Assembly (NCBI RefSeq): GCF_010500835.1
Contig: NZ_JAAAMJ010000001.1
Span: 620,001-684,000 of the forward strand
Source of the DNA: Aurantimonas aggregata
GTDB taxonomy: Bacteria > Pseudomonadota > Alphaproteobacteria > Rhizobiales > Rhizobiaceae
Direction: 5' to 3'
Length of the DNA stretch: 64,000 bases
The stretch's first letter is position 1; every line of letters begins with the position of its first letter. The translations under genes were made by a program, and so were the position numbers. This document shows, piece after piece, positions 1 to 64,000 of the stretch. The notes under the pieces were generated by a model. That model made no database searches. It was not told the DNA's origin and saw nothing but the letters and a program-made list of their open reading frames with translations.

Positions 1-502
1 TGCAGATCATGTAGAGCCCGGTCGCCTTCGCCTTGGACGGCGCCGTGCGCGGGTCCGGGCGGCGATACTCGGCGAGATCGAGCCGGATGCCCTTCATCCG
101 CTGCTCCGGGTCGAAATAGCTCGGCCACTGCCAGATCGCGATGGCGACGTTGATGCGGTTCTTCTGGGCAGAAACGCCCATCATCTCCGAGCCGCGGAAG
201 GCAATCGGCCGGACATAGGCGTCGGAGAAGCCCTGGCGCTCGAGCAGTTCGTTGGTCGCAGCGTCGATCGCATCGGCGCTGTAGGGGATCTCGAAGCCGA
301 GCAGCCTGCCGGACTCGATCAGCCGCTCGGTGTGCTCGCGCAGCTTGAAGACCGTGCCGCCATAGGCGCGCTCGCCCTCGAAAACGGCGCTGGCATAGTG
401 CAGGCCGTGGGTCAGCACGTGGATCTTGGCGTCCTTCCAGGGAAGGAACTCGCCATTGAACCAGATCTCGCCGTCCAGCTGGTCGAAGGGAACATTGCTC
501 AT
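1..502 (-). CDS. ilvE: Branched-chain amino acid aminotransferase, N-terminal part (runs off the window)
   Basis: The 167 visible residues match the N-terminal domain of fold-type IV, PLP-dependent branched-chain aminotransferases, which transfer the amino group between Leu/Ile/Val and 2-oxoglutarate in the cytoplasm. Visible family landmarks are the start MSNVPFDQLDGEIWFNGE, the HYASAVFEGERAYGG stretch, and RPIAFRGSEMMGVSA. The C-terminal part, with the PLP lysine, lies outside the window. The ATG is at 502-500; a TCCTCC (AGGAGG on the coding strand) lies about 24 bp upstream, too far to be an ideal ribosome site, so the start rests mainly on family similarity. It is divergent from the MarR/response-regulator/kinase genes, an arrangement I recall as common in Hyphomicrobiales. 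Confidence 0.93.
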   Translation of the reverse strand, partial: MSNVPFDQLDGEIWFNGEFLPWKDAKIHVLTHGLHYASAVFEGERAYGGTVFKLREHTERLIESGRLLGFEIPYSADAIDAATNELLERQGFSDAYVRPIAFRGSEMMGVSAQKNRINVAIAIWQWPSYFDPEQRMKGIRLDLAEYRRPDPRTAPSKAKATGLYMIC

Positions 503-663
503 CGATTGCGCGACGCCGTCAAGGCGTCCTCCCTGATCGTTTCTTGTTGCGTTAGACTGTCCGTCGCGGATCGATCGTCGTCAATGCGCGATCGGGCACG
601 GAGCCGGATGCGGAGACGGCAGCAGGCGGCGGTTTCCCCTGTACGCTGGCCGGTGTAACAATA

Positions 664-678
664 GACGCAAATTACGTC
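664..678. promoter_or_regulatory. Imperfect palindrome just upstream of the MarR gene, candidate autoregulatory operator
   Basis: GACGCAAATTACGTC is a 15-bp imperfect inverted repeat whose outer arms GACG/CGTC are exact. It ends 20 bp before the ATG of the MarR-family gene, and an AT-rich TATTAT follows at 692-697. MarR proteins bind palindromes of about this size that overlap their own promoters. That this is such an operator is inference; no transcript start is known here. The rest of 503-698 shows no gene. Confidence 0.35.
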
Positions 679-698
679 AATGGTACTGACCTATTATC

Positions 699-1247
699 AT
701 GGAAATTTCTCCGCCTGCGAAGGCGAGCCTGCCGGATGCCAGCGCCGTCATCGTCCGCGATCCCCTGCCGACGCGGGGCGATCTGGACTTTCGCATGATC
801 GAGCTGCTGTTCTTCGCATATCGGGAGTTCACCGCCGACGCGGATTCGATTCTCGAGCAATACGGCTTCGGCCGGGCGCATCACCGCATCCTGCATTTCG
901 TCAATCGCGATCCCGGCATGACCATCGCCGACCTCCTGGAACTGCTGCAGATCACCAAGCAGTCGCTGTCGCGCGTGCTGCGGCAGCTGATCGAGGAAGA
1001 CTTCGTGCGGCAGATGCCGGGCGCCGAGGACCGGCGCCAGCGCTGCCTCTACCCGACGCAGAAGGGCCGCGATCTGACGCTGGAACTGTCGCGCGCCCAG
1101 TCGCGCCGCATCGACGCCGCGCTCGGCACCACCGCGCCGACCGACGCCGCGCCGATCGGGAGCTTCCTGATGCAGATGGCCTCCGACCGCAGGGCGACGC
1201 AGGAATGGTTCAAGAAGCAGGGCATCGACAGGAAAGATCCGGCATGA
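699..1247 (+). CDS. petP: MarR-family transcriptional regulator, PetP-like
   Basis: This is a 182-residue winged helix-turn-helix regulator. The recognition region is around residues 72-105 (IADLLELLQITKQSLSRVLR) and the wing at about 109-123 contains DRRQR. It overlaps the following response-regulator gene by four bases (ATGA), so the two are probably co-translated. In Rhodobacter a MarR-type petP precedes petR, whose products were linked to the cytochrome bc1 (pet) genes, and the same pair is commonly annotated in Hyphomicrobiales; the name here is by that analogy. No Shine-Dalgarno sequence is visible before the ATG at 699, and no better start exists in frame. A palindrome upstream could be its operator. 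Confidence 0.85.
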   Translation: MEISPPAKASLPDASAVIVRDPLPTRGDLDFRMIELLFFAYREFTADADSILEQYGFGRAHHRILHFVNRDPGMTIADLLELLQITKQSLSRVLRQLIEEDFVRQMPGAEDRRQRCLYPTQKGRDLTLELSRAQSRRIDAALGTTAPTDAAPIGSFLMQMASDRRATQEWFKKQGIDRKDPA

Positions 1248-1969
1248 CCGACGCTGCCATCGCGACCCAGACCAGCATCGAGCCGCTCGGCGACGATGCC
1301 CCGCACATCCTGATCATCGACGACGACCGCCGCATCCGTTCGCTGCTGTCGCGCTTCCTGACCGAGAAGCGCTTTCGCGTATCAGTGGCGGCCAATGCCG
1401 CCGAAGCCCGCAAGATCCTCGGCGGGCTGGATTTCGACCTGCTCGTCGTCGACGTGATGATGCCCGGCGAGAACGGCATCGACCTGGTGCGCTCGCTGCG
1501 CGAGACCCGCACCGCTCCGGTGCTGATGCTGACCGCCCGATCGGAGACCGAGCAGCGCATCGAGGGGCTGGAAGCTGGCGCCGACGACTATCTGCCGAAG
1601 CCCTTCGACCCGCGCGAACTGCTGCTGCGCATCACCAACATCCTCAAGCGCGGCACGCCGACGCCGGTCCAGAAGCTCGAACACGTGCGCTTCGGACCGT
1701 ATAATTTCAGCCTGTCGCGGCGCGAATTGAAGCGCGGCGTTGAGATTATCCGCCTCACCGACCGCGAGCAGGAGATCATGACCCTGTTCGCGAGCAAGGC
1801 GGGCGAGACGATCCAACGCCAAGAACTGCTCGGCGACGAGACCGAGGTTGGCGAGCGGACGGTGGACGTGCAGATCAACCGCCTGCGCCGCAAGATCGAG
1901 AGCGACCCGGCCAATCCGCTGTGGCTGCAGACCGTGCGCGGCATCGGCTACCGCCTGAACGTGGACTGA
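1244..1969 (+). CDS. petR: OmpR-family response regulator, PetR/CenR-like
   Basis: This is a 241-residue two-component response regulator. The receiver domain spans about 21-135, with the acidic pocket DDD at 26-28, the phosphoacceptor D70 in VVDVMMPG, and the conserved lysine K119 in LPKPFDP. The C-terminal OmpR-type winged helix (about 150-241) ends with TVRGIGYRL. The start ATG overlaps the stop of the MarR gene, and a histidine kinase starts seven bases after its stop, so the three form one unit. By position it matches PetR; related alphaproteobacterial regulators called CenR control envelope genes, and I cannot decide between these roles from sequence. The petABC operon lies about 15 kb away in this window. 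Confidence 0.9.
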   Translation: MTDAAIATQTSIEPLGDDAPHILIIDDDRRIRSLLSRFLTEKRFRVSVAANAAEARKILGGLDFDLLVVDVMMPGENGIDLVRSLRETRTAPVLMLTARSETEQRIEGLEAGADDYLPKPFDPRELLLRITNILKRGTPTPVQKLEHVRFGPYNFSLSRRELKRGVEIIRLTDREQEIMTLFASKAGETIQRQELLGDETEVGERTVDVQINRLRRKIESDPANPLWLQTVRGIGYRLNVD

Positions 1970-1976
1970 GCCGGAC

Positions 1977-3449
1977 GTGACCCTGCTCGAGCGCCTCATC
2001 CCGCAGATCCCCAAGCGGCGGACCGACGGCCGGTCATGGTGGCGGGCGTGGGCGGACAGGATGCCGCGCGGGCGCCGCTATGGCTGGCACCTGCCGAGCA
2101 TCCGGATCTGGCGCGGCCCGCTGCGGCACATCCCGCGCATCGTCCAGCGCTACATGCCGACCGGCCTCTACGCCCGCTCGCTGATCATCATCATCGCGCC
2201 CGTGGTGATCCTGCAGAGCGTCGTGACCGTGGTGTTCATGGAACGCCACTGGCAGCTGGTGACCAAGCGGCTGTCGGAATCGGTGGTGCAGGACATCGCC
2301 GCGATCACCGCCATGGTCGAGGAACGGCCCGTCGGCGCCGACAACAGCGACATCCTGCGCATCGCCCGCGAGCATCTCGGCCTCAATGTCAGCATCCTCG
2401 CCCCCGAGCCGCTGCCGGCGCCGGCGCCGAAGCCGTTCTTCAACATTCTCGACGGGATCCTCAGCGAGGAGATCACGCGGCAGATCGGGAGGCCGTTCTG
2501 GATCGACACGGTGGGCAATTCCAAGATCGTCGAGATCCGCATCCAGCTCGCCGACGAGGTGCTGCGGGTGTTCGCGCCGCGCAACTCGGCCTATGCCTCC
2601 AACACCCACATCTTCCTCGTCTGGATGGTCGGCACGTCGCTGGTGCTGATGATCATCGCCATCCTGTTCCTGCGCAACCAGATCCGCCCGATCCAGGCGC
2701 TTGCCGCGGCGGCCGAGGGGTTCGGGCGCGGCCAGCCGATGCCGAGCGAGTTCCGGCCGCGCGGCGCCTCCGAGGTGCGGCGCGCCTCGCTCGCCTTCAT
2801 CCAGATGCGCGACCGGATCGAGCGGCAGATGGAGCAGCGCACGGCAATGCTGACCGGAGTCAGCCACGACCTGCGCACCATCCTGACGCGCTTCCGGCTG
2901 CAGCTCGCCCTGCTCGGCGAGGGCGAGGACCAGGACGAGCTGAACCAGGACGTCGACGAGATGCAGCGCATGCTGGAGGGCTATCTCGCCTTCGCCAAGG
3001 ACGAGGCCGGCGAGGATGTCGGGGAATGCGACCTCGCCCAGATGCTCGGCAAGTTCCACAACGACGCCAAGCTGCAGGGGCGGCAGATCTCGGTGGACAT
3101 CGTCGGCGACCCGCGCATCGCGGTGCGACCGGACTCCTTCGCGCGGATGATCACCAATCTCGTCGCCAACGCCATGCGCCACGGCACAAGGGTGCGGATC
3201 CGCGCCAGCCACGAGGGCCGCTGGCTGACCGTCAGCGTCGAGGATGACGGGCCCGGCATCGCAGCGGAGCAGCGCGAGGAAGTATTCAAGCCGTTCGTGC
3301 GGCTCGACACCGCCCGCAACATCGACAGCGGCGGCACAGGACTCGGCCTCGCCATCGCCCGCGACATCGCCCGCAGCCATGGCGGCGACATCCTGTTGTC
3401 GGACAGCAAGCTCGGCGGCCTGCGGGCGCTGGTGCGCATCCCGGCCTGA
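1977..3449 (+). CDS. EnvZ-like membrane sensor histidine kinase
   Basis: This 490-residue inner-membrane kinase is the likely partner of the preceding response regulator. A long basic cytoplasmic N-terminus is followed by TM1 at about 69-88, a periplasmic sensor region (about 90-210), TM2 (about 212-232), HAMP (about 235-290), the dimerisation/phosphoacceptor domain with H297 in SHDLRTILTR, and an HATPase domain with NLVANAMRHG, EDDGPGI and a GTGLGLAIA box. The usual Pro after HDLRT is Ile here. The start is taken as GTG at 1977, with ATG at 2061 (residue 29) as an alternative that keeps both membrane segments. It sits seven bases behind the regulator gene. Confidence 0.9.
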   Translation: MTLLERLIPQIPKRRTDGRSWWRAWADRMPRGRRYGWHLPSIRIWRGPLRHIPRIVQRYMPTGLYARSLIIIIAPVVILQSVVTVVFMERHWQLVTKRLSESVVQDIAAITAMVEERPVGADNSDILRIAREHLGLNVSILAPEPLPAPAPKPFFNILDGILSEEITRQIGRPFWIDTVGNSKIVEIRIQLADEVLRVFAPRNSAYASNTHIFLVWMVGTSLVLMIIAILFLRNQIRPIQALAAAAEGFGRGQPMPSEFRPRGASEVRRASLAFIQMRDRIERQMEQRTAMLTGVSHDLRTILTRFRLQLALLGEGEDQDELNQDVDEMQRMLEGYLAFAKDEAGEDVGECDLAQMLGKFHNDAKLQGRQISVDIVGDPRIAVRPDSFARMITNLVANAMRHGTRVRIRASHEGRWLTVSVEDDGPGIAAEQREEVFKPFVRLDTARNIDSGGTGLGLAIARDIARSHGGDILLSDSKLGGLRALVRIPA

Positions 3450-3478
3450 CGTCGGGGACGATCAGCCCGCGGGGCGGT

Positions 3479-3835
3479 TCAGAACATCCGGCCGCCGTTC
3501 GGGACGTCGTGGCTCGGCTGCAGCAGCACCACCTCGCCGTCGGCGTCGGGAACGCCCAGCGTCAGCACTTCCGAACGCATCGGGCCGATCTGACGCGGCG
3601 GGAAATTGACCACGGCGACGACCTTGCGGCCGATCAGGGTTTCCGGCGTGTAGTGACGGGTGATCTGGGCCGAGGACTTCTTGCGCCCGATCGTCTCGCC
3701 GAAATCGATGACCAGCCGGTAGGCGGGCTTGCGCGCCTCGGGGAACGGCGCCGCCTCGACGACCGTGCCGACACGGATATCGACCTTCATGAAGTCCGGG
3801 AAGGCGATCTCGGCGGCCGGTTCTTCCGTCCCCAT
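3479..3835 (-). CDS. csaA: CsaA-like tRNA-binding-domain protein
   Basis: This 118-residue protein consists almost entirely of one OB-fold tRNA-binding domain: FMKVDIRVGTVVEA near the N-terminus, then KPAYRLVIDFGE and the C-terminal VLTLGVPDADGEVVLLQP. This matches the CsaA/YgjH family, described as export-related chaperones or tRNA-binding proteins; its true role in alphaproteobacteria is unclear. ATG at 3835 is preferred over an upstream in-frame ATG at 3865, which would lie inside proC. The gene is four bases downstream of proC, on the same strand, so it is the last gene of the ybjN-like/proC/csaA unit. Confidence 0.88.
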   Translation of the reverse strand: MGTEEPAAEIAFPDFMKVDIRVGTVVEAAPFPEARKPAYRLVIDFGETIGRKKSSAQITRHYTPETLIGRKVVAVVNFPPRQIGPMRSEVLTLGVPDADGEVVLLQPSHDVPNGGRMF

Positions 3836-3839
3836 CAGC

Positions 3840-4652
3840 TCATTCCTTCGCCAGGGCGGCCGCACGGTCGCGGGCGGCGAGGACCGCGCGCTGCATCAGC
3901 GGCGCCAGCCCGTCTTCGGCCATCAGCACGTCGAGAGCCGCCTGCGTCGTGCCGTTCGGCGAGGTGACGTTGCGGCGCAGCTTCTCCGGCGGCTCGGGCG
4001 AACGGATCATCAGCTCGCCGGCCCCGGCCACGGTGTGGCGGGCGAGGCGCATCGCGAGATCGGCGGGCAGTCCCGCCGCGACGCCGGCGTCGGCCAGGCA
4101 TTCGGCGAGATGGAAGACGTAAGCCGGCCCGCTGCCCGAGACGCCAGTGACGGCATCGATCAGTTCCTCGCGGTCGACCCATTCGACCGGACCGCTGGCG
4201 GCCAGCAGCGCATCCGCCAGCGCCCGTCCGGCCTCGTCGACGCGCGCATTGGCGAAGGCGCCGGTAATGCCGCGGCCGATCAGCGCCGGCGTGTTGGGCA
4301 TGGCGCGCACCACGGCGCATTCGCCGATACCGGCCTCGATCGTCGCGATGGTGGTACCGGCGGCGACGGAGATGACGAACGTCTCCGGCCCCAGCGTAGT
4401 ACCCAGTGGCGCCAGCGCCTCGCCCATCATCTGCGGCTTCACCGCCAGGACGACGACATCGAAGCTCTCGGCCGGGACTTGCTCGGCGTGGCGGACGCCG
4501 CGCTCCTCGACGAGCGGCCGCAGCGTCTCGCCGATACGCGGATCGACGACAACGACGTTCGCCGGATCGACGCCCTTGTCCAGCCAGCCCGCCAGCATCG
4601 CGGCGCCCATGTTGCCGCCACCGAGCAGGAGGATGCGCGCGGCGATCGCCAT
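3840..4652 (-). CDS. proC: Pyrroline-5-carboxylate reductase
   Basis: This 270-residue enzyme reduces 1-pyrroline-5-carboxylate to proline with NAD(P)H, the last step of proline synthesis. The Rossmann motif is ILLLGGGNMGAAM at the N-terminus. The middle AVKPQMM and VRAMPNTPALIG stretches and the C-terminal signature (AVTGVSGSGPAYVF, then NVTSPNGTTQAALDVL) are all diagnostic. Length is normal. Its ATG overlaps the stop of the YbjN-like gene by one base (TGATG), implying translational coupling. The window also holds putA, which runs the opposite, catabolic direction. Confidence 0.97.
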   Translation of the reverse strand: MAIAARILLLGGGNMGAAMLAGWLDKGVDPANVVVVDPRIGETLRPLVEERGVRHAEQVPAESFDVVVLAVKPQMMGEALAPLGTTLGPETFVISVAAGTTIATIEAGIGECAVVRAMPNTPALIGRGITGAFANARVDEAGRALADALLAASGPVEWVDREELIDAVTGVSGSGPAYVFHLAECLADAGVAAGLPADLAMRLARHTVAGAGELMIRSPEPPEKLRRNVTSPNGTTQAALDVLMAEDGLAPLMQRAVLAARDRAAALAKE

Positions 4653-5152
4653 CAGGCCTCTCCCGCCGTCTCGAAGATCGCGCAGGCCATCGCTTCCTCG
4701 GCGGGCTTGTCGGCCCAGATGACGAACTGGAAGGCCTGGTAGAAGCGCTCGCAGCTTTCCAGCGCCATGGCGAGCATCCGCTCGGCCTGCTGGCTGGTCG
4801 GCTCGGCCCCGCCCGACAGCAGCAGCGCATGACGGAACATCACCGCGCCCTCCTGCTGCCAGAGGTCGAAATGGCCGACCAGCAGCGTCTCGTTGATCTT
4901 GGCCAGAAGCTGCAGCACCTCGGCGCGCCGATGCGCCGGGATCTTCAGGTCGAAGGCGCAGCCGAGATGCAGCGCCTCGATATTCTCCAGCCAGGAGAAG
5001 GAGACGGCATAGTCGGTCCAGACGCCGGCCACCGCGACGGCGATCTCGTCATCGCAGGAGCGCTCGAAGGCCCATTCCCGCGACGCGGCCACCCACTCGA
5101 TCACGTCGACCGGGTTGGATTGCCGCAAACTTGCATAGTCGGTCAGATTCAT
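4652..5152 (-). CDS. YbjN-domain protein
   Basis: This 166-residue protein has the YbjN / type III secretion chaperone-like fold: VIEWVAASREWAFER near the N-terminus, an alternating strand region with VSFSWLENIEALHLGCAFDL, and a helical half with LLAKINETLLVGHFDLW. It is a widespread cytoplasmic protein of unknown function in Hyphomicrobiales and is commonly found directly upstream of proC. Start at 5152 (MNLTDY) is chosen because the conserved fold begins there; an in-frame extension to 5251 has no family support. It is the first gene of the ybjN-like/proC/csaA unit, and its upstream region carries a cluster of GANTC sites. Confidence 0.85.
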   Translation of the reverse strand: MNLTDYASLRQSNPVDVIEWVAASREWAFERSCDDEIAVAVAGVWTDYAVSFSWLENIEALHLGCAFDLKIPAHRRAEVLQLLAKINETLLVGHFDLWQQEGAVMFRHALLLSGGAEPTSQQAERMLAMALESCERFYQAFQFVIWADKPAEEAMACAIFETAGEA

Positions 5153-5368
5153 TCGTTCGCCCCGGCGTCCCCGTATCCGCTTCGGGGAGGGTCGGTCCGC
5201 TCCGACACCCCTCCAAAGCTGGGTGCCCGATGCCGACCGGCGCCGAATCACCCTTATGAATCAGCATATAGACCGGGAGTCTTCGCGCTAAGGGCGTGAA
5301 CGGTTTATTCACCATTGATCGGATTTTGCGGCTCGCGCGCCGCATCGACGGCGAGTCTTAAGCGACTC
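5146..5368. promoter_or_regulatory. Cluster of six GANTC (CcrM methylation) sites upstream of the ybjN-like/proC unit
   Basis: GANTC pentamers occur at 5146, 5245, 5258, 5277, 5353 and 5364, the first at the start of the YbjN-like gene and the rest in the 291-bp gene-free stretch 5153-5443. In DNA this GC-rich, well under one site would be expected in 223 bp. CcrM methylates GANTC in alphaproteobacteria, and clusters in promoters can link transcription to the cell cycle. That this applies here is inference. The remainder of the stretch holds a hairpin (see 5349-5372) and an AT-rich segment at 5300-5328. Confidence 0.5.
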
Positions 5369-5372
5369 GCCG
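5349..5372. terminator. Strong hairpin downstream of ubiK
   Basis: A perfect 9-bp stem CGGCGAGTC / GACTCGCCG with a 6-nt loop lies about 70 bp beyond the ubiK stop on the minus strand. No T-run follows on either strand, so termination is possible rather than certain. Both arms contain a GANTC site. Confidence 0.4.
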
Positions 5373-5443
5373 CAAAGCGCTTTCCGCCCCGACCGCGGCC
5401 GCGGCGACGGCGGGGAAAAGCTGTTGAAAGCCTGTGGAGAACC

Positions 5444-5758
5444 TCAGCCCTGGCTCTGTGTCGTCTCCGAACCGGAAGCAGCGCCCGGAAGATTGGCGAT
5501 CTTCGCCTCCAGATCGGCAAGCCGGCGCTTCAGCGTCTCGTTCTCGGTCCGGGCCTTCGCCGCCATGTCGCGAACCGCTTCGAACTCCTCGCGCTGGACG
5601 ATGTCCATCTGGTTCATCAGCCGCTCGCCCTGGGCACGGAACATCGTCTCCATCTCGCGGCGCACGCCCTGGGCGGCGCCCGCGGCGTCGGTCATCATCC
5701 GCGCGAACTCGTCGAGCATGCGGTTCGGGCCTTGCCGGCCGGGGCCTGTACTGGACAT
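5444..5758 (-). CDS. ubiK: UbiK-family accessory factor (BMFP domain)
   Basis: This 104-residue protein has the BMFP/UbiK architecture: an N-terminal amphipathic segment (NRMLDEFARMMTDAAGAAQG), a middle REMETMFRAQGERLMNQMD helix with the REEFEAV motif, and a C-terminal coiled coil rich in heptads (ENETLKRRLADLEAKIANL). In E. coli, UbiK (YqiC) helps assemble ubiquinone synthesis proteins at the membrane. ATG at 5758 is used because the family begins MSxxxxNRMLDE; longer in-frame versions add unrelated sequence. It is divergent from lgt. Confidence 0.88.
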   Translation of the reverse strand: MSSTGPGRQGPNRMLDEFARMMTDAAGAAQGVRREMETMFRAQGERLMNQMDIVQREEFEAVRDMAAKARTENETLKRRLADLEAKIANLPGAASGSETTQSQG

Positions 5759-5955
5759 GGAGGATCTCCGTTCTGGCGCCCTCGCGCGCATTGCATTCCT
5801 CCGGGAGGTAGAGACGGGCCGACGGGAAGGCAATGGTGGCAGAGGCGAAGGCTTGGCGAAGCCCCGAATGCCTTGACCCTCGCGGCAAGCTCTGGCCAAT
5901 GTCGCGCCGCCTTTCCCGCGGCGCCCGGCGCCGGCGACCAGACAATGGCGGCCTT

Positions 5956-6834
5956 ATGCTTACCCTTCCCTACTTCGGCGTGCTGACCTACCCGCAGATC
6001 GACCCGGTCTTCCTCGATCTCGGGCTGATCCAACTGCGCTGGTACGGTCTTTCCTATGTCGCCGGCATCCTCTGCGGCTGGCTCTACGGGCGCTATCTCG
6101 CCGGCAACACGCGACTGTGGGCCAACGGCGTCTCGCCGTTCACCAAGACCGACATCGACGACTTCATCCTCTACATCACCATCGGCATCGTCATCGGCGG
6201 GCGCCTCGGATCGGTGCTGTTCTATGATTTCGCCCGCTACGTCGACGATCCGCTGGCGATCTTCCGGGTCTGGGAGGGCGGCATGGCGTTCCATGGCGGG
6301 CTCATCGGCGTCGTCGTGGCGATCGCGATCTTCTGCCGGGTGCGCAACGTGCCGCTGTGGAGCCTGACCGATATCGTCGCCGCCTCGGTGCCCTTCGGCC
6401 TGTTCTTCGGCCGTATTGCCAATTTCATCAATGGCGAGCTGTGGGGCGCGCCGTCGACCGTGCCGTGGGCGATGGTGTTCCCCGATGGCGGCCCCCTGCC
6501 GCGCCACCCCAGCCAGCTCTACGAGGCGCTGCTCGAGGGCATCGTCCTGTTCATCGTGCTGCGCATCGCCACCCATCAGTTCAAGACGCTGCACCGGCCG
6601 CGCTTCACCGCCGGTCTGTTCATCTTCGGCTATGGCTGCGCCCGCATCTTCGTGGAGTTCTTCCGCATGCCGGACGTGCAGCTTGGCTATCTCTACGGCG
6701 GCTGGATGACGATGGGGATGATCCTCTCCTTCCCGATGCTGCTGATCGGCATCTGGGCCATGGCGACCGCCAGGCTCCGCGCCTATGCCCCCGTCCCCGA
6801 TGCGATGACAGAACAGGACGCTCCGCGGTCGTGA
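5956..6834 (+). CDS. lgt: Prolipoprotein diacylglyceryl transferase
   Basis: This 292-residue inner-membrane enzyme transfers diacylglycerol from phosphatidylglycerol to the lipobox cysteine of prolipoproteins. Conserved motifs include LRWYGLSYV near the N-terminus, IGGRLGSVLFYD, GGMAFHGGLIG, and GRIANFINGELWG with the signature Arg and Asn residues. About seven hydrophobic segments are visible, as usual. ATG at 5956 (MLTLPYFG) is chosen; the longer frame upstream overlaps the start of divergent ubiK and lacks family similarity. The next gene starts with a GTG overlapping this stop. A lipoprotein substrate lies 4 kb downstream (10044-10874). Confidence 0.96.
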   Translation: MLTLPYFGVLTYPQIDPVFLDLGLIQLRWYGLSYVAGILCGWLYGRYLAGNTRLWANGVSPFTKTDIDDFILYITIGIVIGGRLGSVLFYDFARYVDDPLAIFRVWEGGMAFHGGLIGVVVAIAIFCRVRNVPLWSLTDIVAASVPFGLFFGRIANFINGELWGAPSTVPWAMVFPDGGPLPRHPSQLYEALLEGIVLFIVLRIATHQFKTLHRPRFTAGLFIFGYGCARIFVEFFRMPDVQLGYLYGGWMTMGMILSFPMLLIGIWAMATARLRAYAPVPDAMTEQDAPRS

Positions 6835-7934
6835 ACCCGCTTGCGCGAAAAATCGCCGCGGTGATCGCGGACGAGGGCCCGATCGGGCTCGACCGCTACT
6901 GGAACATCGCCTTGTTCGACCGCGAGCACGGCTACTACACCAGCCGCGAGCCGTTCGGACGGGCCGGCGACTTCATCACCGCGCCGGAAGTCAGCCAGAT
7001 GTTCGGCGAGCTGATCGGCGCCTGGGTGGTGGCCGCCTGGCGGGCGCTGGGCACCCCCGCCCCGTTCCTGCTCGTCGAGATCGGTCCCGGCCGCGGCACG
7101 CTGATGGCCGACATGCTGCGCACCATCGGGCGGATCGCCCCGGACTGCATGCGGGCCGTGGCGGTCCGGCTCGTCGAGACCAGCGACCGGCTGGCTGCGG
7201 TTCAGGCGGCGACGCTGGAGCGCTTCGACCTGCCGATCCGCCGGGTGCGGCAGGTCAGGGAGCTGGAGGCGACGCCCGCGATCATCATCGCCAACGAGCT
7301 CTTCGACGCCATCGCGATGCGCCAGTTCGTCTTCGATGGCGAGGCCTGGCGCGAGCGCTGCGTCACCATCTCCGGCAGCGGCCGCTTCGAGTTCGTGCTC
7401 AACCGTCGAGCCAACGACCTGCCGGAAGCGCGGGTGGCCGGCGCGTCGCCACTGGCCGGCGCCGTGCTCGAATGGTCACCGGCCCGTGAGGCGCTGGCCG
7501 CCGAACTGGCGGAGCGCCTGGCCCTCAATGGCGGCGCCGGCCTGTTCATCGATTACGGCCACGCCGCCACCGGCTTCGGCGATACGCTGCAGGCCGTCCA
7601 CGGCCACGCCTTCGCCGATCCGCTCGATCGCCCGGGCGAATGCGACATCACCAGCCACGTGGATTTCGCACCGATCGCGGCTGCCTTCCGCGATCGCGGC
7701 CTCGCTGTCTCGCCTGTCGTGACCCAGGGCGCCTTCTTGCTTTCGCTGGGCCTGCGCGAACGCGCCGAGGCGCTGGGGACCCCGGCGGACGCTGAAAACC
7801 GCGCTACGATCGAAGCGGCGGCGCGCCGCCTCGCGGGCGCGAACAAAGGCGAAATGGGACGCCTTTTCAAGGTGTTGTGCGCGTCATCTGAATCGTTGTC
7901 TCTACCGCCTTTCGGCCTCGACGCGGCCGATTGA
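6831..7934 (+). CDS. MidA-type SAM-dependent methyltransferase (NDUFAF7 homologue)
   Basis: This 367-residue protein belongs to the DUF185/MidA family. Eukaryotic members methylate an arginine of a complex I subunit; the bacterial target is not established. Visible are the N-terminal GPIGLDRYWNIALFDREHGYY stretch, FITAPEVSQMFGELIGAW, the SAM-binding VEIGPGRGTLMADML, the ANELFDAIAMRQFV motif, and the late GLFIDYGH and DITSHVDF elements. Start is GTG at 6831, overlapping the lgt stop by four bases (GTGA), so the pair is probably co-translated. The lgt / MidA / pgeF order recurs in Hyphomicrobiales. Confidence 0.93.
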   Translation: MNPLARKIAAVIADEGPIGLDRYWNIALFDREHGYYTSREPFGRAGDFITAPEVSQMFGELIGAWVVAAWRALGTPAPFLLVEIGPGRGTLMADMLRTIGRIAPDCMRAVAVRLVETSDRLAAVQAATLERFDLPIRRVRQVRELEATPAIIIANELFDAIAMRQFVFDGEAWRERCVTISGSGRFEFVLNRRANDLPEARVAGASPLAGAVLEWSPAREALAAELAERLALNGGAGLFIDYGHAATGFGDTLQAVHGHAFADPLDRPGECDITSHVDFAPIAAAFRDRGLAVSPVVTQGAFLLSLGLRERAEALGTPADAENRATIEAAARRLAGANKGEMGRLFKVLCASSESLSLPPFGLDAAD

Positions 7935-7967
7935 CTTCCCCCCGGCCCTCGACCACCATCCCGCGCC

Positions 7968-8777
7968 ATGTCCGAATCCCGACCAGAACCCGCTGTGCGC
8001 CTTACCGATTCCGACGTCGTCAGCGCGCCTGAGCTGGCTGCGGCGAGCGCCGTCCGGCACGGCTTCTTCACCCGACGCGGCGGCGTTTCGGGAGGCATCT
8101 ACCAGGGGCTGAACGTCGGCTTCGGATCCGATGACGACCGAGCCGCCGTCGCGGAAAACCGTGCGCGGGCGATGGCCTATATGGGCCTCGGCGACGGTGA
8201 TTTCGTCACGCCGTGGCAGATCCATTCGCCGGAAGTGATCGTCGTCGACGGACCGTTCGAGGGCGAGCGGTCCAAGGCCGACGGCGTCGTCACCCGCCGC
8301 CCGGGCCTTGCCATCGGCGTCCTCACGGCGGATTGCGGACCGGTACTGTTTGCCGATCCGCGCAACGGCGTCGTCGGCGCAGCCCATTCCGGCTGGCGCG
8401 GCGCGCTGGGCGGCGTCCTCGAGGCCACCATCGCGGCGATGGAATCGGCCGGCGCCGAGCGGGGCGCGATCACCGCCGTGCTCGGGCCGACCATTACCCA
8501 GCCCAATTACGAGGTCGGCGTCGCGATGATGGACGAGTTCCTCGACGGCGACGCGTCGCGCGAACGGTTCTTCGCGCCGGGGCGCGCTGCCGACAAGCGG
8601 CAGTTCGACCTGCCCGGCTTCATCGTCGCCCGGCTACTCGACAGCGGCGTCACGGCGAGTTTCGTCGGCGTCTGTACCTATGCCGAACCGGATCGCTTCT
8701 TCTCCTTCCGGCGCACCACCCACCGCGGCGAGCCCGACTACGGTCGGCAGCTTTCCGCGATCGCACTGCGGGACTGA
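7968..8777 (+). CDS. pgeF: Peptidoglycan editing factor PgeF (laccase-domain, YfiH family)
   Basis: This 269-residue protein has the multicopper-oxidase-like YfiH fold. Diagnostic motifs are GFFTRRGGVSGGIYQGLN, the LTADCGPVLFAD stretch, AAHSGWRGALGGV with the metal-ligand His, and the terminal CTYAEPDRFFSFRRT. In E. coli PgeF/YfiH trims faulty peptidoglycan precursors; older annotations call the family polyphenol oxidase. The ATG at 7968 lies 33 bp behind the methyltransferase gene, and a degenerate M24 protein starts five bases after its stop. Confidence 0.94.
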   Translation: MSESRPEPAVRLTDSDVVSAPELAAASAVRHGFFTRRGGVSGGIYQGLNVGFGSDDDRAAVAENRARAMAYMGLGDGDFVTPWQIHSPEVIVVDGPFEGERSKADGVVTRRPGLAIGVLTADCGPVLFADPRNGVVGAAHSGWRGALGGVLEATIAAMESAGAERGAITAVLGPTITQPNYEVGVAMMDEFLDGDASRERFFAPGRAADKRQFDLPGFIVARLLDSGVTASFVGVCTYAEPDRFFSFRRTTHRGEPDYGRQLSAIALRD

Positions 8778-8781
8778 CACC

Positions 8782-9936
8782 ATGCTGCACTTCGGACGGG
8801 ACGAATACGAAGCGAGGCGCGACCGGCTGGTCGTCGAGATGGGCGAGCAGAAGCTCGACGCGATGATCCTGTTCGCGCAGGATTCGATGTACTGGCTGAC
8901 CGGCTACGACACGTTCGGCTTCTGCTTCTTCCAGTGCCTGGTGGTGAAGGCGGATGGCGACATGCGGCTGCTCAGCCGCTCGGCCGACCTTCGCCAGGCC
9001 CGCCACACCTCGATCATCGAGAACATCACCGTCTGGCGCGACCGCGGCAACGCTGAGCCGGTGATCGAACTGCGCGACATGCTGGACGAGATGGGCCTCC
9101 TCGGCGCCAAGATCGGCGTCGAGTGGGCGACGCACGGCCTGACGGCGGCGAACGGCCGCTCGGTCGAGGAGCGGCTCGGCTCCTTTGCGTCGCTGAAGGA
9201 TGCCTCGACGCTGATCCCGCTGCTGCGGGCGGTGAAGAGCCCGGCGGAGATCGAGATCGTCCGCGAGGCCGCCCGGCTCGCCGATGCCGCCTACGAGGCG
9301 GCGCTGCCGCTGATCCGGCCCGGCGCCGACGAGGCCGAGGTCCTCGCGACGATGCAGGGGACGGTGCTGGCGGAGGGTGGCGACTATCCGGCCAATCCGT
9401 TCATCATCGGCTCCGGCCGCGACGCCCTGCTCTGCCGCTACAAGGCGGGCCGCCGAAAGCTCGATGCGAACGACCAGCTGACGCTGGAATGGGCCGGGGT
9501 GAAATCGCAGTATCATGCCGCCCTGATGCGCACCGTGATCATCGGCACGCCGACGGAGCGGCATCGGGAGCTGCATGCCGCCGCCCGCGAGGCGCTGGAC
9601 GCCGTCGAGGCGGTCATGCAGCCCGGACACAGCTTCGGCGAGGTGTTCGACGCCCACGCGGCGGTGATGGAGGCGCACGAGCTGGCGCGCCACCGCCTCA
9701 GCGCCTGCGGCTACTCGCTCGGCGCGCGCTATGCGCCGTCCTGGATGGACATGCCGATGTTCTACTCGGGCAATGCCGAGATGATCGTGCCGGGCATGAC
9801 GCTGTTCGCGCACATGATCATCATGGACTCCGACACCGAGACGGCGATGACCCTCGGGCGCACCTATCTGACGACGGCCGGCGCGCCCGAGCCGCTGTCG
9901 CGGCTGCCGCTGGACCTGGCGGTCATCCGCGGCTGA
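8782..9936 (+). CDS. M24-fold (creatinase/aminopeptidase P-like) protein lacking the metal ligands
   Basis: This 384-residue protein has the two-domain M24 layout: an N-terminal creatinase-like domain (about 1-145, with MYWLTGYDTFG) and a pita-bread domain from about 152 (KSPAEIEIVREAARLAD). By eye alignment with PepQ/PepP, the five metal ligands D-D-H-E-E fall on E236, A247, Y311, H344 and G359, and the conserved substrate His falls on R219. It is therefore unlikely to be a working metallopeptidase; a creatinase-like or binding role is possible. Start ATG at 8782 follows pgeF by four bases. The gene keeps its place between pgeF and prs, so it is probably under selection. Function unknown. 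Confidence 0.85.
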   Translation: MLHFGRDEYEARRDRLVVEMGEQKLDAMILFAQDSMYWLTGYDTFGFCFFQCLVVKADGDMRLLSRSADLRQARHTSIIENITVWRDRGNAEPVIELRDMLDEMGLLGAKIGVEWATHGLTAANGRSVEERLGSFASLKDASTLIPLLRAVKSPAEIEIVREAARLADAAYEAALPLIRPGADEAEVLATMQGTVLAEGGDYPANPFIIGSGRDALLCRYKAGRRKLDANDQLTLEWAGVKSQYHAALMRTVIIGTPTERHRELHAAAREALDAVEAVMQPGHSFGEVFDAHAAVMEAHELARHRLSACGYSLGARYAPSWMDMPMFYSGNAEMIVPGMTLFAHMIIMDSDTETAMTLGRTYLTTAGAPEPLSRLPLDLAVIRG

Positions 9937-10043
9937 CGACGGAAAACCCCGGGCGCCAAGGGGTATCTTAACGATTCTCTGCCACGAAGGGTCAGGCGTT
10001 CGCTTCGACGAGCGCGGATCAGACCCAAGGCAGGGAGCGTGCC

Positions 10044-10874
10044 GTGGAAGCCCGCACCACCCTTCGCAGGCCGATCATCGCAGCCGGTCTGTGCGCGACG
10101 CTGGCGAGCTGCACCGGCGTCGATCCGATGATCGGCATGGCCGACGCGCCCGTGCCGAGCGTCGATGTCGGCTATCCCGGCATGAGCTTTTCGCCGACGG
10201 TGGCGCCGGCACCGGCCTACAACGTCGCCACCAACAACGCGTCACTGCAGCCGCCGGCCCCGATCGCCTCGGCGCCGGAGCCCTTCGTCAGCCAGCCGGC
10301 ACCGTTGCCGCCGCCGTCGATGGGACAACCGCCCGCGATGCCCCCGCAGCAGGCGCCCTTCCAGACCTACGAAGAAGCACCCCCGCAGCAGACATACGAG
10401 CCCGCGCCGCCGCAGCAGACATACGAGCCGGCTCCGCCGCCGGCGCAGTCCGTGCAGATGGCAGCCGTTCCGCCGCCCGCCGCGCCGGCGTCGGCCAGCG
10501 GGTCGCTGGCGAGTCGCGAAATCCAGTTCCTGCCGCTGACCGGCGCGCCGGAGGACAAGGCGGTGATGCTCGCCCGCTCGCTCTCCGACAGTGCCGCGAC
10601 GGCGGGCGTCGAGATCCGTCCCGCCGGCGGCCCGGCGACGCCGGTGCGACTCAAGGGCTATTTCTCCGCCTTCAACGACGGCTCGTCGACCACGTTGGTC
10701 TATGTCTGGGACGTCCTCGACCCCAACGACCAGCGCATCCACCGCATCCAGGGCCAGGAAAGCGTGCCGGGCACGTCGAGCGATCCCTGGGCCGATATCG
10801 GCCAGGCGCAGCTCGATGCCGTCGCCGACCGGACGCTGCGCGACGCCGCCGCGCTGGTGGGGCAAGCCGGCTAA
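10044..10874 (+). CDS. Pro/Gln-rich outer-membrane-type lipoprotein of unknown function
   Basis: This is a 276-residue protein with an N-terminal lipoprotein signal: RR, a short hydrophobic core and the lipobox LASC with the acceptor Cys at residue 23. Residues about 55-150 are low-complexity, rich in Pro, Gln and Ala, with a repeated QQTYEPAPP unit. A folded C-terminal domain (about 155-276) contains EIQFLPLTGAP, LKGYFSAFNDG and LVYVWDVLDPNDQRIHRI. It starts with GTG at 10044 behind CAGGGAG at 10031-10037. A lipoprotein at this place, between the M24 protein and prs, is typical of the group. I do not recognise a function; the spacer suggests it reaches through the periplasm. Confidence 0.85.
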   Translation: MEARTTLRRPIIAAGLCATLASCTGVDPMIGMADAPVPSVDVGYPGMSFSPTVAPAPAYNVATNNASLQPPAPIASAPEPFVSQPAPLPPPSMGQPPAMPPQQAPFQTYEEAPPQQTYEPAPPQQTYEPAPPPAQSVQMAAVPPPAAPASASGSLASREIQFLPLTGAPEDKAVMLARSLSDSAATAGVEIRPAGGPATPVRLKGYFSAFNDGSSTTLVYVWDVLDPNDQRIHRIQGQESVPGTSSDPWADIGQAQLDAVADRTLRDAAALVGQAG

Positions 10875-11036
10875 GCCTTTGCCCTGATCACGCCGCCAGG
10901 CACAGACTCCGGGTTGATGTTTCGCCCGATGTTGTTATGAGCCCGTCCATCAATCGGCCCTTCGATGGGCATCAGCGGAAGGATGCGCATGCAGCGCCAG
11001 GTACCGCGTCGCCGTCCCGCCAGCGGAAACAACGCG

Positions 11037-11969
11037 ATGAAACTGTTCGGCGGCAACTCCAATCGTGTGCTGGCCGATTCCATCGCCCAGTATCTGGAGA
11101 TCCCGCTGGGCCAGGCCATGGTCCGCCGCTTCGCCGACCAGGAAGTGTTCGTCGAGATCAAGGAGAACGTCCGCGGCGAGGATGTCTTCATCGTCCAGTC
11201 GACCTCCTATCCGGCCAACGATCACCTGATGGAACTGCTCATCATGATCGACGCCATGCGGCGGGCCTCGGCCAGACGCATCACGGCGGTGCTGCCGTAT
11301 TTCGGCTATGCGCGGCAGGACCGGAAGGCCGGCGGCCGCACGCCGATCTCGGCCAAGCTCGTCGCCAACATCATCACCGAGGCCGGCGCCGACCGGGTCA
11401 TGACGCTCGACCTGCATGCCGGGCAGATCCAGGGCTTCTTCGACATCCCGACGGACAATCTCTTCGCCGTGCCGCTGCTGTCGCGCGACGTGAAGGAGCA
11501 CCAGGACCTCGACGACCTGATGGTCGTCTCGCCGGATGTCGGCGGCGTGGTGCGCGCCCGTTCGCTCGCCAAGCGGCTCGACGCGCCGCTCGCCATCGTC
11601 GACAAGCGCCGCGACCGGCCGGGCGAGTCGGAGGTGATGAACATCATCGGCGACGTCACCGGGCGCAACTGCATCCTCATCGACGACATCATCGATTCCG
11701 GCGGCACGCTGTGCAACGCCGCCGATGCGCTGATGCGGGCCGGCGCCAACAGCGCCTCGGCCTACATCACCCACGGAGTCCTTTCGGGCGGCGCCGTCAC
11801 CCGGATCAGCGCCTCGAGCCTCAAGGAACTGGTGATCACCGATTCGATCCAGCCGACCAAGGCCGTGCTGGAGGCGCCGAACATCCGGGTGATCACCACC
11901 GCCAATCTCCTCGGCGAGGCGATCCAGCGCACCGCATCGGAAGAATCGGTCTCCAGCCTGTTCGACTGA
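11037..11969 (+). CDS. prs: Ribose-phosphate pyrophosphokinase (PRPP synthetase)
   Basis: This 310-residue class I PRPP synthetase makes PRPP from ribose-5-phosphate and ATP, feeding purine, pyrimidine, His, Trp and NAD synthesis. Landmarks are [39 protein letters not shown], the Mg-binding [17 protein letters not shown], the flexible [14 protein letters not shown] loop, and the PRPP loop [15 protein letters not shown] at 11037 fits the family start; a longer frame from 10965 has no support. In this window apt and trpEG use its product. Confidence 0.97.
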
Positions 11970-12079
11970 GAAAACCCGGCATGCCGCCACGCCCGACACC
12001 GGCGCCGGCTTGCCCGTTTTCCGCAGCTGGGCTATAGGCACAACGTCCGCGCGGACACCCTTGGAGGCAGCGCGGAGTT

Positions 12080-12105
12080 AAGCGGTCCCTGACGGGTCCG
12101 CTTTT
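12080..12105 (+). terminator. Hairpin with T-run between prs and rplY
   Basis: AAGCGGTCCC / GGGTCCGCTT form a stem (one T-T mismatch) with a TGAC loop, followed by TTTTCGTCGTTT. It lies 110 bp after prs and about 55 bp before the rplY start. It may end prs transcripts or act as a partial stop in the rplY leader; the sequence does not decide between these. Confidence 0.55.
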
Positions 12106-12159
12106 CGTCGTTTCGGGCACGGCGCCCACTCGACCCCTCACGAACAAAAGGAACAAGCC

Positions 12160-12819
12160 ATGAGCAAGACCTTCACGGTCAAGGCCGAGGCGCGCGAGAA
12201 GGTCGGCAAGGGGGCCGCCAGACATCTTCGCCGCACCGGAATGATTCCCGCAGTGATCTATGGTGACAAGCAGGACCCGCTGCCGATCGCCATCCCCTAC
12301 AAGGAAACCTTCCTGGCGTTGCACGCCGGTGGTTTCATGACGCATGTCGGCACGATCGAGGTCGGCGGCCAGTCGATCCAGGTCCTGCCGAAGGACTACC
12401 AGCTGGAGCCGGTCCGCGACTTTCTGATGCATGTCGACTTCCTGCGCGTCTCCGAGAAGAGCCGCGTGACGGTCGAGGTGCCGGTGCATTTCGAGAACGA
12501 GGAAGCATCGCCAGGCCTCAAGCGCGGTGGCGTCCTCAACGTGGTGCGCCACGAGGTCGAGATCGAAAGCCCGGCGACGGCCATCCCGGAAGCGTTCACC
12601 ATCGACCTGACCGGGCTCGAGATCGGCGATTCGATCCATGCCTCGGCCCTGACGCTGCCGAAGAACGTCACGCTGACCATCACCGACCGCGATTTCACCA
12701 TCGCGACGATCGCGGCGCCGGCGGCGCTCCGTTCGGAGGAAGATGAGGCCGAAGAGGCCGCGGCAGCAGCCGAGTCGGCGGAAGCCGAGTCCGAGGCTGA
12801 AGCCGACAAGGAAGACTGA
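12160..12819 (+). CDS. rplY: 50S ribosomal protein L25/general stress protein Ctc
   Basis: This 219-residue protein binds 5S rRNA in the large ribosomal subunit. The N-terminal L25 domain (about 1-95) has [19 protein letters not shown] and [10 protein letters not shown]. The C-terminal TL5 domain (about 100-185) carries [18 protein letters not shown]. An acidic, Ala/Glu-rich tail follows (about 190-219), as in alphaproteobacterial Ctc-type L25. An AAAGGAAC ribosome site precedes the ATG. It is the head of the rplY-pth-ychF set. Confidence 0.96.
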
Positions 12820-12862
12820 TCGTTCGACGCCGATCGTCGACGACACACAGGGGAGCCGGGCC

Positions 12863-13600
12863 ATGTTGCTGATCGCAGGATTGGGCAATCCCGGCTCCCG
12901 CTATGCCGGCAACCGACACAATATCGGCTTCATGGCGGTCGACGAGATCGCCCGCGACCCGGCCTTCGGCCCCTGGTCGAAGAAATTCTCCGCCGAGATC
13001 GCCGAAGGCCAGATCGCCGGCGAGAAGGTGGTGCTGCTCAAGCCGCAGACCTTCATGAACGAATCCGGCCGCTCGGTCGGTGATGCCGTGCGCTTCTACA
13101 AGCTGGCGCCGTCGCAGGTCGTCGTCATCCACGACGAGCTGGACTTGCCGCCCGGCAAGCTGCGGGTGAAGACCGGTGGCGGCAATGGCGGCCATAACGG
13201 GCTTCGGTCGATCGACGCGCATCTCGGCTCAAAGGACTATCGGCGGGTCCGCCTCGGCATCGGCCATCCGGGCAGCAAGGAAGCGGTCACCCCGCACGTC
13301 CTCGGCGATTTCGCCAAGGTCGACCGGGAATGGCTGGCGCCGTTCCTGGAGGCCGTCGCCCGCCATGCCGACAGCCTGGCGAAGGGCGAGGACGCGGTGT
13401 TCATGAACAAGGTCGCCATGGCGACCGGTGCGACCGAACCATCGGGCGCCAAGGGCTCGGCCAGCGCCAATCCATCACCGGCTCAGCCGAAGGGCCAGAG
13501 CCACGTCCGCCAGGCTCGGGGCGCGGGACCCCAGGTCAAGATCCCGGAGCGCGGCCCGATGGCCGAGATGCTGAAGCGAATATTCGGCGGCAAGGACTGA
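12863..13600 (+). CDS. pth: Peptidyl-tRNA hydrolase
   Basis: This 245-residue enzyme releases tRNA from peptidyl-tRNA that drops off stalled ribosomes. Motifs are [21 protein letters not shown] (with the catalytic His20 region split here over two visible blocks), [21 protein letters not shown] and [12 protein letters not shown]. The core ends near residue 190; a charged, Pro/Ala/Gly-rich tail of about 50 residues ending in [13 protein letters not shown] follows, as in other Hyphomicrobiales Pth. Start ATG 12863 with GGGAGC upstream; a longer frame overlapping rplY is rejected. Confidence 0.96.
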
Positions 13601-13647
13601 GCGGCGACAAGCCCTCCCCTCCGCCAGCAAGAGACAAGGATTGACCC

Positions 13648-14751
13648 ATGGGTTTCAGATGCGGGATCGTCGGGCTGCCGAACGTCGGCAAGTCGACGCT
13701 GTTCAATGCCCTCACCAAGACGGCGGCCGCCGCGGCCGCGAACTATCCGTTCTGCACGATCGAGCCGAACACCGGCGACGTGCCGGTACCGGACGCGCGG
13801 CTGAAGGACATTGCCGGCATCGCGAAGTCCGCGAACACCATCGCCACCCGCATCACCTTCGTCGACATTGCCGGCCTCGTGCGCGGCGCCTCCAAGGGTG
13901 AAGGGCTCGGCAACCAGTTCCTCGCCAATATCCGCGAGGTCGACGCGATCGTGCACGTGCTGCGCTGCTTCGAGGACGACGACATCACCCATGTCGAAGG
14001 CCGCATCGACCCGGTGGCGGACGCCGAGACGGTCGAGACCGAGCTGATGCTGTCGGACCTCGAAAGCATCGAGCGGCGCATCGTCGCGACGCGCAAGAAG
14101 GCCGCCGGCAAGGACAAGGAAGCCCAGCAGGCGCTCCCCGTCATGGAAGCCGCGCTCGCCAAGCTGCAGGCCGGCGAGCCGGTGCGGGTGCTGCTGGCGG
14201 GCATGGACGCGGACGACCGGCGCGAGCTGAAGGCGCTCAACCTCCTGACCTCCAAGCCTGTCCTCTATGTCTGCAACGTCGCGGAAGAGGACGCCGCCAA
14301 CGGCAACGCCCATTCCGCCGCCGTCGCCGCCATGGCCGAGCGCCAGGGCGCCAAGAGCGTCGTCATCTCCGCCGCCATCGAGGCCGAGATCGCGCAGCTG
14401 CCCGAAGCCGAGGTCGGCGACTACCTGGAATCGATGGGCCTCACCGAGCCCGGCCTCGACCGGGTGATCCGCGCCGGCTACGAGCTGCTCGACCTGATCA
14501 CCTATTTCACCGCCGGACCGAAGGAGACGCGGGCCTGGACCGTGCGCCGCGGCGCCAAGGCGCCGCAGGCCGCGGGCGTCATCCACACGGATTTCGAGAA
14601 GGGCTTCATCCGCGCCCAGACCGTCGCCTTCGACGACTTCATCGGCCTCGGCGGCGAGGTCGCGGCCAAAGAAGCCGGCAAGGCCCGCGACGAAGGCAAG
14701 GAATATGTCGTCCAGGACGGCGACGTGCTGATGTTCAAGTTCAACAACTGA
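13648..14751 (+). CDS. ychF: Ribosome-associated P-loop NTPase YchF/OLA1
   Basis: This 367-residue protein is the universal YchF ATPase, which prefers ATP over GTP. The G1 motif is GLPNVGKSTLFNAL at the N-terminus. The G3 region DIAGLVRGASKGEGLGNQFL, the coiled-coil insertion (about 130-190) and the C-terminal TGS domain (TRAWTVRRGAKAPQAAGVIHTDF, then VQDGDVLMFKFN) are all complete. Length is typical. It follows pth by 47 bp, and a strong palindrome lies behind its stop. Confidence 0.97.
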   Translation: MGFRCGIVGLPNVGKSTLFNALTKTAAAAAANYPFCTIEPNTGDVPVPDARLKDIAGIAKSANTIATRITFVDIAGLVRGASKGEGLGNQFLANIREVDAIVHVLRCFEDDDITHVEGRIDPVADAETVETELMLSDLESIERRIVATRKKAAGKDKEAQQALPVMEAALAKLQAGEPVRVLLAGMDADDRRELKALNLLTSKPVLYVCNVAEEDAANGNAHSAAVAAMAERQGAKSVVISAAIEAEIAQLPEAEVGDYLESMGLTEPGLDRVIRAGYELLDLITYFTAGPKETRAWTVRRGAKAPQAAGVIHTDFEKGFIRAQTVAFDDFIGLGGEVAAKEAGKARDEGKEYVVQDGDVLMFKFNN

Positions 14752-14764
14752 TCGGAGATGGGCG

Positions 14765-14786
14765 CGTCGAGCCCGCGGGCTCGACG
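14765..14786 (+). terminator. Perfect 22-bp palindrome after ychF
   Basis: CGTCGAGCCC followed by its exact complement GGGCTCGACG around a central GC forms a near-loopless hairpin starting 13 bp after the ychF stop. TTGTTG follows on the plus strand. It probably ends the rplY-pth-ychF transcript, ahead of the MaoC pair. Confidence 0.6.
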
Positions 14787-14831
14787 TTGTTGCCCTCCGG
14801 GATGCGGTCGACACCATCGCGAGGTCGTTCG

Positions 14832-15284
14832 ATGCGGACCTATGAAGACTTCACCGAGGGGCTGGAACTGCCGCTCGGGCCCTATGCGGTGACGCTGGAG
14901 GAAGTGCTCGAGTTCGCCCGCGAATTCGATCCGCAGCCGTTCCATCTCGACGAGGAAGCCGCGCGCGACTCGCTGCTCGGCGGCCTGTCGGCATCGGGCT
15001 GGCACAGCTGCGCGATGATGATGCGGATGATGGCGGACGGCTACGTCCTCGATTCCAGCTCCCAGGGCTCGCCCGGCGTCGACTATGTGAAATGGCTGCG
15101 GCCGGTCCGGCCCGGCGACGTGCTGACCGGCACGGCGAGGGTCGAGTCGCGTCGTCTGTCGGCCAAGCGGCCGGCGCTGGGTCTTGCGAAGATCGTCACC
15201 GTGCTGCGCAACCAGCGCGACGAGGCGGTGCTGGAGAGCGAGTACACGCTGCTGCTGCTCACCCGCGCGGGCGTGGCCGCATGA
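14832..15284 (+). CDS. MaoC-family hotdog-fold dehydratase, first of a pair
   Basis: This 150-residue MaoC-like protein is of the R-specific enoyl-CoA hydratase type. The hydratase-2 signature is FDPQPFHLDEEAA, carrying the Asp/His catalytic dyad, followed by LGGLSASGWH. It overlaps the next, homologous gene by four bases (ATGA), suggesting a heterodimer made from one message. Start ATG at 14832 (MRTYEDF) fits the fold. The substrate is unknown; pairs like this next to ychF are common in Hyphomicrobiales. Confidence 0.88.
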   Translation: MRTYEDFTEGLELPLGPYAVTLEEVLEFAREFDPQPFHLDEEAARDSLLGGLSASGWHSCAMMMRMMADGYVLDSSSQGSPGVDYVKWLRPVRPGDVLTGTARVESRRLSAKRPALGLAKIVTVLRNQRDEAVLESEYTLLLLTRAGVAA

Positions 15285-15751
15285 GCTACTGGGACACGAT
15301 CGTCATCGGCGAGAGGGTCGAGATCGGCTCGCACCGCTTCGAGGCGGCCGACATCAAGCGCTTCGCCGCGAAGTACGACCCGCAGCCCTTCCACCTCGAC
15401 GAGGACGCCGCGCGCCATTCGGTGCTCGGTGGGCTCTGCGCCTCCGGCTGGCACACGACGGCCGTCTGGATGCGGCTGAATGTCGACAGCCAGACGGCGC
15501 GGATCAGGGCTTTCGTCGCGGCCGGCAACCCTGTCCCCAAGGCCGGCCCCTCCCCCGGCCTCAAGAACCTGCGTTGGCTGAAGCCGGTCTATGCCGGCGA
15601 CACGGTGACCTTCTCCCAGCACGTCACGGCCAAGCGCAAGTCGGCGAGCCGTCCGGGCTGGGGCGTGATCGAGTTCAGTTGCGAGGGCGTCAATCAATCC
15701 GGGGAGACGGTGTTCTCCTTCGACGCCGCGGCGTTCTACGGCACCGACTGA
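15281..15751 (+). CDS. MaoC-family hotdog-fold dehydratase, second of a pair
   Basis: This 156-residue protein is homologous to the preceding one. The signature YDPQPFHLDEDAARHSVLGG keeps the Asp and His of the hydratase dyad, followed by LCASGWHT, and the C-terminal half has LRWLKPVYAGDTV. A short insertion (AAGNPVPKAGPSPGL) separates the two halves. Its ATG overlaps the stop of the first gene, so the two are translationally coupled. Acyl-CoA hydration is likely by family; the physiological substrate is not visible. Confidence 0.88.
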   Translation: MSYWDTIVIGERVEIGSHRFEAADIKRFAAKYDPQPFHLDEDAARHSVLGGLCASGWHTTAVWMRLNVDSQTARIRAFVAAGNPVPKAGPSPGLKNLRWLKPVYAGDTVTFSQHVTAKRKSASRPGWGVIEFSCEGVNQSGETVFSFDAAAFYGTD

Positions 15752-15779
15752 CGGGTCCGCAGCCGGCGGCAACCGCGTG

Positions 15780-16445
15780 TCAGCGCTGGATCAGACGCAG
15801 ACGGCCGTCGCTGCGTGCCTGCCAGCCCTCGCGCTCCAGCTCCGGCACGTCGTCTAACGCGCGGGGATAGCCGACGCAGAGATAGGCCACCAGCTGCCAG
15901 TCGGGCGGTACGTCCAGTGCCGCGGTCACGACGTCCGGCTCGATGATCGAGACCCAGCCGACCCCCAGGCCGCGGCAGCGGGCGGCGAGCCAGAAATTAT
16001 GGATTGCGGTGACCACCGAATAGCGCAGCATCTCGCGCATGGTTCTTATGCCGAGCCCATGGCCCTGGCTCGTGCCCTCGTCGCAGAAGACGGCGAGGTG
16101 CACCGGTGCCGCGTCCAGCCCTTCCAGCTTCAATCGCGCGTAGAGCGGTGCCCTGTCGTCGGGCTGGCCGGCCAGTGCCTCGGCATTACAGCGCAGGAAG
16201 CTGGCCCGGACGGCCGCGCGGCGCTGCGGATCGGCGACGGTGACGAAGCGCCAGGGCTGGCTGTTGCCGACCGACGGGGCGAGATCGACGGCCTCCAGCG
16301 CCAGCGCCAGTTCGGATTGGGGCACAGGAAGCCGGTCGAAGCCGCGGACGTCGCGGCGCCAGCGCAGCAGCGTCAGGAAATCTGCGTAGAAGCCGTCGTC
16401 GAAGTGCGGCGTGCCGTCACCGGCGGCGCCCCGGTCCGCCGGCAT
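15780..16445 (-). CDS. bluB: 5,6-dimethylbenzimidazole synthase
   Basis: This 221-residue flavin-fold protein matches BluB, which cleaves reduced FMN with oxygen to make the lower ligand of vitamin B12. Features shared with the S. meliloti enzyme are RRDVRGF near residue 30, APSVGNSQPWRFV, ARLKLEGLDAAPVHLAV, and the active-site stretch GVGWVSI with its conserved Ser. Its ATG overlaps the apt stop by one base (TGATG). Other cobalamin genes are not in this window, and no B12 riboswitch is seen. General nitroreductase is a less specific alternative. Confidence 0.88.
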   Translation of the reverse strand: MPADRGAAGDGTPHFDDGFYADFLTLLRWRRDVRGFDRLPVPQSELALALEAVDLAPSVGNSQPWRFVTVADPQRRAAVRASFLRCNAEALAGQPDDRAPLYARLKLEGLDAAPVHLAVFCDEGTSQGHGLGIRTMREMLRYSVVTAIHNFWLAARCRGLGVGWVSIIEPDVVTAALDVPPDWQLVAYLCVGYPRALDDVPELEREGWQARSDGRLRLIQR

Positions 16446-17008
16446 CAGTGGCCCTCGAAGGCCACCAGCGTCCGCACCTCGACCCCCATCGCTTCCAGCT
16501 TCCGGCGGCCGCCGAGATCCGGCAGGTCGATGACGAAGCAGGCGGCGACGATCTCCGCGCCCAGCTCGCGCAGCAGGCGGACGGCACCCTCGGCGGTGCC
16601 GCCGGTGGCGATGAGGTCGTCGGTCAGAAGCACGCGCTGGCCCGGCCGCACGGCGTCGCGGTGCATCTCCATCTCGTCGACGCCGTATTCGAGGCTATAG
16701 GCGATGCGCACCGTGTCGTGCGGCAGCTTTCCTTTCTTGCGGATCGGGACGAAGCCGGCGGACAGCTGGTGCGCCAGCGCCCCGCCGAGGATGAAGCCGC
16801 GCGCCTCGATGCCGGCGACGAGATCAACGCGGTCGTCGCGGTGGCCGGCGACCAGCGCATCGACGGCCGCGCTGAAGCTCGCCGGGTCGGCGAGCAGTGT
16901 GGTGATGTCGCGAAAAAGGATTCCGGGCTTGGGATAATCCGGGATCGTCCGGATCGCGGCGCCGAAATCCGTCGGGTCGCGAAGGGCCGGCGCCGCGTCG
17001 ATCGTCAT
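16445..17008 (-). CDS. apt: Adenine phosphoribosyltransferase
   Basis: This 187-residue purine-salvage enzyme makes AMP from adenine and PRPP. Landmarks are [21 protein letters not shown], the [14 protein letters not shown] block, the [12 protein letters not shown] segment and the PRPP loop [14 protein letters not shown]. Length is normal. The ATG at 17008 is used; in-frame upstream sequence overlaps the small ABM gene. The gene sits between an ABM-domain gene (one base upstream) and bluB (one base overlap), all on the minus strand, so the three are probably one transcript. Confidence 0.96.
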
Positions 17009-17009
17009 G

Positions 17010-17330
17010 TCAGGCGTCCTTGCCGATGGTCTGGATGACCTCGAAGCCCTCGAACTGCGGATGGCCGTCATAGAGTGGCTTGGTGCTGCCGGCGCCGCCA
17101 TGGGCAGCGCGGAACGCCTCCGACTTCGTCCAGGCCTCGAACGAGGGGTAGTCCTGCCAGATCGTGTGCGAGGAATAGAGCCGGTGCCCTTCCCGCTCCG
17201 GTCCCTTAAGCAGGTGGAACTCGACGAAGCCCGGCACCTCCGGCAGCTTCGATTCGCGGCTCATCCACAGCGTCTCGAAATCGGCTTCCGAGCCGGGTAG
17301 AACCATGAAGCGGTTCATCGCGATGTACAT
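17010..17330 (-). CDS. Small ABM-domain monooxygenase, IsdG/HmoA-like
   Basis: This 106-residue protein is one antibiotic-biosynthesis-monooxygenase (ABM) ferredoxin-like domain: [21 protein letters not shown], then [13 protein letters not shown] and the [20 protein letters not shown] stretch, similar to haem-degrading HmoA/IsdG proteins. An AGGAG site sits seven bases before the ATG at 17330. It lies between the petABC terminator and apt. A haem-related role would fit the neighbouring cytochrome genes, but ABM proteins have many substrates, so this is inference. Confidence 0.82.
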
Positions 17331-17392
17331 CGTCAATCTCCTAGTCGCCTGATCACCGGCTTGCGGCGGCCGCAACCTCGCACGACCAGCCA

Positions 17393-17423
17393 GCAAAGAA
17401 AAAGGGAGCCGCAGCTCCCTTTT
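17393..17423 (-). terminator. Rho-independent terminator of the petABC operon
   Basis: On the minus strand a 9-bp perfect stem AAAGGGAGC / GCTCCCTTT with a TGCG loop is followed by TTTTTCTTTG. It starts 27 bp after the petC stop and lies before the ABM gene, so it closes the pet operon. It is one of the clearest terminators in the window. Confidence 0.9.
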
Positions 17424-17449
17424 CGTCATTTCGTATGAAACGGCGCCTG

Positions 17450-18388
17450 TCAGTGCGGCGTGTTCGCCCAAACCCGACGCTTCACCAGGAACATCATCAC
17501 CGCGAAGATGACCAGGAAGATCATCACCACGAAGCCGGTCGCCTTGCGCTCGACGAGGTGCGGCTCGGCCGCCCACATCATGAACGCCGCGACGTCGCGC
17601 GAATACTGGTCCACCGTCTGCGGTGCGCCGTCAGTGTACTCGACCTGGTCGTCGGAGATCGGCGGCGGCATCGCCAGCGCCGGACCGGCGATGAAGTACG
17701 GGTTGTAGTAGGTGCCCGGCTGGATCTCGAGCTCGGCGGGTGCCTCCTCGTCGTAGCCCGTGATGAGAGCGTGGATATAGTCGGGTCCCGCCTCCTGGTA
17801 CTGCGTGAAGATGTCGAAGACGAAGGTCGGGAAGCCGCGCTCGACGGCCCGGGCCTTGGCGAGCAGCGAGAAATCCGCCGGAACGGCGCCGTTATTGGCG
17901 GCGGCCGCAGCTTCAGGGTTCGGGAACGGGGCCGGGAACCGATCCGACGGCGTGCCCGGACGCTCGAACATCTCGCCCGTGTCGTCCGGCCCGTCCTGCA
18001 CCTGGTACTGGGCGGCAAAGGCCTGAACCTGCTCCTCGCTGTACCCGAGATCGGTCAGCGAGCGCATCGAGACGAGGTTCATCGAGTGACAGACGGCGCA
18101 GGCCTCGGTGTAGACCTTCAGGCCGCGCTGCAGCTGGCCGAGATCCCAGCGGCCGAACGGGCCGGCAAAGGTCCAGCTCAGCTCCTCGGGACGCTTCAGC
18201 GGGTAGTGAGGCGTCTCGGCGTGGCCTTCCTCGGCGACTTCGGCAGCCGGGTCCTCACCCGTTGCCGCAGCCTCGATCTCGGCCGCGTCGTTCTCGACCG
18301 GGCCCTGGCCGCCATCCTGGGCGGTCGCCACCGCCACCGGGCCGAAGAGCAGGCCGGCGGCAAGAAGGGCTGACAGGAGTCTTTTCAT
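17450..18388 (-). CDS. petC: Cytochrome c1 of the bc1 complex
   Basis: This 312-residue haem-c subunit of ubiquinol-cytochrome c reductase passes electrons from the Rieske protein to soluble cytochrome c. A Sec signal peptide ends at about ATAQ (residues 1-23), an acidic Ala/Glu-rich stretch follows (about 30-58), the haem site is CAVCH (97-101), an axial-Met region LAMPPPISDD sits near 237, and a C-terminal membrane anchor spans about 284-303. It is a stand-alone c1, not the b-c1 fusion found in some bradyrhizobia. It follows petB by 26 bp as the last gene of petABC. Confidence 0.97.
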   Translation of the reverse strand: MKRLLSALLAAGLLFGPVAVATAQDGGQGPVENDAAEIEAAATGEDPAAEVAEEGHAETPHYPLKRPEELSWTFAGPFGRWDLGQLQRGLKVYTEACAVCHSMNLVSMRSLTDLGYSEEQVQAFAAQYQVQDGPDDTGEMFERPGTPSDRFPAPFPNPEAAAAANNGAVPADFSLLAKARAVERGFPTFVFDIFTQYQEAGPDYIHALITGYDEEAPAELEIQPGTYYNPYFIAGPALAMPPPISDDQVEYTDGAPQTVDQYSRDVAAFMMWAAEPHLVERKATGFVVMIFLVIFAVMMFLVKRRVWANTPH

Positions 18389-18414
18389 GGATATGTCTCT
18401 CTCGAACCGTCAGG

Positions 18415-19710
18415 TCAGCCGTGGGTTTCCGGGGAAGCCGCCGCGCCGGCGGGATGCCCGCGCGCCGCGCTCTTGGCGAGCACCGCCTCGGTGATCGAGT
18501 TCGGCAGCTTCTTCGGCTTCTCCACCAGCCCGAGCACCGGCATGACGATCAGGAAGTGAGCGAAGTAGTAGATCGTCCCGAACAGGGCGAGGATCGGGTA
18601 GATGCCTTCCGCCGGCTTGGCGCCGAGCCAGCCGAGGAAGACGGCGTTCGCCGCGAAGATCCAGAAGAAGATCTTGTACATCGGCCGGAAGACCGACGAG
18701 CGGACCCGCGACGTGTCCAGCCAGGGGACGAAGAACAGGACGATGATCGAGCCGAACATCACCAGGACACCGCCGAGCTTGGAGTCGATCGGTCCGATGT
18801 CGAAGGTGATGGCCCGCAGCATGGCGTAGAAGGGCAGGAAGTACCATTCCGGCACGATGTGCGACGGGGTCTTCAGCGAATTCGCGGGGATGTAGTTGTC
18901 CGCATGGCCCATGTAGTTGGGCATGTAGAAGACGAAATACGCGAACACCACCAGGAAGACGATCATGGCGAAGCCGTCCTTGATCGTCGCATGCGGCGTG
19001 AACGGCACGGTGTCCTTCGACGACTTCACCTCGACGCCGGTCGGGTTGGTCTGCCCGCAGACGTGCAGCGCCCAGACATGCAGGATCACCACGCCGGCAA
19101 TCATGAACGGCAGCAGGTAATGCAGCGAGAAGAAGCGGTTCAGGGTGGCGTTGTCGACCGCGAAGCCGCCGAGCAGCAGCTGCTGGATCGGCTCGCCGAT
19201 CAGCGGGAAGGCGGTGAAGAAGCCGGTGATGACCGTCGCGCCCCAGAAGGACATCTGGCCCCAGGGCAGCACGTAGCCCATGAAGGCGGTCGCCATCATC
19301 AGGAGGAAGATGATCACGCCGAGGATCCACAGGACCTCGCGCGGCGCCTTGTACGAGCCGTAATAGAGGCCGCGGAAGATGTGCAGGTAGACGGCAATGA
19401 AGAAGAACGAGGCGCCGTTGGCGTGCATGTAGCGCAGCAGCCAGCCCCAGTTCACGTCGCGCATGATCTTCTCGACCGACTCGAAGGCCAGCGCCGAGGA
19501 GGCCGCGTAATGCATCGCCAGCACGACGCCGGTGAGGATCTGCAGGACCAGGAAGATCGCGAGGATGCCGCCGAACGTGTAGGCGTAGTTCAGGTTGCGC
19601 GGCACCGGATAAGCGACGAACGAATCGTACATGAGACGCGGCAGCGGCAGCCGCGCGTCCATCCACTGCATGATCCCGTTGGACGGTACGTAGGAAGAAT
19701 GACCACTCAT
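18415..19710 (-). CDS. petB: Cytochrome b of the bc1 complex
   Basis: This 431-residue integral membrane subunit carries the quinol oxidation and reduction sites. Visible are the first-helix [15 protein letters not shown], helix B residues [16 protein letters not shown] with a haem-ligand His, [13 protein letters not shown], a second His pair in FSLHYLLPF and VILHVWALH, and the Qo-site PEWY motif ([17 protein letters not shown]). About eight membrane helices are present. ATG at 19710 (MSGHSSYV) is 20 bp behind the petA stop. The C-terminus has a short extra Ala/Gly-rich tail. Confidence 0.98.
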
Positions 19711-19730
19711 GATGTGTACCCTCTGACCGA

Positions 19731-20291
19731 TCAGCCGATGCGGACGGTGGTGTCGGACGTGAACGTGAAAGGCGGGATGTCCATGTTGGTCGGAGCAGGC
19801 CCCTGCCGGATGCGCCCGGCCGTGTCGTAGTGCGAGCCGTGGCACGGGCAGAACCAGCCATCATAGTCGCCGGACTGGCCGAGCGGGATGCAGCCGAGAT
19901 GGGTGCAGACGCCGACCATCACGAGCCACTGCTCGCGGCCCTCGGCAGCACGGTTCTCGTCGGTCGCCGGCGCGTCGCCCGCGAGATTGGCGTTGCGCGC
20001 GATCGGATCCTTGAGATCGCCGAGGTCGACGGTGCGGGCTTCCTCGACTTCCTGGGCGGTGCGCTGCCGGATGAACACCGGCTTGCCACGCCACTTGGCG
20101 GTGATCGACTGGCCTTCGGCGACCTGGCTGACATCGACGTCGATTTCGGCCAGCGCGAGGGTCGCGGCGTCCGGGTTCATCTGGTCGATGAACGGCCAGA
20201 GAAACGCCGCGGTACCAACCGCGGCGACGGCACCGGTCGCAATGTAGAGAAAGTCCCGACGGGTCGGTTCGGCGGTGTCGTTGACGCTCAC
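19731..20291 (-). CDS. petA: Rieske iron-sulfur subunit of the bc1 complex
   Basis: This 186-residue 2Fe-2S protein is the first gene of petABC. A twin-arginine type N-terminus ([17 protein letters not shown]) provides the membrane anchor and Tat export signal. The cluster boxes are CTHLGC (129-134) and CPCHGSH (148-154): ligands C129, H131, C148 and H151, with C134 and C150 as the disulfide. The GTG at 20291 is preferred, with AAGGAG 11 bases before it; another GTG four codons upstream overlaps that site. MarR/PetR-like regulators lie 18 kb away in this window. Confidence 0.95.
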
Positions 20292-20418
20292 GGCGGCTGC
20301 CACTCCTTGACTGGTCTCGCGCGGATCGACCGCTTCTTGCCGATTCCGGCCGATGCGGCAAGGGGCGACGCGGCACGACGGCCGCAACGCCCCGAAGGCG
20401 ATGACGATTTTCGCCGGT

Positions 20419-20446
20419 TCTATGCGGGATGCCAGGCCATTGTCCA
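20419..20446 (-). promoter_or_regulatory. Possible petABC promoter
   Basis: On the minus strand TGGACA and CATAGA are separated by 16 bp, about 130 bp before petA, resembling the alphaproteobacterial TTGACA/CTATAT pattern loosely. This is the only candidate I could pick out in the 309-bp gene-free stretch 20292-20600; the stretch shows no other gene or repeat. Confidence 0.25.
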
Positions 20447-20600
20447 GACTAGAAGGGCTTTAAGGTCGTTCTGTCGCGCGGCGGCAGATAGCCGGGATAG
20501 CCATCGCCGCGGGACACGACTTCGATAGGCCGTTCGGCAGACGTCTGGGACGTCGAGAGCGAACCGACGTCCGCTGGATGGGATCCCGGTCGCGCCCCCG

Positions 20601-21113
20601 TCAACGCACCTTGCGGCTGCGCTCCAGCACCGGACGGCCACCTTCGGCATCGAAATTGCCGGAGGGGGCGATGCCGTCGTTGGTGATCGGCTGCATGCCC
20701 TCGTCGGCGGTTCGCGACGTCGGCCGCTCGGGCCGGCTCGCCTTCGCCGCGTTGGCCTGCTTCAGGGCGCGTCGAGCGTTGCGGACCAGTTCGCTCTTGG
20801 CTTCGGCGCCGTTGCGGCGAGTCCTCTCCTTGTTGACGCGCTTCAGCGCGGCCGACAGGACGCTGCCTTTCTCCTGGCTGCCCGTGTTGTCGCTGGCCGC
20901 GCGAGTACCCGCAGGGGCGGCCTTGCCGCGCATCTCGCGGCGCTGCTGCCGGGCAATCCCCTGGGCGCGGTCACGGCGATCGCGCAGCCGCTTGATCAAC
21001 GCGGTGAGATCGGTGTCGCTGAGCTCCGCCAGCACCGGATGATGCGTCTGGGCAACGGTCTCGCGCTCGTCGGCACTCAGCAGGCGGTCTTCTTCGCGTC
21101 GGGTACGGGCCAT
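20601..21113 (-). CDS. Basic, low-complexity hypothetical protein
   Basis: This 170-residue protein of unknown function is rich in Arg, Lys and Ala and has no signal peptide or membrane segment. The N-terminal third is most ordered, with the stretch VLAELSDTDLTALIKRLRDRR suggesting a helical hairpin; the middle (SALKRVNKERTRRN, ELVRNARRALKQA) is also helical, and the last 45 residues look disordered. Similar small proteins occur in Hyphomicrobiales near the pet operon. Nucleic-acid binding would fit its charge but is a guess. The codon use matches its neighbours and the start has no rival. Confidence 0.75.
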   Translation of the reverse strand: MARTRREEDRLLSADERETVAQTHHPVLAELSDTDLTALIKRLRDRRDRAQGIARQQRREMRGKAAPAGTRAASDNTGSQEKGSVLSAALKRVNKERTRRNGAEAKSELVRNARRALKQANAAKASRPERPTSRTADEGMQPITNDGIAPSGNFDAEGGRPVLERSRKVR

Positions 21114-21224
21114 GGATTCTCGCTTTATCGTTCTGTGAAATGAATGATCGTGCGAAAGCGTAACCGCCTAGGCGCCCCAGGGTTGCAGTTTGGCCGACGA
21201 ACGCGCTTCCGCGTTCTGCCAGGC

Positions 21225-23144
21225 CTACTCCGCCGCGGCGGCCCCCTGCTCCGCATCGCTATCCGTATCGGCATAGAGGAGCCCGCCCGACTGGCGCGCC
21301 CAGAGGCTGGCGTAGAGGCCGCCCGCGGCGGCGAGCTCGGCATGGGTGCCTTCCTCGACGACCCGGCCCTTGTCGAGGACGATCAGCCGGTCCATCGCCG
21401 CGATGGTGGACAGTCGGTGGGCGATGGCGATGACCGTCTTGCCCTGCATCATCTTCGTCAGATTGTCCTGGATCGCCGCCTCCACCTCGGAGTCGAGGGC
21501 GGCCGTCGCCTCGTCGAGGACGAGGATCGGCGCGTCCTTCAGCAGCACCCGCGCGATGGCGATGCGCTGGCGCTGGCCACCCGAGAGCTTGATGCCGCGT
21601 TCGCCGACATGGGCGTCATAGCCCTCGCGGCCTTTCGGATCGCGCAGCGTCGGGATGAATTCCTCGGCGCTGGCGCGCTCCGCCGCCGAGAGGATGTCGC
21701 CGTCTTCCGATCCCGGACGCCCATAGGCGATGTTGTCGCGGATCGAGCGGTGCAGCAGCGAGGTATCCTGCGTGACGACGCCGATCGCCGACCGCAGCGA
21801 GGCCTGGGTGACCTTCGCGATGTCCTGCCCGTCGATGAGGATCCGCCCGCCCTCGAGGTCGTAGAGCCGCAGCAGCAGGTTGACGAGGGTCGTCTTGCCG
21901 GCGCCGGAACGCCCGACCAGACCGACCTTTTCGCCGGGGCGGATCGTCAGCGAGAGATTCTGGATGATGCCGGCGCCCTTGCCATAGTGGAAGGTCACGT
22001 CCTCGTAGCGGATCTCGCCGCGCCCGCCGACCAGCTTCTGCGCTTCGGCGTCATCGACCAGGGTCGGCACCCGCGTCACCGTCGCGACCGCATCCTGGAT
22101 GGTGCCGTAGTTGCGCACCAGGCCGTTGATGTTGAACATCATCCAGCCGGACATCTGGTTGAGCCGCAGGACCAGTCCCAGCGCCGTCGCGACACCGCCG
22201 GTCGTCACGCTGCCGGACTGCCATCCGGTGAGCGCGACGGCCCCCACCCCGGTCATCATGAAGCCGTTGAGCACGGCGACGGCGGTGCGGACCTCGGTCA
22301 GCGCGCGGGTCATCCGCCGCGTCGTGTCGACGAGGTTCTGGAAGCCTTCCTTGACGAAGCTGTCCTCGCGGCGATCGGAATCGAAGAGCTTCACGGACAG
22401 GATGTTGGTGAAGGCATCGACCACCCGTCCGGAGACGACCGAACGGGCCTCCGCGGCGGCCCGGCCGTTCTCGCGGATGCGCGGCAGGAGATTGCGGACG
22501 ATCCAGACATAGCCGAGCGCCCAGACCGCGAGCACCACCGCCATGCGCCAGTCGATGGCGCCGAGGATCGTCACTGTCAGGACGATGAAGGTCACGAACG
22601 ACCAGAAGGTCTGCAGCACCGTGGTGATGAAGTCGCCGGTCGCCTGCCCGACCTGCTGCACCTTCTGCGCCAGCCGGCCGGCGAAGTCGTTCTGGAAGAA
22701 GGTGTAGGTCTGCTCCATCAGCCGCCGGTAGCTCTGCCAGCGGATGCGGTTGTAGAAGCTCGGCGAGACCACCTGCTCCTCCAGCACCGAGGCGAGGAAC
22801 AGGATCAGCGAGCGGCCGACCAGCGTGATGAAGGCCAGGCCCGCGACCAGCCAGAAATGGTCGGTGAACAATGTCTCCGGCGAGGACTGACCCAGCGCGT
22901 CGACCAGCCAGCCGACGCCGGTGAACATGACCACCTCGATCCCGCCGGTCAGGCCGCCGGTGATCAGCAGCCCGAGCAGCGGCCACTTCGCCTGCCGGGC
23001 GAAGTGCCAGATGAAGCGATTGGTTTCGTCCGGCAGCGGCTCGAGATGGCCGGTGCGGTTGAGCCGCGCGTCCTCGCGGCTCTCGCCCTCGTCCTCGAAC
23101 GGGTCCAGCCAGTTCTCGAAGCGCTGGAGGAAACGATCCATCAT
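21225..23144 (-). CDS. ABC exporter (membrane domain fused to ATPase), second of a pair
   Basis: This 639-residue half-transporter of the type IV/MsbA-like exporter fold has six membrane helices (about 50-340) followed by a nucleotide-binding domain (about 375-610): Walker A GRSGAGKTT, signature LSGGQRQRIAIAR, Walker B ILVLDEATAALD with the catalytic Glu, and the switch His in IAHRLST. Its ATG overlaps the stop of the first exporter gene (ATGA), so the pair probably forms a heterodimer. Both ATPase sites look intact. The substrate cannot be read from sequence. A long in-frame extension to 24065 is a shadow of the upstream gene. Confidence 0.93.
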   Translation of the reverse strand: MMDRFLQRFENWLDPFEDEGESREDARLNRTGHLEPLPDETNRFIWHFARQAKWPLLGLLITGGLTGGIEVVMFTGVGWLVDALGQSSPETLFTDHFWLVAGLAFITLVGRSLILFLASVLEEQVVSPSFYNRIRWQSYRRLMEQTYTFFQNDFAGRLAQKVQQVGQATGDFITTVLQTFWSFVTFIVLTVTILGAIDWRMAVVLAVWALGYVWIVRNLLPRIRENGRAAAEARSVVSGRVVDAFTNILSVKLFDSDRREDSFVKEGFQNLVDTTRRMTRALTEVRTAVAVLNGFMMTGVGAVALTGWQSGSVTTGGVATALGLVLRLNQMSGWMMFNINGLVRNYGTIQDAVATVTRVPTLVDDAEAQKLVGGRGEIRYEDVTFHYGKGAGIIQNLSLTIRPGEKVGLVGRSGAGKTTLVNLLLRLYDLEGGRILIDGQDIAKVTQASLRSAIGVVTQDTSLLHRSIRDNIAYGRPGSEDGDILSAAERASAEEFIPTLRDPKGREGYDAHVGERGIKLSGGQRQRIAIARVLLKDAPILVLDEATAALDSEVEAAIQDNLTKMMQGKTVIAIAHRLSTIAAMDRLIVLDKGRVVEEGTHAELAAAGGLYASLWARQSGGLLYADTDSDAEQGAAAAE

Positions 23145-25015
23145 TCGGCGGCCCTCAGCGCCGCCGCGTCGGGATCGTCGACCGGTTCCACCGGCAGGAA
23201 GCCGCCGGCCTGCCGCGCCCAGAGCTGAGCGTACAACCCACCGGCCTGCACCAGCTCGGCGTGGCTGCCCTCCTCGACGATGCGGCCCTTGTCGAGGACG
23301 ATCAGCCGGTCGAGCGCCGCGATCGTCGACAGGCGGTGGGCGACGGCGATGACGGTCTTGCCCTCCATCAGCCGGTAGAGATTGGCGGCGATGGCCGCTT
23401 CGACCTCGGAGTCCAGCGCCGACGTCGCCTCGTCGAGCAGCAGGATCGGCGCGTCCTTCAGCATGACGCGGGCAATGGCGACGCGCTGGCGCTGGCCACC
23501 CGACAGCTTGACGCCGCGCTCGCCGACCTCGGCGTCCAAGCCCTGCTGGCCGTTCTTGTCGCGCAGCTCGTCGACGAAATCGGCGGCCTCGGCCCGCTCG
23601 ACCGCGCGGCGCAGGTCGTCCTCGCTGGCACCCGGACGACCGTAGAGGATGTTGTCCCGGATCGAGCGATGCAGCAGCGAGGTGTCCTGCGTCACCATGC
23701 CGATGTTCTCGCGCAGGGTCTCCTGCTGGACCCCTCCGATATCCTGCCCGTCGATGAGGATGCGGCCGGATTCCACGTCGTGGAAGCGCAGCAGCAGGTT
23801 GAGGATCGTCGACTTGCCGGCGCCGGACCGGCCCACCAGCCCGATCTTCTCGCCCGGACGGATGACGAGGTTGAAGTCGCGCAGGACGCCGCCGCCCTTG
23901 CCGTAGTGGAACGAGACGTTCTCGAAGGCGATCTCGCCGCGCGGCACCGCCAGCGGCTTTGCGTCCGGCCGGTCGGTGATCGTGTGCGGGTTGGCGAAGG
24001 TCGCCATGCCGTCGCGGATCGTGCCGATATTCTCGAACAGCCCCGCGACCTCCCACATGATCCATTGCGACATGCCGTTGATCCGCAGCACCAAACCGAT
24101 CGCCGCCGCGATCGCCCCGACGCTGACCAGCTCGTCCAGCCAGAGCGACACCGACAGGGCGCCGACGGCGAACAGCAGCAGCGAATTCAGCAAGTAGAGC
24201 GAGACGTAGAACAGGTTCACCAGCCGCATCTGGCCGTAGACCGTGCCGAGGAAGCCGCGCATCGACCCGCGCGCGAAATCGGCCTCGCGCCGCGTGTGGG
24301 CGAACAGCTTGACGGTGGCGATGTTGGCATAGGCGTCGACGACGCGGCCGGTCATCTCGGCCCGCGCGTCGGCCTGCTTCTCCGAAATGCGGTCGAGGCG
24401 CGGGATGAAGACCCGCAGGATCACCCCGTAGAGCACGATCCAGCCGACGAAGGGCACCGCCAGCTTCCAGTCGGCCGCCGCCACCAGCACGATGATGCCG
24501 GTGAAGTAGACAGCGACATAGAGGAAGACGTCGATCGACTTCATCAGCGTCTCGCGGATGGCGAGCGCCGTCTGCATCAGCTTGGTGGAGATCCGTCCGG
24601 CGAACTCCTCCTGGTAGAAGCCCATCGAATGGCCGAGCAGCCAGCGATGCACCATCCAGCGAAACCGCATCGGGAAATTCGCCGACAGCGCCTGGAAGGT
24701 GACGAGACCCTCGACGAAGATCAAAGCCGGCAGCGCCACGAGGATGACGAACGCCATGCCGGCGAGCATCCAGCCGCGCTCGGCGAGGAACGTCTCGCGC
24801 GACACGCCGGAGAACCAGTCGACGATTTGGCCGAGGAAGGCGAAGAGCGACACCTCGATAATCGACACCAAAGCGGTGAGGACGCCCATCGCCAGGAAGA
24901 GCGGCCAGACCGGACGAGCATAGAACCAGATGAACTGCACGATGCCGCCACTGGGCGGCGTCGCGACCGCGCGTTCAGGAAACGGCTCGACCATCCTTTC
25001 GAAGAAGGAGAACAT
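23141..25015 (-). CDS. ABC exporter (membrane domain fused to ATPase), first of a pair
   Basis: This 624-residue exporter half-transporter is homologous to the next gene. Six membrane helices lie in about 30-320; the nucleotide-binding domain (about 355-590) has GRSGAGKST, LSGGQRQRVAIAR, ILLLDEATSALD and VAHRLST, all canonical. GAAGGAG precedes the ATG at 25015. The genes are divergent from trmL, with a 227-bp shared regulatory region (25016-25242) in which I see no clear operator. Closest by description are the paired multidrug/lipid-type exporters found near petABC and trmL in Hyphomicrobiales. Confidence 0.93.
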   Translation of the reverse strand: MFSFFERMVEPFPERAVATPPSGGIVQFIWFYARPVWPLFLAMGVLTALVSIIEVSLFAFLGQIVDWFSGVSRETFLAERGWMLAGMAFVILVALPALIFVEGLVTFQALSANFPMRFRWMVHRWLLGHSMGFYQEEFAGRISTKLMQTALAIRETLMKSIDVFLYVAVYFTGIIVLVAAADWKLAVPFVGWIVLYGVILRVFIPRLDRISEKQADARAEMTGRVVDAYANIATVKLFAHTRREADFARGSMRGFLGTVYGQMRLVNLFYVSLYLLNSLLLFAVGALSVSLWLDELVSVGAIAAAIGLVLRINGMSQWIMWEVAGLFENIGTIRDGMATFANPHTITDRPDAKPLAVPRGEIAFENVSFHYGKGGGVLRDFNLVIRPGEKIGLVGRSGAGKSTILNLLLRFHDVESGRILIDGQDIGGVQQETLRENIGMVTQDTSLLHRSIRDNILYGRPGASEDDLRRAVERAEAADFVDELRDKNGQQGLDAEVGERGVKLSGGQRQRVAIARVMLKDAPILLLDEATSALDSEVEAAIAANLYRLMEGKTVIAVAHRLSTIAALDRLIVLDKGRIVEEGSHAELVQAGGLYAQLWARQAGGFLPVEPVDDPDAAALRAAE

Positions 25016-25242
25016 GGACGTACTTCCAATCGATGTTCCGCAAGGTACCGGTTGGCGCCGGATCGCTAGGCGGATGAGTGACGGCGTCGCTGGCGCCGCT
25101 GCGCCTTTCGGGCAGGCGCGATGGTCGGGTCAATTCCGATGCTGTTGCCGCGTGGCGGGCGCGGCTCCCAGGATATAGGCAGGGTTTGCAAAGATTCACG
25201 CCCTGCCCTTTTCGCCGCCTAAGCCATCTGGACGAACCTCCT

Positions 25243-25773
25243 ATGACGATCGATTTCGAAAACAGTGTGGCCGGGATCCCGGACCAGCCGGAGGGGGACG
25301 CGTCGCCACGGCCATCCATCGCGCTGTTCCAGCCCGACATTGCCGGCAATACCGGAACGATCCTGCGGCTGGGCGCCTGTCTCGGCCTGCCCGTCGAGGT
25401 CATCGGCCCTGCCGGCTTCGATCTCTCCGACCGGGCCCTGCGGCGGGCCGGCATGGACTATATCGAGATGTCGCAACTGGTCCGCCACGTCGACATCGAG
25501 GCCTTCGAGACAGCGCGGCAGAACGGCGGGCGACGGCTGGTGCTGCTGACGACGAAGGCCGAGACGAACTACACCGACTTCGCCTTCACGGCGCACGACA
25601 CGCTGCTGTTCGGCCGCGAGAGCGCCGGCGTGCCGGACAGCGTCCACGACGCGGCCGATGCCCGCCTGACCATCCCGATGCAGCCGGGGACGCGGTCCCT
25701 CAACCTCGCCGTCTCGGTGGCGATGGTGGCCGGCGAGGCGCTGCGGCAGTTGCGGTGGTCGGCCGGCCGCTGA
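25243..25773 (+). CDS. trmL: tRNA (cytidine(34)-2'-O)-methyltransferase
   Basis: This 176-residue SPOUT-family methyltransferase modifies the wobble base of tRNA-Leu isoacceptors. The knot motifs are visible: FQPDIAGNTGTILRLGACLG (motif 1), LLFGRESAGVP (motif 2) and IPMQPGTRSLNLAVSVAMV (motif 3). The length is close to the family norm of about 155 residues, with a short N-terminal extension (DFENSVAGIPDQPEGDASP). ATG at 25243 is the family-supported start; the longer frame from 25078 is not conserved. Confidence 0.93.
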   Translation: MTIDFENSVAGIPDQPEGDASPRPSIALFQPDIAGNTGTILRLGACLGLPVEVIGPAGFDLSDRALRRAGMDYIEMSQLVRHVDIEAFETARQNGGRRLVLLTTKAETNYTDFAFTAHDTLLFGRESAGVPDSVHDAADARLTIPMQPGTRSLNLAVSVAMVAGEALRQLRWSAGR

Positions 25774-25909
25774 CAAGCAACGGCCGTTGCAGCGGTTGGC
25801 AAGCGCGGCCGCCTTCCCATCTTGGGGACTGCCGCCATTGCCGCCTCCTTCATACGGCGTGGCGAACCTTCGATTCACCTGAATTTCGCCTGACGGAAAT
25901 GGAGCTTGA

Positions 25910-26890
25910 ATGCCGATGATGTGGGATTGGGTCTATCTGGCCGTTGGCGCCGTCCTGTTGTTCGGCGGCGGCGAATTCCTCGTCCGCGGCAGCGTCTCGA
26001 TCGCCGACCGCTACGGCATATCCAAGCTCGTGGTCGGCCTCGTCATCGTCGGATTCGGCACCTCCGCGCCGGAACTGCTCGTCTCCATTCAGGCGGCGCT
26101 GGACGGATCCCCGGACATCTCCGTGGGCAACGTCGCCGGATCGAACATCGCCAACGTGCTGCTGATCGTCGGCGTCGCCGCGCTCATCGTCCCCGTCTCC
26201 AACAACGACCCGGCGATCCGCCGCGACCTCGTCGTGATGGTCCTGGCGTCGATCGTGGTGACGGCGATCTTCTTCACCGGCGAGATCGGGCGACTGACGG
26301 GCATCGCCTTGGTTGCCGCCCTCGCCCTCTATCTCGGGGTCACATACGCGCTGGAGGCGCGCCGGGTGAAGGCTGCCAACGGCGACGACGGCGGCGCGAT
26401 CGCGAAAAGCGAATTCGATGAAGAGCAGGCGCAGAAGCCGCTATCGCTGCTGGTAGCGATCGGTGCCGCGCTGCTCGGCCTCGCGCTGCTCGTCGTCGGC
26501 GCGCGCCTGATGGTCGACGGCGCGGTCGGCATCGCCCGCGGCTTCGGCATTTCCGAGGCGGTCATCGGGGTGACCGTGGTCGCCCTCGGGACCTCGCTGC
26601 CGGAACTCGCCACCGCCATCATCGCCGCTTGGCGCAAGCACGCCGAAGTGGTCCTCGCCAACGTCGTCGGCTCGAACATCTTCAACCTGCTCTCCATTCT
26701 CGGCATTACCGCCATCATCGCCCCGATCGGCGTCTCGCAGCGCTTCGCCTATTTCGACGGCCCGCTGATGACCGCAATCGCGGCCGCAATGCTGATCTAT
26801 CTCTTCGCGTTCCGCTCGATCGGGCGGTGGACCGGGGCGCTGCTGCTGGCGCTCTATGCGGGCTATATCGGGATGCAGGCCGTCGCCTGA
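25910..26890 (+). CDS. Calcium/sodium antiporter (CaCA family, YrbG-like)
   Basis: This 326-residue inner-membrane cation exchanger has ten or eleven helices arranged as two inverted halves. The duplicated alpha repeats are GFGTSAPELLVS with GNVAGSNIANVLLIVG, and ALGTSLPELATA with ANVVGSNIFNLLSILG, each carrying the acidic residue and the GSN motif that bind the cation. A charged cytoplasmic loop (about 148-178) separates the halves. GGAG lies five bases before the ATG at 25910. The preferred ion (Ca, Na, or others) cannot be deduced. Confidence 0.94.
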   Translation: MPMMWDWVYLAVGAVLLFGGGEFLVRGSVSIADRYGISKLVVGLVIVGFGTSAPELLVSIQAALDGSPDISVGNVAGSNIANVLLIVGVAALIVPVSNNDPAIRRDLVVMVLASIVVTAIFFTGEIGRLTGIALVAALALYLGVTYALEARRVKAANGDDGGAIAKSEFDEEQAQKPLSLLVAIGAALLGLALLVVGARLMVDGAVGIARGFGISEAVIGVTVVALGTSLPELATAIIAAWRKHAEVVLANVVGSNIFNLLSILGITAIIAPIGVSQRFAYFDGPLMTAIAAAMLIYLFAFRSIGRWTGALLLALYAGYIGMQAVA

Positions 26891-26907
26891 GCCTAACGGC
26901 TCGCGGC

Positions 26908-27168
26908 TCAGTCGGCGCTGGGCAGGCGGCGCATGGTGAACTCCACCTCGTCGCCCGGCAGCAGCCGCCAGCTTTCGACCGAGGTCCAGTAGGCAGCCTT
27001 CGGGTAGCGCTCGAACCATTCGCGCGCCTTGGTCCGGGCAGCGTCGCGCGGCAGCGTGAAGGTCTCGCGCACGAAGCTGTCGCCGCTGCCACCACCGGCG
27101 CGGTCGATGCGGCTGCGATGCAGCTGCCGCCTGAGGCCGTCGAGCGGCGGGCGAGAGAGCCGTGACAT
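26908..27168 (-). CDS. Small conserved hypothetical protein
   Basis: This 86-residue protein lies between the antiporter gene and hemF on the opposite strand. The C-terminal two-thirds (FVRETFTLPRDAARTKAREWFERYPKAAY, then WRLLPGDEVEFTMRRLPSAD) look folded and are of a type I associate with Hyphomicrobiales hypotheticals next to hemF or similar genes. No signal or membrane segment is present. MSRLSRPP at 27168 is chosen as start; an alternative in-frame ATG lies at 27201. Function unknown. Confidence 0.6.
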   Translation of the reverse strand: MSRLSRPPLDGLRRQLHRSRIDRAGGGSGDSFVRETFTLPRDAARTKAREWFERYPKAAYWTSVESWRLLPGDEVEFTMRRLPSAD

Positions 27169-27394
27169 CCTGCGCAGCCTCCGTGGCTCCGATCGTTCCA
27201 ACTTATCCCCAAGATAGCGTGGCGCTGCGGGCTTTGCGAATCAATGCGGAGGCCCGCGCGCCTCGTGCCGGCATTGCGCGTTCGCCCGCCAGATGCGATT
27301 GCCGAAAGAAAATGCGCGTCCAACTTTCGTAGCGGACGCGAAGGAGCCGCCGCCGGGAGACGCGCGCGGCCAACCAGACGAGAGTGGCGCAGAC

Positions 27395-28303
27395 ATGCAA
27401 CGGCCAGACCTGCCCGAGGGGCTACCGGACGACATCGAGACCAAGAAGGCGACGGCGCAGGCCTGGTTCGAGACGCTGCGAGACCGGATCTGCGCGTCCT
27501 TCGAGGAGATCGAGGATCGCCATGGCGAGAGCACCGGGCTGGCTGCCGGGCGCTTCGAGCGGACGCCCTGGTCGCGCGAGGGCAACGGCGGCGGCGGCGT
27601 CATGTCGATGATGCACGGCCGGGTGTTCGAGAAGGTCGGCGTCCATACGTCGACAGTGCATGGCGAGTTCTCGCCGGAGTTCCGCAAGCAGATCCCCGGC
27701 GCCGACGAGGACCCGAACTTCTGGGCCTCCGGCATCTCGCTGATCGCGCATCTGCGCAATCCGAACGTCCCCGCCGTGCACATGAACACCCGCATGGTCG
27801 TCACCACCCGCCAGTGGTTCGGCGGTGGCGCCGACCTCACGCCGACGCTGGAGCGCCGGCGCAGCGACGACGATGCCGACACGCGCGCCTTCCACAAGGC
27901 GCTGCAGTTCGTCTGCGACCGCCATTCGGGCGTCGCCGACTACGGCAAGTACAAGGAATGGTGCGACGAGTATTTCTACCTGCCGCATCGCGGCGAGGCC
28001 CGCGGCGTCGGCGGCATCTTCTACGACTGGCTGCATTCGCCGCAGGAGAAAGGCGGCTGGGACGCCGATTTCGCCTTCACCCGCGACGTCGGCAAGGCCT
28101 TCATCGTCGTCTACCCGCATATCGTGCGGCAGAACGTCGAGCTGCCGTTCACCGAGGAGGATCGCGAGGAGCAGCTGATCCGCCGCGGCCGCTACGTCGA
28201 GTACAACCTTCTCTACGACCGCGGCACGTTGTTCGGGCTCAAGACCGGCGGCAACGTCGCATCAATCCTCTCGTCGATGCCGCCTGTCGTGAAGTGGCCG
28301 TGA
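27395..28303 (+). CDS. hemF: Oxygen-dependent coproporphyrinogen III oxidase
   Basis: This 302-residue haem-synthesis enzyme converts coproporphyrinogen III to protoporphyrinogen IX with O2. Diagnostic motifs are [66 protein letters not shown] and [17 protein letters not shown]. The start is put at ATG 27395 because the conserved part begins soon after; an in-frame extension back to 27293 is possible. Haem is needed for the cytochromes of the nearby pet operon. The presence of HemF points to aerobic growth. Confidence 0.97.
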
Positions 28304-28380
28304 GCTGATCAACTCTTAGCCACGACCTGCACATTTTCTCGCCAAAGATGAACCAGTTGAAGGTCGCGCGGTTGAACCTG

Positions 28381-28398
28381 GACTAGTGGAGGCTAGTC
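28381..28398. other. Short inverted repeat before the DUF1059 gene
   Basis: GACTAG, a TGGAGG loop, then CTAGTC form a perfect 6-bp stem, ending just before the GGGAGG ribosome site of the next gene. A stem there could affect translation of the small gene; nothing else supports a function. Confidence 0.3.
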
Positions 28399-28415
28399 AA
28401 AAGGGAGGATCGACC

Positions 28416-28592
28416 ATGTACGAACTCGATTGTTCGGGCGTCATCCCCGGCTGCCAGCGCGTCATTCGGGCCGAAACCCAGGCGGAAGTGTTCCGCCGGG
28501 CGGTGGTCCAGGCCAAGCAGCTCGGGGTCGAGAAGATCACGCCAACGATGCTCGACACGATGCGGCAGAAGACCCAGGAACTGTCGAACTGA
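28416..28592 (+). CDS. DUF1059 small protein
   Basis: This 58-residue protein matches the DUF1059 family: YELDCSGVIPGCQRVIRAE near the N-terminus with two Cys (C6 and C13), then EVFRRAVVQAKQLGV, and a C-terminal helix. The family occurs in bacteria and archaea and its function is unknown. GGGAGG lies eight bases before the ATG. The gene follows hemF by 112 bp and ends before a strong bidirectional terminator. Confidence 0.85.
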   Translation: MYELDCSGVIPGCQRVIRAETQAEVFRRAVVQAKQLGVEKITPTMLDTMRQKTQELSN

Positions 28593-28611
28593 GGCCGGCT
28601 GCACCGCATGC

Positions 28612-28635
28612 AAGGCGGGCTCTCGAGCCCGCCTT
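28612..28635. terminator. Bidirectional terminator between DUF1059 and cca
   Basis: AAGGCGGGCT and AGCCCGCCTT form a perfect 10-bp stem around CTCG, with short pyrimidine-rich flanks (TCTTC on the plus strand). It lies 20 bp after the DUF1059 stop and 29 bp after the cca stop on the other strand, so it can serve both converging transcripts. Confidence 0.75.
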
Positions 28636-28663
28636 CTTCATGGCCGCGAGGAGCCTACGAAAC

Positions 28664-29908
28664 CTACAGCTTCGCCAGCAGCGACTCCCGGCCCAGCGTG
28701 AAGCCGCTCTCGGCCCAGAGTCGGCGAAGCCGCTCGAGCGTCTGGCCGAGTTCGGGACCCGGCGCGATCCCGGCTTCCTGCAGATCGGTCCCGTTCAGCG
28801 GAAACTCCGGCGGCGCGAAGCGCGTCGCGGTCTCGAGCTGGCGCACCAGCGCGGCGATGCGCGTCAGGCTGTCCGCCGTCACGCCGGCCCTCGCCCGCTC
28901 GGCGGCAAGTGCCAGCTTCAGCCGGTCGGCGATAGCCTGGCGGTCACCGAAATAGAGCCGGGTGCGCAGGGCATGGTCGTCAGTCTCCGGCGTGACGGCT
29001 TCGGCATGGGCGAAAGCCAGCAGCCGGTCGCGCTCGCCGTTGGAGAGCCGCAGCCGCCTGGCGAGCTCGGCCAGGCGTGCCGCATCGGGCGGGACGATCG
29101 CCGCCAGCCGCAGCATCGGATCGGCGGGCCAGGAAAAGGCACCTTCGGCGTCGACCAGCCCGTGGATGGCGTCGATGCCCCAGCGCTCGCTTTCCCGCAG
29201 GATACGCGTCAGGACACCGGTCTGGCGCATCCACAGCAGCGCTCGCGACGGGTCGGGGGCTGTGAGAAGCCGCTTCAGCTCCTTCCAGACCCGCTCGGGC
29301 GACAGCCCGTCGAGCCCCTCCTTCAGCCGCGTCGCCGCCCGGATGCCGCCGGCGTCCGGCCGGCCCTCGCCGTACCAGGCGAAGAAGCGGAAGAAGCGCA
29401 GGATGCGCAGATAGTCCTCGCGGATACGCGCCTCGGCGTCCCCGATGAAGCGCAGCGTCTTCGTCTCGATGTCGGCGAGGCCGCCGACCAGGTCGACCAC
29501 CGTCCCGTCCGCCTCGCAATAGAGCGCGTTGATCGTGAAGTCGCGGCGCTCGGCGTCTGCTTGCCAGTCGCGACCGAAGCTGACGACCGCGCGCCGCCCG
29601 TCGGTCTCGATGTCGCGGCGGAGCGTCGTGACCTCGAAGACGCCATCAGGGGTCACCGCCGTGACCGTGCCGTGCTCGACGCCAGTCGGGATCGCCCGGA
29701 ACCCGGCCGCCTCGATCCGGCTGGTGGTCTCGGAGGGATGGTTGGTCGTCGCCACGTCGACGTCGGTGACCGCGTGTCCCATGAACGTGTTGCGCACCGC
29801 GCCGCCAACGACGCGCGCCGCCTCGCCGTCCGACGACAACGCCGCCAGCAGCGCCTGCAGCGACGCCGTCTTGAGCCATGGCGCGTCGTCGATCCGCTGG
29901 GTGGTCAT
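28664..29908 (-). CDS. cca: CCA tRNA nucleotidyltransferase
   Basis: This 414-residue class II enzyme adds or repairs the 3' CCA end of tRNAs. The head domain has VVGGAVRNTFMGHAVTDVDVATT (the GG..DxD catalytic motif), RRDFTINALYCEADG, and GDAEARIREDYLRILRFFRF. The C-terminal body is helical, as usual. It is the last gene of a three-gene unit (DUF1285, Nudix, cca); the ATG overlaps the Nudix stop by four bases (ATGA). The same order is widespread in alphaproteobacteria. Confidence 0.95.
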   Translation of the reverse strand: MTTQRIDDAPWLKTASLQALLAALSSDGEAARVVGGAVRNTFMGHAVTDVDVATTNHPSETTSRIEAAGFRAIPTGVEHGTVTAVTPDGVFEVTTLRRDIETDGRRAVVSFGRDWQADAERRDFTINALYCEADGTVVDLVGGLADIETKTLRFIGDAEARIREDYLRILRFFRFFAWYGEGRPDAGGIRAATRLKEGLDGLSPERVWKELKRLLTAPDPSRALLWMRQTGVLTRILRESERWGIDAIHGLVDAEGAFSWPADPMLRLAAIVPPDAARLAELARRLRLSNGERDRLLAFAHAEAVTPETDDHALRTRLYFGDRQAIADRLKLALAAERARAGVTADSLTRIAALVRQLETATRFAPPEFPLNGTDLQEAGIAPGPELGQTLERLRRLWAESGFTLGRESLLAKL

Positions 29909-30546
29909 GCGTAGAGCCTTTCGTAGAGCGTCCGGATGATGCCGGCGGTGACGCCCCAGATGAAGCGTTCGCCGAAGGGCATCACATAGTAGTGCCGGGT
30001 CCGTCCCTGCCAGACCCGGCTTTCCTGGCGGTGGTTCGCTTCGTTCATCAGGAAGCCGAGCGGCACCTCGAACACGTCCTCCACCTCGACGGGATTGGCG
30101 CTTAGCGCAAAGCCCGGCCGGATGAGGCCAACGACCGGGGTGATCTTGAAGCCGGTGGTGGTGCGGTAGAGCGGCAGCCGCCCGATCGGCTCGACATGGA
30201 CGGGATCGAGCGCGATTTCCTCGAGGCTCTCGCGCATGGCGGCGGCTTCCGGCGAGGCATCGCCCGGATCCACCGAGCCGCCGGGAAAGGCGATCTGGCC
30301 GGAATGTTGGCGCAGATGCGAGGCGCGCGTGGTCAAAATCACGGTCGCGCCCTCGCCGCGATCGACGATCGGCACGAGCACCGCCGCCTCGCGCGCCGAT
30401 TCGCGCTCCATCAGCTGGACGAGGTCCGGGTTGAGCAGATGGTCGCCATACTGCCGCTCCGGCGCCGATGCCGGTCCGACGGCTTCCATGCGCGCCCGCA
30501 GATCGGCGGCAGTAAAGCCTGCATAGGCGTCATCCCATGCGGTCAC
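29905..30546 (-). CDS. CoA-type Nudix hydrolase (CoA pyrophosphatase family)
   Basis: This 213-residue Nudix protein probably hydrolyses CoA or its derivatives to 3',5'-ADP and phosphopantetheine. The CoA-specific motif LTTRASHLRQHSGQIAFPGG precedes the Nudix box GGSVDPGDASPEAAAMRESLEEI, in which the REsLEE metal residues are intact. Start is GTG at 30546, overlapping the DUF1285 stop (GTGA). Placement between DUF1285 and cca is the common alphaproteobacterial order. Confidence 0.9.
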   Translation of the reverse strand: MTAWDDAYAGFTAADLRARMEAVGPASAPERQYGDHLLNPDLVQLMERESAREAAVLVPIVDRGEGATVILTTRASHLRQHSGQIAFPGGSVDPGDASPEAAAMRESLEEIALDPVHVEPIGRLPLYRTTTGFKITPVVGLIRPGFALSANPVEVEDVFEVPLGFLMNEANHRQESRVWQGRTRHYYVMPFGERFIWGVTAGIIRTLYERLYA

Positions 30547-31118
30547 GCCGCGCCTTTGCCGATGGCGAAACGGGCGCCGGCGGAGCGCACGAACGGGCCG
30601 GTGGCGTCTTCCTCGACGAAGTCGGCAAGATCGTAGGCCAGCGCCCGCGTCAGCCGGGCTTCGAGCCGGCCCCTGACCGTCACGTAGGGGCGGAAGGCAC
30701 CGTCTTCTCCGCCCTCCGCAAAGCGTAGCGGTCGGTCAGGTCCGCAGATGACGACGTCGCCGACCTCGGTCCGGAACGTCAGGATAGGCTCGCCACCCTG
30801 AATGTCGCGGCTCATCTCCACCGCCTGGAAATGCGCATCCTCGACCGTGATCCCCAGCTTTTCAACGGGGGTCACCAGATAGGTACGGCCGTCCGCGTCC
30901 TTGCGAAGGACGGTCGAGAACAGCCGGACAAGAGGCTTGCGTCCGATTGGCGAGCCGCCATAGGTCCAGGTGCCATCGGCGCGGATCACCATGTCGATAT
31001 CGCCGCAGAAGGGCGGGTCCCAGCTGTCCACCGGTGGCGCCCCCTTGCCGGCGCGCTCGGCCCGTGACACCAGCGCTTCGAGGCTCGGGCCACCGCTGCT
31101 AGATGCTTGATTTTCCAT
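30543..31118 (-). CDS. DUF1285 protein
   Basis: This 191-residue protein matches the DUF1285 family: PPFCGDIDMVIRADGTWTYGGSPI, followed by LVRLFSTVLRKDADGRTYLVTPVEK and the RGRLEARLTRALAYDLADF end. The family is conserved in proteobacteria with no experimentally fixed role that I know. It starts the operon with the CoA-type Nudix and CCA genes. ATG at 31118 (MENQASS) is preferred to an upstream in-frame ATG at 31151, because the conserved part begins later. Confidence 0.88.
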   Translation of the reverse strand: MENQASSSGGPSLEALVSRAERAGKGAPPVDSWDPPFCGDIDMVIRADGTWTYGGSPIGRKPLVRLFSTVLRKDADGRTYLVTPVEKLGITVEDAHFQAVEMSRDIQGGEPILTFRTEVGDVVICGPDRPLRFAEGGEDGAFRPYVTVRGRLEARLTRALAYDLADFVEEDATGPFVRSAGARFAIGKGAA

Positions 31119-31313
31119 AACGCCCTTGTGTTGCAACGCGGTGCACGCCATCCGGGCCGGTCTTATTTTGGCCCGCCTTCGCAGTCACGAAATAGTTGTC
31201 CTTTCCTTGCTTGCCAGGAGCGGTCGCGGCGGTTTTCATGAGGCGGCAAGCGGCGGCGGCGCCTCTTTCGCGCTGCAGCGCCGGATAGCGGCCTTCTCGA
31301 CGGAGACATCACC

Positions 31314-32324
31314 ATGACGATTCTCGCGCCCCACGAGACAACGCTCGACGAAGGCGCAGTGGTTCGGCTGGCCGAAACCGCCCTTTCCGACATCGCCGCG
31401 ATCCGCCAGTCCGTCGGGCGGGTGATCTTCGGCCAGGAGACCGTCGTCGAACAGGCGCTCATCGCGATCCTTGCCGGCGGCCATGCACTGCTGGTCGGCG
31501 TGCCGGGTCTCGCCAAGACCAAGCTGGTGGACACGCTCGGCGTCGCGCTCGGCCTCGACGCCCGCCGCATCCAGTTCACCCCGGACCTGATGCCCTCGGA
31601 CATCATCGGCACCGAGGTGATGGACCAGGACGAGAATGGCCGTCGCTCGTTTCGCTATGTCAGGGGACCGGTCTTCGCCCAGCTGCTGATGGCCGACGAG
31701 ATCAACCGTGCCTCGCCGCGCACCCAGTCGGCGCTGCTGCAGTCGATGCAGGAATACCACGTCACCGTCGCCGGCGAGCGTCATGATCTCCCCGCCCCGT
31801 TCCACGTGCTGGCGACCCAGAACCCGCTGGAGCAGGAGGGCACCTACCCGCTGCCCGAAGCGCAGCTCGACCGCTTCCTGATGCAGGTCGACGTGTCCTA
31901 TCCCGATCTCGAAGCCGAGCGCCGCATCCTGCTGGAGACGACGGGCGGCCATGACCAGTCGGCAGAAGGCGTGGTCACCGCCGACCGGCTGCGCGAGATC
32001 CAGGCGCTGATCCGGCGGATGCCGGTGGCCGAGAGCGTCGTCGACGCGATCCTCTCCCTGGTCCGCTCGGCCCGGCCGGGCAACGGCCACAAGGAGGCGG
32101 ACGCGCACATCGCCTGGGGTCCCGGCCCGCGCGCCTCGCAATCGCTGATGACCTGCGTCCGGGCCCGCGCCCTCTACGACGGCCGGCTCGCCCCCTCGGT
32201 CGACGACGTGATGGCGCTGGCCGAGCCGATCCTGCAGCACCGCATGGCGCTGAACTTCGCCGCCCGCGCCGAGGGCATGGGCGTGCGCGACGTGATCGCG
32301 TCGCTCAAGCGCGACGCGGCCTAG
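31314..32324 (+). CDS. MoxR-family AAA+ ATPase
   Basis: This 336-residue AAA+ protein belongs to the MoxR family, which acts as a chaperone for VWA-domain partners. The Walker A motif is GVPGLAKTK, Walker B and sensor I are LLMADEINRASPRTQSALLQSM and VLATQNPLEQEGTYPLPEAQLDRF, and the GPGPRASQSL region is typical. It heads four genes running the same way, each close to or overlapping the next (DUF58, BatA/DUF4159, VWA protein). ATG at 31314; GGAG lies about eleven bases upstream. The 195 bp before it carries no other gene. Confidence 0.95.
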   Translation: MTILAPHETTLDEGAVVRLAETALSDIAAIRQSVGRVIFGQETVVEQALIAILAGGHALLVGVPGLAKTKLVDTLGVALGLDARRIQFTPDLMPSDIIGTEVMDQDENGRRSFRYVRGPVFAQLLMADEINRASPRTQSALLQSMQEYHVTVAGERHDLPAPFHVLATQNPLEQEGTYPLPEAQLDRFLMQVDVSYPDLEAERRILLETTGGHDQSAEGVVTADRLREIQALIRRMPVAESVVDAILSLVRSARPGNGHKEADAHIAWGPGPRASQSLMTCVRARALYDGRLAPSVDDVMALAEPILQHRMALNFAARAEGMGVRDVIASLKRDAA

Positions 32325-32332
32325 GATTGCCC

Positions 32333-33244
32333 ATGCCGATCGGCTCGACCGTCGAACTCACCGCCGCACCGGACGCCCTGGTCCGGGCCCGGCAGCGCGC
32401 CGTGCTGATGCCCGATCTCCTGGTCGAGGCCCGGCGCGTCGTGGCGACGGTGATCGCCGGCTGGCACGGCAGACGGCGACGCGGCGTCGGCGAAAATTTC
32501 TGGCAGTTCCGCCCCTTCGTCGAGGGCGAGGCGGTGTCGCGCATCGACTGGCGGCGCTCGGCGCGCGACGACCATGTCTATCTGCGAGATCAGGAGTGGG
32601 AGGCCGCGCACACGGTCTGGGTCTGGGCCGATCCGTCCTCCTCGATGCAGTACCAGTCGAAGACCGCGCCGGTGTCGAAGGAATCGCGGGCGCTGGTCCT
32701 CGTGCTGGCGCTGGCGGAGATCCTGTCGCGATCTGGCGAGCGCATCGGCTATCCGGGCGTCGTCGATCCGATCTCGGCACGGAACGCCGCCGAGCGGATT
32801 GCCGCGACGCTGCTCGGCAGCCGTCCTGACGATGCCTTCCCGCCGGACGACCGGCTGAAGCGCTTCTCTGAAATGGTCATCGTCAGCGACCTGCTCGACC
32901 CGGTCGACGCGATCGTGGCGCGGATCGACCGCATCGCCCGCCGCGGCATTCGCGGCCATGTGGTCATGATCTCCGACCCGGCCGAGGAAGCCTTCCCCTA
33001 TGCCGGCCGCACCGAGTTCCGGGATCCGGAGACCGGCGCCAAGCTCACCGCCGGACGCGCCGAGACGCTGCGCACCGAATACGTCACCCTCTACAATGCC
33101 CGCCGCGACCATATCGCCGAGCATTGCCGCCGCCTCGGCTGGAGCTTCATCCCGCACCGGACCGACCGGCCGGCGTCCGAGGCGCTCGTCGCCATTCACG
33201 CGCGGCTGAGCGGCGCGCCGCAGCCGACGGGCCGTCGGCCGTGA
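32333..33244 (+). CDS. DUF58 protein (VWA-like fold)
   Basis: This 303-residue protein matches DUF58: GVGENFWQFRPFVEGEAVSRIDWRRSARDD near residues 50-80 is the family signature. The following VWVWADPSSSMQ contains a MIDAS-like D-P-S-S-S. It is the usual partner of MoxR ATPases. Start ATG at 32333 is seven bases after the moxR stop. The next gene starts within its stop codon (TGATG), so coupling is likely. No signal peptide is present, so it is cytoplasmic or membrane-peripheral. Confidence 0.92.
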   Translation: MPIGSTVELTAAPDALVRARQRAVLMPDLLVEARRVVATVIAGWHGRRRRGVGENFWQFRPFVEGEAVSRIDWRRSARDDHVYLRDQEWEAAHTVWVWADPSSSMQYQSKTAPVSKESRALVLVLALAEILSRSGERIGYPGVVDPISARNAAERIAATLLGSRPDDAFPPDDRLKRFSEMVIVSDLLDPVDAIVARIDRIARRGIRGHVVMISDPAEEAFPYAGRTEFRDPETGAKLTAGRAETLRTEYVTLYNARRDHIAEHCRRLGWSFIPHRTDRPASEALVAIHARLSGAPQPTGRRP

Positions 33245-36111
33245 TGGGCGGCCTCGCCCTCTCCTTCGGCGCACCGCTGGTACTGGCAGGACTGCTGGCC
33301 CTGCCGGTGATCTGGTGGCTGCTGAAGCTGACGCCGCCGCGGCCTCAGACCGAGACCTTTCCGCCGCTGCGGATCCTGCAGCGTGTCCTCAAGAGCGAGG
33401 AGACGCCGTCGAAGAGCCCGTGGTGGCTGACGCTGCTGCGGCTGCTGCTGGCGGCGCTGATCATCCTGGCGCTGGCCGCGCCGACGCTGAACCCGCGCGA
33501 GGGCCTGCTCTCCGGCTCCGGGCCGCTGGCGCTGCTCGTCGACAATGGCTGGGCGAGTGGCGGCGACTGGGATGCGCGGCGCGACGCCGCCGAAGAGCTC
33601 ATCCAGCGGGCCGGCGACCAGGGGCGTCCGGTGGCGCTGGCCTTCACCGCCGAAGCCGCGGACGACGACGCGACGCCGGCCGAGGCCAACACGGCGCTCG
33701 AACGGCTGGCCGCCGCCGAACCACGCCCGATCCCGACCGACCGCGTCGCGGCGGCCGACCGGCTGGTGACGGCGCTCGCCGGCGACGCGCCCGGCTCGCT
33801 GGTATTCCTTGCCGACGGGCTGGACAGCGAGGGCACCGAAGCCGCTGCGCGCAGCCTGGCTGCTCTGGCGCCGGGCGAAGCCATCGTCTACGCGCCGAAT
33901 GTCGACGGGCTGGTCGGCCTCACCGGCGCCGACAATTCCACCGAGGCGCTGGTCGTGCAGGCGGTTCGCCCGGCGGAGAGCGGGCTGGCGGCCAATCTCG
34001 CGCTGCGGGCCCTGGACTCGCAGAGCCGCGAAGTCGGCCGCGCGCCGCTGGAATTTGCCGACGGCGCCGCGACGGCCGAAGCCCGCTTCGCGATCCCGGT
34101 GGAACTGCGCAACGACATCGCCCGCATCGAGGTCGAAGGCGCGTCGCAGGCCGGCGCCGTCCGGCTTGTCGACGACAGTTTCCGCCGTCGCCGCGTCGGG
34201 CTGGTTTCCGGCGAGTCCGCCGACGTCGCGCAGCCGCTTCTGTCGCCGCTCTATTACATCAGCCGCGCGCTCGAGCCCTTCGCCGACATCGTCCGGGCCG
34301 ACAGCGCCGATCTCGGCGAGGCGATCCCGGCTCTGGTCGAGCGCCGCCCCTCGATGATCGTGCTCGCCGATATCGGCGTCATGCCGGAGCGCGCCCAAGC
34401 GGCGTTGCAGGGGTTTGTCGAAGGCGGCGGGTATCTCGTCCGCTTCGCCGGGCCGCGCCTCGCCGCAACCACCGGCGACGATCCGCTGGTGCCGGTGCGC
34501 CTGCGCGCCGGCGAGCGGCAGCTGGGCGGCGCGATGTCCTGGTCGGAGCCGCAGACGATCGCCCCGATGGCCGCCGAGACGCCGTTTGCCGGCATCGAGG
34601 TGCCGGCGGACGTCACGGTGGCACGCCAGCTGCTGGCCGAGCCCTCCGCCGACCTGCCCGAGCGGACCTGGGCGAGCCTCTCCGACGGCACGCCGCTGGT
34701 GACCGCTTCCAGCATCGGCGCCGGCACGATCGTGCTCTTCCACGTCACCGCCGAGGCGACTTGGTCGAACCTGCCGATCTCGGGCGCCTTCGTCGACATG
34801 CTGCGGCGGATCGTGACGCTGTCGCGTGCCAGCGGCGGCACCACGGAAGGGCGGACGGCGGCCGACAGCCTGCCGCCCTATCGCGTCCTCGACGGCCAGG
34901 GCCGCCTCACCGGCCCCGGCGCCGAAGTCCAGCCGCTGGAGCCCGTCGCGGAGGGTGTGCAGCCGGTGACCCGCCAGAACCCGCCCGGGCTCTACGGCAA
35001 CGAGGAAGGCTACATGGCGCTCAATCTTCTGCCCGCGGGCGCCGAACTGCGACCGCTGCCGGCACTTGACCTGGGCGCACCGATCGAGGCGCGGGGTTAT
35101 GGCGGCGAGCGCGCGTTTAATCTCGCGCCCTGGCTGTTCGCCGCCGCGCTGGTGCTCTTCGCCCTCGACGCGCTGGCGCTGCTGTGGCTGAACGGCGCCT
35201 TCTCGCGGATCGGCGACACGCTGTCGCGCCGCCGGGCAACCGCGCTGCCGGCCATCGCCGTGCTGGCGACCGCCGGGTTGCTTCTCGCCGCCGTCCCTTC
35301 GGCGCATGCCCAGGAAACGCCCGCAGCGCCGGCCCCGCCGGAGACGGCGGAACCGTTCGATGTCGAGCGCGCCATCCTGGCGACGGAATCGACGCATTTC
35401 GCCTATGTCGAGACCGGTCTTCCGGCCGTCGACGACGTCGCCCGCGCCGGCCTCTCCGGGCTCAGCCAGTATGTCGCGGCGAAGACGGCGCTCGAGCCGG
35501 GCGTGCCGATGGCCGTCGACATCGCCACCGACGAGCTGGCCTTCTTCCCGCTGATCTACTGGCCGGTCGACCCGGCGGCGCCGATGCCGACCGAGGCCGC
35601 GATCAGCCGCATCGACGCCTACATGAAGGAAGGCGGCACGGTGCTGTTCGACGTCGCCGACGAGACGCTGGCGGGTCTGTCCGGCACCGAAGTCTCCGCC
35701 GGGCAGCGCCGGCTCCGCGACATCCTCGCCGATCTCGACATTCCGCCGCTGGAGCCGGTCCCCGACGACCACGTGCTGACCAAGGCGTTCTACATTCTCG
35801 ACGATTTCCCCGGCCGCCACACCGGCTCGGATCTCTGGGTGGAATCGCTGGTGCAGGATGCCGACGGCACGGCGCGGCCGGCGCGCGGAGGCGATGGCGT
35901 CTCCTCGATCATGATCACCTCGAACGACTTCGCCAGCGCCTGGGCCGTCGATGACCAGGGCCTGTTCCTGTTCCCCACCGACTCCGCCGACCCGGCGCAG
36001 CGCGAGTTCGCCTACCGGGCCGGCGTCAACATCGTGATGTACGTGCTGACGGGTAACTACAAGGCCGACCAGGTGCACGTGCCGGCGCTGCTGGAAAGGC
36101 TGGGCCAGTGA
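33244..36111 (+). CDS. BatA-like membrane protein with DUF4159 domain
   Basis: This 955-residue protein has two N-terminal membrane helices (about 6-22 and 59-80), as in the aerotolerance BatA N-terminal domain, then a VWA-like region where the MIDAS is degenerate (LLVDNGWASGGDW), and helices at about 628-650 and 668-684. The second of these is followed by PSAHAQ, so residues 662-690 look like a complete Sec signal peptide inside the protein. The C-terminal part (about 720-955) matches DUF4159, including HFAYVETGLPAV and YMKEGGTVLFDVAD. It looks like an old fusion of two genes. It starts inside the DUF58 stop. Function unknown; probable periplasmic scaffold with MoxR. Confidence 0.88.
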   Translation: MGGLALSFGAPLVLAGLLALPVIWWLLKLTPPRPQTETFPPLRILQRVLKSEETPSKSPWWLTLLRLLLAALIILALAAPTLNPREGLLSGSGPLALLVDNGWASGGDWDARRDAAEELIQRAGDQGRPVALAFTAEAADDDATPAEANTALERLAAAEPRPIPTDRVAAADRLVTALAGDAPGSLVFLADGLDSEGTEAAARSLAALAPGEAIVYAPNVDGLVGLTGADNSTEALVVQAVRPAESGLAANLALRALDSQSREVGRAPLEFADGAATAEARFAIPVELRNDIARIEVEGASQAGAVRLVDDSFRRRRVGLVSGESADVAQPLLSPLYYISRALEPFADIVRADSADLGEAIPALVERRPSMIVLADIGVMPERAQAALQGFVEGGGYLVRFAGPRLAATTGDDPLVPVRLRAGERQLGGAMSWSEPQTIAPMAAETPFAGIEVPADVTVARQLLAEPSADLPERTWASLSDGTPLVTASSIGAGTIVLFHVTAEATWSNLPISGAFVDMLRRIVTLSRASGGTTEGRTAADSLPPYRVLDGQGRLTGPGAEVQPLEPVAEGVQPVTRQNPPGLYGNEEGYMALNLLPAGAELRPLPALDLGAPIEARGYGGERAFNLAPWLFAAALVLFALDALALLWLNGAFSRIGDTLSRRRATALPAIAVLATAGLLLAAVPSAHAQETPAAPAPPETAEPFDVERAILATESTHFAYVETGLPAVDDVARAGLSGLSQYVAAKTALEPGVPMAVDIATDELAFFPLIYWPVDPAAPMPTEAAISRIDAYMKEGGTVLFDVADETLAGLSGTEVSAGQRRLRDILADLDIPPLEPVPDDHVLTKAFYILDDFPGRHTGSDLWVESLVQDADGTARPARGGDGVSSIMITSNDFASAWAVDDQGLFLFPTDSADPAQREFAYRAGVNIVMYVLTGNYKADQVHVPALLERLGQ

Positions 36112-38180
36112 CCTGGTCGGTGGAATTTGCCCCGCTGTTCTCCTGGACGGTGATCGCCATCCTCGCCGTGCCGGCGGTGATCCTGGCGCTCGCCTTGCTG
36201 CTCGCACGGATGCGCGGCGCCCTGGTGCGCGTCGTCGCCATCGCCGCCATCCTGCTGGCGCTGATCAATCCGGTCGTGCTGGAGGAGGAGCGCGATCCGC
36301 TGAAGAGCGTCGTGGCGCTGGTCGTCGACCGCAGCCAGAGCCAGACCATCGAAGAGCGCACCGCCCAGGCCGACGCCGCGGAAGCGGCGCTGAAGGAGAG
36401 CCTCGCGCGCTTTCCGGAATTCGAGGTCCGCACCGTCGAGGCGCGTTCCGGCGCGACGCCGGGCGACGATGCGACGACCGCCTTGTTCGGCGCGCTGTCC
36501 GGTGCGCTGAAGGACGTGTCGCCCGCCCGCGTCGCCGGCGCGGTGATGATCACCGACGGCCAGATCCACGACATTCCGGCCGAAGCCCAGGCGCTGGGCT
36601 TTAATGCGCCCGTGCACGGGCTGATCACCGGCCGCGAGGACGAGTTCGACCGGCGCATCGAGATCACCACCAGCCCGCGCTTCGGCCTCGTCGACGAGGA
36701 CCAGACGCTGCGCTACCGGGTCGTCGAGGAGGGCCCGCAAGCCTCCGACAGGCCGGTGGAGGTGCAGGTCTTCGTCAATGGCGACCTCGTCTCGCGCGAA
36801 CAGGCGCGGCCGGGCAGTGACGCCGCCCTCACCTTCCAGCTGCCGCGCGCCGGCAAGAACATCCTGGAGCTGTCCGTCGCGCGCGATCCGGCCGAGATCA
36901 CCCCGGTCAACAACCGGGCGATCGCCGTCGTCGACGGCATCCGCGAGAATCTGCGCGTGCTGCTGGTCTCCGGCGAGCCGCATGCCGGCGAGCGGACCTG
37001 GCGCAACCTCCTGAAGTCCGATGCCGCGGTCGACCTCGTCCACTTCACCATCCTGCGCCCGCCGGAAAAGCAGGACGGCACGCCGATCGACGAATTGTCG
37101 CTGATCGCTTTCCCGACGCGCGAGCTGTTCGTCGAGAAGATCGACGATTTCGACCTGATCATCTTCGACCGCTACCAGGAACGCGGCGTCCTGCCGTCGC
37201 TGTATTTCGACTACATCGCGCAATATGTCGAAAACGGCGGCGCCATCCTGATCGCCGCCGGCCCCGAATATGCCGGCGACGAGAGCGTCGCGACGACGCC
37301 GCTGCAGTCGATCCTGCCGGCGCTGCCGACCGGCGGCATCGACCAGCAGGCGTTCCATCCGGAGCTATCCGAACTGGGGCGCAAGCACCCGGTGACGCGT
37401 GACCTGCCCGGCTCGGCCAGCGAGCCGCCCGACTGGAGCCCGTGGTTCCGCTCGATCGACGTCGACGAGCCGCGCGGCGAGACCGTCATGGACGGGCCCG
37501 ACGGCAAGCCGCTGCTGGTCCTCGACCGTGTCGGCGAAGGGCGCATCGCCCTGCTCCTGTCGGATCACGAATGGCTGTGGTCGCGCGGCTTCGAGGGCGG
37601 CGGCCCGCATGTGGCGCTGTTCCGCCGCCTCGCCCACTGGCTGATGAAGGAGCCGGAGCTCGAGGAAGAGGCGCTCGACGCCGAGGCCAGCGGCTCCGAC
37701 CTCGTCATCACCCGCCAGACCATCGGCGAGGATCCGGGCCCCGCGACCGTGCTGACGCCCACCGGCGGGGCGGTGACCGTGCCGATGCTGGCGGCGGGCG
37801 AGGGTCGCTGGGAAGGCCGGCTGGCAACCGAGGAACTCGGCCTGTTCCAGGCAGCGAACGGCGAATTGCGGGCGCTGGCCAATGTCGGTCCGGTCAATCC
37901 GCGGGAATATCGCGAGGCGATCTCCACCGAGGAGAAGCTCGCGCCGCTCGCAGATGCCACCAGCGGCAGCGTCCGCCGGCTCGGCGACGACGCCGCCGTG
38001 CCGCGCATCGTGCCGGTCAGCGGCCGCGCCGACGCCAATGGCCGCGACTGGATCGGCCTCAGGACGACGGACGAGACCGTGTTGCGCGGCGTCGAGCGCA
38101 CCCCGCTCTTCGCCGGCTTCCTCGGCCTCGCCGTGCTGCTGATGGCGCTGTCGGCGACCTGGTATCGCGAAGGGCGGTAG
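36108..38180 (+). CDS. Large VWA-like membrane protein of the MoxR module
   Basis: This 690-residue protein has two N-terminal helices (about 11-33 and 40-56), a VWA/MIDAS-like motif LVVDRSQSQTIEE at about 71-83 (D-R-S-Q-S), a stretch VMITDGQIHDIP with the expected T and D, and a domain with class I amidotransferase-like topology (about 280-500, VLLVSGEPHAGERTWRNLL and EYVENGGAILIAAGPEYA-like segments). One helix near the C-terminus (about 667-683) precedes the end. It starts at GTG 36108, overlapping the previous stop (GTGA). It completes the moxR-DUF58-DUF4159 module; its precise role is unknown. Confidence 0.82.
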   Translation: MTWSVEFAPLFSWTVIAILAVPAVILALALLLARMRGALVRVVAIAAILLALINPVVLEEERDPLKSVVALVVDRSQSQTIEERTAQADAAEAALKESLARFPEFEVRTVEARSGATPGDDATTALFGALSGALKDVSPARVAGAVMITDGQIHDIPAEAQALGFNAPVHGLITGREDEFDRRIEITTSPRFGLVDEDQTLRYRVVEEGPQASDRPVEVQVFVNGDLVSREQARPGSDAALTFQLPRAGKNILELSVARDPAEITPVNNRAIAVVDGIRENLRVLLVSGEPHAGERTWRNLLKSDAAVDLVHFTILRPPEKQDGTPIDELSLIAFPTRELFVEKIDDFDLIIFDRYQERGVLPSLYFDYIAQYVENGGAILIAAGPEYAGDESVATTPLQSILPALPTGGIDQQAFHPELSELGRKHPVTRDLPGSASEPPDWSPWFRSIDVDEPRGETVMDGPDGKPLLVLDRVGEGRIALLLSDHEWLWSRGFEGGGPHVALFRRLAHWLMKEPELEEEALDAEASGSDLVITRQTIGEDPGPATVLTPTGGAVTVPMLAAGEGRWEGRLATEELGLFQAANGELRALANVGPVNPREYREAISTEEKLAPLADATSGSVRRLGDDAAVPRIVPVSGRADANGRDWIGLRTTDETVLRGVERTPLFAGFLGLAVLLMALSATWYREGR

Positions 38181-38190
38181 GACGTCAGCG

Positions 38191-38697
38191 TCAGGCCAGC
38201 CGCGGCCCGACCCTGCCGGCGAGTTCGGCCAGCGCGCCGTCGGCGAGCGGCAGGCCGAGCAGCCGCGACAAATCCACCGGACCTGGCATGAGCACCGAAC
38301 CGGCCGGCAACGGGTGGTAGCCGAGCGGCGCGTAATAGGGCGGGTCGCCGACGAGGATGACCGAGCGCTCGCCCGCCTCGCGCGCCGCGTCCGCCGCGAG
38401 CTTCATCAGGGCCTTGCCGACCCCGCGGTTCTTGTAGTCGGGCCGCACGGCCAGCGGTCCCAGCATCAGCGACGGCGCGGTGCCGATCGCGATGGGGGTC
38501 AGGCGGACGGAGCCGATGATCGCGCCGTCGTGCTCGGCGACGAAGGACAGCGCCGGATCGTGCGACGCCATTTCGCGGACCCGCTCGGCCGCGCGCACGA
38601 AGCGACCGGGGCCGAAGGCCTCGTCGGTGATCGCCAAAATGACCGGCGCATGGTCGGGATGCTCCGGCAGAAACCGGACGGCGGCGAGATCGAACAT
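38191..38697 (-). CDS. GNAT-family N-acetyltransferase
   Basis: This 168-residue acetyltransferase has the GNAT fold. The N-terminal strand AVRFLPEHPDHAPVILAITDEAFGPGRF is of the type seen in YhbS-like members. The acetyl-CoA site is LGPLAVRPDYKNRGVGKALM (RxxGxG/A form: RGVGKA). The segment VILVGDPPYYAPLGYHPL is also a YhbS-like feature. It converges with the MoxR-module gene upstream, leaving ten bases between stops, and is divergent from the next gene. Substrate unknown. Confidence 0.92.
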   Translation of the reverse strand: MFDLAAVRFLPEHPDHAPVILAITDEAFGPGRFVRAAERVREMASHDPALSFVAEHDGAIIGSVRLTPIAIGTAPSLMLGPLAVRPDYKNRGVGKALMKLAADAAREAGERSVILVGDPPYYAPLGYHPLPAGSVLMPGPVDLSRLLGLPLADGALAELAGRVGPRLA

Positions 38698-38987
38698 GGA
38701 TGGGAACCAGGGTGGCAGGCCTTTGGGGTGCCGCCTCGGTCCTCGGACCTGCGGCGAACGACGGCGATCAGAGCGCTGGGGCGCGCAGCCGGTATCGTCG
38801 TCGCAGCAGGATCATCGAACGCCCTTTCGCAGTCAGCGGTGCTGATATCACTCCATCGAGAGGCGGTCCAGCATTGGCGACGGGCGCCTTGCCCGTTGAC
38901 GCTCCGTCACGCCGCAAGCCGGAACAGCGGGAGACAAGTCCTGTTAGACTGGCAGGAACTCAGACAAACGAGAACGGGATTGGCGCA

Positions 38988-39989
38988 ATGGGACTTCTGG
39001 TCGACGGCAAATGGCAGGATCAATGGTACGATACCAAGTCGACCGGCGGCAGTTTCGAGCGGACCAAGACGGTGTTCCGGAACTGGATCACGCCGGATGG
39101 CGCCCCCGGCCCTGACGGCCAGAAGGCGTTCAAGGCCGCATCCGGCCGCTACCATCTCTACATCTCGCTCGCGTGCCCGTGGGCGCATCGGACCCTGATC
39201 GTCCGCCGGCTGAAGAAGCTCGAGGACGTCATCTCGCTTTCGGTCGTCGATTTCCTGATGGGCGACGACGGCTGGACCTTCTCCGATCGTCCGGGCGCCA
39301 TCCCCGACAGCGTGCTCGGCAAGCAGCGACTCTACGAGGTCTATCTGGAGGCCGATCCGCAGTTCACCGGCCGCGTCACCGTGCCGGTGCTGTGGGACAA
39401 GGAGACCGGCACGATCGTCAACAACGAGTCCGCCGAAATCATCCGCATCCTCGACACGGCCTTCGACGAGTGGGGCGACGCATCGGTCGACATCACGCCG
39501 GAGGCGCTGCTTGCCGAGATCGATGCGGTCAACGCCATGGTCTACGACAGCGTCAACAACGGCGTCTACAAATGCGGCTTCGCCACAGAGCAGAAGGCCT
39601 ATGAACGGCCCTTCCACGAACTGTTCGGCGCGCTCGACCAGCTGGAGGACCGGCTGTCGCGCCAGCGTTACCTCGTCGCCAGCGACGCGCCGACCGAGGC
39701 AGACTGGCGGCTGTTCACCACACTGATCCGCTTCGACGCGGTCTATCACGGCCACTTCAAGTGCAACCAGCGGCAGATCGCCGATTATCCGAACCTTTTC
39801 AGCTACATGCTCGAGCTCTACCAGACCGACGGCATCGCCGAGACGGTCAATTTCGAGCACATCAAGGGTCACTATTATTCGAGCCATCGGATGATCAACC
39901 CGACCGGCATCGTGCCGCTCGGCCCGGACCAGGATCTTACCCGGCCGCATGGGCGCGAGCGCCTGCAGCCGGGTGGTGCCGCCGACTGA
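38988..39989 (+). CDS. Glutathionyl-hydroquinone reductase (Xi-class GST, YqjG-like)
   Basis: This 333-residue enzyme removes glutathione from glutathionyl-hydroquinones using a cysteine mechanism. The active-site motif is YISLACPWAHRT, with the catalytic Cys. Other landmarks are SVVDFLMGDDGWTF, TVPVLWDKETGTIVNNESAEIIR, and the C-terminal helical region with RYLVASDAPTEADWRLF and VYHGHFKCN. The start is ATG 38988, after GGGATTGGCGCA; the conserved region starts at once. The 290 bp upstream, shared with the GNAT gene, hold no other gene, only a small ACGGGC/GCCCGT hairpin near 38882. Confidence 0.93.
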   Translation: MGLLVDGKWQDQWYDTKSTGGSFERTKTVFRNWITPDGAPGPDGQKAFKAASGRYHLYISLACPWAHRTLIVRRLKKLEDVISLSVVDFLMGDDGWTFSDRPGAIPDSVLGKQRLYEVYLEADPQFTGRVTVPVLWDKETGTIVNNESAEIIRILDTAFDEWGDASVDITPEALLAEIDAVNAMVYDSVNNGVYKCGFATEQKAYERPFHELFGALDQLEDRLSRQRYLVASDAPTEADWRLFTTLIRFDAVYHGHFKCNQRQIADYPNLFSYMLELYQTDGIAETVNFEHIKGHYYSSHRMINPTGIVPLGPDQDLTRPHGRERLQPGGAAD

Positions 39990-39992
39990 CCG

Positions 39993-40454
39993 CTACCAGT
40001 AATGGTCGGTTTCAGCTTCGCCGCGCAGCTCGGCCAGCCGCCGACGCGTCGCGTCGGTGGTCCCGGCGGGCAGCACGTCGGGTGCATAGAAGCCGGTCTC
40101 GGCAATCTCCGCGTCGGGCTTCTTGCCCGTCGCCTGGCTGAAGGCGCCGCAGCGATAGAGCAGGACGTGGTCGCGGTTCGAGGCGTTGCGGTTGAAGAAC
40201 ACCGAGAAAAGCTGGGGCGGCGCCTCGAGTGCGATGTTGCCTTCCTCGAAGACCTCGCGCGTCAGCGCCTCGATGGCGGTCTCGCCAGGCTCGACGCCGC
40301 CGCCGGGCATGTACCAGCCCGAAACATAGGTGTGCCGCACGAGGAAGATCCGACCGTCCGCATCGAAGATCGCGGCGCGCACCCCGAGCGTCACCGGCCG
40401 GGCGACGAGATGCACGCCGTGCAGAAGCCGGATCAACGGTTTTTCGAACAGCAT
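39993..40454 (-). CDS. Nudix hydrolase
   Basis: This 153-residue protein has a Nudix box GGGVEPGETAIEALTREVFEEGNI, with the E-E metal residues intact. It is preceded by GVRAAIFDADGRIFLVRHTYVSGWYMPGG and is of the general Nudix type, without the CoA motif of the other Nudix gene. ATG at 40454 is used; an in-frame extension to 40541 overlaps the divergent gene start. It converges on the glutathionyl-hydroquinone reductase gene with three bases between the stops. Substrate unknown. Confidence 0.88.
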   Translation of the reverse strand: MLFEKPLIRLLHGVHLVARPVTLGVRAAIFDADGRIFLVRHTYVSGWYMPGGGVEPGETAIEALTREVFEEGNIALEAPPQLFSVFFNRNASNRDHVLLYRCGAFSQATGKKPDAEIAETGFYAPDVLPAGTTDATRRRLAELRGEAETDHYW

Positions 40455-40512
40455 CGATTCTCCCAAGCGCCGAACCCTACCAATCGCGGCGCGATCAACT
40501 AGGATGGCAGGA

Positions 40513-41481
40513 ATGTTTCGCCTTGCCCATCTCTCCGACATTCATCTTGGTCCGCTGCCGTCACTCTCCATCCGGGAACTCGCTTCCAAGCGGGTGACAG
40601 GTTACGTCAACTGGCACCGCAATCGCCGACGCGTGATGTTCGGCGAGACGCTGACCGACCTCGTGCAGGACATCAAGCAGGAGGCGCCGGACCACATCGC
40701 GGTGACCGGCGACCTGGTCAATCTCGCGACCCAGACGGAAACGATCGCGGCGCGTATCTGGCTGGAGGAACTCGGGCTGCCGCGCGACGTCTCGGTCGTG
40801 CCCGGCAATCACGACGCCTACGTGCCGGGCGCGCTGAGGCGCGCCTACAAGGAGTGGCACGAGTACATGCTGGGCGACAATCCGCTGTCGGCCGTCGGCA
40901 ATTCTTTTCCCTATCTGCGGGTCCGCGACAATGTCGCGATCTTCGGCGTCTCCACCGCCGAGGCCACGGCGCCATTTCTGGCGACCGGTACGTTCAGGCG
41001 CGGCCAGGCGCTGCACCTCGCGCGGCTCCTCGACAATTGCCGGGCGACCGGTCATTTCCGCGTCGTGCTGATCCACCATCCGCCGGTTTCCGGTGCGGCG
41101 GCCTGGCACAAACGGCTCGTGGGCAAGCAGTTCTTCTACAAGGTGATCCACGAGGTGGGCGCCGATCTGGTGCTGCACGGCCATACGCATCTCGACACGC
41201 TGCACTGGCTGAAAGGACCGGATCACATGGTCCCGGTCGTCGGGGTGCCGTCCGCGAGCCAGAGCCCGGGCGGCACCAACCCGGCATCGCGCTACAATCT
41301 GTTCGAGATAGACGGAGGACCAGGCAAGTGGTCGCTGGTCCAGCGCGAGCGGGGCGCCCGTAAGGAGGCACCGGGCATCGACTGGATCCGGGAGCGCGAA
41401 TTGCTGTCGAACGGCCGGGCCGTGCAGGCGAAGCCTCGCGAGGACGCCAGAGCGGCGCGCGAACCGCAGGGCGCGGCCTGA
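40513..41481 (+). CDS. Calcineurin-like metallophosphoesterase
   Basis: This 322-residue phosphoesterase has the expected metal motifs in order: MFRLAHLSDIHLG (DxH), DHIAVTGDLVN (GDxxN/GDL), VVPGNHDAY (GNHD/E), VVLIHHPP (H) and LVLHGHTHLD (GHxH). It could be an exonuclease SbcD-like or cAMP-type phosphodiesterase; the sequence alone does not decide. Start is taken as ATG 40513 (MFRLAHL) with AGGA eight bases upstream; ATG 40504 adds three residues. The last 20 residues are charged and Ala-rich. It is followed by the repeat-filled gap at 41.5 kb. Confidence 0.92.
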   Translation: MFRLAHLSDIHLGPLPSLSIRELASKRVTGYVNWHRNRRRVMFGETLTDLVQDIKQEAPDHIAVTGDLVNLATQTETIAARIWLEELGLPRDVSVVPGNHDAYVPGALRRAYKEWHEYMLGDNPLSAVGNSFPYLRVRDNVAIFGVSTAEATAPFLATGTFRRGQALHLARLLDNCRATGHFRVVLIHHPPVSGAAAWHKRLVGKQFFYKVIHEVGADLVLHGHTHLDTLHWLKGPDHMVPVVGVPSASQSPGGTNPASRYNLFEIDGGPGKWSLVQRERGARKEAPGIDWIRERELLSNGRAVQAKPREDARAAREPQGAA

Positions 41482-41535
41482 CGTAGCGGCAGATGACGAC
41501 TGCGTTCTCTGTTCCGGGTTCCCCCTCGACCCAGG

Positions 41536-42045
41536 CTCCTCTCTCCCCCTTGAAGGGGAAGAACGATTTCATCGACTTAACGCCTACCGGCAACGTCCTT
41601 CACCCCTCTCTTGCCTTTTCTGCGACTTGGGTCCTCGGCAAGCCTCGGCCCAAGACCGCGAAAAGGCTTTCTCTCCCTCACGGGGAGAGAGGGCGGATCG
41701 CCGCCGACGTAGCGCCTCCTCTCCCCCCTCGAGGGGGAGAAAGCGATTTCATCGGCTTAGCGCCTCAGGTGCTAAACGATAGAAATCGCAAGAGAGGGGC
41801 ATTTGGCTTCCACGCGCCTCAGCGCCCACCGGCAACGACGTCCCTCACCCCTCTCTTGCCTTTTCTGCGACTTGGTCCTCGGCAAGCCTCGGCCCAAGAC
41901 CGCGAAAAGGCTTTCTCTCCCTCACGGGGAGAGAGGGGGATCATCGCTGAAGCTAGCGCTTTCTCCCCCCTTGAGGGGGAGAAAGCGATTTCATCTGCTT
42001 TGCACCGCAAGTGCTAAACGATAGAAATCGCAAGAGAGGGGTTTG
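41536..42045. repeat. Composite intergenic repeat: two 242-bp tandem copies plus a partial third
   Basis: The 595-bp stretch 41482-42076 has no gene. Copy 1 (about 41581-41822) and copy 2 (about 41823-42045) are near-identical and in the same direction; period 242 bp is fixed by matching CCACCGGCAACG and GCTAAACGATAGAAATCGCA at 41581/41823 and 41771/42013. A truncated copy lies at 41536-41580. Each unit has two hairpins: CTCTCCC-TCAC-GGGGAGAG and CTCCCCC-TCGA/TTGA-GGGGGAG, and a shared GCAAGAGAGGGG. It resembles rhizobial intergenic mosaic elements (RIME-like). It is not a CRISPR: units are far too long and contain no spacers. Confidence 0.85.
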
Positions 42046-42076
42046 CGCATCCGCGGCCCGCGTCGCCCGCCATCGA

Positions 42077-42700
42077 TCAGCCGATCGAAACGCCCTGGTA
42101 GGAGGCAATGGCGAGCAGGATGCCGGCGCCGATGACGACGCCGATCATCAGCCATGTCAGCGCCACCACGAAATCCGACGCGCGACTCTGTGCTGCCGGC
42201 GCACGCAACGGCTCGTCGCTAACGGCCTTGGCAGGGCGCGGGGGGGCGATCATCCGCTCGTTCAGCCCGTCTTCGGCCGCGAAGGCCTTGTCGCGCTCCA
42301 CGATGCGTTCGGCCACGTAGTCGGTGACCCGGTCGGCGATCACCCGCGGCTCGGCCGCCTCCATCAGGACAACGCGGCCGAGACGGGTCTCGCGCACCAG
42401 GCGATAGGTGCGCCGGTCCCGCGCCATCATGACGTTGGCGGTGCCGTCGATCCACAGTCGCGGATGCATGCCACCGGAAATGGTGAAATCGAAGAGGTCC
42501 TCGCCCGGCGGCAGCTCGTCGAGCAGCGGCTGCAGCTCCTCGGCCAGGATTTCCAGCCGGGCACGATCGGCCTCGCGGATGTCGACGATCACGTCGGACC
42601 GGTGCGCCGCGGCGATCTTTGCCTGCCGCACGGCATCGGATAGACGCTTCGTGCCCATCAGGGACGCCGCATTGTCCTTGCCTTCGCCCATGACCGGCAT
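42077..42700 (-). CDS. Hypothetical protein with C-terminal membrane anchor
   Basis: This 207-residue protein has a hydrophilic body (about 20-180) containing EEDLFDF-like GEDLFDFTISGGMHPRLWIDGTANVMM and RTYRLVRETRLGRVVLMEA, plus a C-terminal hydrophobic segment (about 180-200, VVALTWLMIGVVIGAGILLAI). It is therefore probably tail-anchored, facing the cytoplasm. I associate it with a Hyphomicrobiales conserved hypothetical but know no function. The start is 42700 or 42691 (MGEGKD); a GAGG sits close to the first and better spaced from the second. It follows the alpha/beta hydrolase gene by 74 bp. Confidence 0.75.
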   Translation of the reverse strand: MPVMGEGKDNAASLMGTKRLSDAVRQAKIAAAHRSDVIVDIREADRARLEILAEELQPLLDELPPGEDLFDFTISGGMHPRLWIDGTANVMMARDRRTYRLVRETRLGRVVLMEAAEPRVIADRVTDYVAERIVERDKAFAAEDGLNERMIAPPRPAKAVSDEPLRAPAAQSRASDFVVALTWLMIGVVIGAGILLAIASYQGVSIG

Positions 42701-42774
42701 CCTCGAATCCGCTTCGTTAACGCGTTCTTCATCTTACCCAGCTTTCCGGGCGGAAGGAACCACGGCCATGGCGA

Positions 42775-43566
42775 TCAGTCGCTGGAGGGCGATTTTTCGT
42801 CGGCGACGGCGGCGCGGATGAGCGCGGCGCAGGCCTCGGGCGCCTCCAGCATCGGCATGTGGCCGACGCCGTCGAGGCGGTGGACGGCAAAGCCGGGTGG
42901 CAGGTCGTTCGCCTGGGTGATCGGCGTGACAGGATCCTCATCGCCCCAGAGCACGCGGATAGGACGATGCCTGCCCGCGATCGCCGCCAGCGGCAGCACG
43001 CCCTGCCAGCCGCCGTCGAACAGCTGGTCGAAGATCCGGCGCATCGCCGCCCGCGCTTGCGGCGTCCGCTCGCCGACACCGGCGGCGGCGACATCCACCG
43101 GCGCCGTCCAGCCGGGTGCACCCATGAAACCGACGGCGCGCCACAGCTCCTGCCCCGCCGATGCTTCCATCACGGCCCTGATCGGGTCGATGCCGATCTC
43201 CGGTCCGAAGCCGCCCGGCGACAGCAGCGTCAGCGACGACACGCGTTCGGGTGCAAACAGGCAGATCAACGCGGCGACGGCGCCGCCCATCGAATGGCCG
43301 ACGAGATGCGCTGTCGCGATGCCCCGTTGGTCCAACTCGGACAAGACCGCGCGGGCCGCGACCTTAGCCGGCCCGGCGCCGGGATAACCGAGCGAGCGGC
43401 CATGGCCGGGCAGATCGAAGGCGACGGTCCGGCGGTCGACGTCGCCGAGCGCGGCGCAGACCGCCGACCAGACGGCTGCCCGCCCGTCGAAGCCGTGCAG
43501 AAAGACGATCGGCACGCCCTGGCCTTCGCCGGTTTCCAGCGCGAAGAGGCGCGCCGGATCGCTCAC
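42775..43566 (-). CDS. Alpha/beta hydrolase
   Basis: This 263-residue hydrolase has the nucleophile elbow GHSMGG (S92), the oxyanion motif FLHGF at 22-26, an Asp in LWGDEDP (D211) and a His in GVGHMP (H236). The cap region lies at about 120-185. It could be an esterase or a carbon-carbon bond hydrolase; nothing decides. Its ATG overlaps the stop of the ThDP-enzyme gene (ATGA), which in turn overlaps leuA, so the three are probably translated from one message. Confidence 0.92.
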   Translation of the reverse strand: MSDPARLFALETGEGQGVPIVFLHGFDGRAAVWSAVCAALGDVDRRTVAFDLPGHGRSLGYPGAGPAKVAARAVLSELDQRGIATAHLVGHSMGGAVAALICLFAPERVSSLTLLSPGGFGPEIGIDPIRAVMEASAGQELWRAVGFMGAPGWTAPVDVAAAGVGERTPQARAAMRRIFDQLFDGGWQGVLPLAAIAGRHRPIRVLWGDEDPVTPITQANDLPPGFAVHRLDGVGHMPMLEAPEACAALIRAAVADEKSPSSD

Positions 43567-45233
43567 CCTGCGGCGTCTCGCGTCGGCGCGAAGGGCAGGC
43601 GCGCGGAGGTGGAAATGCGGTCCGGATCGGTTCGCAGATGCACCAGCGCCGGAACCCCGGCGGCCAGCGCCGCTTCCATCGCGGCGGGGAACGCGGCGGT
43701 CTCGGTCACCGTCACGCCGAAGCCGCCATAGCTGTGGGCGAGCGCCGCGAAATCCGGATTGACCAAAGCCGTTGCCGAGGCCCGGCCGGGATAGTGCCGC
43801 TCCTGGTGCATCCGGATGGTGCCGTACTGGCTGTTGTCGACGAGGAGGACGACGACCGCCGCGCCGGCCTGGCAGGCGGTGCCGAACTCCTGCATCGTCA
43901 TCTGGAAGCAGCCGTCGCCGGCGAAGCAGACGACGGTCCGCTCGGGATGGCGCAGCTTGGCCGCGACCGCCGCCGGCAGGCCGTAGCCCATCGATCCGGA
44001 GGTCGGCGCAAGCTGCGCGGCGCGATCGGTGAAGCGATGGTAGCGGTGCAGCCAGCCGGCATAGTTGCCGGCGCCGTTGGTCAGCGTGCTGTCGGCGGGC
44101 AGCACCGCTTCCAGATGCGCCATCACGCCGTTCATGTCGACGAAGCCCGGCCGCGCGGCGGCGTCGGGCTCGGGCGTCGACCAGGCGAGATAGGCGGCGT
44201 GCGCCGCTTCCGCCTCGCCGGACCAGGCAACCGTCGCGGGGGCGGCCAGCTGCGCGGCCTTGCGCGCGAAGGAGACAGGATCGGCGAGGATCGACAGCGC
44301 CGGGTGGTAGAGCCGGCCAAGCTCGGTGTCGTCGGGCAGGACATGGACGAGGCGCTGCCGCGGCGCCGGCACGTCGAACAGCGTGTAGCCCTGGCTCGGC
44401 ATCTCGCCGAGCCGCGCACCGATGGCGATGACGAGGTCGGACGCCGCGATCCGCGCCTTCAGCGCCGGCGCGATGCCGATGCCGACATCGCCGGCGTAGT
44501 TCGGGTGCAGGCTCGGAAACAGCGACTGGCGGCGGAAGGAACAGGCGACAGGCAGATGGAAATGCGTCGCGAACGCCTCGATGTCGGCAATCGCGCCGTC
44601 CGTCCAGCGCGAACCGCCGAGGATGAGGATCGGCGCCGTCGCGCCCTCGAGCATCGCCCAGAGGTCCTCGAGCTTGGACTCGGCGGGATGGATCTCGATC
44701 GCCTCGACGCGGCTCGGGATGTCCGCCGCCGCTTCGCCCGACAACGTGTCCTCCGGCAGCGCGACGACCACCGGTCCCGGCGCGCCGTCGAGGGCGATGC
44801 GGAACGCTTCGGCGACGAGGTCGGGCAGTTCGGCGGCGGTGGCGGCCTCGAACACCGCCTTGGCCATGCCGCCGAACATCTTGTCGTAGTCGACTTCCTG
44901 GAAGGCGCCGCGGCCGCGGAACTCGGTCGGCACCTGGCCGATGAACAGGATCATCGGCGTCAGGTCATGGGCGGCGACGTGGACGCCCGAGGCGGCGTTG
45001 GTCGCGCCGGGGCCGCGGGTGACGAAGGCGATGCCGGGCCGGCCGGTGAGCTTGCCGTCGGCCTCCGCCATCATCGCGGCACCGCCCTCCTGCCGGCAGA
45101 GGACGGTGTCGATGCCGCTGTCGACAAGGGCGTCGAGCACCGGGAGATAGCTCTCCCCCGGCACGCAGAAGACGCGGGTGACGCCCTGTACTTCCAGCGC
45201 GCGGACGAGGAGGACGCCGCCTTCCACCATCAT
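43563..45233 (-). CDS. Thiamine-diphosphate enzyme, acetolactate synthase large subunit-like
   Basis: This 556-residue enzyme has the three ThDP-enzyme domains. The Pyr domain carries VFCVPGESYLPVLDAL and the activating Glu in CRQEGGAAMMAEA (E49). A central domain with ILGGSRWTDGAIAD follows. The PP domain has YGLPAAVAAKL, the GDG motif (CFAGDGCFQMTMQEF) and the Asn of DNSQYGTIRMH. It is close to IlvB but is not clearly acetohydroxyacid synthase; other decarboxylase activities are possible. The start overlaps the leuA stop, and an alternative start Met is one codon later. A small regulatory subunit is absent. Confidence 0.88.
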   Translation of the reverse strand: MMVEGGVLLVRALEVQGVTRVFCVPGESYLPVLDALVDSGIDTVLCRQEGGAAMMAEADGKLTGRPGIAFVTRGPGATNAASGVHVAAHDLTPMILFIGQVPTEFRGRGAFQEVDYDKMFGGMAKAVFEAATAAELPDLVAEAFRIALDGAPGPVVVALPEDTLSGEAAADIPSRVEAIEIHPAESKLEDLWAMLEGATAPILILGGSRWTDGAIADIEAFATHFHLPVACSFRRQSLFPSLHPNYAGDVGIGIAPALKARIAASDLVIAIGARLGEMPSQGYTLFDVPAPRQRLVHVLPDDTELGRLYHPALSILADPVSFARKAAQLAAPATVAWSGEAEAAHAAYLAWSTPEPDAAARPGFVDMNGVMAHLEAVLPADSTLTNGAGNYAGWLHRYHRFTDRAAQLAPTSGSMGYGLPAAVAAKLRHPERTVVCFAGDGCFQMTMQEFGTACQAGAAVVVLLVDNSQYGTIRMHQERHYPGRASATALVNPDFAALAHSYGGFGVTVTETAAFPAAMEAALAAGVPALVHLRTDPDRISTSARLPFAPTRDAAG

Positions 45234-46984
45234 TTCACCGCTCCGACGATGCGGTTGGCAGCCGAGACGATGCCCTGCAGCGAGGCGGTGACGATGTTCT
45301 TGTTGATGCCGGCGCCGAACAGCCGCCCGCTGCCCTGCGCCCCGCTTTCGTACTCGATGTCCATGTAGGAGATCGCCGAGGCGTTGGAGCCGTGCTGCAG
45401 CGAGTGTTCGGAATAGTCGGCGACCGACATGGCGATGCCGAGATGGCGTGACAAAGCGTCGATGAAGCCGTCGATCGGCCCGGTGCCGCGCCCGGTGATC
45501 GTCACCTCCTCGCCGCCGTCGAGGATCGTCGCCTCGAGCAGCCGCTCGCCGCGATGCGCCGGATCGGGCAGCGTGTGATGGTCGAGGAAGCGGATACGCG
45601 CGTCCGGCTGCTCGACGTAAAGCTCGATGAAGCGGTCGTAGATGCGCTTCACCGGCAGTTCGCGGCCTTCCTCGTCGGTGATCTGCTGGATGTCCTCGCG
45701 GAATTCCATCTGCAAATTGCGCGGCAGGTTCAGGCCGTAATCGGCCTGCAACACATAGGCGATGCCGCCCTTGCCGGACTGCGAGTTGATCCGGATGATC
45801 GCCTCGTAGCTGCGCCCGACATCCTTCGGATCGATCGGCAGGTAGGGAACTTCCCACAGCTCCTTGTTGGCGGTCTTGCGCGCTTTCATGCCCTTGTTGA
45901 TCGCATCCTGGTGCGAGCCGGAAAACGCCGTGTAGACGAGTTCGCCGACGTAAGGGTGGCGCTCCGGGATCGCCAGCTGGTTGCAGTATTCGTAGACGTC
46001 CTTGATGTTGTTGATGTCGGTGATGTCGAGGCCGGGGTCGATCCCCTGCGTGAACATGTTCAGCGCCAGGGTCACGAGATCGACATTGCCGGTGCGCTCG
46101 CCATTGCCGAACAGCGTTCCCTCGACCCGGTCGGCGCCGGCCATCAGGCCGAGCTCCGTCGCCGCGACGGCGGTGCCGCGGTCGTTGTGCGGGTGCAGCG
46201 AGACGATGAGGTTCTCTCGGTTGTCGAGCTGGCGGCACATCCACTCGATCTGGTCGGCATGGATGTTGGGCGTCGACATCTCGACGGTCGCCGGCAGGTT
46301 GAAGATCAGCTTGTTGTCGGCCGAGGGCCCGATGATCTCGGCGACCGCGTTGCAGATCTCGGCGGCGAACTCGAGCTCGGTGCCGGTGAAGCTCTCCGGC
46401 GAATACTCGAACCGGTAGCCGCCGCCGGCCTTGGCCGCCATGTCGGAGATCAGCTTGGCCGCGTCGGTGGCGATCTGCTTGATCCCGGCGCGGTCCTTCT
46501 GGAACACCAGGCGGCGCTGCAGCTCGCTCGTCGAGTTGTAGAAATGCACGATCGGCCGGACCGCACCCTCGAGCGCCTCGAAGGTCCGCTGGATCAGCTC
46601 CGGCCGGCACTGGACGAGCACCTGCAACGAGACGTCGTCTGGCGTGTCGCCCTCCTCGATGCACCAGCGCGCGAAGTCGAAATCGGTTTGCGAGGCCGAC
46701 GGGAAGCCGATCTCGATCTCCTTGAAGTTCATCTCCTTCAGGAGCCTGAAGAACCGCGCCTTGCGGTCGTGGCCCATCGGATCGACCAGCGCCTGGTTGC
46801 CGTCGCGCAGATCCACCGAGCACCAGACCGGCGGGGCGGTGATGGTCTTCGACGGCCAGGTCCGGTCGGGCAGGTCGATCTGGCCGTAGGGCTGGTACTT
46901 GCGGGATGCGAGCGGCATCGGCGACGTTCGGCCTGTCGGCTTGGCGGCTTCGTCGACCGGTTCGACGGTGGAACTGACGGACAT
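45230..46984 (-). CDS. leuA: 2-isopropylmalate synthase
   Basis: This 584-residue enzyme of leucine synthesis condenses 2-oxoisovalerate with acetyl-CoA. The N-terminal DRTWPSKTITAPPVWCSVDLRDGNQALVDPMGHD begins the HMGL barrel, with R and D of SVDLRDGNQ at the active site and the later HPHNDRGTAVA and DRVEGTLFGNGERTGNVDL motifs. The C-terminal LeuA-dimer region follows (about 440-584). It is the long, type II form. The start is placed at MSVSST (46984), eight bases after GAAGG; ATG 46999 is an alternative. A candidate Leu-rich leader lies upstream, so attenuation is likely. Confidence 0.95.
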   Translation of the reverse strand: MSVSSTVEPVDEAAKPTGRTSPMPLASRKYQPYGQIDLPDRTWPSKTITAPPVWCSVDLRDGNQALVDPMGHDRKARFFRLLKEMNFKEIEIGFPSASQTDFDFARWCIEEGDTPDDVSLQVLVQCRPELIQRTFEALEGAVRPIVHFYNSTSELQRRLVFQKDRAGIKQIATDAAKLISDMAAKAGGGYRFEYSPESFTGTELEFAAEICNAVAEIIGPSADNKLIFNLPATVEMSTPNIHADQIEWMCRQLDNRENLIVSLHPHNDRGTAVAATELGLMAGADRVEGTLFGNGERTGNVDLVTLALNMFTQGIDPGLDITDINNIKDVYEYCNQLAIPERHPYVGELVYTAFSGSHQDAINKGMKARKTANKELWEVPYLPIDPKDVGRSYEAIIRINSQSGKGGIAYVLQADYGLNLPRNLQMEFREDIQQITDEEGRELPVKRIYDRFIELYVEQPDARIRFLDHHTLPDPAHRGERLLEATILDGGEEVTITGRGTGPIDGFIDALSRHLGIAMSVADYSEHSLQHGSNASAISYMDIEYESGAQGSGRLFGAGINKNIVTASLQGIVSAANRIVGAVK

Positions 46985-47145
46985 GGATCTGACCTTCATC
47001 TCGGGCGGATGCCGGCGGCGGCGACAGAGCGCGCTTCGGACCGGGTCATCGGCAATTGGAACGATGTTGTAAAGATTGAGGGGCAGAGCGCGGGAGCCGG
47101 GAAGCTCGTCCTACGCGCCGGCTCGACCGCCGGACGCCCCTTCGA

Positions 47146-47316
47146 TCAACGGGTCCGACGGCCGCCGATAAGCAGTCCAAGAAGCAGGCCGGCCGAGCGC
47201 GCGCTGCCGACGGAGGCGGCAGCAGCGAAAGACGCGAAAGGGGCGCAGGCAAGGTTCATGGCCGCAAAGCTAACCGGAAACAGCGCCGAAGCAAGCAAAA
47301 AAGCATCGCTGTTCAT
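47146..47316 (-). CDS. leuL: Candidate leader peptide upstream of leuA
   Basis: This 56-codon reading frame in the leuA leader ends with SAGLLLGLLIGGRRTR, in which five Leu and one Ile codon fall within seven codons (CTG CTT CTT GGA CTG CTT ATC). That pattern, and the position about 160 bp before leuA, fits a leucine-sensing leader peptide. An internal ATG 19 codons in would give a 37-residue version. The following leader has nested GC stems (CCGGC/GCCGG; outer AGGGGC/GCCCCT), but no convincing T-run, so a classical attenuator is not proven. A real small membrane protein is an alternative. The rest of 46985-47339 holds nothing else. Confidence 0.45.
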   Translation of the reverse strand: MNSDAFLLASALFPVSFAAMNLACAPFASFAAAASVGSARSAGLLLGLLIGGRRTR

Positions 47317-47339
47317 GGCGGCATCCGCGGATGCCCGTC

Positions 47340-48494
47340 TCAGGCGGCGCGTCCGGTAAGGTCCGGCGCCGGCCGCGAGACGAAGCGAAGCGTCGACACC
47401 GCCCCATCCTGGTTGCTGATATCGAGACGCCCGCCGACCTGCTGGGTCAGCGACACGACGATGCGCATGCCGAGATTGCGCGAGGCGGCGGGCGAAAAAC
47501 CCTCCGGCCAGCCAGGTCCGTCATCGGCGACGCGCAGGAAGACCGGCACGCCCATGCCGTCCTTGCCCGCGCCATCACGTCCCAGCGTGACGCGGATCAC
47601 GCCGCCCTTTCCGTAAACCCGGCCATGCTCGATGGAGTTGGAGATGAGCTCGGTGGCGATCAGGCCGATCGGCACGGCCATGTCGGCGGAAAGCTCGACC
47701 GCCTCGACGTCGACCTCGTAGCGAACGCCCTCGACGCCCGACGCTTCGAGCAGGTCCGGCCCGAGCTGGGCCAGATAGGGGCCCATGTCGAGCGTCTGCT
47801 TTCCGGGGTCGTGCAGCTGCCGCTGGATCTTGGAGATCAGCCCGATGCGGGCGGAGGCCTGCTGCAGCACGGCCGTCGCTTCCGGATTTGTCGTGCCGCG
47901 CGACTGGGCGTTGAGCAGCGCCGAGACGACGCCGAGATTGTTCGAGACCCGGTGCTGCATCTCCTGGAACAGAAGATCGCGCTCGCCGGCATAACGGCTC
48001 GCGGCTTCCTTCTCGACCGTGACGCGCTGCAGGGCGAGTTGCATCCAGTAGATGAGCACGATGTCGACCGTGACGATGAACACGTAGAAGCCGAGCGCCA
48101 GCACCGAACCGCCGGTGAGCGCGAAGGAGTCGAAGGGCGGGATGAAGAAGTACCAGGACGCCACGCCGCCAGCCAAAGCGACGAGAATGCCTGGCCGGAT
48201 TCCGGCGAAGAAGGCGGTGATGATGATTGCCGGGAAGAACGACAGATAGGGAAAGCCGATCGGCAGCCGATCATCCAGCTCGTAACGAAGCGTGAAGGCG
48301 ATGACGAAGGCGGCGACGGCGAATACCCAGCGCAGCACCGGCCGCTCGCCGAGCGACGTGCGGGCCAGGAACGTTTGAATTCCCCTCAGCCTGGATGGCG
48401 CCGACCCTGTCAAGACTTCCCCTCGTTTCCCGCATCCGTGACGCGACACCGCGGAAGCCGCACCGCTCGACCGAGCAGCCACAGCTACCGTCAT
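47340..48494 (-). CDS. Membrane histidine kinase of the HisKA_2/HWE type
   Basis: This 384-residue kinase starts with a variable 50-residue segment, then four membrane helices (about 55-165, DUF4118-like, as in KdpD-type sensors, including GFPYLSFFPAIIITAFFAG and ASWYFFIPPF). The HisKA_2 phosphoacceptor is LLFQEMQHRVSNNLGVVSALL. The HATPase domain contains ELISNSIEHGRVYG and RVADDGPGWPEGF with LGMRIVVSLTQQVGG. Such kinases often respond to light or general stress via orphan response regulators, but none is adjacent. Start is ATG 48494; 48557 is possible. It ends only a few bases before the candidate leuA leader region. Confidence 0.88.
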   Translation of the reverse strand: MTVAVAARSSGAASAVSRHGCGKRGEVLTGSAPSRLRGIQTFLARTSLGERPVLRWVFAVAAFVIAFTLRYELDDRLPIGFPYLSFFPAIIITAFFAGIRPGILVALAGGVASWYFFIPPFDSFALTGGSVLALGFYVFIVTVDIVLIYWMQLALQRVTVEKEAASRYAGERDLLFQEMQHRVSNNLGVVSALLNAQSRGTTNPEATAVLQQASARIGLISKIQRQLHDPGKQTLDMGPYLAQLGPDLLEASGVEGVRYEVDVEAVELSADMAVPIGLIATELISNSIEHGRVYGKGGVIRVTLGRDGAGKDGMGVPVFLRVADDGPGWPEGFSPAASRNLGMRIVVSLTQQVGGRLDISNQDGAVSTLRFVSRPAPDLTGRAA

Positions 48495-48590
48495 GTCCCG
48501 TTTTCGCAGAATGTTCGCCGCGCCGGAACATAGCGTAAACTCCGGCGCGCAATGCAACAGAATTCGCCAGCCAGACTGCGAAAAACGGCG

Positions 48591-49508
48591 CTACAGCACA
48601 GGCACACCGGTCTGCTTCGCTTCGGCCTCGGGCTCGACGTGGATCAAGACCCGTGCTCCGTCGAAACTCAGCTTCAGGGCGTCCTCGATGCGGTCGCAGA
48701 TGTCGTGGGCGGCGCCGACGGTCATCTCCTCCGGCACCACCATGTGGAATTCGATGAACATTGCGCGGCCCGCCAGCCGAGTCTTCAGGTCGTGCACCTC
48801 AAGGGCACCGTCGGCATTGGCGGAGATCAGATCGCGGACCTGCGCCTCCTCGCCCGGATGCATGGCCTGGTCCATCAGCCCGGAGAGCGAACTGGTCACC
48901 ACAAGATAGCCCTCGCGCAGGATGTTGAGCGCGACGAGCGCTGCCATCAGCGGATCGAGGATAGACCAGCCGGTGGCAGTCGCGATGAGCAGGCCGCCGA
49001 TCACGCCGACGGAGGTGACGACGTCGGCCATGATGTGGCGACCGTCTGCCGCCAGCGCCGGCGAGCGCCGCTCGGCGCCGCGGCGGATGAGATAGACCGC
49101 CCAGGCGGCATTGATCGTGGTGGCGACCGCGTTGATGGCGATGCCGGTGAGTGGTGCCTCCATCGTCCGCGGCACCAGGTAGGCGCCCCAGGCCTCACGC
49201 AGGATCAGCATCGCCGCGACGACGATCAGGACGCCCTCGACCACCGCCGAGAAGTACTCGGCCTTGGTGTGACCGAAGGGGTGGTCGCTGTCCGCCGGCT
49301 TGTAGCTGAGCGACACCGCCCACAGCGCGATCAGCCCGGCGACGACGTTGACGATCGATTCCATCGCGTCCGAGAATAGCGCGACGGAGCCGGTCACGTG
49401 ATAGGCCGCGTACTTGATCCCGAGCACGACGACCGCGATCACCACCGAGACCATGGCGATGCGCGTGACGAGGGTCGCGCCGGCGTCCCTCGGCTCTGGG
49501 GCGGACAT
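48591..49508 (-). CDS. Cation diffusion facilitator (CDF) transporter
   Basis: This 305-residue inner-membrane metal/proton antiporter has six helices, with the second-helix motif LFSDAMESIVNVVAG and the fifth-helix ADGRHIMADVVTS (HxxxD). The DHPFGHTKAEYFSAV loop is typical of the family. A C-terminal cytoplasmic metal-binding domain has EVHDLKTRLAGRAMFIEFHMVV. The second-helix metal residues are D and E rather than the D/D of FieF, so the metal (Zn, Fe, Mn or other) is uncertain. Start ATG at 49508. It follows trpEG by 10 bp on the same strand and precedes the HisKA_2 gene. Confidence 0.9.
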   Translation of the reverse strand: MSAPEPRDAGATLVTRIAMVSVVIAVVVLGIKYAAYHVTGSVALFSDAMESIVNVVAGLIALWAVSLSYKPADSDHPFGHTKAEYFSAVVEGVLIVVAAMLILREAWGAYLVPRTMEAPLTGIAINAVATTINAAWAVYLIRRGAERRSPALAADGRHIMADVVTSVGVIGGLLIATATGWSILDPLMAALVALNILREGYLVVTSSLSGLMDQAMHPGEEAQVRDLISANADGALEVHDLKTRLAGRAMFIEFHMVVPEEMTVGAAHDICDRIEDALKLSFDGARVLIHVEPEAEAKQTGVPVL

Positions 49509-49518
49509 GCTCACGGTT

Positions 49519-51708
49519 TCAGGCTGCCTTGACGCGGGCACGTCGCGGCAGCTTGGCGACGATGTTCTCAATCATCCGCATCCCGGCGTCGCCGCCGAGA
49601 CTCATGATGCTCTCGGGATGGAACTGCACCGCCGCCACCGGCTCGCTGCGGTGCTCGAAGGCCATGACGATGCCGTCGTCGGTCTCGGCCGTGACCTCGA
49701 ACTCCTTCGGCAGGCGCACCGGATCCGCGAAGATCGAGTGGTAGCGCCCGACCGTGACCTCGCTGGGCAGACCCTCGAAGATGATGCCCGGCCGCGACAC
49801 GCGGATGCGCGACGGCTTGCCATGTACGGGCAGGTGCAGCGTCCGCAGCGACCCGCCATAGGCTTCCGCCAACGCCTGCAGGCCGAGGCAGACGCCGAAG
49901 ATCCCGGCGCCGTGAGCACGCGCCGCGGCGATGGTGCCCTTGCAGTCGAAGTCCGAGGGTCGGCCGGGACCGGGCGAAAGGACGACGAGATCCGGGTCGA
50001 TCCGCTCGAACACGTCCGCCGGCACCGGCGTGCGGACCGTCGAGACGGTGGCGCCGGTCTGGCGGAAATAGTTCGCGAGCGTGTGGACGAAGGAATCCTC
50101 GTGGTCGACGAGGAGGATGCGGATGCCCTCCCCCACCTTGGCGGTGTGCCGGTCGCCGCCGACCGGGGCGGTGGCGCCCGCCTCGCGGATGGCGCCGAGC
50201 AGCGCCGAGGCCTTCAGCTCGGTCTCGGCCTCCTCTTCCTCCGGATTGGAATCGTAGAGCAGCGTCGCGCCGGCCCGCACCTCGCCGATGCCGTCCTTCA
50301 GCCGGATCGTGCGCAGGGTCAGGCCGGTGTTCATGTCGCCGTTGAAATGCACCATGCCGACGGCGCCGCCATACCAGGCGCGCGGGCTCTTCTCGTGGCT
50401 CTCGATGAAGCGCATGGCCCAGAGCTTCGGCGCGCCGGTGACCGTCACCGCCCAGGCATGGGAGAGGAACGCGTCGAAGGCGTCCATGCCGTCGCGCAGC
50501 CGGCCCTCGATATGGTCGACCGTGTGGATCAGGCGCGAATACATCTCGATCTGCCGGCGACCGATCACCTTGACCGAGCCCGGTTCGCAGACCCGGCTCT
50601 TGTCGTTGCGGTCGACGTCGGAGCACATGGTCAGCTCCGACTCGTCCTTCTTCGAGTTGAGCAGCTTCAGGATCTGTTCGGAATCGGCGATGGCGTCCTC
50701 GCCGCGCTTGATCGTGCCGGAGATCGGGCAGGTCTCGACCCGCCGACCGTTCACCCGCACGAACATTTCGGGGCTGGCGCCGATCAGGAACTCGTTGTCG
50801 CCGAGATTGACGAAGAACGAATAGGGCGACGGGTTTACCGCCTTGAGGCGGCGGGAGATCTCCGACGGGCGATGCTCGGCCCGCTCGTAGAAGACCTGGC
50901 CCGGCACGACCTCGAAGAGATCGCCGCGGATGAACTTCTCCTTCGCCGAGCGCACCAGCTCGGCATATTCCCCGGGACGATGGTCGCCACGCGGCGGAAT
51001 GCGCTCGGCCGGCACGAAGGGCGCCGGCTCGCTGCCGCCGGCGACGCCGTCGGTCGAAACGCCGCCCTGCGCGAAGGCATAGCGGGTGAGCACGGCGCTG
51101 GCCGAATAATGATCGACCGAGAGGATCTCGTCCGGCAGATACAGGACAAGGTCGCGGCCGGCGGGAGCGCGGGGCAGCACCTCGGCGACGGGGTCGAACT
51201 GGAAGGCGAGGTCGTAGCCGAAGGCGCCGTAGAGGCCGAGCTGGCCGTCGTCGTCCGCCTTGAACAGCGACACGATGGACCGCAGCACCGAGAAGACGGT
51301 CGGCATACGCGAGCGCTCTTCCTCGGTCACCGCCCCCGAAGGCGTGCGGACAGTGAGGTCGATGCGGGATGCCTGCCGATCGAGCCGGGCAATGTCCGCA
51401 TGGTCCGCCAGCGCATCGGCGACAAAGCCGAGCAGGATCTCGCCGCGCGGGTTGAGCGCCTCGATCCACAGTGCGCGGCCGCGCGAGGCGATGACCAGCG
51501 GCGGATCGACGAAGGCGACGTCCTGACGGGTGTAGCGGCCGGGATATTCGTAGTTGGAGAACAGCACCGCGCCGCGGCGGTCATCGAGCCAGTCGAAATA
51601 CGGCTCGATCGCACCTTCGTAGGCCACCACCTGCCGGCTGCGGGTAATCGCGATGCCGCCGGCGGTGACATACCGCTCGCGCTCGTCTTCGGTCTGCTCG
51701 ATCACCAT
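49519..51708 (-). CDS. trpEG: Anthranilate synthase, fused TrpE-TrpG
   Basis: This 729-residue fused enzyme makes anthranilate from chorismate and glutamine, the first step of tryptophan synthesis. The TrpE part (about 1-520) has [33 protein letters not shown] and [15 protein letters not shown]. The TrpG-type glutaminase (about 540-729) has [25 protein letters not shown], the nucleophile Cys in [10 protein letters not shown] and the FHPES His. The fused gene is typical of Rhizobiales. ATG at 51708 is behind AGAAGAC. It is preceded by trpL and an attenuator. Confidence 0.97.
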
Positions 51709-51773
51709 GAGTCTTCTCCGGGTCCTGGGGCGGTTCGGTGCGGGTCTCCGACCCGGACCCCTGGCGACAAAGC

Positions 51774-51805
51774 AAAAAGGCCGCCGGATGATCCGAGGCG
51801 GCCTT
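51774..51805 (-). terminator. trp attenuator terminator
   Basis: On the minus strand a 9-bp perfect stem AAGGCCGCC / GGCGGCCTT with a loop of 11 nt (containing a small GGA/TCC pair) is followed by TTTTTGC. It lies between trpL and trpEG, 34 bp after the trpL stop. The stem and T-run form a textbook Rho-independent terminator, so together with trpL it makes a translation-controlled attenuator. Confidence 0.93.
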
Positions 51806-51838
51806 GAGGTACTGATCACATGCGTGATGGTCCGGCCG

Positions 51839-51889
51839 CTATGAGCGCGTCCGCCACCAGTTCATCGCGAGGATCATCGTCGTGTCCAT
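51839..51889 (-). CDS. trpL: trp leader peptide
   Basis: This 16-residue leader peptide ([16 protein letters not shown]) contains two adjacent tryptophan codons (TGG TGG), about 130 bp before trpEG. A terminator hairpin follows its stop. When Trp-tRNA is scarce, ribosome stalling at the TGG pair would free the antiterminator; otherwise the terminator forms. The layout matches rhizobial trpL, whose S. meliloti version is known and also acts in trans. The ribosome site is weak. Confidence 0.92.
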
Positions 51890-52122
51890 GGCACGATCGA
51901 TAGCCGAGCCGGCGGCCGAGGGCAAGGCTCCTCGGGAAGCCCCGAGGGAGCGCCAGCCGCCACTTCGCTAACCGCGTCGGCATGCTTCGCTGACCGGTGC
52001 GACATATCCGCCACGCTCCTGCCCCAATGACGCGTCGGTATCGCACGCCTTGCCGGAGGGGTGCCGGAGGGGACGATGAGGATCGTGCCGGCTCTGCTCC
52101 ATTGTGAGCGAAGGGGCACAGC

Positions 52123-53697
52123 ATGACTTCTGCAATGACGCGCCGCGAGATCCTCGCGGGGCTGACGGCACTGGGTGTCGTACGACTCCCTGCATCCGCG
52201 CACGCGGCTGACGGACCGCTGCAATTCGAAGCGGCCAGGCCGTTCTCCTTCGAGGCCCTGGCCGACAACGCCCGGCGCCTCGCTGCCGCACCCTACGTGC
52301 CGCCGCAGGTGCGCGGCGGCGGCATCCTCGACCGGATCGACTTCGATACCCACTGGAAGATCAAGTACCGCGCCGAGGCGACGCTGGACGTCGCGGGCGG
52401 CAAGGCGCCTGTCGGCCTCTTCCATCTCGGCCGCTACTTCCAGGTCCCGGTCAACATCCACGTCGTCGAGGACGGCCAGTCCCGCAAGCTGGTCTACGAC
52501 GAGGCGCTGTTCGACATGCCCTCGGACAGCCCCGCGCGCGACTTGCCGCACGATGTCGGCTTTGCCGGATTCCGGGTGATGGAGCCGAATGCGCAGGCGG
52601 ACTGGCTGGCCTTCCTCGGCGGTTGCTATTTCCGCAGCGCCGGCGAGCTCAACCAATACGGCCTGTCGGCACGCGCCGTCGCGGTCGACGTCGCCATGCC
52701 GACGCCGGAGGAGTTTCCGCGCTTCACCGATTTCTATCTCGGACCGCCGAGCTCGCCCGAGCACGACCTGTCGATCACCTGCCCGCTGGACAGCCAGCGC
52801 ATGACCGGCGTCGTCAAAATGGAGGTCGGCAAGCGCGGCCGGGTGATCATGGACATCCAGACCCGCTTCTTCGCCCGCGCCGACATCGACCGCGTCGGCC
52901 TTGGGGCGCTGACCTCGATGTTCTGGTATTCCGAGACCGACCGCGACCGGCGCATCGACTGGCGGCCGGAAGTGCATGATTCCGACGGGCTGGCGATCTG
53001 GACCGGCGCCGGCGAACGGATCTGGCGGCCGCTGAACAATCCCGCCCGGGTCATCACCTCGAGCTTCGCCGACCGCGACCCGAAGGGATTCGGCCTGATG
53101 CAGCGCGACCGGGATTTCTCGAACTACGAGGACGACGGGGTGTTCTACGACCGCCGGCCAAGCCTGTGGGTCGAGCCGAAGGGCGGCTGGGGCGCCGGCA
53201 GCGTGCAGCTGGTCGAGATTCCCACCGACGACGAGATCCACGACAACATCGTCGCTACATGGGTCCCGGAAAAACCGTTCCGCCGCGGCGACGAGATCGC
53301 GCTGGACTACCGGCTGACCTGGTCGAAGGACGATCCCTACCCGCCGGAGGTCGCCACGGTCAGCGCCACCCGCATGGGCCGCGGCGGCATACCCGGCCAG
53401 CCGCGCCCCGCCGACGCCTCGAAATTCGCGGTGGACTTCGACGGCGGCAAGGTGGCGGCGCTCGCCCGCGACACGAGCGGCGTCGAGGCGGTCGTCACCG
53501 CCTCGCGCGGCACGCTGTCGCGCATCGACGCCTATTCGGTGAAGGTCGGCACCGCCTGGCGATCGACCTTCGACCTGACGGCCGACGGCACCGAGCCGGT
53601 GGATCTGCGGCTCTATCTCGTGCGCAACGGCGAGGTGCTGACGGAGACGTGGCTCTGCCAGTACCTGCCGCTGCCGGCGGATCGCCGCGGCGCCTAG
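52123..53697 (+). CDS. Periplasmic glucan biosynthesis protein, OpgD/OpgG family
   Basis: This 524-residue protein has a twin-arginine export signal (TRREILAGLTALGVVRLPASAHA) followed by the OpgG/MdoG fold: FSFEALADNARRLA, GRYFQVPVNIHVVED, ARDLPHDVGFAGFRV, YFRSAGELNQYGLSARAVAVDVA, EEFPRFTDFYLGPP, FADRDPKGFGLMQRDRDFSNYEDDG and LVEIPTDDEIHDNIVATWVP. It modifies or assembles osmoregulated periplasmic glucan. The Tat signal makes it closer to OpgD. No opgH glucosyltransferase is in the window. AAGGGG lies six bases before the ATG at 52123. The 233 bp upstream (51890-52122) show no other gene. Confidence 0.9.
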   Translation: MTSAMTRREILAGLTALGVVRLPASAHAADGPLQFEAARPFSFEALADNARRLAAAPYVPPQVRGGGILDRIDFDTHWKIKYRAEATLDVAGGKAPVGLFHLGRYFQVPVNIHVVEDGQSRKLVYDEALFDMPSDSPARDLPHDVGFAGFRVMEPNAQADWLAFLGGCYFRSAGELNQYGLSARAVAVDVAMPTPEEFPRFTDFYLGPPSSPEHDLSITCPLDSQRMTGVVKMEVGKRGRVIMDIQTRFFARADIDRVGLGALTSMFWYSETDRDRRIDWRPEVHDSDGLAIWTGAGERIWRPLNNPARVITSSFADRDPKGFGLMQRDRDFSNYEDDGVFYDRRPSLWVEPKGGWGAGSVQLVEIPTDDEIHDNIVATWVPEKPFRRGDEIALDYRLTWSKDDPYPPEVATVSATRMGRGGIPGQPRPADASKFAVDFDGGKVAALARDTSGVEAVVTASRGTLSRIDAYSVKVGTAWRSTFDLTADGTEPVDLRLYLVRNGEVLTETWLCQYLPLPADRRGA

Positions 53698-53756
53698 CGC
53701 CCGGCAGCATCGCCCAAACCGTGCCCGCGCCCTGAACTTCTCGCCCGGGCGCGGCC

Positions 53757-53787
53757 AGTCGACGACGTCCCTGGGATGTCGTCGACT
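53757..53787 (+). terminator. Hairpin between the OpgD-like and binding-protein genes
   Basis: AGTCGACGAC and GTCGTCGACT form a perfect 10-bp stem around an 11-nt GTCCCTGGGAT loop, 60 bp after the OpgD stop. No T-run follows, so termination is plausible, not certain. Confidence 0.4.
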
Positions 53788-53883
53788 GACTTGTCGGACC
53801 TTCATCAAGCTGTCACAGGCAATGCGTTAGTCGCTCGGCCGATGGGCCTTTCGCCCGACGAACGCTATCCGAGGAACCGTCCG

Positions 53884-54864
53884 ATGATCCGCAAGCTCAG
53901 CCTCCTGGCCGCCTTCGCCGCCACCTTGCTCTCCGGCTCCGCCTTCGCCCAGTCGGGCAGCCTGGTGCTCTACACCAGCCAGCCCAACGAGGACGCGCAG
54001 GCGACGGTCGATGCCTTCGAGGCGAAGTATCCCGACGTCGACGTCCAGTGGGTGCGCGACGGCACGACCAAGGTGATGGCCAAGCTCCAGGCCGAGTTCG
54101 CCGCCGGCGCGCCGCAGCCGGACCTGCTGCTCATCGCCGATAGCGTCACCATGGAAGGCCTCAAGCGCGACGACCGCCTGATGCCCTATGCCGAAGCCGA
54201 CACGACCGGCTACGAGGCCGGGCTGCACGACGCGGACGGGACGTATTTCTCGACCAAGCTGATCACCACCGGCATCGTCAACAACACCCGTTCCGAAATG
54301 ACCCCCGCGTCCTGGCAGGATCTCGCCAAGCCGGAGGCGAAGGGCCAGGTCACGATGCCGAGCCCGCTGACCTCGGGCGCGGCGCTCGTGCATCTGGCGG
54401 CGATCACCCAGAACGCCGATCTCGGCTGGGAATACGTCGAGTCGCTCGCTGCCAACGGCGCGACGGCGGCCGGCGGTAATGGCGGCATTCTCACGGCCGT
54501 GGCCGGCGGCGAGAAGGCCTATGGCGTCATCGTCGACTATCTGCCGATCCGCGAAGCCGCCAAGGGCGCACCGGTGAACTTCGTCTTCCCCGAGGAAGGC
54601 GTCACCGCCGTCACCGAGCCGGTAGCGATCCTCAAGACCGCCCAGAACCCGGAAGCCGCCAAGGCCTTCGTCGACTTCCTCTTGAGCGAGGAAGGCCAGA
54701 AGCTCGCCGCCAGCCAGGGCTACCTGCCGGCCCGCGACGGGATCGAAGGCCCGGCCGGCTTCCCGGCCCGCGAGACGATCAAGCTGATGCCGTTCGATGC
54801 CGCCAAGGCCCTCGCCGACGAGGAAGCCAACAAGCAGCGCTTCGGCGAGATCTTCGGCGGCTGA
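53884..54864 (+). CDS. ABC importer periplasmic binding protein (FbpA/AfuA/2-aminoethylphosphonate-type)
   Basis: This 326-residue binding protein has a Sec signal peptide (about 1-23: KLSLLAAFAATLLSGSAFAQ). The mature part begins SGSLVLYTSQPNEDAQATVDAFEAKY, typical of type II binding proteins that carry ferric iron, and related ones for 2-aminoethylphosphonate or spermidine. YLPIREAAKGAPVNFVFPEEG near residue 220 is where iron-binding FbpA has its ligands, but the Tyr pair of FbpA is not obvious, so iron is not assured. Start ATG at 53884. The permease gene follows 32 bp after its stop. Confidence 0.88.
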   Translation: MIRKLSLLAAFAATLLSGSAFAQSGSLVLYTSQPNEDAQATVDAFEAKYPDVDVQWVRDGTTKVMAKLQAEFAAGAPQPDLLLIADSVTMEGLKRDDRLMPYAEADTTGYEAGLHDADGTYFSTKLITTGIVNNTRSEMTPASWQDLAKPEAKGQVTMPSPLTSGAALVHLAAITQNADLGWEYVESLAANGATAAGGNGGILTAVAGGEKAYGVIVDYLPIREAAKGAPVNFVFPEEGVTAVTEPVAILKTAQNPEAAKAFVDFLLSEEGQKLAASQGYLPARDGIEGPAGFPARETIKLMPFDAAKALADEEANKQRFGEIFGG

Positions 54865-54896
54865 CGCTGAGCCGCATTACCGACAGTGCCAGACGT

Positions 54897-56576
54897 TTGG
54901 ACGGCGAGAGCATCACTCTCGCCGTTCTTGTCGTTTTTGTCGGGCTCGTCAGCGTGCTGCCGGTGGCCCGCCTCGCCTTCGAAGCGTTCTTTCCCGGCGG
55001 CACGCCCGACCTCTCCAATGTCCGCTCGGTACTCGCCGCCCGGTCGACCTGGACCGCCACCTGGAACTCGCTGGTCACCGCCACGCTCGGCACCGCGATC
55101 TCGCTCTGCCTCGGCACGCTGTTTGCTCTTCTGGTCGCGCTGACCGACATACGCGGCAAGGCCGCACTCGTGTTCTGCTTCCTCCTGCCGCTGATGATCC
55201 CCCCGCAGGTGACGGCGCTGTCGTGGGCCCAGCTTGCCGGCCCTGCAAGCCCGCTGCTGATCACGCTGGGCCTGGCGCCGCCGCTGGGCTCGCCCAATCC
55301 GCTCTACAGCGCCCAAGGGATCGTGCTCCTGCTCGGCATCCAGCACGCGCCGCTGGTGTTCCTCGCCGTGCGCGCCGGGCTGCGCGGCCTGCCGCGCGAG
55401 ATGATCGAGGCGGCGCGGGCCTGCGGCGCGAAACGCCTGCGCGTCCTTTCGACGATCGTGCTGCCGATGATGACGCCGCCGCTGGTCGCCGGCGGGGCGC
55501 TGGCCTTCGTCTCCGCCGTCGGCAATTTCGGCATCCCGGCGCTGCTCGGCATCCCGGCCGGCTACACCGTACTGCCGACGCTGATCTACCAGCGGCTGGC
55601 GAGCTTCGGCCCGGCGATCATCTCGGACGTCGCGGTCCTGTCGATCGTCGTCGGCGCCCTCGCCTTCGTCGGCTTCGCGGTGCAGGCCCTGGTCATCGGC
55701 AAGCGCGACTATCGCAGCGTCGGCGCGCCCTCGCAGGCGCTGCGCTATGCGCTCGGACGATGGCGCGTCCCGGCCGAAATCCTCGCCTGGACGATCATCG
55801 TGGCGATCCTCGTGGTGCCGCTGGTCGCCCTCCTGACCACCTCGCTGGTGCCCGCCTATGGCGTGCCGCTGACCGCCGACACCCTGACGCTCGGCAACTA
55901 CGCCGAGGTGCTTCTGCGCCAGGATTCGACGATCCGCGCCTTCCGCAATTCGTTCCTGCTGGCGGCCGGCGCGGCGCTGGTGCTGATGGCGGTATGCGTG
56001 CCGTTCGCGGCCTTCATCGTCTGGCGCCGCAGCCGCTTCCTCGACGTCATGGCGATGACCGCCGAAGTGCCCTACGCCCTGCCCGGCATCGTGCTCGGCG
56101 TCGCGGCGATCCTCCTGTTCGTCGTGCCGCTGCCGCTCGTCGGGATCAGCCTCTACAACACGATCTGGATCATCTTCTTCGCCTATCTGGCGCGGTTCCT
56201 GACATTGTCGCTACGGCCGGTGATCGGCGCCGTGCAGCAGACCGACCGGGCGCTGGAGGAAGCCGCACGGATGACCGGCGCGCGCTATCTTTTCCGGCTG
56301 CGCACCGTAGTGCTGCCGCTGCTGGCGCCGGCCGCGGCGGCGGGCGCCATCCTCACTTTCATGACCAGCTTCAACGAGCTCACCGTTTCGGCGCTGCTCT
56401 GGTCGGCCGGCAACGAGACCCTGGGCGTCGTCGTGTTCAACCTCGACGATTCCGGCGCGACGGTGCTGGCCTCGGCGGTGGCCGCGGTGACGGTGGTGGC
56501 GATCGTCGCGATCATGGGCGTGACGGCGCTGGCGGCGCGCCGGCTGCCGCGCGGCGTCCTGCCCTGGACCGACTGA
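54897..56576 (+). CDS. ABC importer permease, two fused membrane domains
   Basis: This 559-residue permease has two BPD-type halves, each with its EAA loop (EAARACGAKRLRVLSTIVLP and EEAARMTGARYLFRLRTVVLP). It has twelve or so membrane helices and matches FbpB/AfuB-like single-chain permeases. No ATG or GTG is in frame before TM1; TTG at 54897 is used, with CTG at 54867 (LSRITDSARRLDGE-) a more family-like possibility. It follows the binding-protein gene. It ends seven bases before the stop of the ATPase gene on the other strand. Confidence 0.9.
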   Translation: MDGESITLAVLVVFVGLVSVLPVARLAFEAFFPGGTPDLSNVRSVLAARSTWTATWNSLVTATLGTAISLCLGTLFALLVALTDIRGKAALVFCFLLPLMIPPQVTALSWAQLAGPASPLLITLGLAPPLGSPNPLYSAQGIVLLLGIQHAPLVFLAVRAGLRGLPREMIEAARACGAKRLRVLSTIVLPMMTPPLVAGGALAFVSAVGNFGIPALLGIPAGYTVLPTLIYQRLASFGPAIISDVAVLSIVVGALAFVGFAVQALVIGKRDYRSVGAPSQALRYALGRWRVPAEILAWTIIVAILVVPLVALLTTSLVPAYGVPLTADTLTLGNYAEVLLRQDSTIRAFRNSFLLAAGAALVLMAVCVPFAAFIVWRRSRFLDVMAMTAEVPYALPGIVLGVAAILLFVVPLPLVGISLYNTIWIIFFAYLARFLTLSLRPVIGAVQQTDRALEEAARMTGARYLFRLRTVVLPLLAPAAAAGAILTFMTSFNELTVSALLWSAGNETLGVVVFNLDDSGATVLASAVAAVTVVAIVAIMGVTALAARRLPRGVLPWTD

Positions 56577-56583
56577 CGACTGC

Positions 56584-57678
56584 TCAGGCGGCGCGCGCGG
56601 CGGGAACCCGCATGGCGGCGCCGGGCAAAAGCCAGCCATCCCTGATCGCGATGCGGACCTCGGTTCCCGTCGGGACCAGGCGCGGCGCCCAGACCGGCAG
56701 CAGCTGCGCCGGCGCTGCCGCCGGCGCCACTTCCAAGAGGGCATGCGAGCCCTTGAACGTCGCCTTGGCGACGCGCGCGGCAAAGCCCTCGCCGTCGGAG
56801 AGCGTGAGATGTTCCGGCCGCAGGCAGAGCCGCGCCGTAGTGCCAAGCGGCGCCAGCGTGGCGGGATCGGCCCGCACGTCGGCCTCGTGGCCGAACAGCG
56901 CGACATGGGCCCTGCCGGATGCCGCCGGGCCGACGACGCGGCAATCGACCACCGAGCCGTTGCCGACGAAGCGGGCGACAGCCTCGCTGGCGGGCTCGCC
57001 GTAGAGCGTCACCGGGTCTGTGACCTGCAGCACCCTGCCCGCCTCCATCACCGCAACCCGGTCGGCCATGGCCATCGCCTCGGCCTGATCGTGGGTGACG
57101 TAGACCATCGTTGCCTTGGTGCGTTCGTGGAATTCCTTGAACGTGTCCTCCATCGAGGCGCGAAGATTGACGTCGAGATTGGCCAGCGGCTCGTCGAGCA
57201 GCACCACCGCCGGGTCCATCGCAAGGCAGCGCGCCAAGGCCACGCGCTGGCGCTGGCCGCCGGAGAGGTCGGCCGGCCGCCGCGCCTCGAAGCCGGAAAG
57301 GTCGACGGCGGCTAGCGCCTCGGCGACCTTGTCGGCCTTCGCCGCGCCCCTGATGCCGCGCACCCGCAGCGGATAGCCGACATTCTCGGCAACACTCATG
57401 TGCGGCCAGAGCGCATAGGACTGAAAGACGATGCCGACATTGCGGTCTTCGGGCGGCACATGCCGGCCCTCACCCGCCATCACGGTGCCATCGAAGCGGA
57501 TCGCCCCGGAGGAGAGCGTGTCGAAGCCGGCGATCAGCCGCAAGAGTGTGGTCTTGCCGCAGCCGGACGCGCCGAGCAGCGCCACGAACTCGCCCGCCGC
57601 GATCTCCAGCGACACGCCGTCGACGGCGGCGGCATCGCCGAAGCGCTTGGTGACGGCGGAGAGGGAGATCGCGGACAT
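56584..57678 (-). CDS. ABC importer ATPase (FbpC/PotA-type)
   Basis: This 364-residue ATPase has the canonical Walker A GASGCGKTT, the SYALWPHMSVAENVGYPL Q-loop region, the signature LSGGQRQRVALAR, Walker B VVLLDEPLANLD and the switch His in YVTHDQAEAMA. The C-terminal part (about 240-364) is a TOBE_2 domain. ATG at 57678. It converges with the permease gene, seven bases between stops. Because its partners are on the opposite strand, it must be made from a separate transcript, even though it probably serves the same importer. Confidence 0.92.
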   Translation of the reverse strand: MSAISLSAVTKRFGDAAAVDGVSLEIAAGEFVALLGASGCGKTTLLRLIAGFDTLSSGAIRFDGTVMAGEGRHVPPEDRNVGIVFQSYALWPHMSVAENVGYPLRVRGIRGAAKADKVAEALAAVDLSGFEARRPADLSGGQRQRVALARCLAMDPAVVLLDEPLANLDVNLRASMEDTFKEFHERTKATMVYVTHDQAEAMAMADRVAVMEAGRVLQVTDPVTLYGEPASEAVARFVGNGSVVDCRVVGPAASGRAHVALFGHEADVRADPATLAPLGTTARLCLRPEHLTLSDGEGFAARVAKATFKGSHALLEVAPAAAPAQLLPVWAPRLVPTGTEVRIAIRDGWLLPGAAMRVPAARAA

Positions 57679-57784
57679 GGGAGGCTCGTCATGGCAGGAA
57701 AATCTGCCGGCAAGGATAGGGCGCGCGCCCTCCGAGCGCGAGAGCATTCGGCAGGGCGCGGCCTGTGATCGGCTTCGGGTCCCC

Positions 57785-58807
57785 TTAGCGCGAGGAGAAC
57801 TGGTCCTCCATCCGCCGCTGCCATTCGGGCGACAGGATGATCCGGTCGATCTCGATGCGCAGCCGCTCGGACCCGACGTGGAACAGCGGCATGGCGACGG
57901 TACCGGCGAAGCGCTGCACGCTCTTTTCGCCGGCAGCGCTCCTGGCGGCCTGGTAGGGATAGGCGATCCGGTCGATCTCGTCCGCCTCCAGCGCCGTCAT
58001 GGCCCGATCGAGGCTGTCGAAGCTGGTGAGCGTCCGAGCCGCTTTCAGGTCGCTTTCGGGCACTGCCCCGTCCGCGACGAAGCCGACGCGCTGATCCGCG
58101 ATCGCATCCTCGAGGCTGGGGCCGCTGCCCTTTTGGCCGGTGAGCGACACCAGATAGGCGGTCAGGATAGCTGTCAGCGCCATGGAAAACAGCATCCAGA
58201 TCATCGCCACGGCGCGTCCGCCCAGCGTCTTCGGCACGAGGTCGCCGTAGCCGATCGTCGTCGCCGTCACGCCGGCCCACCAGAAGCCGTCGCCGATACC
58301 CTTGATGCTGGATTCGCGTGCCGCGAGGTCGCCGTTGCCGGATTTCTCGACCAGCCAGAAGATCGTACCGACCACCAGCAACAAGACGCTGAGCATGCCG
58401 ACGACCTTGAGGAAGCCGAGATTGAAGAGGCCGGCGAGCCCCTCCACGAAGCCCGAAGCGCTCGACGTGCCGGGCGCGCCGATCAGGCCGATCGGGTCGA
58501 CATGGAACGGCAGGCTGCGCCGGACCGTGTCGGACACCTGCGGCTCGGCGTAGACCGGAAAGACCGCCTGCATCGACCCGATCTCCGGCTGGCTGCCGGC
58601 CGCAACCAGCCTGTAGTAGAGCCCTGCCGCGTCCGCTGCCTCCCGGAACAGGTCGACCGCCGGCCCGCTCCAGTTGCCGTCCCCGTCCTGCGTCGCATAG
58701 GGCGCGATCTCGACGACCCCGACCTCCTGCGCAGTAGCGCTCGGACCCGGCAGGCTGAAGGCGGCAAGGAAGGCGAGACCGGCGAGGAACCGGAGAAATC
58801 TTGGCAT
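57785..58807 (-). CDS. GluR0-like ligand-gated potassium channel
   Basis: This 340-residue protein has the layout of prokaryotic ionotropic glutamate receptors such as GluR0: a signal peptide (about 1-27), the first half of a periplasmic ligand-binding domain (about 28-125, with DLFREAADAAGLYYRLVA and the DTVRRSLPF motif, whose R96/R97 fits the ligand-carboxylate Arg), helix M1 (about 131-153), a pore loop with the K+ filter TTIGYGD (183-189), helix M2 (about 195-222), and the second half of the ligand domain (about 230-325). The gene is read towards the importer ATPase, in line with it. The ligand is unknown. This is a striking and rare family member. Confidence 0.88.
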   Translation of the reverse strand: MPRFLRFLAGLAFLAAFSLPGPSATAQEVGVVEIAPYATQDGDGNWSGPAVDLFREAADAAGLYYRLVAAGSQPEIGSMQAVFPVYAEPQVSDTVRRSLPFHVDPIGLIGAPGTSSASGFVEGLAGLFNLGFLKVVGMLSVLLLVVGTIFWLVEKSGNGDLAARESSIKGIGDGFWWAGVTATTIGYGDLVPKTLGGRAVAMIWMLFSMALTAILTAYLVSLTGQKGSGPSLEDAIADQRVGFVADGAVPESDLKAARTLTSFDSLDRAMTALEADEIDRIAYPYQAARSAAGEKSVQRFAGTVAMPLFHVGSERLRIEIDRIILSPEWQRRMEDQFSSR

Positions 58808-58979
58808 GACGGAGGCGTACTCGGTGTGAGGAAGATCAACGCGGGCTGATGAGCCTTTCGAACAGCAAAACGCCTAGGACGCAACGCCGTCGGCGCCAAA
58901 CTGATCCGCAGTCTGGCGAGCGAGTGCATGAGGCACGCGATCTCGCGGGGGCCGCGATGAGCCTCGCCCTTCCCCACGG

Positions 58980-59147
58980 GCGTCATCCTCGAGCTTGACC
59001 CAAGGACCCATTCCTCGGCGCTGACCCCGCGAAAACCGCGCAGAGGATCCCAACAAACCTGAAGCAGGTAGCGCATCCTCGGCGCCGATTTGGCGGCGTC
59101 GAGGACTTGGCATGGGTCCTCGGGTCAAGCCCGAGGAGGACGCCGTG
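58980..59147. repeat. Inverted intergenic repeat (MITE/RIME-like)
   Basis: Within the 400-bp stretch without a gene (58808-59207), GCGTCATCCTCGAGCTTGACC at 58980 onward is repeated in inverted form at about 59107-59147 (GGGTCCTCGGGTCAAGCCCGAGG), with arms of about 40 bp and a centre of about 90 bp. The arms contain the CGTCATCCTCGGGCTTGACC-type motif, widely scattered in alphaproteobacterial intergenic DNA. No transposase is present. A small hairpin made of CCTCGG/CCGAGG parts is expected. The rest of the stretch shows nothing. Confidence 0.75.
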
Positions 59148-59207
59148 TTGGGGGTTCGGTGCCAATCGCATCAGGCAGCTGAGCGCGACATGGACGCATA
59201 CGGCGCT

Positions 59208-60887
59208 CTAGAACAGCCCCTCGATCTCACCGGCCTCATTCAGCCGGATCGTCTCGGCCGCCGGCTTCGACGGCAGGCCGGGCATGGTCATGATCTCTCC
59301 GCAGATGGCCACGACGAAGCCGGCGCCGGCGGAGAGGCGGACTTCGCGAACATGGACGGCAAAGCCGTCCGGCGCGCCGCGCAGGGTCGGGTCGGTCGAG
59401 AAGGAATACTGGGTCTTGGCCATGCACACCGGCAGCTCGCCGTAGCCGGCCTCCTCCCAGGCGGTCAGCTGGTCGCGGACGGACTTGTCGGCGGTGATCT
59501 CGGCGCCGCGATAGATGCGCTTGACCACCGTCTCGATCTTCTCGAACAGGCCGAGCCCGTCCGGATAGAGCGGGGCGAACTGGGCGGCGCCGCTGTCGGC
59601 GAGGACGGCGACCTTCTCGGCGAGTTCGGTGATGCCGGCCGAGCCGTCGGCCCAGTGGCGGCAGACCACCCCCTCCTCGCCCATCTCGGCGACATAGGCC
59701 TTGATCGCGGCGAGCTCGGCCTCTGTGTCGGTACCGAAATGGTTGATGGCGACGATGGCGGGCACGCCGAACTGGCGGATGTTCTCGATGTGCCGGCCGA
59801 GATTGGCGCAGCCGGCCGTCACTGCCGCCACGTTTTCGGTGCCGAGATCCTCCTTGGCGACGCCGCCGTTCATCTTGAGCGCCTTGACGGTGGCGACGAT
59901 GACGGTGGCGGCGGGCTTCAGCCCGGCCTTGCGGCACTTGATGTCGAAGAACTTCTCGGCCCCGAGATCGGCGCCGAAGCCGGCCTCGGTGACGACGTAG
60001 TCGGCGAGCTTCAGCGCCGTGGTGGTGGCGACGACGGAGTTGCAGCCATGGGCAATGTTGGCGAACGGGCCGCCGTGGACGAAGGCCGGGTTGTTCTCCA
60101 GCGTCTGCACGAGATTGGGCTGCATCGCGTCCTTGAGCAGCACTGCCATGGCGCCGTCGGCCTTGAGGTCGCGGGCGAAGACCGGCGTCTTGTCGCGGCG
60201 ATAGGCGACGACGATGGCGCCCAGGCGCTTCTCAAGGTCGGCAAGATCGGTGGCGAGGCAGAGGATCGCCATCACCTCGGAGGCGACGGTGATGTCGAAG
60301 CCGCTCTCGCGCGGATAGCCGTTAGCGACGCCGCCGAGCGAAGCGACGATGCCGCGCAGCGCCCGGTCGTTCATGTCCATGACCCGGCGCCAGGTGACGC
60401 GGCGGGTGTCGATGTCGAGTTCGTTGCCCCAGTAGACATGGTTGTCGATCAGCGCGGCGAGCAGATTGTGCGCCGTGGTGATGGCGTGGAAGTCGCCGGT
60501 AAAATGAAGGTTCATGTCCTCCATCGGCACGATCTGCGCATAGCCGCCGCCGGCCGCGCCGCCCTTCATGCCGAAATTGGGTCCGAGCGAGGCTTCGCGG
60601 ATGCAGATCGCGGCGCGCTTGCCGATGCGGTTGAGCCCGTCGCCGAGGCCGACCGTGGTGGTGGTCTTGCCCTCGCCGGCCGGTGTCGGGTTGATCGCGG
60701 TGACGAGGATCAGCTTGCCGTCCGGGCGGCCTTCCAGCGACTTGATGAAGCCGGCGGAGATCTTCGCCTTGTCGTGGCCATAGGGCACGATGTCGGCCTC
60801 GTCGATGCCGAGGCGGGCGGCGATCTCGCGGATCGGCTTCTTCTTCGCGGCACGTGCGATCGCGATGTCGGACTTGAACTCGGCCAA
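59208..60887 (-). CDS. fhs: Formate-tetrahydrofolate ligase
   Basis: This 559-residue enzyme activates formate to 10-formyl-THF with ATP, feeding one-carbon metabolism. Landmarks are the Walker-like [16 protein letters not shown], the [26 protein letters not shown] block and [20 protein letters not shown], all near the N-terminus, then [24 protein letters not shown] and [15 protein letters not shown]-like [16 protein letters not shown]. The start is TTG at 60887, eight bases after GGGAGA; no ATG or GTG lies in frame nearby. It is the only large gene here that clearly starts with TTG. Confidence 0.96.
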
Positions 60888-61013
60888 GTGGTTGTCTCCC
60901 GATTCCGATTTTTTTGTTGCGGCGGACCATAGGGAGCGAACGACGGAAACGCTACCGGCCCGGGCGGTGAAGAATTCTCAATGCAGGGGTAAGATTTCGC
61001 AGCGCAACGAAGA

Positions 61014-61039
61014 AGCCCGGGCGCAGGGCGCACCGGGCT
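61014..61039 (-). terminator. Possible terminator after putA
   Basis: AGCCCGG/CCGGGCT form a 7-bp stem around a 12-nt GC-rich loop, about 175 bp after the putA stop on the minus strand, followed by TTCTTCG. The T-run is weak. It lies in the 326-bp gene-free stretch 60888-61213, which shows nothing else and also holds the fhs promoter. Confidence 0.35.
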
Positions 61040-61213
61040 CCTCGTCTGTCAGTCTGCCTGTCCGCGACATCGGGAGGAAATGTCCGAGAACCAGGCAGTG
61101 CGCGGCATTGCGAGGCTCGAGCGATTGGGAGGATCTCGCGGGCCTCAGCAGGTCTTGTTACCGCAACGTCATGAATGTAGCGCAAGTTGTGTCCGCTGTC
61201 TGTTACTCGTTTG

Positions 61214-64000
61214 CTACGACTCCATTGCAATAAGGCTCGCGTTGCCACCGGCCGCGGCGGTATTGACCGACACCACCTGTTCGCGCGCGAACCGCAGGAC
61301 GTAATTCGGCCCGCCGGCTTTCGGCCCGGTGCCGGAAAGACCGGAGCCGCCGAAGGGCTGCGAGCCGACGATGGCGCCGATCATGTTGCGGTTGATGTAG
61401 ACATTGCCGACGGTGAGGCGCTCGCGCACCCGCCGGGCGACGTCGTCGATGCGGCTGTGGATACCGAGCGTCAGGCCGTAGCCGGTCCGCTCGATGGCGT
61501 CGCACACCGCGTCCAGCCCGCCGGCCTTCCAGCGCACGACATGCAGGATCGGACCGAAGATCTCGCCGGGGAGCGCCTCCGCCCGGTCCAGTTCGACGAT
61601 GTGCGGCGCGATCCAGTGTCCCTCAGGCGGCAGGCCGGCCGGCAGCGTGCCGGCGAAGCGGATGCGCTGCTCGCGGCCCATGCGGTCCAGATGCTCGCTC
61701 AGCATGGCGTGCTGCGCGGCGTCGATCACCGGGCCCATGTCCGTCGCGATGTCGCGCGGGTCGCCGACGGTCAGCTCCGCCGCGGCGCCGGCGATCATCT
61801 CGACCATCGCGTCGGCAACCTCCTCCTGCACGAACAGGAGCCGCAGCGCCGAGCAACGCTGGCCGGTCGAGCGGAAGGCCGACATCACCACGTCGTCCGC
61901 CACCTGTTCGGGGAGCGCCGTCGCATCGACGATCATCGCGTTGATGCCGCCGGTCTCGGCGATCAGCGGCGCGATCGGGGCGTTGCGTGCGGCGAGCGCC
62001 CGGTTGATGGCAAAGGCCGTCTCGGTCGAGCCGGTGAAGGCGGCGGCCGCCGTCGCCTGATGCGCGACAAGGGCTGCCCCCGCCTTGCCGTCGCCGGGCG
62101 CGAGATAGAGGCTGGCGGCGGGGAAGCCCGCCTCGTGCAGCAGGCCGACGGCGATCGCGGCGATCAGCGGCGTCTGCTCGGCCGGCTTGGCGATGACGAC
62201 ATTGCCGGCGGCGAGCGCCGCGGCGACCTGGCCGGTGAAGATCGCCAGCGGGAAGTTCCACGGCGAGATGCAGACAGCGACGCCGCGCGAGCGGTATTGC
62301 AGCACGTTCTCCTCGCCAGTCGGGCCGGGCAGGAAGGTCGGCGCGCCGAACAGCCGTTCGGCCTCGGCGGCGTAAAAACGCAGGAAATCGACCGCCTCGC
62401 GGATCTCGGCAATGCCGTCGTCGACGGTCTTGCCGGCTTCGCGCGCCAGAAGATTCATCAGCAGGCCCTGTCGCGCCTCCATCAGGTCGGCGGCCTTGCG
62501 CAACCAGCCTGCCCGCGTCGCGGCAGGCACGACTTCCGCCTTGCGGACATGGCGGGATGCTTCGCCGACGAGGGCGGAGGCCGCCTCGGCGCCGAGCGCA
62601 TGGACGCTGCCGATCGCCGTGCCGTCGACGGCCGAGCGGACGGTCTCCGGCGCGTCGGCCTTGGCGCCCGACCACAAGCAACGGGCGGTCACATCGAGCG
62701 GGCCGGCGGCGTCACGCTCGGCCAGGAAGGAAGCCAATGCCTTGCGCTCGCCGAAGGGAACGCCGGCGGAATTCTGCCGCGGCGCGAAGATGTCGCGCGG
62801 CAGGGCGATCTTGCCATGGCGGGCGGGGCCGTCGGCAAGCAGGTCGCGCGGGCGCTGCAGCAGCGTCTCGATCGGCACGTCCTCGTCGCCGACCTGGGCG
62901 ACGAAGGACGAGTTGGCGCCGTTCTCGAGCAGGCGGCGGACGAGATAGGCGAGCAGGTCGCGATAGCCGCCGACCGGGGCGTAGATCCGGCAGGCGATGT
63001 TACCGCCCTTGGTCTTGCGCAGCGTCTCGTAGAGCGCCTCGCCCATGCCGTGGAGGCGCTGGAACTCGAAGCCCGTCGGGTTGGGACCAGCCATTTCCAT
63101 GATCGTCGCGACCGTCAGCGCGTTATGGGTGGCAAATTGCGGATAGAGCCGCGAGCGCCGGTCGAGCAACGCGCGCGCCGCGACGAGATAAGATAGGTCA
63201 GTCGCCGGCTTGCGGGAATAGACCGGATAGCCGGCAAGGCCCTTTTCCTGCGCCAGCTTGATCTCGGTGTCCCAGTAGGCGCCCTTCACCAGCCGCACCA
63301 TCATCTTGATGCCGGAAGCGGCGGCCAGTGCGTCGAGATGGTCGATCACCGCCAGTGTGCGCTTCTGGTAGGCCTGAACCGCGAGGCCGAAGCCGTCCCA
63401 GCCCTTGAAGTCCGCGGCCGCGACGACCGCATCGATCACGTCGAGCGACAGTTCCAGCCGCTCGGCCTCCTCGGCGTCGATGGTGAGGTTGAGGTCGTAG
63501 CCCCTGGCCCTGTCCGCCAGCTCCACGACCTTCGGCACGAGGTCGCGGATCACCGCCTCGCGGTGCGTCGGGGCGTAGCGCGGATAGAGGGCCGACAGCT
63601 TCACCGAGATTCCGGGCCGGTCCGGCAGCGCCTTGTTGCCGGCCTTGCGCCCGATCGCCTCGATGGCGTCAGCATAGGACTTGAAATAGCGCGCGGCGTC
63701 CTTGGCGGTGCGGGCGCCCTCGCCCAGCATGTCGTAGGAGTGCCGGTAGCCCTTCTTTTCGAAGCTCCGTGCCCGGTCGAGCGCGTCGCCGATCGTCTCG
63801 CCCAGCACGAAATGCCGGCCGAGGAAGCGCATCGCCTGCCGCGTCGCGGTGCGCACCGCCGGTGCGCCGAGCCGCTTCACCAGCGTCTGCATGACGCCCT
63901 GCGGCGTCTCGCCCGGCCGGATGATCCGCGCCGAGATGCCGAGCGCCCAGGCCGAAGCGGCGGTCAGCATGCGGTCCTCGTCGCCGTCGTGATGGGCCCA
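61214..64000 (-). CDS. putA: Proline dehydrogenase / delta-1-pyrroline-5-carboxylate dehydrogenase (runs off the window)
   Basis: These 928 visible residues cover most of the bifunctional PutA, which oxidises proline to glutamate. The 5' end lies beyond 64000; the frame stays open to the edge, beginning WAHHDGDEDRMLTAASAWALG. The PRODH barrel follows (SVKLSALYPRYAP, DAEEAERLELSL, RLVKGAYWDTEIK, FATHNA). The aldehyde dehydrogenase half has AVCISPWNFPLAIFTGQVAAALAAGN, the Glu of LIAETGGINAMIVD, and the catalytic Cys in STGQRCSALRLLFVQ. A C-terminal tail ends near NTAAAGGNASLIAMES. A DNA-binding N-terminal domain, present in some PutA, cannot be judged here. Confidence 0.97.
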   Translation of the reverse strand, partial: WAHHDGDEDRMLTAASAWALGISARIIRPGETPQGVMQTLVKRLGAPAVRTATRQAMRFLGRHFVLGETIGDALDRARSFEKKGYRHSYDMLGEGARTAKDAARYFKSYADAIEAIGRKAGNKALPDRPGISVKLSALYPRYAPTHREAVIRDLVPKVVELADRARGYDLNLTIDAEEAERLELSLDVIDAVVAAADFKGWDGFGLAVQAYQKRTLAVIDHLDALAAASGIKMMVRLVKGAYWDTEIKLAQEKGLAGYPVYSRKPATDLSYLVAARALLDRRSRLYPQFATHNALTVATIMEMAGPNPTGFEFQRLHGMGEALYETLRKTKGGNIACRIYAPVGGYRDLLAYLVRRLLENGANSSFVAQVGDEDVPIETLLQRPRDLLADGPARHGKIALPRDIFAPRQNSAGVPFGERKALASFLAERDAAGPLDVTARCLWSGAKADAPETVRSAVDGTAIGSVHALGAEAASALVGEASRHVRKAEVVPAATRAGWLRKAADLMEARQGLLMNLLAREAGKTVDDGIAEIREAVDFLRFYAAEAERLFGAPTFLPGPTGEENVLQYRSRGVAVCISPWNFPLAIFTGQVAAALAAGNVVIAKPAEQTPLIAAIAVGLLHEAGFPAASLYLAPGDGKAGAALVAHQATAAAAFTGSTETAFAINRALAARNAPIAPLIAETGGINAMIVDATALPEQVADDVVMSAFRSTGQRCSALRLLFVQEEVADAMVEMIAGAAAELTVGDPRDIATDMGPVIDAAQHAMLSEHLDRMGREQRIRFAGTLPAGLPPEGHWIAPHIVELDRAEALPGEIFGPILHVVRWKAGGLDAVCDAIERTGYGLTLGIHSRIDDVARRVRERLTVGNVYINRNMIGAIVGSQPFGGSGLSGTGPKAGGPNYVLRFAREQVVSVNTAAAGGNASLIAMES

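Follow-up and report, generated by a model that had tools for sequence, protein, structure and literature searches.

Introduction

The M24 metallopeptidases hold their metal with a D-D-H-E-E set of residues. Creatinase is a metal-free member of the same fold, which relies on a catalytic histidine (His232). EutD also works without metal, and in a structure study of this enzyme Glu255 was reportedly the covalent nucleophile. In Spt16 and Ebp1, the M24 fold occurs without catalysis or peptidase function. Two reports describe EutD as an M24 protein that resembles creatinase and hydrolyses ectoine (PMC3187862; PMC8739950). For the creatinase of A. faecalis, a third report states that Mn and Mg enhance the enzyme and that >80% of the activity is kept with EDTA (PMC7568399); on this evidence, a "metal-free" creatinase is not contradicted, yet the case is not simple. 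Here we describe a gene from a stretch of 64,000 nucleotides of Aurantimonas aggregata DNA (the window), and compare its product with these systems.

Results and discussion

The gene lies at positions 8782..9936 of the window, as an earlier note on this DNA had stated, and the ORF, Pfam matches and alignments identify its product as an M24 (EutD/creatinase-like) protein of 384 amino acids without the metal set. All window features given below by coordinate are on the + strand. The probable start is the ATG at 8782, 4 bases past the pgeF stop at 8777; there is an alternative in-frame ATG at 8680, but homologue alignments begin at residue 1 or 2. Two Pfam domains were found above the gathering score, Creatinase_N at residues 12-151 (65.8 bits) and Peptidase_M24 at residues 159-363 (104.9 bits). 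The closest named relative, from Aurantimonas endophytica, shares 97% identity, and the Aurantimonas aggregata genome holds the gene as a single copy.

A structure model was built by AlphaFold2 from an input of 29 sequences, taken from the window and the loci. It reached a mean pLDDT of 86 and a pTM of 0.85, with weaker blocks at residues 201-220 (75, 72) and 301-320 (66, 58), the latter reflecting low confidence in the active-site loops. With this predicted model as the query, EutD 6yo9 was the top match both in Foldseek (E 1.9e-32) and in VIA-align (Z 41.8, rmsd 3.9, 26% identity over 375 aligned residues). Prolidases and PepE came next, and creatinase 1chm scored Z 37.6. The best sequence match among structures was EutD as well (6twk, E 1.4e-33), and in a profile search several prolidases scored between EutD (1.4e-36) and creatinase (1.2e-14). 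The modelled protein shows the M24 fold. Creatinase (creatine amidinohydrolase) has this fold and the Creatinase_N domain in common with the window protein, but shares only ~20% identity with it and is a weaker profile match than EutD.

For the residue analysis, a close set of 111 sequences was used, made up of the window and 110 loci, one of which (L001) is the window gene itself, leaving 109 independent rows. For the tree, 200 M24 regions from loci, orthologues included, and 6 from plasmid records were reduced to 90 rows with less than 72% identity. The clade of the window protein comprised 77 rows, reaching down to 33% identity, with an SH-aLRT of 100 and a stem of 1.53 changes per site. 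Apart from it stood an EutD clade of 7 rows (SH-aLRT 100) in this quick tree, in which certain distant M24 rows sit on long branches and are placed with uncertainty. Of the 90 tree rows, the clade counts given below omit these 7 EutD rows and a further 6 that are distant M24 sequences. Matches at E up to 1e-60 were present in 59/289 genomes sampled from the class, a count that includes the window's own genome, and a phylum sample of 398 genomes gave 31 that matched at 1e-45, all from the same class or nearer; relatives at 33% identity were found in plasmid records of Actinomycetota. In one family, two loci (L120, genome G413; L124, genome G311) carry 3-4 clade copies in one stretch and more elsewhere, which suggests substrate diversification.

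We then compared the residues at the metal and pocket positions. The five metal positions are taken by E236, A247, Y311, H344, and G359, and the place of the substrate His by R219. E236, A247, and Y311 aligned with residues of the P. furiosus prolidase 1pv9 that we take to be metal Asp 1, metal Asp 2, and the metal His. H344 and G359 were placed via the family alignment and the structural superposition, over the full length, on prolidases and creatinase, and by the M24 motifs they presumably represent the two metal Glu positions. R219 aligned with EutD H238, and E236 with EutD E255 by residue count along the alignment; that Arg also stands at the creatinase His position follows via the EutD alignment, not from a direct alignment with creatinase. 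Compared with the Xaa-Pro dipeptidase and aminopeptidase PepQ and PepP, the window protein keeps the fold, the length, and the MRT and GSG motifs (MRTV at 249-252, GSG at 210-212, both found as claimed before), but the D-D-H-E-E set of the metallopeptidases reads E-A-Y-H-G, with ligand positions 2-5 replaced, position 1 changed from Asp to Glu, and the substrate His changed to Arg. The earlier note had proposed that all metal ligands are lost. Its reading of the five positions and of R219 was correct, but E236 is still acidic, as in EutD. As Glu is the usual EutD state at this position, one acidic group has been retained.

R219, E236, Y244, H245, Y311, and H344 were identical in 111/111 close sequences, and G359 was found in 110/111, a pattern far beyond chance. 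At the metal ligand 2 position, A247 (9520..9522), Ala (57) and Pro (54) account for the 111 sequences. In the wider clade, the Arg replacing the substrate or general-base His, R219 (9436..9438), was present in 77/77, and His in 18/18 EutD rows. E236 (9487..9489), at metal ligand 1 and equivalent to EutD E255, was Glu in 75/77 and Gln in 2, and Glu in 18/18 EutD rows; Y311 (9712..9714), at the ligand 3 (His) position, was found in 76/77 with one X, and as Tyr in 18/18 EutD rows. In the N-terminal domain, R66 and D69 (8977..8988) were common to clade (77/77) and EutD (18/18). In the Y244-H245 pair (9511..9516), Y244 was constant in the clade (77/77), and in some of the more distant copies Cys or Asn takes the place of H245. 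P319 was found in 77/77, G310 in 76/77, and W321 (9742..9744) in 74/77, with Trp in 18/18 EutD rows. The 18 EutD rows were thus identical to the clade at R66, D69, E236, Y244, G310, Y311, P319, and W321. Other positions were specific to the clade: H344 (9811..9813), at ligand 4, in 74/77, where EutD has Met in 17 rows and Gln in 1; D349 (9826..9828), in 74/77, where EutD mostly has Leu; and G359 (9856..9858), at ligand 5, Gly in 73/77 and Ala in 4, where EutD mostly has Thr or Ser. Judged from the aligned residues, the metal constellation has been lost across the whole clade, and a replacement set of R66, D69, R219, E236, Y244, Y311, P319, W321, H344, and D349 is conserved, partly in common with EutD. 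These residues make a metal-dependent peptidase activity unlikely. Since the substitutions are common to the 111 close sequences and the 77 clade rows, a local mutant amid orthologues with intact ligands is excluded within this sample.

Two copies (L121:6990-8138 and L125:6959-8101) have Gln in place of Glu at position 236, and are possibly a natural inactive or re-specialised pair.

The same residues could be read as a one-metal site in a shifted position, formed by E236, H344, and perhaps Y311 or D349, which would make the protein a metalloenzyme. E236, Y311, H344, and D349 are all conserved, and H344 occupies ligand position 4; but at most two usual ligands, Glu and His, are left at the five canonical positions, and EutD, the closest relative, has Glu where E236 stands and Met where H344 stands, and is regarded as metal-free. 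We consider such a site improbable.

In public records, clade relatives bear the name "Xaa-Pro peptidase family protein" and a GO term for proteolysis, as in NZ_CP015738.1 (L190), NZ_CP091852.1 (L191), NC_008270.1 (L193), and NZ_CP022567.1 (L194). The metal set was absent from L190, L191, and L193 upon inspection of their residues. We read "Xaa-Pro peptidase" as a misnomer for the clade of this gene.

Among the described systems, EutD/DoeA (6twj, 6twk, 6yo9) resembles the window protein most, with a two-domain M24 fold, no metal constellation, and Glu at metal position 1, and with R66, D69, Y244, Y311, P319, and W321 of the window protein shared. The two differ in several respects: identity is ~25-30%, Arg stands at 219 where EutD has His, H344, D349, and G359 are specific to the window clade, the window protein falls under both NCBIfam cut-offs, and the two proteins form separate clades and co-occur in genomes. 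This bears on the reading of the protein as an ectoine hydrolase, or as a relative with an equivalent function, whose substrate would be ectoine or hydroxyectoine. The DoeA models are indeed its best family matches (167.5 and 158.3 bits), and E236, R66, D69, Y311, and W321 are in common with EutD, but the scores lie far under the cut-offs of 575 (NF038259) and 613 (TIGR02993), and the EutD His is Arg in 77/77 clade rows. Moreover, true EutD above the cut-off, found in 48/150 genomes of the order, occurs together with an orthologue of the window M24 gene in many genomes, G069, G105, G136, and G023 among them, so that these are two different genes. By four sequence-based tests (the two model cut-offs, the His position, and the tree) the protein is not EutD, and action on ectoine seems very improbable.

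The Aurantimonas aggregata genome contained no EutD above the cut-off, its sole match being the M24 gene itself (158.8 bits), and the cut-off and residue tests ruled out an ectoine hydrolase in this species.

We next consider the chromosomal setting of the gene. pgeF (7968..8777) is the upstream neighbour of the M24 gene, and is annotated as such in the relatives L194 and L195. The two genes adjoin at 107/110 close loci, the window copy counted among them; at the other 3/110 no pgeF was seen. Downstream, the ORF of prs spans 10965..11969, with the usual start probably at 11037, and is annotated as ribose-phosphate pyrophosphokinase in L194 and L195. The M24 gene had been placed between pgeF and prs; pgeF does adjoin it, but a proline-rich, lipoprotein-like ORF from the ORF list (10044..10874) intervenes before prs, as it does at most close loci. 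The pgeF-M24 arrangement also occurs in genomes from other orders within the class (L138, L140, L141, L142, L152, L154), and L122 and L158 have the reversed order, M24 and then pgeF. The 10044-10874 ORF was not detected at the pgeF-linked loci of other orders. The dN/dS ratio of the window gene (NG86) was 0.07-0.30 against 10 orthologues, and 0.07 (L002) and 0.12 (L003) for the closest pairs, which are the best guide because larger dS values are perhaps underestimated in GC-rich DNA. The gene is therefore under purifying selection, and together with the conserved gene order these values bear out the earlier view that it is not decaying. Local mutation or decay was ruled out by residue conservation and dN/dS.

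A fixed chromosomal place beside housekeeping genes could also fit a pseudoenzyme, which would use the M24 fold to bind a small ligand or a partner protein and would have a regulatory role in the lgt-pgeF-prs neighbourhood. The metal ligands are gone, the structural matches include the M24-fold N-terminal domain of Spt16 (5ce6, Z 33.2), and an Ebp1-type non-peptidase M24 pseudoenzyme has been published (PMC3888471). Unlike Spt16 and Ebp1/PA2G4, however, the window clade keeps a conserved residue set partly common to EutD. The pocket positions belong to the best-conserved ones of the protein, and some of them are those of a working enzyme. In addition, a near-identical 17-position signature recurs in copies beside importers (L119, L145) and beside an agmatinase-family gene (L134). 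For these reasons we regard a pseudoenzyme, one of two readings offered in the earlier note, as rather unlikely. The other, a non-metallo enzyme in the manner of creatinase, is the better of the two, and the sequence, profile, and structure matches favour EutD/DoeA as the model for it.

On balance, we favour the view that the window protein belongs to a distinct clade of metal-independent C-N hydrolases of the M24 fold, related to EutD but apart from it. It would probably degrade a small nitrogen compound instead of peptides, most likely as a homodimeric hydrolase of a small carboxylated substrate of the guanidino, ureido, or cyclic amidine/amide type. In the mechanism that we propose, the protein would act as a homodimer and its conserved residues would line one pocket. 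E236 would be the catalytic Glu, as is said of EutD Glu255; R66 and D69, contributed by the partner subunit, may help to hold the carboxylate, by analogy with creatinase; and R219, in place of the EutD His, would anchor or polarise a charged group of the substrate. The Arg at 219 is the real novelty of this proposal and also its weakest link. As EutD and creatinase keep a His and the clade has Arg, their chemistry cannot be transferred unchanged; the reaction may be another one, or the protein may bind its ligand without turning it over.

More tentatively, the clade might join creatinase and EutD as a third catalytic class of metal-free M24 proteins, with an invariant Arg for the general-base His and a new substrate. 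Such a class would open or cleave a carboxylated guanidino, ureido, or cyclic-amidine metabolite. It would occur widely in Alphaproteobacteria, have relatives in Actinomycetota, and be a class mistaken for an Xaa-Pro peptidase. Reading the gene correctly would clear a recurrent annotation error and define a new active-site type on the well-studied M24 fold. It would also point to a nitrogen-compound metabolism kept by many bacteria, including one with a genome of 1.2 Mb (L119). A search of a literature collection with few subscription journals returned no paper on a pgeF-linked M24 gene, nor on a metal-free M24 clade that carries this Arg.

The surroundings of the window copy consist of the housekeeping genes lgt, pgeF, prs, and rplY, and hence give no information on the substrate. 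Copies at other loci have more varied neighbours. In the 1.2-Mb genome, the M24 gene is followed by genes for a solute-binding protein, a permease, and an ATPase, an importer whose nearest models are of the aminophosphonate type, with scores below the cut-offs; a related importer adjoins the M24 gene in L145. In L160 and L161, the M24 gene is accompanied by a PotD-like importer as well as by an oxidase, for which the nearest model is L-pipecolate oxidase, below the cut-off. In L134, 26 bases separate M24 from the end of a gene of the agmatinase family (TIGR01230 match above the cut-off), which runs on the same strand; a gene of the DDAH/arginine-deiminase family adjoins M24 in L166, and L133 has an imidazolonepropionase neighbour above the cut-off. 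On Paenarthrobacter and Rhodococcus plasmids (L192, L193), a creatininase-family gene is located directly 3' of M24, and in L191 two M24 copies flank an ABC importer, with a hydantoinase/carbamoylase gene nearby.

The Pfam tally of neighbours covered 102 of 149 ORFs from 26 loci, with L190-L193 among the proteins left out, and gave a wide mix of 92 families, in which parts of ABC importers were the most frequent. Arginase-family genes occurred at 3/26 accessory loci, against 0.61 expected (P ~0.02, for a family chosen post hoc); this enrichment is weak, since the genomes concerned carry as many as 23 such genes. Overall, the neighbours give a weak hint of substrates of the guanidino, ureido, or cyclic-amidine type. 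Neighbour enrichment as a proof of the substrate was dropped, being too weak after the background count.

A different EutD-like protein was observed in an importer cluster at L170:4199-10952. It keeps the His and shares ~31% identity with the window protein, and may represent another uncharacterised metal-free M24 branch. The same cluster also contains an HDAC-type amidohydrolase-like ORF, recognised by eye and with no model match, and an amino-acid-oxidase-like gene.

Follow-up and report, generated by a model that had tools for sequence, protein, structure and literature searches.

Does the gene at positions 57785-58807 of the window (the whole 64,000-nucleotide stretch of Aurantimonas aggregata contig NZ_JAAAMJ010000001.1 that was analysed) encode a relative of the glutamate-gated potassium channel GluR0, and is the protein still gated by an amino acid? 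An earlier note on this DNA had proposed a GluR0-like, ligand-gated channel in which the ligand-carboxylate Arg of the family appeared conserved. The channel gene is a single uninterrupted reading frame on the minus strand, as that note had it, and its parts are as follows.

57785-58807, minus strand: channel gene, 340 amino acids (ORF; Ion_trans_2 at 1.8e-16; dN/dS ~0.16-0.18 in congeners)
58730-58807, minus strand: putative Sec-type signal sequence, residues 1-26 (hydropathy peak at residues 4-22 and inspection)
58469-58729, minus strand: S1, the predicted first periplasmic clamshell half, residues 27-113 (hhalign to canonical S1)
58535-58537, minus strand: codon of V91, the residue that aligns with the canonical alpha-carboxylate Arg, here lost (alignments)
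58337-58405, minus strand: M1 transmembrane helix, approximately residues 135-157 (hydropathy; helix in the model)
58241-58261, minus strand: K+ selectivity filter TTIGYGD, residues 183-189 (Pfam, alignment and hydropathy; 12/12 relatives)
58136-58225, minus strand: M2 transmembrane helix, residues 195-224 (hydropathy; helix in the model)
57788-58135, minus strand: S2, the predicted second clamshell half, residues 225-340 (hhalign to canonical S2)
57956-57958, minus strand: codon of P284, the residue that aligns with the canonical amino-group Asp, here lost (alignment)
57700-59200, no strand assigned: channel-bearing segment of ~1.5 kb, absent from two congeners (BLAST against L068 and L069)

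The reading frame is more than a chance one, being kept across genera (48-93% protein identity) with low dN/dS among congeners. Its N-terminus is signal-like by hydropathy and inspection only, with an AxA-like site (ATA/QE) following the hydrophobic peak, and cleavage would fall after ATA. A second copy of the channel gene was not found in the same genome, and PADLOC returned no match. The two-helix K+ pore described previously was recovered by Pfam, with Ion_trans_2 (PF07885) matching residues 140-222. The invariant filter lies between hydrophobic peaks for M1 (residues 123-157, best 135-153) and M2.

The sequence flanking the pore was harder to place. PDB searches with the single sequence or with the lineage profile found K+ channel pores only, among the matches listed, and plasmid and phage collections held only pore-level or 32% matches to the channel. 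Pfam Lig_chan scored the window protein at 28.1 bits, below its cut-off of 30.8, and this sub-threshold match was the sole one across its own genome and 14 control genomes. SBP_bac_3 reached 13.2 bits against a gathering cut-off of 26.4; by sequence, the protein is only a distant relative of family-3 solute-binding proteins. Of the SBP3-like split domain claimed previously, the split stands while the family-3 match falls short of the cut-off.

We then used relatives as a bridge, comparing the window protein and its close relatives (L001-L006, L009 and L038-L041) with canonical relatives from the window's own family and from the Sphingomonadales (including L012, L043 and L048). The profile of the canonical relatives matches 2pyy, the ligand domain of NpGluR0 (3.2e-39), as well as whole AMPA receptors (~3e-30); they are therefore genuine members of the prokaryotic glutamate-receptor family. 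The window lineage makes no such direct match, although its full-length profile aligns to the canonical profile with 100% probability over 304 columns and the architecture is the same. With the pore removed, hhalign paired S1 with canonical S1 at 98.4% and with the S1 of intermediate relatives (described below) at 98.2% (control 0.1%); for S2 the values were 89.6% and 93.2%, respectively (control 0.5%). Mismatched pairs of halves reached at most 0.5%. The order clamshell half, pore, clamshell half is common to all 12 aligned lineage members.

The structure prediction and fold comparison that the earlier note had proposed gave a concordant result. An AlphaFold model from a ten-sequence alignment, which was helped by three distant relatives from viral contigs, had a pLDDT of 73.5, with many blocks at 78-95 in the halves and a weaker pore; without the distant relatives (seven close relatives) the model was poor (pLDDT 53.4). 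When the better model was searched against the PDB, the best 50 matches were all AMPA or NMDA receptors (E ~1e-12 to 1e-11, TM-score ~0.41-0.51). Profile-profile comparison, tree and predicted fold together support a clamshell half - K+ pore - clamshell half architecture and kinship with GluR0, bearing out what had been proposed for the split periplasmic domain and for relationship to the ionotropic glutamate receptors (iGluRs). Synechocystis GluR0 and other Group 1 receptors likewise have S1 and S2 around M1-P-M2, a K+ filter and homologous halves, together with a signal sequence that is putative in the window protein (PMC2950845, PMC13099474), but the window lineage differs from them in having neither the S1 Arg nor the S2 Asp.

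The ligand pocket is where the window protein departs from its family. In GluR0 the S1 Arg holds the alpha-carboxylate and the S2 Asp holds the alpha-amino group, and both residues were reported as totally conserved in the known prokaryotic receptors in a 2010 survey (PMC2950845). Nearly all of our canonical relatives keep the ITxxRE Arg and the VYD or VHD Asp, whereas the Arg column is V91 in the window protein and holds V, L, M, I, G, A or S in the lineage, 11 of whose 12 members are without Arg; L041 has an Arg in this column by position. The S2 Asp column (P284) is Pro in 12/12 lineage members versus Asp in 37/40 canonical relatives, and the conserved S2 Tyr has likewise become Pro in every lineage member. 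The earlier note had taken R96/R97 for the conserved ligand Arg. The alignment rules both out: R96 varies within the lineage, and R97, kept in 10/12 of the clade and replaced by His or Gln in L039 and L040, lies six columns past the Arg position and aligns with a canonical Phe. Four residues at columns that would line the pocket, judging from the canonical family (Y37, D104, P284 and P307), are fixed in 12/12 lineage members, the pocket replacements being mostly Pro, Ala and Phe. Relative to the canonical proteins S1 is shorter by ~6 residues and S2 by ~10. The description of the protein as ligand-gated through the family's carboxylate Arg thus fails, since Arg and Asp are lost in the lineage, and the pocket residues suggest that the window protein is probably an amino-acid-gated channel no longer.

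Phylogeny places this change in a wider group. Six intermediate proteins (L010, L052, L070 and L098-L100) have lost both Arg and Asp but retain a nearly full-length clamshell, and in the tree they share one side of a branch with the window lineage (support 100/99), making a well-supported "empty-pocket" clade to which the window gene belongs. The pore helix reads TMTT in the intermediates and TATT in the window lineage; the filter is TTVGYGD in canonical relatives versus TTIGYGD in the window lineage. Among proteins with a K+ filter, 16/17 with IGYGD are without both residues and 25/30 with VGYGD have both, although these proteins share ancestry and the counts are not independent events. Since Arg and Asp both occur in solute-binding proteins and in iGluRs, loss rather than gain is the likely direction of change in the lineage.

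The altered clamshell is not decaying. Comparison of three Aurantimonas species gives an overall dN/dS of 0.16-0.18, and by region the pairwise omega is 0.10-0.28 in S1, 0.08-0.13 in the pore and 0.10-0.20 in S2. Other lineage pairs give similar values, with S2 of one close pair at 0.53 on few changes. Twelve genomes from two orders carry the gene with its frame intact. Purifying selection acts on every domain, and the clamshell is constrained.

Our preferred reading, to which we assign a probability of about 0.5, is a K+-selective channel of GluR0 architecture whose lineage has dismantled the alpha-amino-acid site, leaving an agonist-free clamshell. Four subunits would assemble, each with a periplasmic clamshell and an inverted M1-P-M2 pore, and would conduct K+ across the inner membrane. 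The inverted orientation of GluR0 is supported by PhoA fusions, and GluR0 mediates K+ uptake in E. coli and is reported to have a role in cell volume in Synechocystis during ionic or osmotic shifts (PMC13099474). By analogy with GluR0, the window protein may provide a leak for K+ or help to regulate cell volume when such shifts occur. Like that of GluR0, its clamshell would still be required for function; its main tasks may be to assemble the tetramer and to set the open probability at rest, with no amino-acid agonist involved. Four points weigh against this reading: the fixed pocket residues could equally mean a new and specific ligand, L041 has an Arg in the Arg column, the clade profiles found only K+ pores among the PDB matches listed, and the better structural model depended on distant relatives.

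A clamshell re-purposed for a non-amino-acid ligand, leaving a ligand-gated K+ channel comparable to the insect ionotropic receptors (IRs), is a tenable if less probable alternative. Purifying selection on both halves and the lineage-specific residues fixed at canonical pocket columns would suit it, and the IRs, whose divergent ligand domains are without some or all of the glutamate-interacting residues, provide a precedent (PMC2924276). However, a conserved metabolic neighbourhood pointing to a ligand was not found around the channel genes, the replacements are mostly Pro, Ala and Phe, and both halves are shortened. An orthodox amino-acid-gated GluR0, with R96 or R97 in the carboxylate role that the original description gave them, is improbable. 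It can draw on the shared architecture and filter class and on the retention of R97 in most of the clade, but it has to contend with the position of R97 opposite a Phe and its replacement in two members, with Pro in place of both the Asp and the S2 Tyr throughout the lineage, and with the total conservation reported for Arg and Asp in the known receptors.

We consider it very unlikely that the gene is what remains of a glutamate-gated channel that has lost its function and is decaying; lost binding residues and shorter halves might be expected of one, but not the low dN/dS (below 0.14 in the pore) nor the intact frames across two orders. Hardly credible at all is an ordinary KcsA-type channel with unrelated flanking sequence, the outcome that the earlier note had named as fatal to its proposal. 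The sequence-only PDB searches, with their K+ channel pores among the matches listed, fit such a placing; once the relatives are brought in, the homology of S1 and S2 to canonical halves without the pore, with low negative controls, overrides it. A plain two-helix channel of this type would have no clamshell, and the iGluRs that fill the best 50 of the fold search argue against that too.

We think it quite probable that the clade is a bacterial parallel to the insect IRs, in which alpha-amino-acid recognition was lost once, the clamshell stayed under selection for some other input (a different ligand, the ions or pH of the periplasm, or assembly of the tetramer) and the gene spread horizontally between Sphingomonadales and Hyphomicrobiales. 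The likeness lies in an iGluR architecture with a divergent ligand domain and is an analogy only, not membership, since the IRs are eukaryotic, chemosensory and have a eukaryotic-type pore. A clade that is without Arg and Asp yet selected along its whole length is a natural experiment on what clamshells do beyond ligand binding, and the canonical relatives, intermediates and window lineage form a graded series for how gating and binding separate. Annotation of window-lineage proteins as "glutamate receptor" is, we suggest, wrong.

In the tree the copies from Aurantimonas cluster with Altericroceibacterium, within a clade (100/97) that is otherwise rich in Erythrobacteraceae. This nesting suggests horizontal gain, and the gene was probably acquired from Erythrobacteraceae relatives. 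Within the genus, 3/9 genomes have the window type and 1/9 the intermediate type. The earlier note's statement that GluR0-like channels are rare in alphaproteobacteria is roughly right: their distribution is patchy, at a few per cent of the sampled genomes, a lower bound because the genomes searched were a sample and the large-group searches scored five to nine candidates per genome.

The earlier note had also placed the channel in line with an ABC importer ATPase and proposed a shared solute. The ATPase (likely start 57678) is indeed on the same strand, ~106 bp away, but the shared solute finds no support in synteny. In the congeners G789 and G041, fhs adjoins a complete ABC operon and the channel is missing from the gap; BLAST homology to L068 and L069 stops at window position 59201 and restarts at 57699, the congener spacing being ~135 bp. 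With fhs and the entire operon present in two congeners but the channel absent, the link looks accidental, and we rejected the channel as a component of the importer. The adjacency was seen only in one Aurantimonas sublineage, and no such operon lies near clade members of other genera: the channel gene follows ligA in Croceicoccus, precedes a radical-SAM gene in L002-L004 and follows an Lrp/AsnC regulator in L059 and L060. The operon itself (53776-57747, both strands) comprises a binding protein and a fused permease on the plus strand and a convergent ATPase on the minus strand. It scores closest to 2-aminoethylphosphonate-type importers, not amino-acid importers, though below curated cut-offs. 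In genome G639 (L061:7187-10244) the channel gene comes immediately after those for tryptophan 2,3-dioxygenase and kynureninase on the same strand, one case only, and a possible hint at an aromatic ligand.

Other channels of related kind were encountered during the searches. Two contigs catalogued as viral in IMG/VR, 264 kb and 40 kb long, encode GluR0-type K+ channels (L072:2962-3975 and L071:2773-3987, respectively) that are full-length and have an intact ligand Arg and Asp; the Cafeteria roenbergensis virus protein E3T502 is a further match to the fold (2.7e-14). Genome G284 (contig C64) has a tandem array of at least four iGluR-like genes (L031 and L033-L035) without the GYG filter and the canonical Arg and Asp, so that both parts are rewritten. 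The reverse of the window lineage is seen in L093, L095, L097, L103-L109, L111 and L113, where Arg and Asp are kept and the filter is of a non-K+ type (for example TQASTGV, TQAGAAQ or AGHPH). Lastly, upstream of the channel gene lies an inverted pair of the 17-base repeat CTTGACCCGAGGACCCA, at 58994-59010 on the plus strand and 59113-59129 on the minus strand; allowing one mismatch, this repeat occurs nine times in the genome, against none for the reversed control.
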